Shown here: positions 1-41,028 of the stretch, piece after piece | Numbering within the stretch: the first letter of the stretch is position 1 | How the letters are laid out: each line of letters starts with the position of its first letter | Source: Nitrospirota bacterium | GTDB lineage: Bacteria; Nitrospirota; Thermodesulfovibrionia; Thermodesulfovibrionales; Dissulfurispiraceae | Reading direction: 5' to 3' | Assembly: GCA_021847795.1 (NCBI GenBank) | Contig: JAJZPZ010000013.1 | Coordinates: 1-41,028 of the forward strand | Length of the DNA: 41,028 bases | Program-made: the position numbers and the translations under genes | The notes under the pieces: model-generated | Databases searched by the model: none | The model's input: the letters and a program-made list of their open reading frames with translations, nothing else | What the model was told of the DNA's origin: nothing

Positions 1-105
1 AAAGCGCAGTCTGAGTGCATCCTGCAGTTCCCTGTACTGTTCTGCCAGTTTAACGATGAAATGGCCACTCCTTAACATGAGCGATTGCTCCTGTGTCTGA
101 TACAT
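1..105 (-). CDS. N-terminal fragment (runs off the window) of a GNAT/OlsB-like acyltransferase
   Basis: Minus strand reads AAGGAGGGAGCGTTT-ATG followed by MYQTQEQSLMLRSGHFIVKLAEQYRELQDALRLRF. Strong SD; the 'G.x.VKLAE...E...A..LR.RF' pattern resembles OlsB/hemolysin-like acyltransferase N-termini. Not in the supplied ORF track. Confidence 0.5.
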   Translation of the reverse strand, partial: MYQTQEQSLMLRSGHFIVKLAEQYRELQDALRLRF

Positions 106-257
106 AAACGCTCCCTCCTTTTTTGCCTGAAATCTGCTTTTGGGAAAATCTTTTTGATGGGATACTTTACAGAACTGCGATTAAGCGAATTTTACAGGAA
201 TATTAAACTTCCGTTAAAAGAATCATCGGGGTAATCGGCAGCTTTTTCGTGCAGATA

Positions 258-632
258 TCAAAGGGCAGAGGGCATGGTTTTCCTGTCGTTCAGCAGCAGG
301 ATGAGAAATGGGGCTGCCGGCAGCAGGGTCACAGCGATGACCTGTACAAAGAGCGTAATCAAGATTAACGGAGCTCCGGGGATTAAGACGATCAGTCCGG
401 CACTGATAAGCGTTATAAAGTAATTTGCATAGAACCATGGGGCCTCTTTGATTTTATTATTCAGTGAATGGGCCCAGCCGAACACCTCCCCAAAGGCCCA
501 GGAGCTTGCCAGGGAAATGCAGATCGCACCCAGGAGTCCTGCATCAAAGAGGCCGATGGCCATAAAAGTACCAACATATTTATTGGTTTTCATGAGCATG
601 CGGGAAGCCTGCGCCGCACTGTCTACATCCAC
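258..632 (-). pseudogene. Internal fragment of an NRAMP-family divalent metal transporter
   Basis: Translation contains NRAMP-like ASSWAFGEVFGW...FYANYFITLISAGLIVLIPGAPLILITLFVQVIAVTLLPAAPFLILLLNDR. GTG start is immediately preceded by in-frame TAA; ORF ends just after the LLLNDR motif, so both flanks of a normal NRAMP are missing. Confidence 0.6.
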
Positions 633-695
633 TTAAACTTTCTACCAGGGAGATACTCTTTTCTCCCAGTGGACCATCATGCCTGCACGAAGAGA

Positions 696-1136
696 TCAGG
701 AAAAAACCTTTTCCGTTTTTTTTAACCATTCCTCTATAGTTCTTTTTATCTGATTTCTGATCTCCCTGGTTTTCTCCAATTTCTCTTCATGCGAACCAGT
801 GAGAGCAGAGGGGTCTTCAAAGCTCCAGTGCAATCTCGTCAGCTGTCCTGGATAGACAGGGCAGCGCTCTGCACTCGCCTCATCGCAAACAGTGATTACG
901 TAGTGAAACAATCTCCCTTCCTTATAAAACTCAAACGCGCTTTTTGTTTTCTTATCTGCGATATCAATGCCGGCCTCTTTCATTACTTCAACGACAAGAG
1001 GATTGAGCGCGCCGGGTTTTAGCCCGGCGCTTTCCGCTTCGAACCTGTCTCCTCCCAGTGCATTCAAAAAGGCCTCTGCCATCTGGCTGCGGGCGCTGTT
1101 ATGTATGCAAACAAAAAGGACTTTTATTTTTTCCAT
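696..1136 (-). CDS. arsC: Arsenate reductase, LMW-PTP fold, thioredoxin-coupled type
   Basis: N-terminal [15 protein letters not shown] (CX3NX2RS P-loop) and downstream [18 protein letters not shown] with the two resolving cysteines. Confidence 0.88.
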
Positions 1137-1194
1137 CGTCTTTACTCCCGGAGAATATGAATTTTATCATTTTATAATTGAATTCCTTGTTTTT

Positions 1195-1449
1195 TTAAGG
1201 CACACGCTTGCCGTTTCTCCTCTTTTCCAGGAGGTGAGCTACCCTTCTGCGGACCAAAACCGGCAGAAAAGGCCTGATCTTCGAATCCTTCTCAAATCTT
1301 TTCAGTACGCTCCAGTAAAGCCTGCTGACTTCTTCTAACGGCACTCCAAGATCCATGGAAAGCTTCTCAATTGCGCCGTAAGGCTGACTCTCTTCTGCCT
1401 CATTGCCACCGTCCGGTGTGCCATCAGAACTATTCATCGGAAAGTCCAT
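1195..1449 (-). CDS. DUF3562-like small protein
   Basis: [53 protein letters not shown] matches the DUF3562 pattern; 9 nt downstream of the metK-like gene. Confidence 0.6.
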
Positions 1450-1458
1450 TCTGTATAA

Positions 1459-2652
1459 TCAGGGAAGTGAAAGCAGGTGGACTTTGTCGGTTATTTCCCA
1501 GGGCAGGCCGATGTCCATTCTTCCTACATGGCCGTAAGCTGCAAGTTTTTTGTAAAAGCCTCCTTTCACAAGAGAGGGGAGATGCCTCAAATTGAATTGC
1601 TTTACAATCCCTGCAAGCCTGAAATCGATATGCCTGCCAAGGGCGCCTGCGATTTTGGCATCTGATATCTTCCCTGTGCCGAACGTCTCCACCTGGATAC
1701 TGACTGGCTGGGGAAGACCGATAGAGTAGCTGAGCTGCACCTCGCACTCGGCAGCAAGGCCTGCAGCCACTACATTTTTTGCTGCGTAACGTGCAATGTA
1801 AGCACCGATTCTGTCTATGCGCATGGGATCTTTGCCGCTGAGAGCAGCACCGCTGTGGCGCGAGTATTCTCCGTAGGTGTCAATAGCGTTTTTCCTGCCG
1901 GTCAGTCCTGCATGGACCGACGGACCGCCTGTTATGAAAGGCCCGTCGGGATTCACGAATATCCGTGTGTCCTTATCGGGTTTGACCGGCTCATCATAAA
2001 ATACGCTGTCGATCACTGCTTCTTTAATATCATCACTGAAACTCTTCACATCAGGCTCGCCGTCTTTATTCTGGCTCGCTATTACGGCAATGCTGTGTAT
2101 TCTGTAAGGAATACGGTTTCTGAATTCAATCCCTACCTGCGTTTTTCCGTCAGGCGCGAGGTAAGGGAGTATTTTCTGGAGCCTCACCGAGGTAAGCTTT
2201 CTTGCGAGCTTGTGGGCAAGCCAGATGGGAAGGGGCATAAAAGCAGGGGTGTGATTGCAGGCAAATCCAAAAACCGTCACCTGATTTCTGACCGGGATCT
2301 TCTGTATCTCTTTATCAGTGAGCTCCCTTTCATCGAAACAGCAATTTCGGTCTTCCGGAAGCTCTCTGAGACTTGTCAGAATACTGCAGGTCTTGTCGTT
2401 AAAGGCATGCTGGTTATAGCCTATCTGGTTTATGACCTGCCGGGCTATATTGGGGAAGTCAACCCTGGCCTCCGAGGCAAACCGCGCAGCAATGAAAACT
2501 ATGGACGTGGATACCGCGCATTCGGCAATGACTCTTGAATAAGGGTCTTGCTGGAGAAAATGGTCCACAATGGCATCGCTGATCAAATCGCAGAGCTTGT
2601 CGGGATGTCCTTCTGTGACGGATTCTGACGTGAACATGAAGTCTTTTTTCAT
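1459..2652 (-). CDS. Divergent methionine adenosyltransferase (MetK) paralogue
   Basis: 397 aa with GHPDK, PDGKTQV, GLTGRK, SGKDPMRIDR, AARYAAKNVVAAGLA-type and AYGHVGR motifs of MetK; but GGE, GDQG and GGPxGD motifs are altered (see findings). Confidence 0.85.
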   Translation of the reverse strand: MKKDFMFTSESVTEGHPDKLCDLISDAIVDHFLQQDPYSRVIAECAVSTSIVFIAARFASEARVDFPNIARQVINQIGYNQHAFNDKTCSILTSLRELPEDRNCCFDERELTDKEIQKIPVRNQVTVFGFACNHTPAFMPLPIWLAHKLARKLTSVRLQKILPYLAPDGKTQVGIEFRNRIPYRIHSIAVIASQNKDGEPDVKSFSDDIKEAVIDSVFYDEPVKPDKDTRIFVNPDGPFITGGPSVHAGLTGRKNAIDTYGEYSRHSGAALSGKDPMRIDRIGAYIARYAAKNVVAAGLAAECEVQLSYSIGLPQPVSIQVETFGTGKISDAKIAGALGRHIDFRLAGIVKQFNLRHLPSLVKGGFYKKLAAYGHVGRMDIGLPWEITDKVHLLSLP

Positions 2653-2752
2653 GTATAACCTCTCTTCCTTTCTCGTTGTGAAAGATTTACGGTAAGAACA
2701 CTGCCGGGGCCTGCAGAAAGATTTGAGATAAAGGATATTCTCAGGATATTGT

Positions 2753-5700
2753 TCATGACTTCCGTGTCACCTGTAGCTGCGTTTGTTTGCTTTTTGTGCC
2801 CTCATTGATAAGGAGAGGAATGGTTGCGCCCCCCCCGACCACAAGGGCATCGACAAGATTAATGGGAGAAAGCCCCAGGAGGCTTCTCAGGCCGGGAATT
2901 GCCAGCGTCAATACCTGCAGCGCCATTGACCCTCCGATAGCCAGATCCAGATATCTGTTCGGGGGTAGTTTTCCCTTATCAAAAATACTGGTATTCTCCG
3001 AGCGGCAGCTGAGCGCGTGGAGCAGCTGGCTTGAGGTAAGCCCCATAAATGCCAACGTGCCGGCCCTCGGTCCGATTCCATACCGCATGATTCCATACCC
3101 GTATGCCCCGAGCGTGCCGGCGCTTATTACTCCTGACTCAAAAGCGATCCTTTTGAAGTCCGATGTCTTGATAATAGGATCTTCAGGAGACCTTGGCGGC
3201 CTGCTCAGCACATCGGGCTCAGGGGGTTCCAAGGCAAGGGCAAGCCCCGGGAATATATCCGATATCAGGTTGATCCAGAGGAGCTGCATGGCGTTCAGCG
3301 GCTGCCCCATGCCCCCTGCGATTGCAGTGAACATCACCATGATTTCACTGATGTTTGTAGACAGGAGGAAGTGCACCGACTTTCTTATATTGTTGTAAAT
3401 GGTACGCCCCTGGCTTACTGCAATAATCATGGTCTCAAGGTTGTCATCCTCAACCACGATGTCAGCCACTTCACGGGCGACATCAGTGCCTGTGTGTCCC
3501 ATGGCAACTCCTATATCAGCTGCCTTGAGCGCCGGACCGTCGTTTATCCCGTCGCCCGTCATGGCAACTACCCTGCCTGTGCCCTGAAGGGCCTGAACGA
3601 TCTGGAGCTTATGGGCCGGGCTGACCCTCACAAAGACATGGACGCGCTCGCATAATGCCTTCATCACCGCTGGATCGATATTTGCGAGATGGGTTGAATC
3701 AAGGATTTCGAGCTGCCCGCCGTTACTCAGGTTCAACTCCTTGCCGATAGCGTATGCCGTTGGGCTCTGGTCTCCGGTTATCATTACCGTTTCTATCCCG
3801 GACTGATGGAAAAGTCCCATCAATTCTCTTACGCCTTTTCTTATCGGATCCGCCATCCCGATGAGTCCCAGCCAGACAAAACCGCTTTTCATATCAAAGC
3901 CATCGTCGCCGTTTTCCATGTGAAAATAGGCAAGGCCGAGCACTCTTAGTGCATCGCCGGCCATCCTCTCGTTTTCCGTTTCGATAGCGTACCGGTCGTC
4001 ATTGGTGAGAGGCGCCTTCCTGCCGTCCCGGATATGCCAGTTGCACATGGAGAGCACTTCACCAGGGCTTCCCTTAAGGGCTATGATCTTGCTCTGCCCG
4101 ATGGAGCTGTGAAGGGTGCTCATGTAATTCCGGTTTTCAGAGCGATGACTTATTTTCAGGAGGGGGAACTTTTCCCTGAGCTCCAGGATATCAACGCCTG
4201 CAGATATAGCCATGTGGATCAGCGAATTCTCCGTGGGAGAGCCGCGAAGAACATACTTACCCTCATCGTCCTCGTAAGATGTTTTCCTATCAGGACCGTG
4301 CCTCGGGTCGTCCTGCATACCGATGACTTCAGTTTCGTTGCAGAGGACAGATACATGAATGAGCCTGAGAAATTCTTCGAATGCGTAGGGATTGATGATC
4401 TCCGCGCCCGAGAAAAACCTGCCTTCATCCAGTGTCACCCTTCTCATCCCTGTATGGATGGAGACTACCGACATCCTGTTCATCGTGAGGGTGCCGGTCT
4501 TGTCAAGGCATATGGTCTGAACAGACCCGAGGGTCTCTACTGCGTCGAGATGGCGGATAAGGACATTGTGCCGTTTCATGTTCCTGATCCCGAGAGCGAG
4601 TGTTGTTGTAGCAACCGTTGGCAGTCCTTCGGGGACTGCTGCTACAGCAAGGGATATCGAGGTCTTCAGCATCTGGAGAAAGCCGTAGCCCCGAAGAAGC
4701 CCGATGACAAAGACAAGACCGCAGACAGCTCCGCTGATGACAACCAGTTGGGTTCCCATGGTACTGAGCTGCCTTTCCATAGGGGTTTCAGGCGGCTGCG
4801 CTTCTCCCACAAGGGTCTGGATTCTGCCTATCTCCGTATATTTTCCCGTTGCCACAACTACTGCGAGCCCCTGTCCGCCCGTAACCAGCGTCCCCATGTA
4901 GACCATATTAAGCCTGTCTGCAAGTAGGATATTCCTGTCCGCAACGGCCTGTAGGGTCTTGATGACCGGCAGGCTCTCACCGGTCAGGGCGGATTCATCA
5001 ACGCTCAAATGACTCGTCTCGATCAACCTGCTGTCGGCGGCAATATAGCTTCCGGGCCTGAGCACCAGGATATCCCCAATGGCCACTTCATCGGCAGGTA
5101 TTTCTTTAATGAATCCTTCTCTTTTCACAAGGGAGGATGGTCTGACAAGGCTCTTGAGGGAATGGATGGTTTTTTCCGCCTGGCTCTCCGTTACGTAGCC
5201 GATAACCGTGTTAATGGCAACAACGCTTACGATGACCACGGCGTCTGCAAGGCCGCCGGTGAACAGGGAGAGGCCGGCTGCAACGCCGAGCAGGGCGTTC
5301 GGTATTGAGTTGACCTGACCAAAGAGAATGCTGAAGGCTGAACGGGGCACTGATTCCGGCAGGAGATTCGGCCCGTATTTCATTAAATTGCGCTGTGCCG
5401 ACTCGCGTGTTAGTCCTGAGTCCCCTGTGACTTCCAAACGGTTCAGAACATCTGAAGGCTCCAGGGCATGCCATGCTTCAACTGCCTGCTCTTCAGCGCT
5501 GCCGACAAGCTTCCGGATTTTCTCCCTGCTTTTAATCCTGACATTTTTGACTGCCCTTGACAAATCAATCGTGCGTTGGGGACGATCGCCCTGTTTCCCG
5601 GCACGCAAACCCTCTTGCTTGAAGCTGCCGGGAAAAGATGGGGAAGCGCCATTCCTGTATTTCCGGACAAAATCCCTGATAAGCGCTGCAACGGTATCGT

Positions 5701-5884
5701 GGGTATTATCAGAATTGAAAAGGACGAGGATACTTCCCGTCGATGTATTGATTGAAATACGACTTATTCCCTTTTTATGAGAAAGGCCGGATTCAAGGTG
5801 ATGCTTGAGGGCGTCAGAACGATAGAGACCATCAACCTTGTATCTGGCCCTTCCTTTTACAACAGTGTGTATTGCCTGAACCAC
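2753..5884 (-). CDS. P2-type cation-transporting P-type ATPase with N-terminal HMA2-like domain
   Basis: 1043 aa; VDESALTGES, AAVPEGLPTV, DKTGTLT, MTGDGINDGPALKAADIGVAMG, LLWINLISDIFPGLALALEPPE; N-terminus HTVVKGRARYKV...SINTSTGSILV resembles HMA2 domains. Confidence 0.93.
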   Translation of the reverse strand: MVQAIHTVVKGRARYKVDGLYRSDALKHHLESGLSHKKGISRISINTSTGSILVLFNSDNTHDTVAALIRDFVRKYRNGASPSFPGSFKQEGLRAGKQGDRPQRTIDLSRAVKNVRIKSREKIRKLVGSAEEQAVEAWHALEPSDVLNRLEVTGDSGLTRESAQRNLMKYGPNLLPESVPRSAFSILFGQVNSIPNALLGVAAGLSLFTGGLADAVVIVSVVAINTVIGYVTESQAEKTIHSLKSLVRPSSLVKREGFIKEIPADEVAIGDILVLRPGSYIAADSRLIETSHLSVDESALTGESLPVIKTLQAVADRNILLADRLNMVYMGTLVTGGQGLAVVVATGKYTEIGRIQTLVGEAQPPETPMERQLSTMGTQLVVISGAVCGLVFVIGLLRGYGFLQMLKTSISLAVAAVPEGLPTVATTTLALGIRNMKRHNVLIRHLDAVETLGSVQTICLDKTGTLTMNRMSVVSIHTGMRRVTLDEGRFFSGAEIINPYAFEEFLRLIHVSVLCNETEVIGMQDDPRHGPDRKTSYEDDEGKYVLRGSPTENSLIHMAISAGVDILELREKFPLLKISHRSENRNYMSTLHSSIGQSKIIALKGSPGEVLSMCNWHIRDGRKAPLTNDDRYAIETENERMAGDALRVLGLAYFHMENGDDGFDMKSGFVWLGLIGMADPIRKGVRELMGLFHQSGIETVMITGDQSPTAYAIGKELNLSNGGQLEILDSTHLANIDPAVMKALCERVHVFVRVSPAHKLQIVQALQGTGRVVAMTGDGINDGPALKAADIGVAMGHTGTDVAREVADIVVEDDNLETMIIAVSQGRTIYNNIRKSVHFLLSTNISEIMVMFTAIAGGMGQPLNAMQLLWINLISDIFPGLALALEPPEPDVLSRPPRSPEDPIIKTSDFKRIAFESGVISAGTLGAYGYGIMRYGIGPRAGTLAFMGLTSSQLLHALSCRSENTSIFDKGKLPPNRYLDLAIGGSMALQVLTLAIPGLRSLLGLSPINLVDALVVGGGATIPLLINEGTKSKQTQLQVTRKS

Positions 5885-5890
5885 ACGCTC

Positions 5891-6541
5891 TTACTTTCCT
5901 TTTCTGCTCTTTGCCTGTGCTGCAGAGGGTTCAGTCTGGCGGGGCTTTGGGAGAGCGGCATTCGCAACCTCCTTCACTCCTTCGACCACTCCGACAAGCA
6001 TGTCCTTAACAGCCCTTAACGCAGTGTTGCCGATAGTTCCGGCCGTCTCGATTGCGCCATTGACCGCCACCTGGGCAACCTCTTCCACATTACCCCCTAC
6101 TTCTTTGGTTGCCTCGATAACGCCGTCAACAGCTCTCCGGGCCACAAGTGCCACATCCGCGCCGACCTCAGCAGCCCCTTTCACAGCGCCTTTTACCGTC
6201 TGGCTGGCAACATTTGTTACGTCCCCGCCTATATCACTTATGCCCATAACAACACCTTTCGCCACACTCTTTGTGCTCAATATGAGGCCTGTGCCCACCT
6301 CCTCGGTGGCTTGGATGGTCCCCTTAACGATATCCCTCGTAACGATAAGACCCTCGGTGGCTGCTTCTCCTGTTGCTTTCATGGCATTGGAGACGGTATT
6401 TCTTACAAGGCTGACTATTTCAGCCTCTATCTCGTTGATGCCCTTGAGACTGCTGATAATCCCTTCTTTGACCGTTGATCCTGCTTTCCCAATCCCCTCG
6501 TTTCCGATGCCCTCTGTAATGGGTGTTGTTTTGCCAGCCAT
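5891..6541 (-). CDS. Amphipathic repeat protein (seven tandem 22-aa repeats)
   Basis: Residues 45-198 divide into seven 22-residue units, e.g. VASQTVKGAVKGAAEVGADVAL / VARRAVDGVIEATKEVGGNVEE / VAQVAVNGAIETAGTIGNTALR. Stop is 6 nt upstream of the ATPase start. Confidence 0.8.
   Translation of the reverse strand: MAGKTTPITEGIGNEGIGKAGSTVKEGIISSLKGINEIEAEIVSLVRNTVSNAMKATGEAATEGLIVTRDIVKGTIQATEEVGTGLILSTKSVAKGVVMGISDIGGDVTNVASQTVKGAVKGAAEVGADVALVARRAVDGVIEATKEVGGNVEEVAQVAVNGAIETAGTIGNTALRAVKDMLVGVVEGVKEVANAALPKPRQTEPSAAQAKSRKGK
5948..6409 (-). repeat. Coding region of seven degenerate 66-nt (22-aa) tandem repeats
   Basis: Manual alignment of the 216-aa translation, residues 45-198, with no gaps. 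Confidence 0.75.
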
Positions 6542-6586
6542 AGTAGCCTCCCTTGTTGATCGCTCTTAAAACGCTTCTGGGTTTGC

Positions 6587-7096
6587 TTATAGAACAACTG
6601 CAGATGCGGCTTCTTCTGCTCCTCCTGCGTCATGAGGCAGTGCTTTCAGGAATATATTCAATGCATACCAAAAAGCGGTATACCATGCAGGTGCCATAAA
6701 GTTCCCTATGCTGATCTGGTACATACCCATGCCCAGGAGCGCCAGAAATGCCAAGCCCGGGACATCCAGCTCATCGCCGGTAAAGGCCTTGATTTTTTTA
6801 TCGAAATCTCTAAAAGATTTTACGACCTTGCTCGACAAGGAAGCTGCTTTGTGCTTTGGGTTCTCAAGCCTGAACAGGTTATTGGCTTCAGCGTATTGTG
6901 CGATTGTCTGTGTTTCAAGTGAATGTAGAAAAAGTGCACTGCCGGTCACGGCGTTTACCGAGAGCGTATCAATACCCTGATAGCGGGAGAAATGCTCAGC
7001 CAATGAAGAAAAGTAAGATGAATCCCCTTTCCTCGATAAAACCTTCACTCTCAGTCTTCCCGGGGTCTTATGGCATATCGTGGCTACCGGCAGCAT
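6587..7096 (-). CDS. HMA2-like domain plus C-terminal membrane segment
   Basis: N-terminus ICHKTPGRLRVKV...LSVNAVTGSALFLHS (HxxPGRxR motif); hydrophobic VPGLAFLALLGMGMYQISIGNFMAPAWYTAFWYALNIFL. ATG directly follows the TGA of the upstream gene (TGAATG). Confidence 0.75.
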   Translation of the reverse strand: MLPVATICHKTPGRLRVKVLSRKGDSSYFSSLAEHFSRYQGIDTLSVNAVTGSALFLHSLETQTIAQYAEANNLFRLENPKHKAASLSSKVVKSFRDFDKKIKAFTGDELDVPGLAFLALLGMGMYQISIGNFMAPAWYTAFWYALNIFLKALPHDAGGAEEAASAVVL

Positions 7097-7396
7097 TCAG
7101 ACTCCTGTCCCTTGCCCGGCCTCTTTTTCAAGATTCTCTGCCATGGCCTCTCCATGCATTTCCGCCATTTCTGCTTTTACTTCAGCCAACAGATCTTCAA
7201 CCACCTCTCCGACCTCCGCAGCCGCTTCCTTTCCTTTTTCGAAAAGAAGAAACCCGCCTTTTATAGCAGCTTTAGCAACAGGTTTTACAATTCCTGACAG
7301 GGCAGGAATCACTGCAGGAGCAAGTACCGCTGCGCCAATGCCGATGGCAAGTCCCGTCAGGATATTGCCTTTTAAGCCATTCTCTAAAAGTCCCAT
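7097..7396 (-). CDS. DUF5132-like small membrane protein
   Basis: MGLLENGLKGNILTGLAIGIGAAVLAPAVIPALSGIVKPVAKAAIKGGFLLFEKGKEAAAEVGEVVEDLLAEVKAEM; start moved to 7396 because GGAGGA lies just upstream of that ATG. Confidence 0.7.
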   Translation of the reverse strand: MGLLENGLKGNILTGLAIGIGAAVLAPAVIPALSGIVKPVAKAAIKGGFLLFEKGKEAAAEVGEVVEDLLAEVKAEMAEMHGEAMAENLEKEAGQGTGV

Positions 7397-7445
7397 AATG
7401 TCCTCCGAAGCCGTTAGTAAATAGATATAGCTAAAAGCCATCTCG

Positions 7446-7476
7446 CAAATGCCTTAATTTAAGTATATCGCATTTG
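7446..7476. promoter_or_regulatory. Candidate operator: inverted repeat CAAATGC-N17-GCATTTG
   Basis: Perfect 7-bp inverted repeat in the divergent intergenic region, about 50-80 bp upstream of the 7396 start. Confidence 0.3.
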
Positions 7477-7680
7477 GAGATAAGTAGTATGAATTTGACT
7501 GACAACTATAGAAATATATCGAAACCGTTGCTCCCCTAACATCCTCGCCATGAATACTATGCGGGTGTTTCATCCTTGCGGGCATCCTCCATTTTGTTGA
7601 AACAGTGCTTCTGTGGCAGTTTCTATTCATCTTTGTTATAAATGCCGGACAGACAATTTGTCTATAAATATTTTCATTAC

Positions 7681-7711
7681 TTGCCTAAAAGGGCTGTCAC
7701 GGGAATATAAT
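7681..7711 (+). promoter_or_regulatory. Candidate sigma70-type promoter for the plus-strand HMA2-like gene
   Basis: TATAAT at 7706-7711 preceded by TTGCCT at 7681-7686 (19-bp spacer), 68 bp upstream of the 7779 ATG. Confidence 0.35.
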
Positions 7712-7778
7712 CCTGAATTCATCTTATTGTAAAAGTGATATGGTTAACTTTACTCAGCAAGAAGACAGGGAGGGTCAC

Positions 7779-8045
7779 ATGATTGTCTATAAAGTAAAAC
7801 ATCACATACCGGGACGTATCAGGATAGAAGTGCCTTCACTAAAAAAACTTTCTTTGATGGATCTGAAGAGTCTCCTTTCTGTTATTACCCTGCTTCCTGT
7901 GCCCGCCGGCATAAAAGACGTCAGGCCGAACCTGCTGACTTACAGCCTGGTCATCGAATACGATCCGAAAATAATAAACGTAATAGGGTATGTGGAAGAG
8001 ATAGCTTCAAACAAGGACCTCATGAATACTCTCGGCAAGGAGTGA
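7779..8045 (+). CDS. HMA2-like domain protein
   Basis: MIVYKVKHHIPGRIRIEVP...NLLTYSLVIEYDPK; HxxPGRxR motif; start at 7779 preferred because GGGAGG precedes it. Confidence 0.75.
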   Translation: MIVYKVKHHIPGRIRIEVPSLKKLSLMDLKSLLSVITLLPVPAGIKDVRPNLLTYSLVIEYDPKIINVIGYVEEIASNKDLMNTLGKE

Positions 8046-8052
8046 ATACAAT

Positions 8053-8241
8053 ATGGGTGCAGGAACTGTAAAAGAAGAGCGGTCTTTTCAACGGACTTAC
8101 TACAAGGCATTGAAGTGTCCCCACCTCTCTAAATCCCTGGTTTACATCTGCAGGGGATGCAGCCCTCCCTATGTCCCAAGCTCATTTCAACGGGAAGAGT
8201 ATTGCACAAGAAAACAGCATAAAAAATGTCCATTCTTTTGA
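8053..8241 (+). CDS. Small cysteine-rich protein
   Basis: 62 aa with C-X10-C-X2-C-X14-C-X7-C; SD AAGGAG overlaps the end of the preceding gene. Confidence 0.55.
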   Translation: MGAGTVKEERSFQRTYYKALKCPHLSKSLVYICRGCSPPYVPSSFQREEYCTRKQHKKCPFF

Positions 8242-8269
8242 GTGCCCCTTCTCTGGTGTAACTTAAACT

Positions 8270-8311
8270 TCATTATGGTGTCATTATGCCGTAATGCCAC
8301 CTCCGTATAAT
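8270..8311 (+). promoter_or_regulatory. Candidate regulated promoter: 11-bp-spaced direct repeat, palindrome and perfect -10
   Basis: TCATTATG at 8270-8277 and 8281-8288 (11-bp period); imperfect palindrome GGTGTCATTA-TGCCG-TAATGCCACC at 8277-8301; TATAAT at 8306-8311. Confidence 0.4.
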
Positions 8312-8419
8312 AAAAACAGTCGGCTTCGGACATAAACGTCGTTTTATCGGAAGGCGAGTATTTTTAGGGCGACGACGGAAACAAAAGCCAACAAAGACTT
8401 TAACGCCAAGGAGGCACTG

Positions 8420-8689
8420 ATGGACAATACTGTCATAATCAAAATTGAGAGCGGAGTTGTTGCCGACATTTACTCCACGGAACCGGTAAAGATAATTGTT
8501 GTGGATTATGATTTGATCGAGGGAGACGAGACTTTTGAGCGTCGCTGTCAAAAAGCAGTACTCTCTATGGTCCCTGACTGCTATGTCAAACCGGAGGATA
8601 TCGATACTGCTGTCTCATCATTGGTTGAAGAATGCGTCAGACCTGCCCGGCGCCGGCCGCTCGGGACTATCGTAAAAACCGCAGCCTGA
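8420..8689 (+). CDS. Hypothetical protein
   Basis: 89-aa ORF MDNTVIIKIESGVVADIYSTEPVKIIVVDYDLIEGDE...; AAGGAGG just upstream of ATG. Confidence 0.6.
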   Translation: MDNTVIIKIESGVVADIYSTEPVKIIVVDYDLIEGDETFERRCQKAVLSMVPDCYVKPEDIDTAVSSLVEECVRPARRRPLGTIVKTAA

Positions 8690-8792
8690 AGATCTCTCTG
8701 ATCAACAAAAGCCTGCTCATTCTTCTCTATCTTAAATCTCCATGGTACAATAAAAGCAAGGGCAGGCTTAAATATATTCAGGAGGGCTATGT

Positions 8793-9188
8793 ATGGAGGG
8801 AGTCAACAAGCTTATAAAGGAAATCGAAGACGGGGTGAAGCAGAGTATCGACGCAGTTAAAGCCAAGATAACGCTGGTTATTGAAAAGGCTGATGAGTTG
8901 ACAGAAGGAGGGAAAAAGCAATATCGTCTTTATGAACTCAAAAACAGGCGCCAGGGCCAGTTTTCAGCCATCGGGGAGGAACTGCACCAGTTGGTGGCTG
9001 AGAAAACCCTGCGCATCTCAAACCAGAAACTAAAAAACCTCCTCTCGGCTATTGACAAGACGAACTCCGAGATAGCCAGGCTGGAAGGCAAGACTTCAAA
9101 GGCAACGTCAAGAAAAACCCCCAGAAGAACAACTCCTGTAAAGCCGAAAACAGCAGTCAAAAAGAAAGCAGACCTTAAAGCAGTATAG
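8793..9188 (+). CDS. Hypothetical helical protein with Lys/Arg/Thr/Pro-rich tail
   Basis: 131 aa; helical N-terminus and SKATSRKTPRRTTPVKPKTAVKKKADLKAV tail; AGGAGG upstream of ATG. Confidence 0.65.
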   Translation: MEGVNKLIKEIEDGVKQSIDAVKAKITLVIEKADELTEGGKKQYRLYELKNRRQGQFSAIGEELHQLVAEKTLRISNQKLKNLLSAIDKTNSEIARLEGKTSKATSRKTPRRTTPVKPKTAVKKKADLKAV

Positions 9189-9264
9189 AAACAAGCTGTT
9201 TTCAAACGGCTATTCAGGAGCAATAGCGCCAAGATAGTTGAATACGAAGCGCTTGGGACAATGC

Positions 9265-9486
9265 TCAATTAATTCTTGAAACTTTGACCTGATCCCTGGT
9301 CCATGCATCAAGGTTTGTTAAGGTGTATTCTTTCCCGCTGCTCACGGAAACGTTGATGCGCTGCGGAGGATACCAGTGCGAGGTTACGGTTATGTCTTCG
9401 ATGTTTTCAGGCTGCCAGACTGACCCATCCGTCAGGAAGATTTCAAAACCGTTATCATTGACTGCTAAAATCCTGATTTCCATCAT
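9265..9486 (-). CDS. Hypothetical protein
   Basis: 73-aa ORF with protein-like composition (MEIRILAVNDNGFEIFLTDGSVWQPENIEDI...); no family recognised. Confidence 0.4.
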   Translation of the reverse strand: MMEIRILAVNDNGFEIFLTDGSVWQPENIEDITVTSHWYPPQRINVSVSSGKEYTLTNLDAWTRDQVKVSRIN

Positions 9487-9656
9487 TTCACCTTCGGTTA
9501 CTTCATGCTTTTCGCGGTACCATAAACAGATGATAGTGAAGCGGCCGGGTTGGAGGACTCATCACGATATGAGGACGCCGATAGAGTTCCGGTCTAGAGC
9601 AACTTCTGCACGAAGTCCAGAAGAAAAAACATTACTTGCCCTGGTCCCGTTACCAA

Positions 9657-10292
9657 TCAATTGCAGAGGCTCTCAAGTCCGATGATCCTCCTGAAGTTCC
9701 AGATGTTAAGGTAAAGGGCATGAAAGTGCAGGTTCCTGACCTGTTCTTCCCCGCGCTTCCAGAAAGCAAGGTTACTGACAGGATAGAGGTATCCAAAGTG
9801 GTAGGCAGTGAAATCCTCTCTCTCCCTTGCGACAAGCTCAAGAGGGTAACGATAAACCCTTTCCTGTAAGTATACCAGGTCCTGCGCCTCCTGCCGTACC
9901 GAGACAGCCTTGAGCAACAATTGTTCGGCTTCATGGGTCGTTGTTTGCCAGAAGTGCCGTTTTCTTTGTGCTACTAATGCCCTTATCGTTAACGCCCGGT
10001 GTTTCGCCCTCAATGCAGTCACCTGAAGCGCCCTGGTCGGTTCTTGCGACAGTAGAAAAATCTCAGGTGAGGCGTGTGCTTTGCTCTCGCGTTCCAGGTC
10101 TTTTACCACCCGGTCCATTTTTGCTGCATACTCCTCCAAAAAGGCGACAGGACCCTTCAAAACAACTTCGGCCTCTTCACGTGAAGCTTTTCTCAGGAGC
10201 CATGAATAAGTAAAGTCAGGGCGGGGCTGAAAAGGATTGTTAAATGTCCAGGGGAGTTCGGCAGATGGGTCCAGGGCAGCCATAAAACTCAT
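9657..10292 (-). CDS. Hypothetical protein
   Basis: 211-aa ORF with plausible soluble-protein composition; no obvious SD before the annotated ATG. Confidence 0.45.
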   Translation of the reverse strand: MSFMAALDPSAELPWTFNNPFQPRPDFTYSWLLRKASREEAEVVLKGPVAFLEEYAAKMDRVVKDLERESKAHASPEIFLLSQEPTRALQVTALRAKHRALTIRALVAQRKRHFWQTTTHEAEQLLLKAVSVRQEAQDLVYLQERVYRYPLELVAREREDFTAYHFGYLYPVSNLAFWKRGEEQVRNLHFHALYLNIWNFRRIIGLESLCN

Positions 10293-10669
10293 AAGACGGC
10301 GTTCCTTGGGCCTCGCTGAATATGCGGGTCAGGAAACAAATCCGGAAGAGCACTCAATGGACCTGCCTTGCTTATTTTCCCGTTATCACGATAAGTCCAT
10401 GACCATCTGGCAATACTCCAGTCGATAAGTCAGTATCCCCATTCCCGGCCGGAGCTGAAAGTGAGGTGATTATCGATCCCGATTTTTTTATCGTCTCGAT
10501 ATCCGACCACCGCGCATCAAGGTAGGGAAGGAGCAGCAAGGGGATGCAGCCGAAAAGGAGGAAACAGCTCTTTTCCATGCATTCATGCGCTTCAGCGTTT
10601 CAGGATATTGAAGCTATCGCAGAGGGGCCAGGCATATGCCGGATGCGGGAGGTAAAGACAGCTCCTGCG

Positions 10670-11377
10670 TTAATTGCCTTTCCCGGGGCCTCTGCTGAAA
10701 ACAATGCTCCTGATATATCCTTCACTGCTCTCTTTTGTATACTGGGTGTTTGCCTGAATCCTTATGCCTTTAATACGCGGGGGCTCTTCGTGAAAAAGAT
10801 TTTTGTAGTCATCATATGCATGTCTCGATTGCATGACCCACTTGCCTGTATCTGCAGTGCCGGACTTTACCACGATGACCTTTATGGCGAGATTGATCGG
10901 CCAGCCAAGAGATTCATCGCTTATCGTTCCTTCCGGTGCATTCGAGTCCCAAACGTAACTGATGATTTTTCTGTTTTCAAAAGCAACAAGGAGCTGCAAA
11001 GCCTGGTCATTATGTCCCCTCTTTCGCAAATCTCCCGATGGGGGGAGTTGCACCGCCTTCCAGGTCCAGGTGAGGTAGGGGAAGTCGTCAGGCACAATGG
11101 GGAAATCGCGTTCTATTGCAAAGGATGAATCCCTGCACTGTATGTGCAGAATGTTTTCATGATCATCGGGAATAATGCCGATATCGGCCCTGCCCTTTTG
11201 CAGTTTAAGATGCCATGGTTTGGGTATATTGTTTTTATCCGCAGGACCGTTAAAGTTGATTATCATGGATGATGTTTCAGCCAACTTTGCAAATGCGGGA
11301 TAATAAGATGAAAGAACAAACAGGGCCCCTGCCGCAATCGCAATCCCCCTCAGTCCGGGGAGCATTGTTTTTAACAT
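10670..11377 (-). CDS. DUF3047-like secreted protein
   Basis: Signal peptide MLKTMLPGLRGIAIAAGALFVLSSYYPAFA; TWTWKAVQLPPSGDLRKRGHNDQALQLLVAFENRKIISYVWDSNAPEGT. Start overlaps DedA stop (ATGTTAA). Confidence 0.65.
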   Translation of the reverse strand: MLKTMLPGLRGIAIAAGALFVLSSYYPAFAKLAETSSMIINFNGPADKNNIPKPWHLKLQKGRADIGIIPDDHENILHIQCRDSSFAIERDFPIVPDDFPYLTWTWKAVQLPPSGDLRKRGHNDQALQLLVAFENRKIISYVWDSNAPEGTISDESLGWPINLAIKVIVVKSGTADTGKWVMQSRHAYDDYKNLFHEEPPRIKGIRIQANTQYTKESSEGYIRSIVFSRGPGKGN

Positions 11378-12021
11378 TCTGTTTCCGCACAGATCATCCT
11401 GTTTTGTTCGGATCTCCTCTGGGACCTGCGCCTGAAATGCAATACCAAAAAGAAAAGTATTATCAGTATTGCCACGACAATGGCGATGTGTCCAGGATGA
11501 AAAAAGGCTTTTCGGAAATGCTGAAGCTGATGCTCCCCGGCATAGCCTATGGCAAACATAACCGGAACGGTAATAAGAGCGGCAACGGCATCGGCTGCAA
11601 GAAATTTATGGGGCGGCATGCCCATCACTCCTGCTGTTAAAAATATCTTAGCCCTGACCCCCCAGATGTGCCTGCCGAACAGAATGAGGAGAGTCCCGAA
11701 TTTTTTGAATTTCCTCTCAAGAGAAAAGAGCCGTTCTGAAGAAAGGATCTTCTGGAATTTTTTATGGGTAATAATGAGCCTGCCGTACTTTCTCCCGAAA
11801 GAAAAAATAATGAAATCGCTTGCTATGACCCCTATATATGCCACGATAGCCGCCGGGACAAGCTCCAGGTAGTTTTTGGAAATAAGAAAGCCGCATAAAA
11901 CAAGGATGGCGTCTTCGGGAACAGGCAGCCCTATGCCCCCAAGGATAAAAAACGCAAAAATTCCCGGATAAGAAAATTGTTCAATAAGCGCAAGGAATTG
12001 ATGCTTCGTTCCTATGTCCAT
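11371..12021 (-). CDS. DedA/SNARE-associated family membrane protein
   Basis: FFILGGIGLPVPEDAILVLCGFLISKNYLELVPAAIVAYIGVIASDFIIFSFGRKYG...GRHIWGVRAKIFLTAGVMGMP; start moved to 12021 (TGGAGGAAG upstream). Confidence 0.8.
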   Translation of the reverse strand: MDIGTKHQFLALIEQFSYPGIFAFFILGGIGLPVPEDAILVLCGFLISKNYLELVPAAIVAYIGVIASDFIIFSFGRKYGRLIITHKKFQKILSSERLFSLERKFKKFGTLLILFGRHIWGVRAKIFLTAGVMGMPPHKFLAADAVAALITVPVMFAIGYAGEHQLQHFRKAFFHPGHIAIVVAILIILFFLVLHFRRRSQRRSEQNRMICAETEC

Positions 12022-13354
12022 CTTCCTCCACGGTTCCACTCTGTCTGAAAGCCGACAGCGCTTTATAGTCGGGCGCTGATCTCCCGTTAAAGAAGCCGCA
12101 GGCAGAGGAATAGCGAAGATCCTCCAGCCAGAGCCCGATATATGCACGATCCTTGAGGACTCGTTCAAAAAAAGCAACGGGCCGGGAAAAAAGGCTTTGC
12201 AATGGCCCGAACAGTTCCGACGGATCACGGAAGCATTCCCAGTCACACTTCTTGCATGATGCGCCTTCGTTGCCGTTTCTTAAAACAGGGCCCCAGAATT
12301 TCCCCAGATTTTCATCTCCCCTGTATCCGCAAGGGTATGTATTCCCCCCTTTTGCATCTACAAAGAAAAAATCGATGCCGCCCCTGCAGGGATAGCAATA
12401 CTCCTCCCCTACGGTGTATTGCCTCAATAAGGAATACAAGGAGCTTCTCGGTGAGAATATCCTTATTTTTGAACGGAACTCGGGTATGGTGTCAAAGAGC
12501 GCCTTGAACACCAGGGATTTCTCATCAGGGCTGAACTGGATCAGCGGTGCCTCAGAAGAGGCGCCGTATACGGCGTGAAGGCCATCTGTGCTGCCAGGTT
12601 CAAGGCTCATGGGATAACAGGCATTGACCATGGTAAACCCGAGATCTATCGTCGTCATGTAGAATTTCCTGAAGGCCTCTCTCATTGACTTGTAGAAACG
12701 CAGGGAATTCGACACATCAGGTAAAGGGAAGCCCCCTGTATTTCTGTTGATCCCGAGGTTGGCGGAGGGGTATATCCCATGCTTATGAAATATGGGCAGG
12801 GCTTTCTTTATACCCGCAACAACTCCGGGAAGGCCCCTCATTTCTTCGTGAACAGCAGCATCTGCCGAATCCATACTGATCCAGAAATTATAAAGTCCTG
12901 TAGCAGCGAGGATCTCAGCAATTCTTGTGATCTTTGCTTCATAATCGGGCTTGTGGGAGTTCATGAACAAAAAACCGTTCGTGCCTGTCCGTGTGTACCT
13001 GATTCCCGCATCTCCGGCGTATTGGATGAGTTCTACTATTTCATAAAAGTATAAAAAAGGTTCTCCCCCGGTAAAGGAGACAGCTTGCATCCCCTTCTTC
13101 CGTGCAGAATCTATGATCCTCTTGACGACATCACTGTCCAGCCTGGAGCGCCTGAAAGACTCGGTTATTCGCATGCCGCACTGCGGGCACCGGGCATTGC
13201 ATCGGTCGGTATATTGGATAACAAGCTGGCCGGGCATTCTGCCAACCAAAAGAGGGAAAATGGCCTGAAAGGTCTTCAGGGATTTCAGCCTGCCCCTTAT
13301 GTCTGAAATAGCTCTTTCTCCTTTATACTTTTCCCCTTGCTCTGTGAAGGACAC
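11981..13354 (-). CDS. Radical SAM protein
   Basis: QYTDRCNARCPQCGMR (CX3CX2C), SFTGGEPFLY, C-terminal cysteines (CKKCDWECF). Start uncertain (GTG in ORF track). Confidence 0.85.
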   Translation of the reverse strand: MSFTEQGEKYKGERAISDIRGRLKSLKTFQAIFPLLVGRMPGQLVIQYTDRCNARCPQCGMRITESFRRSRLDSDVVKRIIDSARKKGMQAVSFTGGEPFLYFYEIVELIQYAGDAGIRYTRTGTNGFLFMNSHKPDYEAKITRIAEILAATGLYNFWISMDSADAAVHEEMRGLPGVVAGIKKALPIFHKHGIYPSANLGINRNTGGFPLPDVSNSLRFYKSMREAFRKFYMTTIDLGFTMVNACYPMSLEPGSTDGLHAVYGASSEAPLIQFSPDEKSLVFKALFDTIPEFRSKIRIFSPRSSLYSLLRQYTVGEEYCYPCRGGIDFFFVDAKGGNTYPCGYRGDENLGKFWGPVLRNGNEGASCKKCDWECFRDPSELFGPLQSLFSRPVAFFERVLKDRAYIGLWLEDLRYSSACGFFNGRSAPDYKALSAFRQSGTVEEDGHRNEASIPCAY

Positions 13355-15741
13355 TGGAGAATAGTACGGTAAGTATCGCTCGCATGAATTCCCTTGGTTT
13401 CAGTGAAATGCCGGGCATTGCCCCCCATTTCCAAAATCCTTCTGTTGTCCTGGAGGAAATACAAGAGGGCGTTCACAAGGTCAGCCCTATTGTTCCCTTT
13501 TACAATGAGCCCTGTTTGTCCGGCTACAATTAATTCGCTGGGACCGCCCTGGTCTGACACGATCACCGGTAGCCCCGATGCCTGGGCCTCGAGGACAACA
13601 TTGCCGAAGGTATCGGTAGTGCTCGGGAAAACAAAAACATCCGAAGATGCATACAGGGTGCAGAGCTCCTCTCCCGATAAAAAGCCCGTAAATATTACCG
13701 GGTATCCTTCCAGTATCTGAGCCAGTTCCTTCCTGTACGGACCATCCCCTGCAATAATAAGATCAGCCTCGCTCCCTGCGTCCACGGTTTCCATAAAGGC
13801 ACGTGCCAGGAGTTCCAGATTTTTCTCCTTTGCAACCCTTCCGACATAAAGAAATTTGACTACACTGCCGAGCCCGTACCGACGCCATAAATAAGGGTCT
13901 TTCCTTGCCGGTGAGAAGGTTTCAGTGTCTACCCATCGTGGCAGGGGTTTTACCTTTCCTGCAACAAGCCCTTTCTGCACAAGCTGCATTCCGGTGCTTG
14001 TGGACGGCACCATCACCTCTTCCAGCAAATTGTAAAACCACAGCATGTAATTCCAGGCTACGTTTTCCAGAAAGGCATCATTGGTCAGACTTTTCACATA
14101 TTGCGGAATGTCGGTGTGGTATGTCCCTGTTATGGGAATATCCATCAGTTTTGCAATAAAAAGGGAGAGCAGTCCGAGGGTGCCCGGTGTGCTCACGTGG
14201 ATTCTTGTAAACCCCTCCTTCTCGAAATAATCAATCACGTCGAGAACCGGCGGGAAATGCAGTTTCAAATCAGGATATTCGGGCAGGGAGAAATCACCAA
14301 CGGATTTAAAGCTCATCACCCCGTCCCTGTAGCCTGTCGCCTCATGCGTTGCGGTAATCACAATCAGCTCTATATCTTGCTTCCGCGCTGTTTCAATCAG
14401 CCTTTTTATGGTGATTGCAACTCCGTTGATTTCATGGAGGGTGTCGGTAAAAAGTGCGATTTTCTGTTTTTTCTGCGACCTGTCGTGAGGAAGAAAGCTG
14501 TCCTCCAGCTCTTCCATGAGCCCTTTGCTTCTGTGCTGGTGGTAAAAAGAAACATAATAAGGAAAAGTAAGCAGATGGACGAAGCTGATGGTGCCCAGGG
14601 AATTGATCAGGTCCATAATCCCGGTGGAGGGAGACATCCTGGTAAGCTTTTCCGAGTAAATATAAATAAGCCTGTTTGCGAGGAAGCTGGTTACGGTAAA
14701 GACCTTCCTGTTTGTACCGCTTGCATTGATCGTTTCCAGAAATTTGGCATTGCTGAGCAGCTTCTTGGCCTCCCTGTCAAGTATCTTTTCAAAAGTCTGT
14801 CCGCTGTAGTCGTTGTATACTTCCGGCAGGTTTTTCCTTATAAAGAGATTAATTCTGTCGAAGAGCGAGGTTTTCCCGTGGTTGGCATTAAAAATCCTGT
14901 CCATCAACGATTTGATGAAAGGGAATGAATTATTTCTTTTTGTTTCAAAGCGTTCTTTGTAAAAACGAAAACCAATACCGTAAATGCTGTGTGCCAGTGT
15001 TAAGGCATCGCCGTCGGCGCCTGCCGCCCATGTCCTGCCTTCCCTGATCGAATTAATAAAGTCATGCAGGGTCTCCCCACCTTTGGATGCCGTGTACGTC
15101 CTTCCTATAAAAAAGCCGCTGTGGTCATCGGACCCGCCGACTATCGCTTTTGCCCATGGAACCCGGCCGCAGGGTTCGATATTATGCTTATTGGAGAGCG
15201 CTTCAATTTTCTCCCTTGTAAGAGAAGCAATGATATCAGCCACCAGTTTGTTGTATCGCTTTGCCCTGGAACCGTTTTTGACTTCAAAGACCTCAAAGAG
15301 CAGAAGCAGTTTCTCGATAGCTTCACGGGAGAGCTTTCCGTTCATGTCATAAAGCGGGTGAGCAATATAATGGACGATGTTTTTTTGCTGAAGATAGCAA
15401 ACAAGGTCATACATGTTCGTCCTCACCTGCATAAGATCACGGAAGATCTCTTCAGTGATATCAAGCGCTATGACATGCAGCTTGCTTCCGCAATCGGGCA
15501 TGTGCGTGGTCAATTCCGTGCTGATAAATGTTCCGGGCAGGTGCGCTATTTCAAGAACTCCCTCAATGGAGTTATGATCTGTTATGGTCACATAGTCCAT
15601 CTCTTTCTTTTTGGCCATCTCATAGATATACAGGGGGGAAGTATAGCTTTCCGGGCAATTAAATTTCCTAAGGGCCCATATAGAAGGCTTGTTGGAATAT
15701 CTTGAGTGCACATGAAGATCAGCTTTAAAAAATTTTGTCAT
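13297..15741 (-). CDS. PHP-domain / GT4 glycosyltransferase fusion
   Basis: N-terminal KADLHVHSRYS, ITDHNSIEG, GGSDDH (PHP); C-terminal ALFTDTLHEINGVAITIKRL, FLYVGRVAKEKNLELL, VFPSTTDTFGNVVLEAQASGLPVI (GT4). Confidence 0.88.
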   Translation of the reverse strand: MTKFFKADLHVHSRYSNKPSIWALRKFNCPESYTSPLYIYEMAKKKEMDYVTITDHNSIEGVLEIAHLPGTFISTELTTHMPDCGSKLHVIALDITEEIFRDLMQVRTNMYDLVCYLQQKNIVHYIAHPLYDMNGKLSREAIEKLLLLFEVFEVKNGSRAKRYNKLVADIIASLTREKIEALSNKHNIEPCGRVPWAKAIVGGSDDHSGFFIGRTYTASKGGETLHDFINSIREGRTWAAGADGDALTLAHSIYGIGFRFYKERFETKRNNSFPFIKSLMDRIFNANHGKTSLFDRINLFIRKNLPEVYNDYSGQTFEKILDREAKKLLSNAKFLETINASGTNRKVFTVTSFLANRLIYIYSEKLTRMSPSTGIMDLINSLGTISFVHLLTFPYYVSFYHQHRSKGLMEELEDSFLPHDRSQKKQKIALFTDTLHEINGVAITIKRLIETARKQDIELIVITATHEATGYRDGVMSFKSVGDFSLPEYPDLKLHFPPVLDVIDYFEKEGFTRIHVSTPGTLGLLSLFIAKLMDIPITGTYHTDIPQYVKSLTNDAFLENVAWNYMLWFYNLLEEVMVPSTSTGMQLVQKGLVAGKVKPLPRWVDTETFSPARKDPYLWRRYGLGSVVKFLYVGRVAKEKNLELLARAFMETVDAGSEADLIIAGDGPYRKELAQILEGYPVIFTGFLSGEELCTLYASSDVFVFPSTTDTFGNVVLEAQASGLPVIVSDQGGPSELIVAGQTGLIVKGNNRADLVNALLYFLQDNRRILEMGGNARHFTETKGIHASDTYRTILQCPSQSKGKSIKEKELFQT

Positions 15742-16001
15742 ACATATATTAATAGCAGAGGATAATTACCGGAATATTACAGGAGCATTATTTTTCAGTT
15801 AACACCGGTAGTGCGAAACAGCCCGGGAAATTTAATATTCTTGTAACAGTCGGTATGCAATAATAGCTTTAGCTCCATGAAGAATAATTCTACCCGAAAA
15901 AATATTCTTTACCCTGAAAGCTTTCAAAAAAACCAACATGTGCTTTCTCGAAGAAAACCTATCACTTATAAAATTCTCGTACCAAAACAAGGAGGACTTG
16001 C

Positions 16002-17378
16002 ATGAACTATCTGCCTTACGCAAAAGGTGAACCCGGAATGGATATGGAGATCGAAATAACAGACAATCCCTGTTGCGGGAGGAGAGGTGAAGAAGCAAAA
16101 AAAGCCTTTGTACTGGACACGAATGTTTTGATCCATGATCCAAACTCCATCTTCAGGTTTGACGACAACGACATTGTGATACCTTTCGTGGTCATTGAGG
16201 AACTGGACCGGTTGAAAAAAGGGCAGGGCGAAATAGCAGCTTCTGCAAGGCAGGCGCTCAGGATCATTGACACGCTGAGGGAGCAGGGACCGATCTCGAA
16301 GGGCATAAGGATTAATAACAGCGGTGTTATTTCAGTAAGCGTATCAGCTGATGGAGCAGGCGATTCCTTTGCCCGCCATGCGATGAATGATAACCAGATT
16401 ATCAAGACCGCACTGGGCATTATAGAGGAAAAACAAAAAGATGAGTATGGAGAGCAAAAAGCGGTGATCCTTGTTTCCAAAGATACTGCGGTACGGATCA
16501 AGGCAGAAACCCTCGGAATAAAGGCTGAGGACTACCGGAACGACAAGTCGTCGCTTTTCCAGCAGTATGGCAGGGTCCTTCATAAGGAAGAGCCCTCGAA
16601 AAGGGCGCTGTCCATCAGGTATGTGCAACCAGGGGACTGCATTTACAGACTGTCCGGCCATGATAACATGAGAAACGTGAAGCGGGGGAAGGAAATCATG
16701 GGGATAGCGCCCCGTAACAGGGAGCAGGAGTGTGCGATAGACGCGTTGATAGATCCCGGAGTTGAGATCGTGGCTTTAACCGGCAACGCCGGAACAGGCA
16801 AGACGCTCCTTGCCCTTGCAGCAGGTCTGCACCAATCAGCCAGGACAGCCAAGAAGTCTATGCTCTACGAGCAGGTCATTGTATCGAGGCCGATAATGCC
16901 CATGGGGAATGACCTGGGCTATCTGCCCGGAGATGTAAACGAGAAACTAAAGCCGTGGATGCAGCCCATCTTTGATAATCTTGAGGCGATTATCTGTGCT
17001 CCTAAAGAGACCACGAAGGACAGGATTGACATGTCAAACATAAAAAATTATCAATACCTGATCGACATGGGCCTGCTCCAGATTGAACCGCTTACCTATA
17101 TCAGGGGCCGGAGCTTGCCGAAAAGATACTTCATTATTGATGAGGCGCAAAACCTAAGGCCTATTGATGTAAAGACAATTGTAACACGCTGCGGAGAGGG
17201 GACAAAAATCGTATTTACCGGAGATCTTGAACAGATAGACACTCCATACCTGGACAAGACCAGTAACGGCCTTGCATACCTGATCAGCAGGTTCATCAAC
17301 GAAGAGAGCTTCTGTTTCCTCAATCTCCAGAAAAGTGTGAGATCCCGGCTTGCTGAAAAAGGCGCAATCCTGCTCTAA
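16002..17378 (+). CDS. PIN domain-PhoH family ATPase
   Basis: PIN: KAFVLDTNVLIHDPNSIFRF...VVIEELDRLK; PhoH: ALTGNAGTGKTLLALAAGL, RPIMPMGNDLGYLPGDVNEKLKPWMQPIFDNL, FIIDEAQNLRP. SD AAGGAGG. Confidence 0.92.
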   Translation: MNYLPYAKGEPGMDMEIEITDNPCCGRRGEEAKKAFVLDTNVLIHDPNSIFRFDDNDIVIPFVVIEELDRLKKGQGEIAASARQALRIIDTLREQGPISKGIRINNSGVISVSVSADGAGDSFARHAMNDNQIIKTALGIIEEKQKDEYGEQKAVILVSKDTAVRIKAETLGIKAEDYRNDKSSLFQQYGRVLHKEEPSKRALSIRYVQPGDCIYRLSGHDNMRNVKRGKEIMGIAPRNREQECAIDALIDPGVEIVALTGNAGTGKTLLALAAGLHQSARTAKKSMLYEQVIVSRPIMPMGNDLGYLPGDVNEKLKPWMQPIFDNLEAIICAPKETTKDRIDMSNIKNYQYLIDMGLLQIEPLTYIRGRSLPKRYFIIDEAQNLRPIDVKTIVTRCGEGTKIVFTGDLEQIDTPYLDKTSNGLAYLISRFINEESFCFLNLQKSVRSRLAEKGAILL

Positions 17379-17424
17379 TGCTTGCGCCATATGTTTTTGC
17401 CTCTATCAATACAGGACACGGCGT

Positions 17425-18435
17425 TTATTGTATGCCGGAGGCCTTCCAATAGGCCCTGATTTTATCCTTTAAAGACTTGGGCAGCGGGACATAAATCAAT
17501 TCTTTTGCTTTCGCATCGCCGTTATTGAATACCCAATCAAAAAACTTTACGGCCTTCATGTTGGCGTCTTTTTTCTCCTTTGCGAGAAGGATAAACGTCG
17601 CTCCCGCAATCGGCCACGAGTTTTTCCCAGGAGTATTGGTAAGCCACACGAAGAAATCCTTGCCCGGATCAAAGTCGCCTGTCGCGGCAGCCTCTTCGAA
17701 GGAGTTGAAGCTCGGCGACACGAAGCTTCCCGCCTTATTCTTGAGCTGTGTAGAGGCAAGCCTGTTCTGCTTGGCATAGGCAAATTCCACGTAGCCGATG
17801 GCATTGGGGGTCTGCTTGACATAATTCGCTACTCCCTCGTTGCCTTTTCCGCCGATCCCAACAGGCCACTTAACGGACTTGCCTTCACCTACCTTGTCCT
17901 TCCACTCGGTGCATGTCCCGCTCAGATAATTGGTAAAAATAGCTGTCGTTCCTGACCCATCTGATCTGTGAACAACTATGATCGCGCTGTTCGGCAGGTT
18001 GAGCCTGGGATTTGTCTTTTTGATCATAGGATCGCTCCAGTACTTTATCTCTCCGAGATAGATCATGCAAAGGGATTTCGAGTCAAGTTTGAGTTCGCCC
18101 TCCTTAATGCCCTGGATGTTCACAACCGGAACGACCCCGCCGATAACTGCAGGGAACTGAATGAGATTATCTTTTTTAAGCTCCCTGGGCTCCATCGGGT
18201 CATCGGAGGCGCCGAAATCCACCGTTCTGTCGGTAATCTGCCTGACTCCTCCCCCTGAGCCGATCGAACCGTAATTTACCCTTATCCCCGAAGCTTTCGC
18301 GTAGTTGTACGCCCATACCCGATAGAGCAGAGCGGGAAACGTCGCCCCCGCTCCGTTCAGCATTTCTTCCGCCTGTGCAGTCGAAAACGCCAGTATGAGC
18401 GCCAAAACCAAAAGAGCACTGCAAACCGTCTTCAT
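17425..18435 (-). CDS. pstS: Phosphate-binding protein PstS-like
   Basis: [47 protein letters not shown]...VNYGSIGSGGGVRQITDRTVDFGASDDPM; VHRSDGSGTTAIFTNYL. Confidence 0.92.
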   Translation of the reverse strand: MKTVCSALLVLALILAFSTAQAEEMLNGAGATFPALLYRVWAYNYAKASGIRVNYGSIGSGGGVRQITDRTVDFGASDDPMEPRELKKDNLIQFPAVIGGVVPVVNIQGIKEGELKLDSKSLCMIYLGEIKYWSDPMIKKTNPRLNLPNSAIIVVHRSDGSGTTAIFTNYLSGTCTEWKDKVGEGKSVKWPVGIGGKGNEGVANYVKQTPNAIGYVEFAYAKQNRLASTQLKNKAGSFVSPSFNSFEEAAATGDFDPGKDFFVWLTNTPGKNSWPIAGATFILLAKEKKDANMKAVKFFDWVFNNGDAKAKELIYVPLPKSLKDKIRAYWKASGIQ

Positions 18436-20705
18436 AATCCTCCCCCCTTTTTATGATTCACTTTTCCATCCAGGATTTCCCGCACTTTACTCAAGAGTTC
18501 ATGCGGCGATACGGGTTTTGAGATAAAACTCAGACCTTCCTCAATAATACCCTTGCCGGTGAGGACATCTCCGGTGTAGCCGCTGGAAAAAATGACCTGG
18601 ATATCAGGCCTCGTCTTTTTGATCTCAGTATAGACTTCCATGCCGTTCTTCTTCGGCATGATGACATCAAGGAGAAGAAGCTGCACATGATCTTTATGTT
18701 CTTCAAACCTGCGGAGAGCATCTTCTCCATCTACCGCTTCTATCACCCTGTACCCGAAACTCTCGAGTGCCGTCCTGCTGAATTGCCGCACCTGCACGTC
18801 GTCCTCTATGACAAGTATGGTCTCTGTGCCGCCCTTGAGAACAGGGACCTCCCTGCTCTCGCCCGTGCAGGCTTCTGACTGGATCAAGGGCAGGTATATG
18901 CGAAATGTCGTTCCACTCTCTTTTTCGCTGTAGACATTAATATAGCCGCCATGCTGCTTGACAATGCCGTACACAATCGAAAGGCCGAGACCCGTTCCTT
19001 TTCCCACTTCTTTGGTGGTGAAAAAGGGCTCGAATATCTTTTGTTTTGTCTCTTCATCCATGCCGGTCCCTGTATCGGTTACGGAAATCAGCGCGTATTT
19101 TCCGGGCTCTCCATATCCATGGGCCTTTACATATTCATCGTCCATTTCCGCCAGGCCGGTTTCAATGATCAGTTGCCCTCCTCTGGGCATGGCATCTCGC
19201 GCATTCGTGACAAGATTCAGCAAAACCTGCTCTATCTGACCGCTGTCAGCCATTGCGATGAGATTTTCACCTTTCAGTACGGCTTTGAACTCAATGTCCT
19301 CGCTGATGACCCTCGACAGGATCTTTTTCATTTTGATGATGAGTTCGGAGAGGTCTGCCGGTTTCGAGGATCTCATCTGTTTCCGACTGAAGGCAAGGAG
19401 TCCTTGCGATAAATTGGCCGCCTTTTCCGCTGCTGAAACCATCTGATCCAAATAGCCCCGTGATCGGCTGTCTTCATCCATGTCCATCTGCAGCAGACCT
19501 CCAAAGCCTATGATTGCGGTGAGCATATTGTTGAAGTCGTGGGCAACACCTCCCGCAAGACGTCCGACGGATTCCATTTTCTGGACTTGCAACAGCTGCG
19601 CTTGAAGTTTTTGGTGCCGTTCCTCCTGCTCGTCCATTTCGACAATCATTTTGTTGAACGCTGATGCAAGCGTTCCTATCTCATCGCCCGGTGCAATTTC
19701 CAGGAGCCTCTGTTCGCTTGGCTTATTGGGGAACTCCTCCATATGCCTTGCTATTGCCGTAAGCGGCTGCATGAACCGCCTCATTACTACCCATACCATG
19801 AGAAGCACAACAGCAGTACCGGCAAGTATCCCTAAGGTCACATAGCGCCTGACCTTGTGAAAAGGGGCGTAAGCCTCGTCAAGGGGATAATGAATCGCGA
19901 GAAACCAGTCCGTCGACTGCAGGCGTTTATATGAGGCAAGCACAGGCACACCGTTCGAGGCGATCGTTTCATCACTCGCCGCAATGCCTGTCAGCGCTTT
20001 GTCGAGAAGTTTGTTGAGACCGGAGGGCACCGCGTTGCTCTTTATGATATCCTCCTGGTCCGGATGCATGATTATTGTTCTGTCGTTCGAAACAAGAAAA
20101 ACATAACCAGTCTTTCCGATATTGATTCTCCCCAGATGGGCAAGGAAGTTGTTCCCTGTCAAGTCGAAGCTCCCCCCGAGTATCGCCAGGACATTTCCCG
20201 TCCTGTCGAAAACAGGTGCGGTGATAATAATCGCCCGGGCACCGGACGCATGGGCGGAGGAGTACGGCTTGGAAATATACGGCTCTTTTGAAGCTATCGC
20301 TTTTTTATAAAACTCCCGGAAAGAAATATCCTCCCCCTTCCGATTGGGCAGGTACGGGCTTTCCGCAATCGGTCTGCCCTCTTTCGAAATTAGGAAAATG
20401 CCGTTGTCGAACATGGACAGCAGGCTGGGCTTGCTGTCAAGGAATCTCCGGGCCTGCCCGGGATCGGTCAGCGCCTGATGGGGCAATCTGGCCGCGCTGG
20501 CGATCAACGCGCTCTGGATAAGGGATATCTCGTCGTCAAGACTTTTGGCCAGGGATGAGGCAAGCGTAAACTGCTGATCGGATATCGCCCTCTTGAACTC
20601 GCGTTCCAGGTAGGACATGATGAAATGGATCAGGACAGCGACGAAAATGACGAACAGGGCCGAAACAGCAAGCGCCATTCTTGTCTTAAGACTAAGCTTT
20701 TTCAT
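18432..20705 (-). CDS. Hybrid sensor histidine kinase (Cache-HAMP-HisKA-HATPase-REC)
   Basis: Periplasmic Cache-like region, [16 protein letters not shown]-box, [14 protein letters not shown]-box, C-terminal receiver [17 protein letters not shown]. Start moved to [10 protein letters not shown]. Confidence 0.88.
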
Positions 20706-20946
20706 TGATAGCCATTTGCTCAGGTTTGCGATGTTGTCGTGCCTTATTACAGTATCTGAACAGAGCAACCATCTTTATTGCCGTCTGTTCATAGGAAAGT
20801 GTACAGCAAAAATATTACAATACAATGAATACATTATTACATTTTTCGTAATATCGGAGGATAAAAACCGAGGGCACCAAAAAGAATATTGCAAGGAATA
20901 TCGCGAGCAGGTGGATTAAGAAATATCCGCGCAAAAATACCTCTTT

Positions 20947-21666
20947 TTATATCTCAGCATCCATGTAATAGCCGATTCCCCTTTTCGTTTTTATATATCT
21001 CGGATTTGCAGGGTCGTCCTCGACTTGCATGCGCAATCTCCTGACATGCACATCGACTGTCCTCGGCTCTACGAATGCCTCACCTTCCCATATGGCATCG
21101 AGGAGTTGATTACGGCTGAATACCTTGCCCCTGTTGTCCACAAAGTAGAGGAGCAGTCTGAACTCTCTTGCGCTGAGATTCAGAGGCACTCCTTTTTTAT
21201 AAACCTCGCAGGTCCCCCTATTGACCACAAGATTTCCTATACGAACCGGCGTCTCATAAGCCCCTTTATCCACCGGCCTCTCAAGTGTCCTCCTCAGGAC
21301 GGCCTTCACGCGCGCTGCAAGCTCTCGTGGGTTGAAAGGCTTGGTAATATAATCATCGGCGCCGATTTCCAGTCCGAGTATCCTGTTGTCGTCCTCTGTT
21401 TTTGCCGTAATCATGATTATGGGCAGGTCCTCGGTTTTCGGATCCTTCCTGAGCATGCGGCAGAGATCAAACCCCTGGATGCCGGGGAGCATGAGATCAA
21501 GGACAATGAGACCGTAATGCTCGTTCTGGATCTTTCTCAGAGCCTCCTCACCGTCCGGAGCAGATGAGACTTCAAAGCCTTCCCTCTCAAGATTGTAACA
21601 GACAAGGTCAACGATGTCGGGCTCGTCGTCGATCACCAATATTTTTTTTGCATTCACATTATACAT
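20947..21666 (-). CDS. OmpR/PhoB-family response regulator
   Basis: ILVIDDEPDIVDLVCYNLEREGF, LIVLDLMLPGIQGFDLCR, GADDYITKPF, winged-helix SAREFRLLLYFVDNRGKVFSRNQLLDAIW. Confidence 0.92.
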   Translation of the reverse strand: MYNVNAKKILVIDDEPDIVDLVCYNLEREGFEVSSAPDGEEALRKIQNEHYGLIVLDLMLPGIQGFDLCRMLRKDPKTEDLPIIMITAKTEDDNRILGLEIGADDYITKPFNPRELAARVKAVLRRTLERPVDKGAYETPVRIGNLVVNRGTCEVYKKGVPLNLSAREFRLLLYFVDNRGKVFSRNQLLDAIWEGEAFVEPRTVDVHVRRLRMQVEDDPANPRYIKTKRGIGYYMDAEI

Positions 21667-21768
21667 ACAATATCAGGCACAGCAAATGAAGACACGCATC
21701 TCTTTGCTTAGAGGAGACGTGGTGTTTTGGTATTTTCGGCAGCAATCTTGAAGCCATATACGTCTCCC

Positions 21769-22578
21769 TTATTTCTTACGGTTCAGGACAAATCCCAGTA
21801 TCTTCTCCTTCGGAAGAAACTGGATTGCCTTCCTAACGTCATCCGTCGAGGTTTTTCCAGCCTGCACAACGATAATTACCTGATCTACAAGAGGGGCGAA
21901 CGTCAGGACGTCCGCTCCGGTAAGAATGGGGGGGGCATCGAAAATTATATACCGCTCAGGATAACGCCCTTTCATGTCGGATATGAGTTCTTTCATACGC
22001 GGAGATCCGAGGATCTCTGCGCTTTCCTGAAAAGAACGCCCCCCGGAAATCAGAGTCATTTTCTCAACCCCCGGCCAGGTGATTAACTCTGAAACAGGCA
22101 AGCCGTCCGCAAGATAATTTATCAATCCCTTTTCACCGGCGCATCCCAGGTATTTATGGATACTCTGCTTTCTCAGGTCGCCATCAACCAGTAAAACCGT
22201 ATTCTGGAACTCACGGGCAAAGGTGAATGCAAGATTGATGGCTGTGAGAGTTTTCCCCTCGCCCGGCTGGGCGCTGGTAACCATAATCGTGTTGCTTCCG
22301 GCGCCCTTGGTCCGCTGCAGGATCTGCGTGCGCAGGACACGGTAAGCCTCAGCCTCCGGAACATTGTCCAGATAAGCCAGGCAACGGTTCCCGGCGATAA
22401 ACCCCGGATCCAGGTGAATAGCCCGTGATTGAGAATACATCGGCGATATCCATCCGGCCTTTTCCTTATCCTTCTCCTCAGGATCGTTCTGCAAGGAGAG
22501 CACAGGCGTTTCTTTAAATGTTCTCTTGTCATGCCTTTTATTAAATAGTGTCACCGCTTCCTTAATTTTATGTATCAT
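21769..22578 (-). CDS. CpsD/CapB-like (XrtA-type) tyrosine autokinase or ParA-like ATPase
   Basis: VTSAQPGEGKTLTAINLAFTFA Walker A, TVLLVDGDLRKQSIHKYLG Walker A', YIIFDAPPILTGAD Walker B. Confidence 0.85.
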   Translation of the reverse strand: MIHKIKEAVTLFNKRHDKRTFKETPVLSLQNDPEEKDKEKAGWISPMYSQSRAIHLDPGFIAGNRCLAYLDNVPEAEAYRVLRTQILQRTKGAGSNTIMVTSAQPGEGKTLTAINLAFTFAREFQNTVLLVDGDLRKQSIHKYLGCAGEKGLINYLADGLPVSELITWPGVEKMTLISGGRSFQESAEILGSPRMKELISDMKGRYPERYIIFDAPPILTGADVLTFAPLVDQVIIVVQAGKTSTDDVRKAIQFLPKEKILGFVLNRKK

Positions 22579-22609
22579 TAAAACCGCTCCTTTCAACCCG
22601 ACTTTTTAT

Positions 22610-24181
22610 TTACATCCCCAGATGCCTTGCAGCGCGCGCCCAGAGGACATCCAGATCCATCACAAAGAAATGAACGATCAGTACAAGGACTATCAGCAGG
22701 AGAACAACTGTACCGGCCATTACTTTCATACGGCTCTTCTTACGCAGCTCATCCTCCAAGGTGGCAATCTCCGGGATCTCTGCAAGGACAGGGAAAATGA
22801 AAGACGCCGCCAGGTCTTCGGACCGGCGCGCAGAGCGGTCGGAAGTCTCCTGCAGCGCTGCCGTCCCTACCCCCATGCTTATACCGATAACAAGCCCGAT
22901 CAGGAGAACAGCGGGCCGGTTAGGTTTTACCGGCTTCTCCGGGAGCCTGGCCGGATCAATCAACGTAAAACGCTCCCCCATCTGTTCTTTTTCAAGTCCA
23001 TGGGCCACCTTGGCTTCCATAAACTTTTTCATAAGATCGTCATACTTGGCCTGTGTATTGTTTCTTTCGACCATCAGGGTCTTGTATCCCTCTTCCACTC
23101 GGGGGGACATTTCCAGCCTTTGCCGGTACTCGTCCTTCTTCTTATCAAGTTCCCCGATCTGTCGTTTGACAGACTTGATTTCCGACTGAACGCCGGCTAA
23201 CTGTGTGGCAAGCGAGACATAGGCAGGGTTGTCCGGTTTCTCCACAACCGCTGGTTGACTTTCCTTGGATTGAAGCCTTTTTTCAAGCTCGGCGATCTCA
23301 AATCTTGTCTTGACCACGTCAGGATATTCGTCAGAATACCGGGACTTTAAGCTGCCAAGCATAACCCTCAGTTCCTTCAACCGTTCTTTGTCCTGATTTG
23401 TCGTATCAGGCGCTATAGTCGCCAATTCGGCCTGCAGACTGCTCTCTCTTTCACGAAGTGTACGGAGTTGGTCGTTCAACTGGTTGTAATTCCTCTCGCT
23501 CCAGTCCAGTGTCTGAAGGTTGAACTGAAAGAGTTCTGGCAGGGCGCGAGGATTTTTTTCCTTATAGATGGCTATTTTTCTCTCTAATTCAGCCAGGTCA
23601 GCCTGGACAGACTTCATTTCCTCCTCCAGGAATTTTGTTGTGCCTTCCGTCTGCTGACCCACAACTTTGACATTCTCCTCCAGATAAAGAGAAGCGAGGA
23701 CATTGGCGACCTGCTGCACAACCAAGGGATTTTGCCCTTCATAAGATATGGTAAATGCGATAGTTGCAAGAGTTTTTTGCCCTGTCCGGCGGTCTACCAC
23801 GTCCGCCATGATGGTATCAAACTTGATATCCTTTTTTCGCATATTCTCGATGATTTCCTCTTTTGTCAACTTGTTGCGTTTATCAGCATACAGGTTGAAA
23901 CGGTCGATGACCTCCCCAAGCCGTGCCGCACTCATGATCCGCTGGTTGATGGACTGCAAACGCTGTTCAGCATAACTCGTCACGGTCGCCATGACATAGT
24001 CCCGCGATATCTCCTGTTCTTCAATGAGTATAGTGGATGTGGAACGATACACAGGTTTCCAGACCAGGAGCACCAGCACCGAGAGCAGGAAGGCGGCGAG
24101 CGCCGGTGCGATAAGCCCCCATCGCCGCCTCTTGATTATTTTGGCGACGTCTTCGATTGTTATTGATTCAATTTGTTCCAT
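22610..24181 (-). CDS. GumC/Wzz-family polysaccharide chain-length determinant
   Basis: N- and C-terminal TM helices, long coiled coil, ARLPEKPVKPNRPAVLLIGLVIG. Confidence 0.88.
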   Translation of the reverse strand: MEQIESITIEDVAKIIKRRRWGLIAPALAAFLLSVLVLLVWKPVYRSTSTILIEEQEISRDYVMATVTSYAEQRLQSINQRIMSAARLGEVIDRFNLYADKRNKLTKEEIIENMRKKDIKFDTIMADVVDRRTGQKTLATIAFTISYEGQNPLVVQQVANVLASLYLEENVKVVGQQTEGTTKFLEEEMKSVQADLAELERKIAIYKEKNPRALPELFQFNLQTLDWSERNYNQLNDQLRTLRERESSLQAELATIAPDTTNQDKERLKELRVMLGSLKSRYSDEYPDVVKTRFEIAELEKRLQSKESQPAVVEKPDNPAYVSLATQLAGVQSEIKSVKRQIGELDKKKDEYRQRLEMSPRVEEGYKTLMVERNNTQAKYDDLMKKFMEAKVAHGLEKEQMGERFTLIDPARLPEKPVKPNRPAVLLIGLVIGISMGVGTAALQETSDRSARRSEDLAASFIFPVLAEIPEIATLEDELRKKSRMKVMAGTVVLLLIVLVLIVHFFVMDLDVLWARAARHLGM

Positions 24182-24212
24182 GAAAAGTCCTTTCTTTTTA
24201 TTCTGCTGAACA

Positions 24213-25442
24213 CTACTCTAAAAAGGGATATTGAATATTGAGGCGAATAGAGAAAAGATGTCTGTTCGCCGAACTGTGCGATGCCTGATTGTCAACCATG
24301 GTATATTCGTACGATGCCTCTGAGGCCATATCTTTTGAGAATTCGTAACGAATCCCGGGGTTGATGCGGAAAGTCCACTGGTTGATAACCTGTGCGGAAA
24401 ACTCCGAAGCAGCAGACTTTAACGTGTAATAGCCGGATGAGAAAAGGGCCGACAACTCATACGTGAACCGATAGCGGGTTGAGAGCGTCAGGTAATTGCG
24501 CTCCGCTGCCCCGTTAAGACCGTACGCCGGTGTAATATCCCTGGTGCAGGTGAGATCACCGTTACTGCGTTCTCCCTTGTAATTCAGTGATGCACTTCCC
24601 ACCCAGCCAAAGCCGCCGTTTTTAACCTGTTCTTTATGCAACTCGTAACCGAGCAGAATTGGAAATCCAAAGAAAAAATCGTAGACGGGCACTTGCCTTG
24701 TTACAGATATGTCCGACCACGTATGCCGGACACCAACGTCGACAAGGACGCTCCAGATTTCATCGAGATCCCGTGAAAAGCCCACAGTGCCCGTAATGCT
24801 ATCGATCCGGGAATCCGGATAAGAATAAGAGCTGTACCCCACGTTCGTTCTTCCTTTCGTAGCCGGGAAGTGTTTGCCCAGATCATAGACTAGCCCTGCG
24901 TTGACATCATGGGATGTATTGCCAAGATATCTTGGATCATCATAAGAGTCCCTGCCGTAACTGTAAGACACCCCCGCCGCTGTTTTTTCAGTTAACTGAT
25001 AATCGGCAGAAAGGGATGAAGTGATATGGTTCCAGGGCGCCGTTGCCATAACAATACCAGTCGTCCCGACATCCAGGGTTGGATTGGAACTCCTTGAGTA
25101 CCCACCCTCGGCTGAAATGTTGAACAGGGGCGTGGCAGCATACTTGAATTTACCGTCGTACATCTGGTCTGTCGCACTGAGAGCCCGGTTATCGGCATAC
25201 TCAAGCCGGTCGAGGCGAACCGACAGGTCCGTATCGAGGCGCTCGGTCCGGTTCACCATTTCAACACCCGGGGAAAGGGTAGTAACAAAATCTCTCTTGA
25301 TACTGCTTGGCGAGAATAAGACGTTGCTGTTGTATTCCTCTTTGACGGAGAGGGACGGAACAATACGAAACTCGTTCCCCCAGGCAAACGCCGGACAGGT
25401 GATCAGGAGAAGAACAACAAGGTGGATCAGCCAATGCCTCAT
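24213..25442 (-). CDS. Outer-membrane beta-barrel protein of the exopolysaccharide locus
   Basis: Signal peptide; alternating beta-strand pattern, FRIVPSLSVKEEYNSNVLFS start, C-terminal FSIRLNIQYPFLE. TGATG overlap with the export gene. Confidence 0.75.
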   Translation of the reverse strand: MRHWLIHLVVLLLITCPAFAWGNEFRIVPSLSVKEEYNSNVLFSPSSIKRDFVTTLSPGVEMVNRTERLDTDLSVRLDRLEYADNRALSATDQMYDGKFKYAATPLFNISAEGGYSRSSNPTLDVGTTGIVMATAPWNHITSSLSADYQLTEKTAAGVSYSYGRDSYDDPRYLGNTSHDVNAGLVYDLGKHFPATKGRTNVGYSSYSYPDSRIDSITGTVGFSRDLDEIWSVLVDVGVRHTWSDISVTRQVPVYDFFFGFPILLGYELHKEQVKNGGFGWVGSASLNYKGERSNGDLTCTRDITPAYGLNGAAERNYLTLSTRYRFTYELSALFSSGYYTLKSAASEFSAQVINQWTFRINPGIRYEFSKDMASEASYEYTMVDNQASHSSANRHLFSIRLNIQYPFLE

Positions 25443-26116
25443 CAGGGAACGACGACAACGTCACCCCGTTTGAGCCTTATGTTCTGCTCGAGACGCTTCC
25501 CTCCAACAACCTCGTCGTACTCGAAGGGAAACAGAGTGGTCTTATTTTTTTCCTTACGGAACACCTTGATCCTGTTTCTTTTTGCAAAGGGATTCACCCC
25601 TCCGGCAGTGGCAAGGGCCTGCAGGACGTCGACATTGGTATTCATCACGAACCGGCCTGGAGCGTTCACTCGGCCGACAACGTAAATGATCAGGCTGTTG
25701 ACCTGCCTTACCTCTAAAGACAAGACGGCCCCGGGGACATACCGGGCAAGCTTTGCTTCTATCTCAGCTTTAAGTTGTGAGGCCGACCTCTCTGCAGCCT
25801 GTATGTCTCCGATCAGAGGGAATGAGATAGCGCCATCCGGCCGCACAACACACAAGCGGGTTAAGGCATCATCCTTCCATACAGAAATACTCAGTTCATC
25901 TCCGGCCCCGATCAAATAACCCTCTTCATCAGGCGCGGACAGTGAAACTGCATCAGGAGCAGCCCCCTCAGACATCGATAGTGCTGTTGCAGGAGACCCG
26001 GCATTCCCGCTTCCAGCCCATGAAAGAACCGGAAGCGGTACCCCGAGCATTCCGGCCATCATCACGACCAATAGTTTTCTCAGCATCTCTCTTCCATTCC
26101 TCCGGTAAATCATCAA
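25442..26116 (-). CDS. Wza-like polysaccharide export protein
   Basis: YLIGAGDELSISVWKDDALTRLCVVRPDGAISFPLIGDIQAAERSASQLKAEIEAKL; VIYVVGRVNAPGRFVMNTNVDVLQALATAGG. Confidence 0.88.
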   Translation of the reverse strand: MMIYRRNGREMLRKLLVVMMAGMLGVPLPVLSWAGSGNAGSPATALSMSEGAAPDAVSLSAPDEEGYLIGAGDELSISVWKDDALTRLCVVRPDGAISFPLIGDIQAAERSASQLKAEIEAKLARYVPGAVLSLEVRQVNSLIIYVVGRVNAPGRFVMNTNVDVLQALATAGGVNPFAKRNRIKVFRKEKNKTTLFPFEYDEVVGGKRLEQNIRLKRGDVVVVP

Positions 26117-26236
26117 ACGAATCCTTTTTGACTCATGATGATACTATAAAATCCGTTACCGTTTTATTAAATGAATGTTAACTTTATGTTTCAAGGGGAC
26201 AGCGACCCAGGAATGCGCACAAAAAGAAAGTATAGG

Positions 26237-28231
26237 CTAATGAATCCCGGACAAGGCCTTCTCAGCCTCGTCCTTCCCGGGGAAACCGACTTTGGAAACC
26301 AGGGCAGTCTTGAGATATCCCTTTGCCTTTTCAGAATTGCCGGACCGTAAATAGGCCATACCAAGATGATAATTGATAACAGGATTCCCTGCATTCCTGG
26401 CCTGGGCCTTCCCCAGCCACTCAATGGCCTGATTTACTTCGCCTCTTCGATAATAAATCCAGCCGAGGGTATCGGATATGGACGGATTCTCGTGACTGAG
26501 GGCCTGGGCCTTCTGAGCCAGGACCAAGGCCCTGTCAAGGTCCTTTTTCCCTCTGCCGTATTCACTCAAAAGGTAGGCCAGGTCATTCGTTGAGCTCCAC
26601 AAATCCGGCTGAACCCGCTGCAGATGCTCCAGTTCGGCAATGGCCCTGTCCCATTTTTTCTGCGCAATGTACATGGCACTCAGCTTCACATAGCTTAAAG
26701 GATGATTGGGGACACGCCTCTTTATATCCGTGTACTCCCCCTCCGCTCTCTTAAAGTCGCCTGCAAGCACCATGAGATCTCCCAGGTCGGCCCGGACTTC
26801 CAGATCTTTGGGACCGGCATCAAGAATCTTTCGATACTGGGCCTCTGCCTGCTTGAAATCCTTCTGCATTGCGTAGAGACGGCCCATGGCCCGAATTACG
26901 TCCCTTGAGTCCGGCGCAATTTTCAATGCACTCTGGAGAGTATCGAGGGCCAGGTTCATCTCCCTATTCATTGCATGGGCATCGGCGAGGCTGATGTAAC
27001 CCGGAATGAATTGCGGTCTCTCACTGATGACCGTCCGGAGCGATGAAACAGCCTTCACGCCTTCGTTCTTCCTGAGATCGATAATTCCCCTGATGTAATT
27101 GGCATCTACGTTCTTAGGGCTTTCCTTGATCACCTCATCCACATATTTTTTCGCTTTATCGGTATCCTGCCGCGAAAGGTAGAATTTCGCCAGAGAATTC
27201 TTCGTATGGATGATGTTCGGATTCGCCGCATCCCGCTCCAGTCCCAGACATTCCTGGAGGGTGGAAACAGCCTGGTCGGGACGGTTGGTGCTCAGATAAA
27301 GAGCGCTCAGGGCAAAACGGATCTGAAAGCTCTCCCCGTTCTGGCGTACTCCTTCCTTCAATTGCTGCTCAGCGTCGGCGGGCCTGTTTCTTGAAACGTA
27401 GAAGTTTGCCACCTGAATCCATCGTCCTTCTTTTTTCGGACCGGCCGATAAGAATGCCCTCAGGACTTCTGCGGCCTGTTGCTCTTTGCCGGATTCCCAG
27501 TAAATCCCGGCCAGGGCCAGGCGATGCTGAGCTGCATCAGGCTCTATCTCGACAACCTTTTGCAAAAGGCCCACTGCCTCATCCGTCTTTTTATGTTTGA
27601 GATAGAAATCAGCAAGAGTGAGATAAAGGGGAATCGATTTTCCGTTGGTCTTGAGCCCTTCACGCAAGGTTTTTTCGGCGTTCTGCGCCTCTACCTTTTG
27701 CGCATAAAGAGAAGCCAGTAGGAGGTAGCCGTCGGGTTTGCGGACCTCCCGCCCCACAACGGATTCCAGGAGTCGCAGCGCGCCGTCAATATTCTTCTTC
27801 TTCAGGAGAACAGCCCCCTTCAGGATGAGGGCGTCTTCGTTTTTTGGTTCGTTTTTTAAGATGAGGTCAGCCCTGTCCATCGCCTCATCCGCCTTCCCTG
27901 ATATTAACAGGAACTTGCCCAACTGGACCTGGGCGTCCCAATGCCGGGGTGAGAGTTCGATGGCTTTGGAGAAGCTCCCGTAGGCTCCCCCGGGATCCCC
28001 TGATTTCAACGCTACCATACCAAGCATGTAGTAGGCATCGGCATATTTCGTATCGATCTGGATGGCGTTCTTGAGTTCCAGTCTCGCCTTGATATAATCT
28101 CCTTTTTCATACAACGTTTTACCTTTATTGTAAAACTTGACCTTTTTCTGCTCAGGCCCGCTACAGGCCATTGTAATCAAAACAACCAGCACTGCGACAA
28201 TTCCTGTAAATATCCTCTGCTTCGCAAACAT
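26237..28231 (-). CDS. PrsT-like TPR-repeat lipoprotein
   Basis: Signal with lipobox-like VLITMACSG; many TPR units. Start moved to MFAKQRIF at 28231 (GGAGGG upstream). Confidence 0.85.
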   Translation of the reverse strand: MFAKQRIFTGIVAVLVVLITMACSGPEQKKVKFYNKGKTLYEKGDYIKARLELKNAIQIDTKYADAYYMLGMVALKSGDPGGAYGSFSKAIELSPRHWDAQVQLGKFLLISGKADEAMDRADLILKNEPKNEDALILKGAVLLKKKNIDGALRLLESVVGREVRKPDGYLLLASLYAQKVEAQNAEKTLREGLKTNGKSIPLYLTLADFYLKHKKTDEAVGLLQKVVEIEPDAAQHRLALAGIYWESGKEQQAAEVLRAFLSAGPKKEGRWIQVANFYVSRNRPADAEQQLKEGVRQNGESFQIRFALSALYLSTNRPDQAVSTLQECLGLERDAANPNIIHTKNSLAKFYLSRQDTDKAKKYVDEVIKESPKNVDANYIRGIIDLRKNEGVKAVSSLRTVISERPQFIPGYISLADAHAMNREMNLALDTLQSALKIAPDSRDVIRAMGRLYAMQKDFKQAEAQYRKILDAGPKDLEVRADLGDLMVLAGDFKRAEGEYTDIKRRVPNHPLSYVKLSAMYIAQKKWDRAIAELEHLQRVQPDLWSSTNDLAYLLSEYGRGKKDLDRALVLAQKAQALSHENPSISDTLGWIYYRRGEVNQAIEWLGKAQARNAGNPVINYHLGMAYLRSGNSEKAKGYLKTALVSKVGFPGKDEAEKALSGIH

Positions 28232-28305
28232 ACCTAACCCTCCACATTTTCCGTGGCTGCAATCAGAAGACAGCAACCATCGTGTGATATACTTTTCAAT
28301 TAATT

Positions 28306-29949
28306 TCAAAACCCTGCAAATCCCCGCACCCCGAGGATCAACGTAGCGGCAACAGTCGTTATCGCCAATGCATCGAACTTTTCACGAAGTTCGTTGATCA
28401 AAACTTCATAGCTGAAGAGGAAAACGATTATTTCGACTGCAAGCAGCCCCAGGTTGTGACTCCGGCTCAATTGACCGGTGAGATTCGGAACAACAGCTGC
28501 AATGAAGATAACCAGAAAATCCATAGTTGACAGCCTGAAGCCCTTCGTTCTTCTGGAAAACTTCACCGTAAGAATGACAAATAAGGCAACTATACCAAAA
28601 CATAAATGATACAGGAACAGCGCTTTTTCGCTTACCCAGCCGGATCTTCCCTCTTCCGTAAGGTAGAGAACAAGAGGAATCGTCAGATATAGGACCGACC
28701 GCAGGCAGCCTCCCAGATATTTTTTTCTCATGGTAAGGGACCCCAGTATAACGATGCCGAAACAAAAAGACATTACGGCAATATATATGGGGATCCTTGC
28801 GGGAAGGAAGCAGGAAAACAGGAAAAGGAGAGGAATGATTATTCTCGACAAGCTAAAGGAAATTCTGATGATCCAGTTGTTATCTCTGATTTTTCTCAAT
28901 CTTCCCTTAATAGAATCTTCGACCCTGGAATGTCTCCGGAATCGCAATGCCTTATGGTCCGCAACGGCAAAGGCACTGATGGTGACAACTGAAAACGTAA
29001 TATAGCCGGCGATGAAAAACCAATCGGAATGATACTTGAAGAGGATGGCCGAAACTATCATCATCGCCTGGATCACATAGATCGTGAAGACCGCCTCGGC
29101 ATGGGACAATCCGAGGCGCATGAGGCGGTGGTGAAAATGGTTCTTGTCGGCCGAGAAAAGAGGACGTCCTTCCCTGATCCGTTCCGCCATAACGGTAAGC
29201 GTATCAAGAACGGGGAAGCCCAGGATGATTAGCGGCAACACCGGACTCAACGGCGTGTTTCCCTGGGTGATTTTCACGGCAAACACAATAGCCGAAAAAC
29301 CCAGAAGCTGACTTCCCGTGTCACCCATAAAGAGGCTGGCCGGGTAGGTATTGTATCGAAGAAATCCGAATACCGCCCCAGCCAGCGCCAGCGCCAGAAC
29401 AGCAATGGTGTTATTGCCCGCCAGATAGGCAAAATATCCCAAACAACAAAAACCGAGAAGGGAAATGCCGCCTGCAAGGCCGTCCAGGCCGTCGGCGAGG
29501 TTGATAGCGTTCGTGACACCGACAATTGCAACAATGGACAAGACGACTGCAAACCATTCCGGCAACTGCACAGCGCCGGGCAACAGAGTGCCGAGGGAAT
29601 TGATCCTGATCCCTCCGTATAAGACAGCAATCAGGGCCGCTAAGAGCTGACCGGTGAATTTCACCTTATGCCCGAGCCCTCTCATGTCATCCACCAGACC
29701 GAAGAGCACCAGCACCCCTGCCCCGATAAGATAGGCCCTTACAAAACCATCCGCTTCAGTCCAGAGGATGATGGGAACAGATGCTCCGAGTGCCATGGCC
29801 AAACCGCCTATCCTGGGGACAGGGATGGCGTGGACCTTGCGGGGGTTCGGTAAATCGACCATGCGATACTTATCCGCAAGTCTGATCATAAGGGGAATCA
29901 AACTGACTGTGATGAATACCGAAAGAAGGGTTGTTGATAGATATAGCAT
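28306..29949 (-). CDS. WecA/MraY-family glycosyl-1-phosphate transferase with extra C-terminal membrane region
   Basis: DLPNPRKVHAIPVPRIGGLAMALG, GLVDDMRGLGHKVKF, NAINLADGLDGLAGG, FMGDTGSQLLGF, DKNHFHHRLMRLGLSH. Confidence 0.88.
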   Translation of the reverse strand: MLYLSTTLLSVFITVSLIPLMIRLADKYRMVDLPNPRKVHAIPVPRIGGLAMALGASVPIILWTEADGFVRAYLIGAGVLVLFGLVDDMRGLGHKVKFTGQLLAALIAVLYGGIRINSLGTLLPGAVQLPEWFAVVLSIVAIVGVTNAINLADGLDGLAGGISLLGFCCLGYFAYLAGNNTIAVLALALAGAVFGFLRYNTYPASLFMGDTGSQLLGFSAIVFAVKITQGNTPLSPVLPLIILGFPVLDTLTVMAERIREGRPLFSADKNHFHHRLMRLGLSHAEAVFTIYVIQAMMIVSAILFKYHSDWFFIAGYITFSVVTISAFAVADHKALRFRRHSRVEDSIKGRLRKIRDNNWIIRISFSLSRIIIPLLFLFSCFLPARIPIYIAVMSFCFGIVILGSLTMRKKYLGGCLRSVLYLTIPLVLYLTEEGRSGWVSEKALFLYHLCFGIVALFVILTVKFSRRTKGFRLSTMDFLVIFIAAVVPNLTGQLSRSHNLGLLAVEIIVFLFSYEVLINELREKFDALAITTVAATLILGVRGFAGF

Positions 29950-30028
29950 GACTATTAATTATCCTATAAAAAGAACATACGGTTTGCTTATATAATCTGC
30001 AAATACGGAGGACGAAGACCCGAATATC

Positions 30029-31594
30029 CTATCCGGGAATGAATTCATTTAACGACGGCAGCATTTCTCTAATAAAGGATTGGAGTATTTTGTCGGCATT
30101 TTCAACGCGTTCAGAAGAAAGAACAGGTGAAATCACCCGGATCAAGGCGCCATCCGTCCTTTTTCTTACCAACGCATCCCAAAGATTGTATATCTTCATT
30201 TCATAAGCATTCGTCAGAATGCGACCGCGTTGATTGAACCAGAAATAGACCAATTGCCTGCTCCCGTCTTTTTCCATCATGGCACGCGCCACTGTTATTG
30301 ACGATAACGCTTTTCCCGGCATAGGTATGGTCACTGTTCCGGTCTGCTTAAATATCCAGCCTCCGCCCGGCAGGCAGGTCTCGGGAGAATGAATCGACCT
30401 GCCCTTCCGCTGGCTCTCATAATAAGCCACATAAACATCTATAGGAGGGCTGTCGGGTCTTGAATAATTGACGGATGCGTAATCAGTGAATTGAAGTTCA
30501 TCGATAAACTGCTGTGCCATAAACTCTCGTTTCCCTTCCCACCTGCCGATGACAAGAGGGAATTGGCTGAAAGGCCGGCTGCTTGGCGTTTTTTCCCTGA
30601 AGTCTACGGTGAAATGCAAGATAAGGGTAACAGCCAAAACAGCAACCGCGACTATGAATTGAGGTTGTGTAAATGATAGTTTTCCACTTTGATACTTTAT
30701 TGCTTTGGTAGTATCTGTTCCGGTCTGAGCTGTGACTTTCTTTTTCATGAGGCCCTCATCATGTCCCGGCACGATTCTGCCAAGCAGCCAAATCTCGCCT
30801 AAAAGAATACCAAAAGAAACAATAAAAATGACCAACCCCTCGAAATCATGAAAGAAACCTTCCGCTGCTGCTGGACCGAAGGACTGATAGAGAACAGCCG
30901 TCAATGCGATGCGGAGGCTGTTGGTTACAATGGATAATGGAATTGATGAGAGAGTGATGATAATCCTTTTCCAAAGCGCTGCCCGGTAGAAATAGGCCAT
31001 AAGGACACTCATTATGAAGAGCGGAATGAGAAAGCGAAGTCCGCTGCAGGCATCCACAACCTGTAGTTGCGTGAACCCTAAATCGATAATGTTTCCTTCC
31101 TGATAGGCCGACATCCCGAGGAGGTGGACCAGCTTGATACCGATTCTTGTCGATACCAGCTTGAGGCCGAAAGTAAGCTTTGTGTTTATGAAAATGGGCA
31201 GCGGGAAAAGGAATATGGAAACAAAAAGCGGAAAAACCATAGTCCTTAGTTTCTTCCATCCTGTGTGCATCCATAAAATACCGGATACGACGAGCCACGA
31301 AGAGATATACGTGGAGTAAAACTCTCCGGCCAACTCGCCGACCCAGAACAGGAGAATACCGGGCAGTATGACAAACAACCCGCTCCAGGATGGAACCGAC
31401 GCCTCATTGAGCCATTTTCCCTTTTTCTCCCAGACCAGGTAAATGACGACAAACGGAATGAGGTAACAATAGTTATAATCCTCTCTGGGCCAATCATGAT
31501 TTACCAGCCAATCATATGAAGAAAAATATATTATGAACAGCAAGAGCCCATACATAACTCCATACCACGCAGCTTGTGACCTTACCTTTAACAT
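30029..31594 (-). CDS. Exosortase with fused EpsI-type C-terminal domain (XrtD-like)
   Basis: Catalytic motifs VVDACSGLRFL, TNSLRIAL, FFHDFEGLVIF; C-terminal EpsI features YVAYYESQRKGRSIHSPETCLPGGGW. Confidence 0.88.
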   Translation of the reverse strand: MLKVRSQAAWYGVMYGLLLFIIYFSSYDWLVNHDWPREDYNYCYLIPFVVIYLVWEKKGKWLNEASVPSWSGLFVILPGILLFWVGELAGEFYSTYISSWLVVSGILWMHTGWKKLRTMVFPLFVSIFLFPLPIFINTKLTFGLKLVSTRIGIKLVHLLGMSAYQEGNIIDLGFTQLQVVDACSGLRFLIPLFIMSVLMAYFYRAALWKRIIITLSSIPLSIVTNSLRIALTAVLYQSFGPAAAEGFFHDFEGLVIFIVSFGILLGEIWLLGRIVPGHDEGLMKKKVTAQTGTDTTKAIKYQSGKLSFTQPQFIVAVAVLAVTLILHFTVDFREKTPSSRPFSQFPLVIGRWEGKREFMAQQFIDELQFTDYASVNYSRPDSPPIDVYVAYYESQRKGRSIHSPETCLPGGGWIFKQTGTVTIPMPGKALSSITVARAMMEKDGSRQLVYFWFNQRGRILTNAYEMKIYNLWDALVRKRTDGALIRVISPVLSSERVENADKILQSFIREMLPSLNEFIPG

Positions 31595-31634
31595 AATATT
31601 CGCTATTCTCCTCTTTCAGTAAGTTTTAATTCTG

Positions 31635-32417
31635 TTATAGATAGAGCTTGCATAATTGTCTTATTTTTTCGTTTATCACCCAGCATATAAATATTGGCAT
31701 TGACTTCATATTCCGTTCCCAAAGCCTTTTGGGCTCTTTAAAAAACCGGGGCAACCACTCAAGACCTATCTTTTGCCATAAAACAGATGACCGCACCTTC
31801 GTACCGGCATAAAAATCAAACACCGCGCCTATTGCGCCAATGAAAGGGACATGCAGTTTATCGCGGTTCTCATAAATCCATTTTTCCTGTTTCGGTGCTG
31901 TCATGCCGACCCATAATACGTCCGGATTAGCAGCATTTATCGCCTCGATCATTGCACTATTGTCCGTTTCAGAAAAAACCTCCTTGAAAGGGGGGGAATA
32001 GGTTCCGCAGACTGCAATTGAAGGATACTCTCTGTGTAACCGGGACTCAATCCTGCCAAGTACATGCTCTGATGATCCAAGGAAAAAGTATCTGAGTCCG
32101 CCGCTTTCTTCGGCAGAAGCCGACAATGCCACAAAAAAATCATAACCCGCCACCTTTTCCATAACCGGCATATTGAATAATTTTGCGGCCATTACCACGC
32201 CGATACCATCAGGGAGAAGGATATCGGCATTTTTCAGGGCCACATTGAACTGAGCGTCACCTGATGCAATAACAAGAGAATGAGGATTTGCACAGGCCAT
32301 GTATGACCCTTTCTTGCCCGAGGCAATCAGTTCCCGAGTCAACTCAATGTCGCCGTGGACCCCGCGTTGGCTAATCAGGTAACCAAAAATATCAGCTTCT
32401 CCGGTATTCCTGTCCAC
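31635..32417 (-). CDS. WecG/TagA/CpsF-family glycosyltransferase
   Basis: ANPHSLVIASGDAQFNVALKNADILLPDGIGVVMAAKL; LWVGMTAPKQEKWIYENRDKL; GAIGAVFDFYAGTKVRS. Confidence 0.9.
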   Translation of the reverse strand: MDRNTGEADIFGYLISQRGVHGDIELTRELIASGKKGSYMACANPHSLVIASGDAQFNVALKNADILLPDGIGVVMAAKLFNMPVMEKVAGYDFFVALSASAEESGGLRYFFLGSSEHVLGRIESRLHREYPSIAVCGTYSPPFKEVFSETDNSAMIEAINAANPDVLWVGMTAPKQEKWIYENRDKLHVPFIGAIGAVFDFYAGTKVRSSVLWQKIGLEWLPRFFKEPKRLWERNMKSMPIFICWVINEKIRQLCKLYL

Positions 32418-32429
32418 TTAGCTTAAAAA

Positions 32430-34607
32430 CTACTCCTTTATCGGCCAGCTTGCACGCATTGGATCTTGGTAGGGTCCTATTTTATCGAAAGGGATTGGCT
32501 TGAAGCCCATTTTAAGCGCCGGAGACGCCGGAGCAAGCTGAAAGCTGCCGGCCCGAAAATCGGAGAACAAGGGGTCAGCAACGATGGTGTTTCGATCCAA
32601 TCCGCTTTCTTTCCACTTTTTCCATTGGAGTTCGGCAGTCGCCTTTGTGAAGGGCACCAATAAAGGCAAACCCGCATGGTAGATGATATTGTAATCCGAT
32701 ACTGTTGTCGCAAGGTCAATATGATGATAAATACAATAAAGAGGGGCGCTTTGATTGAGATAATAGACTATGTTCCGGACAAAACGATTTCCGGACATTG
32801 ACGCACCAGTCTGAACATCTTTGATCGTCGATAACAGAGGATACTTTGTATACCCCATTCCCTTGATCTTCGAGTACATTTTGGGAAGCCATTGCTTGGC
32901 GGTCGGATGAGTAACCGGCCACCCGGAGTAAACCATTTGTCCAAGGCGGCCGCCTTCAATGATCACGTTGTTTTCGACAATATTATCTCTTCCACTATGA
33001 ATGAAAATTCCAGCATTCGCAGTTTTGCTTATGATATTTCCATAAACATTTGTGCCGCTCGTCCAGTCGTCCATATAAATACCATATGTTTCGAAAGGAG
33101 TTTGCCATGCGTCAGCAACGCTATTTCGTCCATAGCCGCCGCTGTCGTGGAGATAATTGAACTGAACAACATTTCCCCGCTTCGTCCAATCAATTTGGCT
33201 GCTATAGATCATACCACTGTCCTGGGTTTCCTGATTTACGTGGTGGATATGATTGTACTCAATAAGGTGGTCGTTGCCGTCAAACCAGATCCCCACGCGC
33301 GGGGTGGAATGAATTAAGTTGTGCGATATAACATTGCCTACCCCCCTGCATTCAATACCACTGCCGGTTTTACTGAAAACCCCGATGTGATGTATGTAGT
33401 TGTTTGCAATACGGTTCTCCCCGGGGGTCAGTGTTTTTCGGTTCCCTCCTGAAACCAGGATTCCATTAGCTCCGACCTCATAGATATCATTTCCGATCGC
33501 GGTGATTTTAAACCCATCATTGATCTCTATGCCATGCTTTCCTGCATTACGCACAGTACATCTGTTTACGGCGATATTGTTTGCCCCGGTAATGACAACG
33601 GCTGACCCTTCGCAATCCTCTAAAGTAAAGCCCTCAAGCTTTATATAAGCAGGCGCAATATTGTACCTATCGAAGTATTTCTTTGCCTTTATTTCCAATA
33701 TCGAATCTACTACAGGAACACTTACAGATTCCAGCGACGCCTCTGCCGGCGGCCACAGATAGAGTATCCTGTCGCGCCGATCGAAATACCACTCTCCCGG
33801 TGAATCAAGCTCTTCAAGTATATTTTGGAAATAGAATCTATTACCGGCAGTAATAGGGTATGAGGCGTCTTGCCATAATCTTACAATTTGATTCTCCGCA
33901 TCAACCTTGAGAGTCCGAAGAGTGTCACTTGTATAATTTGGACCTGGAAATATGAAAACCTCGGCATCCTCTGGATGTTCCCACTTGCGCGCCAGTGCTC
34001 CTTTATACCTAAACTCCCCTTTGCTTGCTTCTTTTACCGGACCGGCAACATACAAGAAACCGCCTGTAACAGGGTTTTGCTTGTCAAGGTTGGGATAGCG
34101 GGCAAGCACCTGGCGCTTCCCGTCAATAAACAGCTGACGAAAAAAGTGTGATATGGTCGTACCGGCCAAATTGGCTCTGTAAATCTTACCTTTATAAGGC
34201 TCCAGTTTTTTTATTTTCTCCGACCCGCTCAATACCGGATGTTCACTCCCGAATGCCTTGAAAACAGTTGGAGCTGATTCAGTTCCAGAGTCTTCAGGAC
34301 CAAAAGTTAATGTCTCCCTTAAAGTGTAGACGCCGCCACGGACCAAAACGGTGAAAGCGTCTTTTGAGCCATTTCTCCTTAACTGCCTGATGGCATTACG
34401 CGCCCTTTGAAGCGTAGCAAAGGGGCCGTCACTTCCTGACAGGGCCGGCGTTGAAAGCGTACCGGACCATTCATCGCAACCATTGGTCGCTACATAAAAG
34501 ACCTTCTCAAGAGGCCTGGAATCCGCTATATCACGCGAAAGCGCTGTGCCTGCATAAACGAGCTGGGACAGCATGAATAAACAAATTATTGACAATACCC
34601 GATTCAT
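32430..34607 (-). CDS. Secreted right-handed parallel beta-helix protein
   Basis: Signal peptide; YVATNGCDEWSGTLSTPALSGSDGPFATLQRARNAIRQL and repeated N/I/V-rich beta-helix coils. Confidence 0.85.
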   Translation of the reverse strand: MNRVLSIICLFMLSQLVYAGTALSRDIADSRPLEKVFYVATNGCDEWSGTLSTPALSGSDGPFATLQRARNAIRQLRRNGSKDAFTVLVRGGVYTLRETLTFGPEDSGTESAPTVFKAFGSEHPVLSGSEKIKKLEPYKGKIYRANLAGTTISHFFRQLFIDGKRQVLARYPNLDKQNPVTGGFLYVAGPVKEASKGEFRYKGALARKWEHPEDAEVFIFPGPNYTSDTLRTLKVDAENQIVRLWQDASYPITAGNRFYFQNILEELDSPGEWYFDRRDRILYLWPPAEASLESVSVPVVDSILEIKAKKYFDRYNIAPAYIKLEGFTLEDCEGSAVVITGANNIAVNRCTVRNAGKHGIEINDGFKITAIGNDIYEVGANGILVSGGNRKTLTPGENRIANNYIHHIGVFSKTGSGIECRGVGNVISHNLIHSTPRVGIWFDGNDHLIEYNHIHHVNQETQDSGMIYSSQIDWTKRGNVVQFNYLHDSGGYGRNSVADAWQTPFETYGIYMDDWTSGTNVYGNIISKTANAGIFIHSGRDNIVENNVIIEGGRLGQMVYSGWPVTHPTAKQWLPKMYSKIKGMGYTKYPLLSTIKDVQTGASMSGNRFVRNIVYYLNQSAPLYCIYHHIDLATTVSDYNIIYHAGLPLLVPFTKATAELQWKKWKESGLDRNTIVADPLFSDFRAGSFQLAPASPALKMGFKPIPFDKIGPYQDPMRASWPIKE

Positions 34608-34613
34608 CCTCTC

Positions 34614-35777
34614 CTACTTCTTTTGCTTTGACCTCAGTGATCGGGTTTTGTTGCATTCTTCAAAAAGGTCTACAAGATCTTTGGCGGTATAAGACCACTT
34701 GAATTTACTTGCCCGCTCAATACCCTTGCATGAAAGTTCCTGCGACAAGTTCTGATCTCTCAGCACGCTCTCCATTGCTTGCGCTATCATGACATGATCA
34801 TCCGGATCGACCAGCAGCGCTGCATCACCTGCCACCTCCGGCATACTACTAACGCAAGAAGTAACCACCGGGACCCCAGCTGCCATCGCTTCTAAAACAG
34901 GCAAACCAAACCCTTCCTTCTTGGAAACAAAAACAAAAACCTCTGCATTGGCCATCCAGCGCATAATTTCATGATTACTGATGTACCCCAGCACTTCTAT
35001 GTCAGAAAAATACGGGTGTGACCTTAGCGACTCGATAACATGTTCATGGCTTTGGCCTGCCATACCAGCGAGGATAAGCCGCACGTTAACCTTATTGTCC
35101 CTGAGGTGCTTATAGGCCTTGAGCAATCCTTCAAAATTCTTGTGGAGGCTCGTTGACAAAATCGAAAAGATATAAGGGATTTGTTGGTTGCAGCGCATCT
35201 GTGGAGCGTTAAACCATTCAGCGCTCACCCCCTCATGAATAACTCTGAGCATTTCGGTTTTCGGAGGCGGAGTCAGGTACTGAAGAATGTCTTTCCGTGT
35301 TTCTTCCGTTACCGCCATAATAAATTTCCGCGTGTGGACGGAAATCCACTTCATCATTACGGAATACATCATCCGGAGTCTCTTCCCTTCCCCGGGTATG
35401 TGCTTTAAATAATATAGATCAATAAGGTCATGGATCGTCACGACGGAGGGAATTGGGCAATAAGCGGAACCATAATCGAAAGGGAAAAAAAGCACGTCAA
35501 GACGCTTTTGTTTCGCATAGATGGGAAGAATGAAGTGCATCCAAATCAGCCTGAAAACCCAGAGATTCCTCCGTGCAGGCAAGTTTATAATGGTCACCTC
35601 GCAGTCGCAGTTATGGAGATTCAGATCATCTGCGAGTTCCGAATTAGCAAATATAACGAAAGAGTTTGCTCCCTTTATTTCCAAAATGGCCGCCAGAAGA
35701 TTCTTAAAGTATGTATAGAACCCCCCTCCTCTGCCTTGTCCGGGCACTAATTGGAAGGCATCTATCCCGATTCGCAT
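34614..35777 (-). CDS. GT4-like glycosyltransferase
   Basis: [70 protein letters not shown]. Confidence 0.9.
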
Positions 35778-37021
35778 TGTCCCTTGCCTCTGGATTTGTC
35801 TTCGCTTAAACGCTTCCTCTTCTCTTTTCCCTGAAAAAGGGCCTGGATTTCTCTTTCTATCTGTCCCACGACAGTTTTAGCAGAGTATTGCAGATTGACA
35901 AGATTACACGCGCTTTCTCCTAATGCCTCTCTGTTCTTGTAGGCTTGTAATAAAAGACCGGCGTGCGTCTCGGCATCTCTTTTGCTGGTCAAGTAACCCG
36001 TCTCCCCGTCTTTGACTACACCGGATATCCCACCTACGTCGGTGGACACAACGGGGAGACCGCATGACATCGCTTCAAGGATTACGTTTGGTAATCCTTC
36101 ATGATGCGAAGCCATTGCAAAAATATCAGCTGTCTGAAAATAGCGCGTGAGCTGATCATGTGCAAGAGCGCCGGTAAAGGTTATCTTTCCAGCTTTTCCT
36201 GAATCAACGGCGAGTTTCTCCAGGTTTCTTCGTTGGGTCCCATCACCACAAATGTAGAGCATGCACTTGCCATTGAGACGTTTATCAAAAGTGGCGAAGG
36301 ATTCTATTAATAACTCTAATCCTTTCACCGCTTCAAGACGTCCGGCAAATAGCACAACTGCAGAATCAGGTGGAATTGCCATGGCCTGTCTGAGATTCAG
36401 CTTTTCGTTTTCGTCCAATCTTCTGAATAGTGAGGTATTGACCGCAACCGATGATCTAATCACCTTTCCAGCAGCATTTACGGATTTCACAAGCTGTTCT
36501 CCGGCTGTGTCTATGGTTACGATTCCAACTGCCTTCTTTATGAGAGGCACAATAAACGTGTGATGGTAACTCATCGCAAAGACTTTGTTGCGCGCCCAAG
36601 GGAACCTCGAAGCAAGCATTGGGTTATTCCCGCCAGGCATGTTGAATATTAAGGGCAATCCCATCTTGAGCAACGCAAATGAGATTTCCGGCGACTGAAT
36701 GATTACAGAATCGAATCGTTTTGAAAAAATCCTAACCCTGTATCGCAGGAGCAGGAACAGGAACCATAACCGCCTCGGGATTGGGGGCGGGGTTGATTCG
36801 GCGCAAAATATGGAAAAAAAGGGGATCTCTCTCTCATTAATACGGACAGAAGTCCACTGCCCTTCATCTCCTTTATTTCGGCTGAGTCCGGCTAAAAACA
36901 GGTCCGAAGTCGATTCTTTGGCAAAATTTGAGGCAAACGTTGTTTGGCCGCCTACAGGAAAATCCTTATAGTCAGTATATTCTATAAAAAGGATTCGAGT
37001 TTTTTTGTCAGAAACTATCAT
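35762..37021 (-). CDS. GT4-like glycosyltransferase
   Basis: VVLFAGRLEAVKGLELLIESF; FAMASHHEGLPNVILEAMSCGLPVVSTDVGGI. Start set to 37021 because its ATG overlaps the upstream TGA (ATGA). Confidence 0.88.
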   Translation of the reverse strand: MIVSDKKTRILFIEYTDYKDFPVGGQTTFASNFAKESTSDLFLAGLSRNKGDEGQWTSVRINEREIPFFSIFCAESTPPPIPRRLWFLFLLLRYRVRIFSKRFDSVIIQSPEISFALLKMGLPLIFNMPGGNNPMLASRFPWARNKVFAMSYHHTFIVPLIKKAVGIVTIDTAGEQLVKSVNAAGKVIRSSVAVNTSLFRRLDENEKLNLRQAMAIPPDSAVVLFAGRLEAVKGLELLIESFATFDKRLNGKCMLYICGDGTQRRNLEKLAVDSGKAGKITFTGALAHDQLTRYFQTADIFAMASHHEGLPNVILEAMSCGLPVVSTDVGGISGVVKDGETGYLTSKRDAETHAGLLLQAYKNREALGESACNLVNLQYSAKTVVGQIEREIQALFQGKEKRKRLSEDKSRGKGQCESG

Positions 37022-38265
37022 TTTCCCTGAATTCTCGCAAGCCGGGTCTTGGAATAGATCTGGTAAAACCATTTGCTGATCCGCGAGGCATTTGACCTGT
37101 AATCGACCCTTGGCAAAACCTCCTGCGTGGCGCGGGAAGCAAGCCGCTCGCCCAGGGCAGGGTCGGACAGCAGACGATCCAGGGAATGGGCAAGGCCTTT
37201 GGCGTCACCAGGGGGATAAAACATAGCCGTTTCATCTGACAGAAAATGTTTGACCTCGCCAACCTGTGCTGCAACGATCGGCCGGCCCGATGCCAAATAC
37301 TGGCCCAGTTTTGTTGGAAAACGTGTAAGGGAAGAGTCGTCCGGCCATAAAGGCATCAGGAGGGCATCTGCCTGGGCACTGTACGTACAGAGCTGAGTAT
37401 CAGAAACAAAGCCCATAATGTCCAGACGCTCTGACGAGATATGTTTTGATCTCGCGTAGTACAACAATTCGAGCCGGCAGTTTTCAGTACAGGGACCAGC
37501 AATGCGCAAAAGCGCGTTCAGCCCGTCTGGAGACTTCAATTCAGACATGGCATCAATCAGGAAAATCACATCGCGCTTATAGCCGTCAACCATACCGCAC
37601 CAGAAGAGCACCGGCGATGATCGATCCACGGTCAGGCGCTCTTTCAACCGGGCATCATTTTCGGTGGGATCTACCAAGACGGGCATCCGGCACAACTGAT
37701 AATCAGGCCCGGACAGGCGGCGGATGCGGTCCTGTATCTCCTGGGAAATCGGCACTGCGCCATTGCTCCAGCGAAACATAATATTCTGATACATCCATTT
37801 AGTAAAAGGCTTGCAATCGGCTTTCCCGGGCCACCATTCACACGCCTCCTGCACAACGGGGAGCCTCATCAAGCGACAGAGTAACAAAACCCATAAATTG
37901 ATAAAGTCACCAAGGCAATAAACGTACACTAAAATATTCCGCCGGTGCTGAAACAGCCGAAGAGGAAGCAGCATGCATCCCCACAAATAATACAGAGCCC
38001 TTTTAACGGTCTTGTCGGGGCGACACACTGACGGGCTGAGATATTCAAAGGTGAGGCCTTCATAATCTCCGGATCCAGCCTTGTTCTCCTCAAAGGAGCT
38101 TGGGCCGATGTGGCATAAGTGAAACGGGACCCCGCTGGCTGCAAGACATTTTCCTATCAGCAGAATACGTTTCGTGGTTGCGGTGCCAAAGGGAAAGCCA
38201 ACTCCGCCGCACACGCAATATACACGAAATTGCTCATTGTCATGGCTGGGAATCAGAAACGACAT
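37018..38265 (-). CDS. GT4-like glycosyltransferase
   Basis: VLFWCGMVDGYKRDVIFLIDAM; ADALLMPLWPDDSSLTRFPTKLGQYLASGRPIVAAQVGEV. Confidence 0.85.
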   Translation of the reverse strand: MSFLIPSHDNEQFRVYCVCGGVGFPFGTATTKRILLIGKCLAASGVPFHLCHIGPSSFEENKAGSGDYEGLTFEYLSPSVCRPDKTVKRALYYLWGCMLLPLRLFQHRRNILVYVYCLGDFINLWVLLLCRLMRLPVVQEACEWWPGKADCKPFTKWMYQNIMFRWSNGAVPISQEIQDRIRRLSGPDYQLCRMPVLVDPTENDARLKERLTVDRSSPVLFWCGMVDGYKRDVIFLIDAMSELKSPDGLNALLRIAGPCTENCRLELLYYARSKHISSERLDIMGFVSDTQLCTYSAQADALLMPLWPDDSSLTRFPTKLGQYLASGRPIVAAQVGEVKHFLSDETAMFYPPGDAKGLAHSLDRLLSDPALGERLASRATQEVLPRVDYRSNASRISKWFYQIYSKTRLARIQGK

Positions 38266-38301
38266 TTCTTCTCCAATAGACGGAAAACAAAAAAATCAAA
38301 C

Positions 38302-38955
38302 TCAGTGCTGGCAAAGTCGGATCTCTCGAATCACTTTGGCTGGTGAACCTGCCGCTATCACATTCGGTGGCAAAGATTGTGAAACAATACTCCCTGCGGC
38401 CACCATGGTGTTTTCACCTATGGTCACACCCTTGAGCACACCGACATTGACCCCCAGCCAAACGTTTTTCCCGATAAACACAGGGGCATCCGGTCCCGTA
38501 CGCGGATCATTTGTATGCCAGTCAGTATCAGTAATTAATGTGTTGGCACCGCACATCACGTTATCACCAAAGACAATTCTTGCAGCACAACCGATCACCG
38601 TGCCGCTGAAACCGCAATTGGCGCCTATTTCAATCACCGCTCCTTCCGCCAGCGTTGACATGATGCACGGACGGTTTATGCCTATCAGATTTGAAGTATG
38701 AGAGGATAAAAACTCACAGTTGTCGCCAATGGTAATACTACTGCGTGGATGACGACGAAAGCAGGGTAATCCTAAAAAATGGCACCCGTGGCCCAATGAA
38801 ACACCCCACCAGTACGAGAGCAGCCGTGACCAGAATGTATCCCATTGCTTACCGACTCCGCGACCGAAACAATTCACCAAATGAGGAAGACTATCGAGGT
38901 CTATTTTTCTCATCTCCCCGTATGCCCCTTTTTTGCCATCATTGGTCACACACAA
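38302..38955 (-). CDS. Hexapeptide-repeat (LbetaH) acyltransferase
   Basis: VFIGKNVWLGVNVGVLKGVTIGENTMVAAGSIVSQSLPPNVIAAGSPAKVIREI. Start uncertain; MRKIDL (38913) is an alternative. Confidence 0.88.
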   Translation of the reverse strand: MCVTNDGKKGAYGEMRKIDLDSLPHLVNCFGRGVGKQWDTFWSRLLSYWWGVSLGHGCHFLGLPCFRRHPRSSITIGDNCEFLSSHTSNLIGINRPCIMSTLAEGAVIEIGANCGFSGTVIGCAARIVFGDNVMCGANTLITDTDWHTNDPRTGPDAPVFIGKNVWLGVNVGVLKGVTIGENTMVAAGSIVSQSLPPNVIAAGSPAKVIREIRLCQH

Positions 38956-38980
38956 ACCATTAGATCACATTGCTTGAGTA

Positions 38981-40330
38981 CTATTTACTTCTTACAGCCC
39001 CTGCTACAGTTTCTCTAAAGCGGCTTCTTATTAATGCGCCATCGTGATTAAGTGCAGCTAAATTGCGAGATCTCTCAGACAACCGAGTTCTCAGCTCTTT
39101 GTCCAAACACAGACGAGTTATACTCTCAGTCAGGGCGTCCGATGATCGTTCCTCGATGACATATCCCCATCCCTGGGTCTTCGCGTATTTCACTGAGGCA
39201 ACATCCGACGGCCCATAAACCATAACAGGAATACCGGTAGCCATGTAGGCCGGCACTTTTGTAGGCATGGATAAACGGATATACTCTATTGAGTCCCGAT
39301 CAAAATCTACGGGGAGTAGAAGTATATCTGCGCTCTTAAGCAGAGACGCTATTTTTTCGGCACTTTTTGGCGCCTCGATTACATGGACGTTTGGATGTAA
39401 TCCCCTCAAAAACGGCGCTGTTTCAAACGTCTGGTTAATATCGTTCACAAGGATATCAAAAGTGATTGAGACGCGCGAGTTGTTCCAACCTTCAACAACC
39501 TTGCAGACCTCCTGTATGCTTGTCAGACAAGACACCCCAATTCGTCCGGAATATGCCAGTTTGAAAGACTTTTTGTCTCCGTTGTCCTTCAGGACATCCT
39601 TCCCCCATACCGACAGGTCTACAGCGTTATGATAAGGTATAAATTTTTGTTTATATCGTGCAGAGTATTCATCACACATTGCCTGACAGATACACAGACG
39701 CATAGCGGCCCGGTCAAATATGTGCCTTAGTTGCCTATGCATGGTACTGCGTACCATTCCGGCGAAAAGTCCTTTCCGGTAAAGCGTCGAGGGATAGTCA
39801 TCCATGATATGAACAATGAGAGGTAGTGAGAAGTATTCAGTCAGCTTGGTGCAAAGAGTTGCCATGGGTATATCACCAAGATGCGTATAGAGCACATCCG
39901 GCTTGAAATCAGCCACAAAATTGATCAGACCAGGGGTCAGTGGAAACTGCCTTACCATTCCCGTTATGCCAAGATATTCCATTAACTTTCGAAAAATATC
40001 TCTGGGGGAAGTCGTCTGACGGAAAGGCGGGGTCTTTCCGCTGACAAGTTCATTCGAGCCAGACAGTATTTCTTCTCTCGTTTTCCAGTCAATCCCGCGC
40101 CGCATCCAGGGCAATGCCATCTCCATTCTGAGCCTGAGCTCTTTGGCCCGTCCAGGATCATTCCCATGAAACGCATTATGGGCCACGGCGAGCCTGTCCG
40201 CAGGCCATTCATGAAACAGATTGGAAAGCGTAATGGGGCCGCCGGACGCCTGGTTGATCGGTGTTCCCAGGATAAGCACTTTCGGAAAATCCCAACCCCC
40301 GCTGTCAGCCTGCTTAGCCGGCTCTTTCAT
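38981..40330 (-). CDS. Glycosyltransferase (GT4-like)
   Basis: FKLAYSGRIGVSCLTSIQEVCKVVEGW; ILLLPVDFDRDSIEYIRLSMPTKVPAYMATGIPVMVYGP. Confidence 0.8.
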   Translation of the reverse strand: MKEPAKQADSGGWDFPKVLILGTPINQASGGPITLSNLFHEWPADRLAVAHNAFHGNDPGRAKELRLRMEMALPWMRRGIDWKTREEILSGSNELVSGKTPPFRQTTSPRDIFRKLMEYLGITGMVRQFPLTPGLINFVADFKPDVLYTHLGDIPMATLCTKLTEYFSLPLIVHIMDDYPSTLYRKGLFAGMVRSTMHRQLRHIFDRAAMRLCICQAMCDEYSARYKQKFIPYHNAVDLSVWGKDVLKDNGDKKSFKLAYSGRIGVSCLTSIQEVCKVVEGWNNSRVSITFDILVNDINQTFETAPFLRGLHPNVHVIEAPKSAEKIASLLKSADILLLPVDFDRDSIEYIRLSMPTKVPAYMATGIPVMVYGPSDVASVKYAKTQGWGYVIEERSSDALTESITRLCLDKELRTRLSERSRNLAALNHDGALIRSRFRETVAGAVRSK

Positions 40331-41028
40331 AAGATGGGACCTCTTCCATGGTTTCCGAGTTTCTAAAGAGGTATGAGCAATAGATTAGCGCTATAAAAAA
40401 ACCCAATATTTGGAGGTGGCGGTAGACAACTATTGGTGTTCCAAACACTATGTCGGGTATGTTAAACAAGACTCCGCCAAAAGCTGCTTCACAGAGTATT
40501 TGATATTTGTTATTTTCCGGAAATAGTCTGCGGCGTTTAACTGTCCAAAAAGCCAGGCTGAATATAGGCCAGCAGAACAACCACAGCCCGATTATTCCGG
40601 TCTTAAACAGCACATGGACGATAGCGCTGTGCGTAAAGAAAGCGAACTGCCCAAGCATAAATTTCGAACCGTAGTGGCCCCAGGGCGCAAAGCCTAATAA
40701 GGGATGCTCTTCTAACGTCGCCATGGTGGCATTCCTCAGTTCAGCAAATCTGCCTTTCTTGACTGAAACCTCCCCGCCACTTGAAAAATCACTCGTCAGC
40801 GTCGGATGACTGGTTGGTCCGCTTTGTTCTGCGAACCGTTTCGAAACAACATAGGGCCCTAAAACCGCTAAACAAATTGATGCAATTATGATCAAGAGCA
40901 ATTTCTTTTTCAAATCCAGTACAAATGTAAGCCATAGCAGCAGTATGATAAAACCGCTCCATGCATTCCTCCTGTAAGAAAAAATAATATTGAAGACCGA
41001 CAGCATGCTCAAGGCAACAAGGAATGTA
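40314..41028 (-). CDS. O-antigen ligase/polymerase-like membrane protein (partial; likely continues beyond the window)
   Basis: Multi-TM; RRNAWSGFIILLLW...GFAPWGHYGSKFMLGQFAFFTHSAIVHVLFKTGIIGLWLF is Wzy_C/O-antigen ligase-like. Confidence 0.75.
   Translation of the reverse strand, partial: TFLVALSMLSVFNIIFSYRRNAWSGFIILLLWLTFVLDLKKKLLLIIIASICLAVLGPYVVSKRFAEQSGPTSHPTLTSDFSSGGEVSVKKGRFAELRNATMATLEEHPLLGFAPWGHYGSKFMLGQFAFFTHSAIVHVLFKTGIIGLWLFCWPIFSLAFWTVKRRRLFPENNKYQILCEAAFGGVLFNIPDIVFGTPIVVYRHLQILGFFIALIYCSYLFRNSETMEEVPSYERAG

Follow-up and report, generated by a model that had tools for sequence, protein, structure and literature searches.

In ferrosomes (fez), small membrane proteins accompany a P-type ATPase, possibly for the storage of metal phosphate, and a DUF4405-like cytochrome, FezC, is known from some fez systems. 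In mycobacteria, the PacL proteins are encoded beside a P-type ATPase and begin with a TM helix, which contains Lys9 and has a Gly-rich face, before continuing as a Glu/Ala-rich helix (PMC9374683, PMC13043812). PacL belongs to DUF1490 and forms effluxosomes with CtpC, while its DUF6110 relatives accompany P1B6 pumps. Our window, which is the whole stretch of 41,028 nucleotides analysed here (contig JAJZPZ010000013.1 of a Nitrospirota bacterium), contains a locus that is similar to both systems, but by the features tested is a member of neither. A FezB-type P1B6 ATPase is not present in the locus, and neither the cluster genes nor the scanned neighbours encode a FezC-type cytochrome; instead, the locus contains a P2A-type pump together with a helical repeat protein (Rep) and a MetK-like enzyme. 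The earlier note had proposed an assembly analogous to ferrosomes and PacL platforms: the conserved P2-type pump, the Cys-less HMA2 proteins, the PacL-like TM protein and the repeat protein speak for this, whereas the DUF1490/DUF6110 and FezB/FezC features are missing. DUF5132 or "HMA2 domain-containing" proteins are not mentioned in the literature searched. The gene set seems to encode a membrane machine for handling metal and phosphate that is so far undescribed.

The locus is built around seven minus-strand ORFs (696 to 7441), which are separated by gaps of 58, 9, 100, 6, 45 and 0 nt and encode an ArsC-type protein, a DUF3562 protein, a MetK paralogue, an HMA2-fused P2-type ATPase, Rep, an HMA2-2TM protein (HMA2a) and a DUF5132 protein. 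The only TGAATG junction of the cluster connects DUF5132 and HMA2a, and a second small HMA2 gene (HMA2b) lies divergently on the plus strand. A Pfam scan recovered LMWPc/ArsC, DUF3562, all three MetK domains, HMA_2 (in HMA2a and HMA2b) and DUF5132, but for Rep there was no family above the cut-off; RNA elements were not found in the window. ORF calls, gaps, the junction and Pfam thus agree with the tightly spaced run facing an HMA2 gene that had been described before. Regarding the proposed extent of 696-9188, the minus-strand core stands, but conservation does not extend to the plus-strand ORFs at 8420-8689 and 8793-9188. Similarly, the DUF5132 gene is present, but its start had been placed too far upstream and is almost certainly Met16 (window position 7396), which is invariant in 46 homologues.

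The neighbourhood search revealed that the core order DUF5132-HMA2-Rep-ATPase-MetK is kept across five phyla (Nitrospirota, Thermodesulfobacteriota, Myxococcota, Planctomycetota and Pseudomonadota), and this synteny in many genomes rules out a chance arrangement or a lone operon. Considering Rep loci with enough flanking sequence, DUF5132 is located upstream of Rep in 65/71 cases, and the ATPase and MetK lie downstream in 55/64 and 53/62, respectively. Rearranged operons with MetK-ATPase convergent to DUF5132-HMA2-Rep were also seen. Of the 292 Nitrospirota genomes, 25 have the variant MetK; they all belong to the 27 with the HMA2-P2 ATPase, and the MetK gene always adjoins the pump (Fisher p about 4e-34, uncorrected for phylogeny); one genome has the cluster without MetK. 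Besides, DUF5132 and HMA2 accompany a second pump class on a cyanobacterial plasmid and in other Nitrospirota, where they adjoin a Cys-less, P1B-like pump. Rep had no match on the plasmids searched.

The pump (2753..5884, minus strand) is assigned to the P2A type based on a PEGLP motif and the SERCA ligands. Together with its Pfam domains (HMA_2, Cation_ATPase_N, E1-E2 and Cation_ATPase_C), this confirms the earlier view of a P2-type rather than a P1B pump. SERCA site II (E309, N796, T799, D800) is matched by E419, N872, S/T875 and D876, and site I (N768, E771) by N844 and E847; five of these ligands (E419, N844, E847, N872, D876) are present in 58/58 aligned ATPases and S/T875 in 57/58. SPCA1 (Ca2+/Mn2+; closest PDB chain), LMCA1 and SERCA are the closest solved structures, and the pump core and ion ligands are common to SPCA1/PMR1 and SERCA, apart from site I, which is present as in SERCA but unlike SPCA1. 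All SERCA-type ion ligands examined are retained except E908, which is replaced by Gln; this exchange and an invariant His in TM8 (His956) distinguish the pump from SERCA and SPCA1. Judged by these residues, the transported ion would most likely be Ca2+ or Mn2+. A further difference to SPCA1/PMR1 and SERCA is the N-terminal HMA2 domain, which has no CxxC and carries a GRxR motif that is invariant in all 58 aligned ATPases. The cluster ATPases, all with HMA2, form a separate group with 45-79% identity, whereas the other P2 pumps of the same genomes, including the second pump of the window genome (contig C264), do not have HMA2 and in most cases reach no more than 41% identity. This rules out an ordinary Ca2+ pump and separates the ATPase from the housekeeping calcium pumps with which it might have clustered.

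The HMA2 domain of the pump has two small counterparts in the locus. HMA2a (6587..7096, minus strand; PF19991, 2.1e-13) combines a Cys-less HMA fold with a C-terminal two-helix membrane hairpin, and HMA2b (7740..8045, plus strand, likely start 7779; PF19991, 6.5e-8) is present in 24/80 loci. As noted earlier, all three proteins share an N-terminal (H)xxxGRxR motif (HTVVKGRAR in the ATPase, HKTPGRLR in HMA2a and HHIPGRIR in HMA2b), and in HMA2a homologues [x]RxR is found in 63/66 and CxxC in 0/66 sequences. The AF2 model of HMA2a (pLDDT 84.5) matched the HMA domains of ATP7B, MerP and HMA7 in Foldseek with a probability of 0.99-1.00, albeit with E above 0.01. PF19991, AF2 and Foldseek all point to the HMA fold with GRxR replacing CxxC that marks the HMA_2 family. 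The DUF5132 protein (7097..7396, minus strand; 99 aa from the conserved start; PF17195, 5.5e-13) has the expected architecture of a small single-TM protein: one N-terminal TM helix (peak hydropathy 2.28) with Lys9 and a Gly-rich face, followed by a Glu/Ala-rich helix. In this, and in being encoded with a P-type ATPase, it resembles PacL, with TM glycines at positions 19 and 21 compared to 17 and 20. However, it stands in the place of DUF1490/DUF6110 and shows no detectable similarity to them: hmmscan found neither family in 30 DUF5132 members up to E=10, as far as the HMMER filters permit, and a DUF5132 protein detectable as a DUF1490/DUF6110 homologue is thereby rejected. DUF6110 was found in 0/292 Nitrospirota genomes by a profile that was silent in the controls too, and among the plasmid records a cyanobacterial one contained DUF5132, whereas neither DUF1490 nor DUF6110 was found there. 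The window DUF5132 and its aligned homologues also have no conserved C-terminal His/Asp cluster like the metal-binding tail of PacL. Further differences to PacL/CtpC are the P2 pump, the extra HMA2 proteins, Rep and the MetK variant.

In human MAT, the methionine-binding residues are Glu70, Gln113 and Asp258, while Arg249 serves to position ATP (PMC7271947); the hydrolysis of PPPi can be separated from the formation of SAM (PMC6850014). The cluster MetK (1459..2652, minus strand) shares with methionine adenosyltransferase the fold, the HPDK loop and the K+/Mg2+ and triphosphate residues, which are essentially intact (66-68 of 68): H14, D16, K17, E42, K245, K265 and D271 occur in 68/68 cluster sequences, D163 in 67/68 and both K165 and R244 in 66/68, with K269 being Arg in all. 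In contrast, the methionine- and adenosine-binding positions are rebuilt. E55 is kept in 0/68 (E55→R), Q98 in 2/68 and D238 in 0/68 (His in all), the R229 position is mostly Pro (R229→P; Arg is absent among the residues listed for 64/68), and S/T227 and the gating loop are replaced as well, whereas 8/8 housekeeping MetK copies keep the replaced positions. The variant forms a separate clade with 45-48% identity to housekeeping MetK, of which a normal copy is retained elsewhere in the genome. The separate clade, the rebuilt residues and the co-occurrence with the pump rule out a spare housekeeping copy. Since the triphosphate/metal site is kept while the methionine site is replaced, the cluster MetK is probably not a SAM synthetase, and a phosphate-type substrate is favoured from the residue pattern. 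As the new pocket residues are themselves conserved, some ligand is presumably bound.

These data also bear on a plain metal-tolerance operon, in which accessory chaperones would assist a pump for the efflux of Ca2+/Mn2+, MetK would be a metal-resistant SAM-synthetase isozyme and ArsC would provide arsenate tolerance. ArsC, CorA and NRAMP neighbours as well as the intact triphosphate, Mg2+ and K+ residues of a MetK scoring above the NCBI metK equivalog cut-off would fit, but the exchange of binding residues across 68 cluster MetK sequences next to a normal MetK elsewhere makes this explanation improbable. Moreover, the ArsC/LMW-phosphatase-fold protein (696..1136, minus strand; PF01451, 2.3e-17) occurs in just 9/80 loci and scores 114 bits with arsC_pI258_fam, below the cut-off of 174.3. 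The small helical DUF3562 protein (1195..1449, minus strand; PF12085, 2.5e-8) is a more frequent accessory (22/80). Just beyond ArsC are the beginning of a GNAT-like gene (1-105) and a truncated NRAMP-type Mn2+/Fe2+ transporter (273..632, minus strand; matching residues 264-384 of 422); a complete NRAMP with 83% identity to this remnant lies next to Rep in another locus. Alternatively, the pump might have a different substrate, such as Fe2+ or some other divalent metal, and an adenosyl or other group might be transferred by the MetK variant to a different acceptor, e.g. a component of the platform. His956 and the E908 exchange could shift selectivity, and the conserved new pocket would suit the binding of some ligand, but with R229 and S/T227 the variant has lost residues that position ATP, which speaks against a reaction with an adenosyl donor. 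We regard this alternative as very unlikely.

Our data also strengthen the earlier guess of a phosphate link, both by a MetK that keeps its triphosphate site and by the recurrent Pst/PhoU neighbour. At least two Pst/PhoU genes are found in 16/80 loci, and in relatives HMA2b is followed by a small Cys-containing protein and then the Pst operon. In the window, a small Cys-containing protein (8053..8241, plus strand) likewise lies 3' of HMA2b, with 49% identity over 45 aa to a recurrent neighbour family (F13) present in 13/80 loci. As the Pst adjacency is essentially restricted to Nitrospirota, it may reflect shared ancestry.

Apolipoproteins, perilipins, synucleins and phasins are known for an 11/22-residue amphipathic periodicity. 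Rep (5891..6541, minus strand) is comparable in this respect, though without significant homology to any of them. Its eight 22-residue repeats follow an exact 11/3 (3.667-residue) hydrophobic period with a power of 26 compared to 0.9 in shuffled sequences (0/500 reach 26), and the self-match is best at lag 22, which corroborates the description as an all-amphipathic 22-mer repeat protein. The repeat region has neither Cys nor aromatic residues, and identity among homologues is 47-80%. Phasin_2 (best E 0.0016, in 9/21 members) and Senescence matches were weak and below the cut-off, and the Foldseek hits of the AF2 model were for the most part designed proteins with helical repeats or generic helical bundles, which is of no help in placing Rep. 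Rep is presumed to be a membrane or surface coat or scaffold. Such a conserved coat-like protein, together with the membrane hairpin of HMA2a, the basic pocket of the rebuilt MetK and the Pst/PhoU neighbour, would also suit a ferrosome- or acidocalcisome-like storage compartment, where Ca2+/Mn2+ is loaded into Rep-coated vesicles and the MetK-derived enzyme handles the polyphosphate/phosphate counter-ion inside or at the surface. However, there is no sign of vesicles in the sequence, and the locus has no ferrosome-type cytochrome or P1B6 pump. In addition, five genomes keep pump and MetK without a detectable Rep, so that Rep is not strictly required, and we consider this compartment unlikely.

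We prefer a platform that resembles the PacL effluxosome and moves Ca2+/Mn2+ in association with phosphate chemistry, and assign about an even chance to this model. The locus would encode a dedicated inner-membrane metal platform, in which i) the pump removes Ca2+ or Mn2+, as a hard divalent cation, from the cytosol and delivers it to the periplasm or a vesicle lumen, ii) docking modules are provided by the Cys-less HMA2 domain of the pump and by the separately encoded HMA2-2TM proteins, iii) DUF5132, consisting of a TM and a Glu-rich helix, keeps the pump clustered and stable in the way that PacL acts on CtpC, and iv) the 11/3 helices of Rep coat or curve the membrane surface. The MetK-derived enzyme, without SAM synthesis and with a methionine pocket changed from acidic to basic beside the kept triphosphate and metal site, would most likely act at the platform on an anion such as tripolyphosphate or polyphosphate and may link metal movement to Pst-supplied phosphate. 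In favour of the platform, some Rep loci without a pump adjoin TerC, MntP, NRAMP, CDF or Pst genes. Points against it are that Rep occurs without the pump at all, in one locus near exopolysaccharide-type genes, and that some genomes have the cluster without Rep or, in one case, without MetK. The most far-reaching version, an undescribed metal-phosphate compartment or platform in five phyla whose membrane is organised by Rep and DUF5132/HMA2, with Ca2+/Mn2+ loaded by the P2 pump and polyphosphate or phosphate processed by a SAM-synthetase descendant, seems rather doubtful to us.

As the window's variant exceeds the NCBI metK equivalog cut-off, such genes would be named SAM synthetases in spite of their rebuilt methionine site; if our interpretation is true, they would represent a new MetK enzyme branch with a predicted non-SAM function, and divalent-metal pumping would be tied to phosphate. 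The system is testable in the cultured hosts Nitrosospira, Nitrosovibrio and Desulforhabdus. With a Cys-less HMA2 and DUF5132 module on two unrelated pump classes, the scaffolding of P-type ATPases would then be a general bacterial principle.

In the window, the cluster consists of a minus-strand run of seven co-directional genes (696-7441), spaced by 58, 9, 100, 6, 45 and 0 nt and including a TGAATG junction, with a divergent HMA2 gene (HMA2b) on the plus strand at 7740-8045. According to Pfam, the seven genes encode an LMWPc/ArsC protein, DUF3562, MetK with its three domains, an HMA_2-fused P2-type ATPase, the amphipathic repeat protein Rep (no Pfam family above cut-off), the HMA_2 protein HMA2a and DUF5132, whose conserved start is Met16 (window 7396). 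A gene for a small Cys protein (8053-8241) recurs as a neighbour, and the ORFs at 8420 and 8793, which the earlier note had counted in, fall outside the conserved set. ArsC is adjoined by a remnant of an NRAMP-type Mn2+/Fe2+ transporter that covers just residues 264-384 of 422 (273-632, minus strand), and 1-105 (minus strand) holds the beginning of a GNAT acyltransferase-like gene, which relatives likewise carry next to the cluster. A few kb from the cluster, a Cys-rich radical-SAM-like protein (11981-13354, minus strand) looks by eye like one at 6961-8274 (minus strand) of locus L203, the latter lying beside a second Rep copy of genome G058.

DUF5132 occurs in 36 of 296 Nitrospirota genomes (24 genera), and an identifiable P-type ATPase gene adjoins it in 35 of the 36 fetched neighbourhoods, the exception being L043. 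These neighbourhoods form two classes by pump type: the larger has the order DUF5132, HMA2a, Rep, HMA2-P2 ATPase and MetK, commonly with CorA, DUF3562 and ArsC after it, and the smaller (genome families f27 and f30) has an HMA2-bearing P1B-like pump beside DUF5132. The P1B-like pumps of f27 and f30 all (10/10) carry GRxR HMA2 motifs and have DYGTG in place of the CPC that is usual in P1B pumps. This Cys-less P1B-like ATPase class is paired with DUF5132 in L051, L054, L057-L059, L061 and L063-L066, some of which also contain a CAX-like exchanger.

Scanning a collection of 84,980 species genomes with an alignment of Rep turned up 112 relatives, and the 80 best loci (L074-L153) span Nitrospirota, Thermodesulfobacteriota, Myxococcota, Planctomycetota (Brocadia, Loosdrechtia) and Pseudomonadota (Nitrosospira, Nitrosovibrio, Thiobacillus and others). 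Among loci with sufficient flanking DNA, DUF5132 lies upstream of Rep in 65/71 and HMA2a in 59/71, and downstream the ATPase is present in 55/64 (45 co-directional, 10 convergent) and MetK in 53/62. Neither Rep nor MetK has a match on the unannotated Microvirga megaplasmid pMVF16-1 (L183, 8062-14742), which encodes two DUF5132 proteins, HMA2 proteins and an HMA2-P2 ATPase (41% identity); the irreducible core is thus DUF5132, HMA2 and an HMA2-bearing pump. On a cyanobacterial Gloeothece plasmid (L184, 3899-9381), the genes for a P1B pump, DUF1345, DUF5132 and an HMA2 protein of 522 aa are consecutive. DUF5132 and Rep occur without any pump in L115, L133 and L142, separated in L115 and L142 by a membrane-like protein of ~184 aa with no Pfam family.

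The window ATPase is nearest to the PMR1-type and SERCA-type Ca2+ pumps of NCBIfam, scoring below both equivalog cut-offs, and the closest solved structure to the cluster ATPase is the Golgi Ca2+/Mn2+ pump SPCA1. In SERCA numbering, the equivalents of E309, N768, E771, N796 and D800 are invariant among 58 full-length relatives, as are a TM8 His and the GRxR of the N-terminal HMA2; the T799 equivalent is Ser/Thr in 57 of them and that of E908 is Gln. The remaining P2 pumps of the cluster genomes, mostly ≤41% identical, begin past the HMA2 region. From its sequence, the pump would transport Ca2+ or Mn2+.

The window genome has a second, housekeeping MetK, 48% identical to the cluster MetK, and 22 of 23 cluster genomes likewise combine a cluster MetK (64-100% identity to that of the window) with another, separate one at 45-48%, whereas G075 carries just the separate one. 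The cluster copies form a single clade (support 100/100). This variant was found in 25 of 292 genomes, always adjacent to the HMA2-P2 ATPase, which 27 genomes possess; the other 265 genomes all lack the variant (Fisher p ~4e-34, phylogeny ignored). Mapped onto E. coli MG1655 MetK, the 68 cluster sequences all keep H14, D16, K17, E42, K245, K265 and D271, and nearly all keep D163 (67/68), K165 and R244 (66/68 each). E55 is lost in all 68 (Arg in 55), D238 is replaced by His throughout, and Q98 is lost in 66, its column being less sure within a gapped loop. R229 is Pro in 50/68, with Arg not among the residues listed, T227 is mostly Asp/Glu and K269 is always Arg. All 8/8 housekeeping copies retain these residues. 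The human enzyme holds methionine through Glu70, Gln113 and Asp258 and positions ATP with Asp179, Ser247, Arg249 and Phe250 (PMC7271947); SAM formation and triphosphate hydrolysis are separable (PMC6850014). Since basic residues replace acidic ones that bind the methionine amino group, the pocket would favour an anion, and we predict phosphate, tripolyphosphate or polyphosphate as substrate.

Rep consists of 22-residue repeats with an exact 11/3 hydrophobic period, typical of lipid-surface-binding helices, and its similarity to phasin and senescence-domain proteins is below cut-off. G227 and G058 have additional Rep copies at other genomic sites, with no P2 pump nearby; one of these copies is close to exopolysaccharide-type genes. 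The earlier note had compared the locus with ferrosome (fez) clusters and PacL; by the features tested it belongs to neither system. A serious alternative to the pump platform proposed below, at a low probability, is a compartment resembling a ferrosome or acidocalcisome. PacL proteins (DUF1490) serve as scaffolds for P1B pumps, and their DUF6110 relatives are found with P1B6 pumps (PMC9374683, PMC13043812). DUF5132, with a single TM segment and a Glu/Ala-rich helix, has a Lys9 at the position of the conserved Lys9 of PacL, but the glycines conserved in it occupy positions 19 and 21 instead of 17 and 20; hmmscan gave no DUF1490 or DUF6110 match. None of the papers in the open-access collection searched mentions DUF5132. 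HMA2a is modelled as an HMA fold with a helical hairpin (pLDDT 84.5), which Foldseek matched to HMA domains at high probability with E-values >0.01.

In 16 of the best 80 of 112 Rep loci, the cluster has at least two Pst/PhoU genes nearby, mostly divergent after the HMA2b-like gene (on the opposite side in L116), and in L129 PstS, PstC and PstA immediately follow a pump-less Rep. By identity to the PstC/PstA of L033, these Pst genes fall into two distinct groups (~60-100% versus 25-35%), which suggests that the association arose more than once. Pump-less Rep neighbours include TerC (L115), MntP (L119), NRAMP (L118) and CDF (L112), families that include manganese transporters; other such loci lie near unrelated genes, e.g. 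of exopolysaccharide type (L201). These neighbours are suggestive, not conclusive, hints of phosphate and manganese. The best-supported reading, to which we give about an even chance, is that the cluster forms a PacL-like platform around a Ca2+/Mn2+ pump, with phosphate chemistry linked to it.
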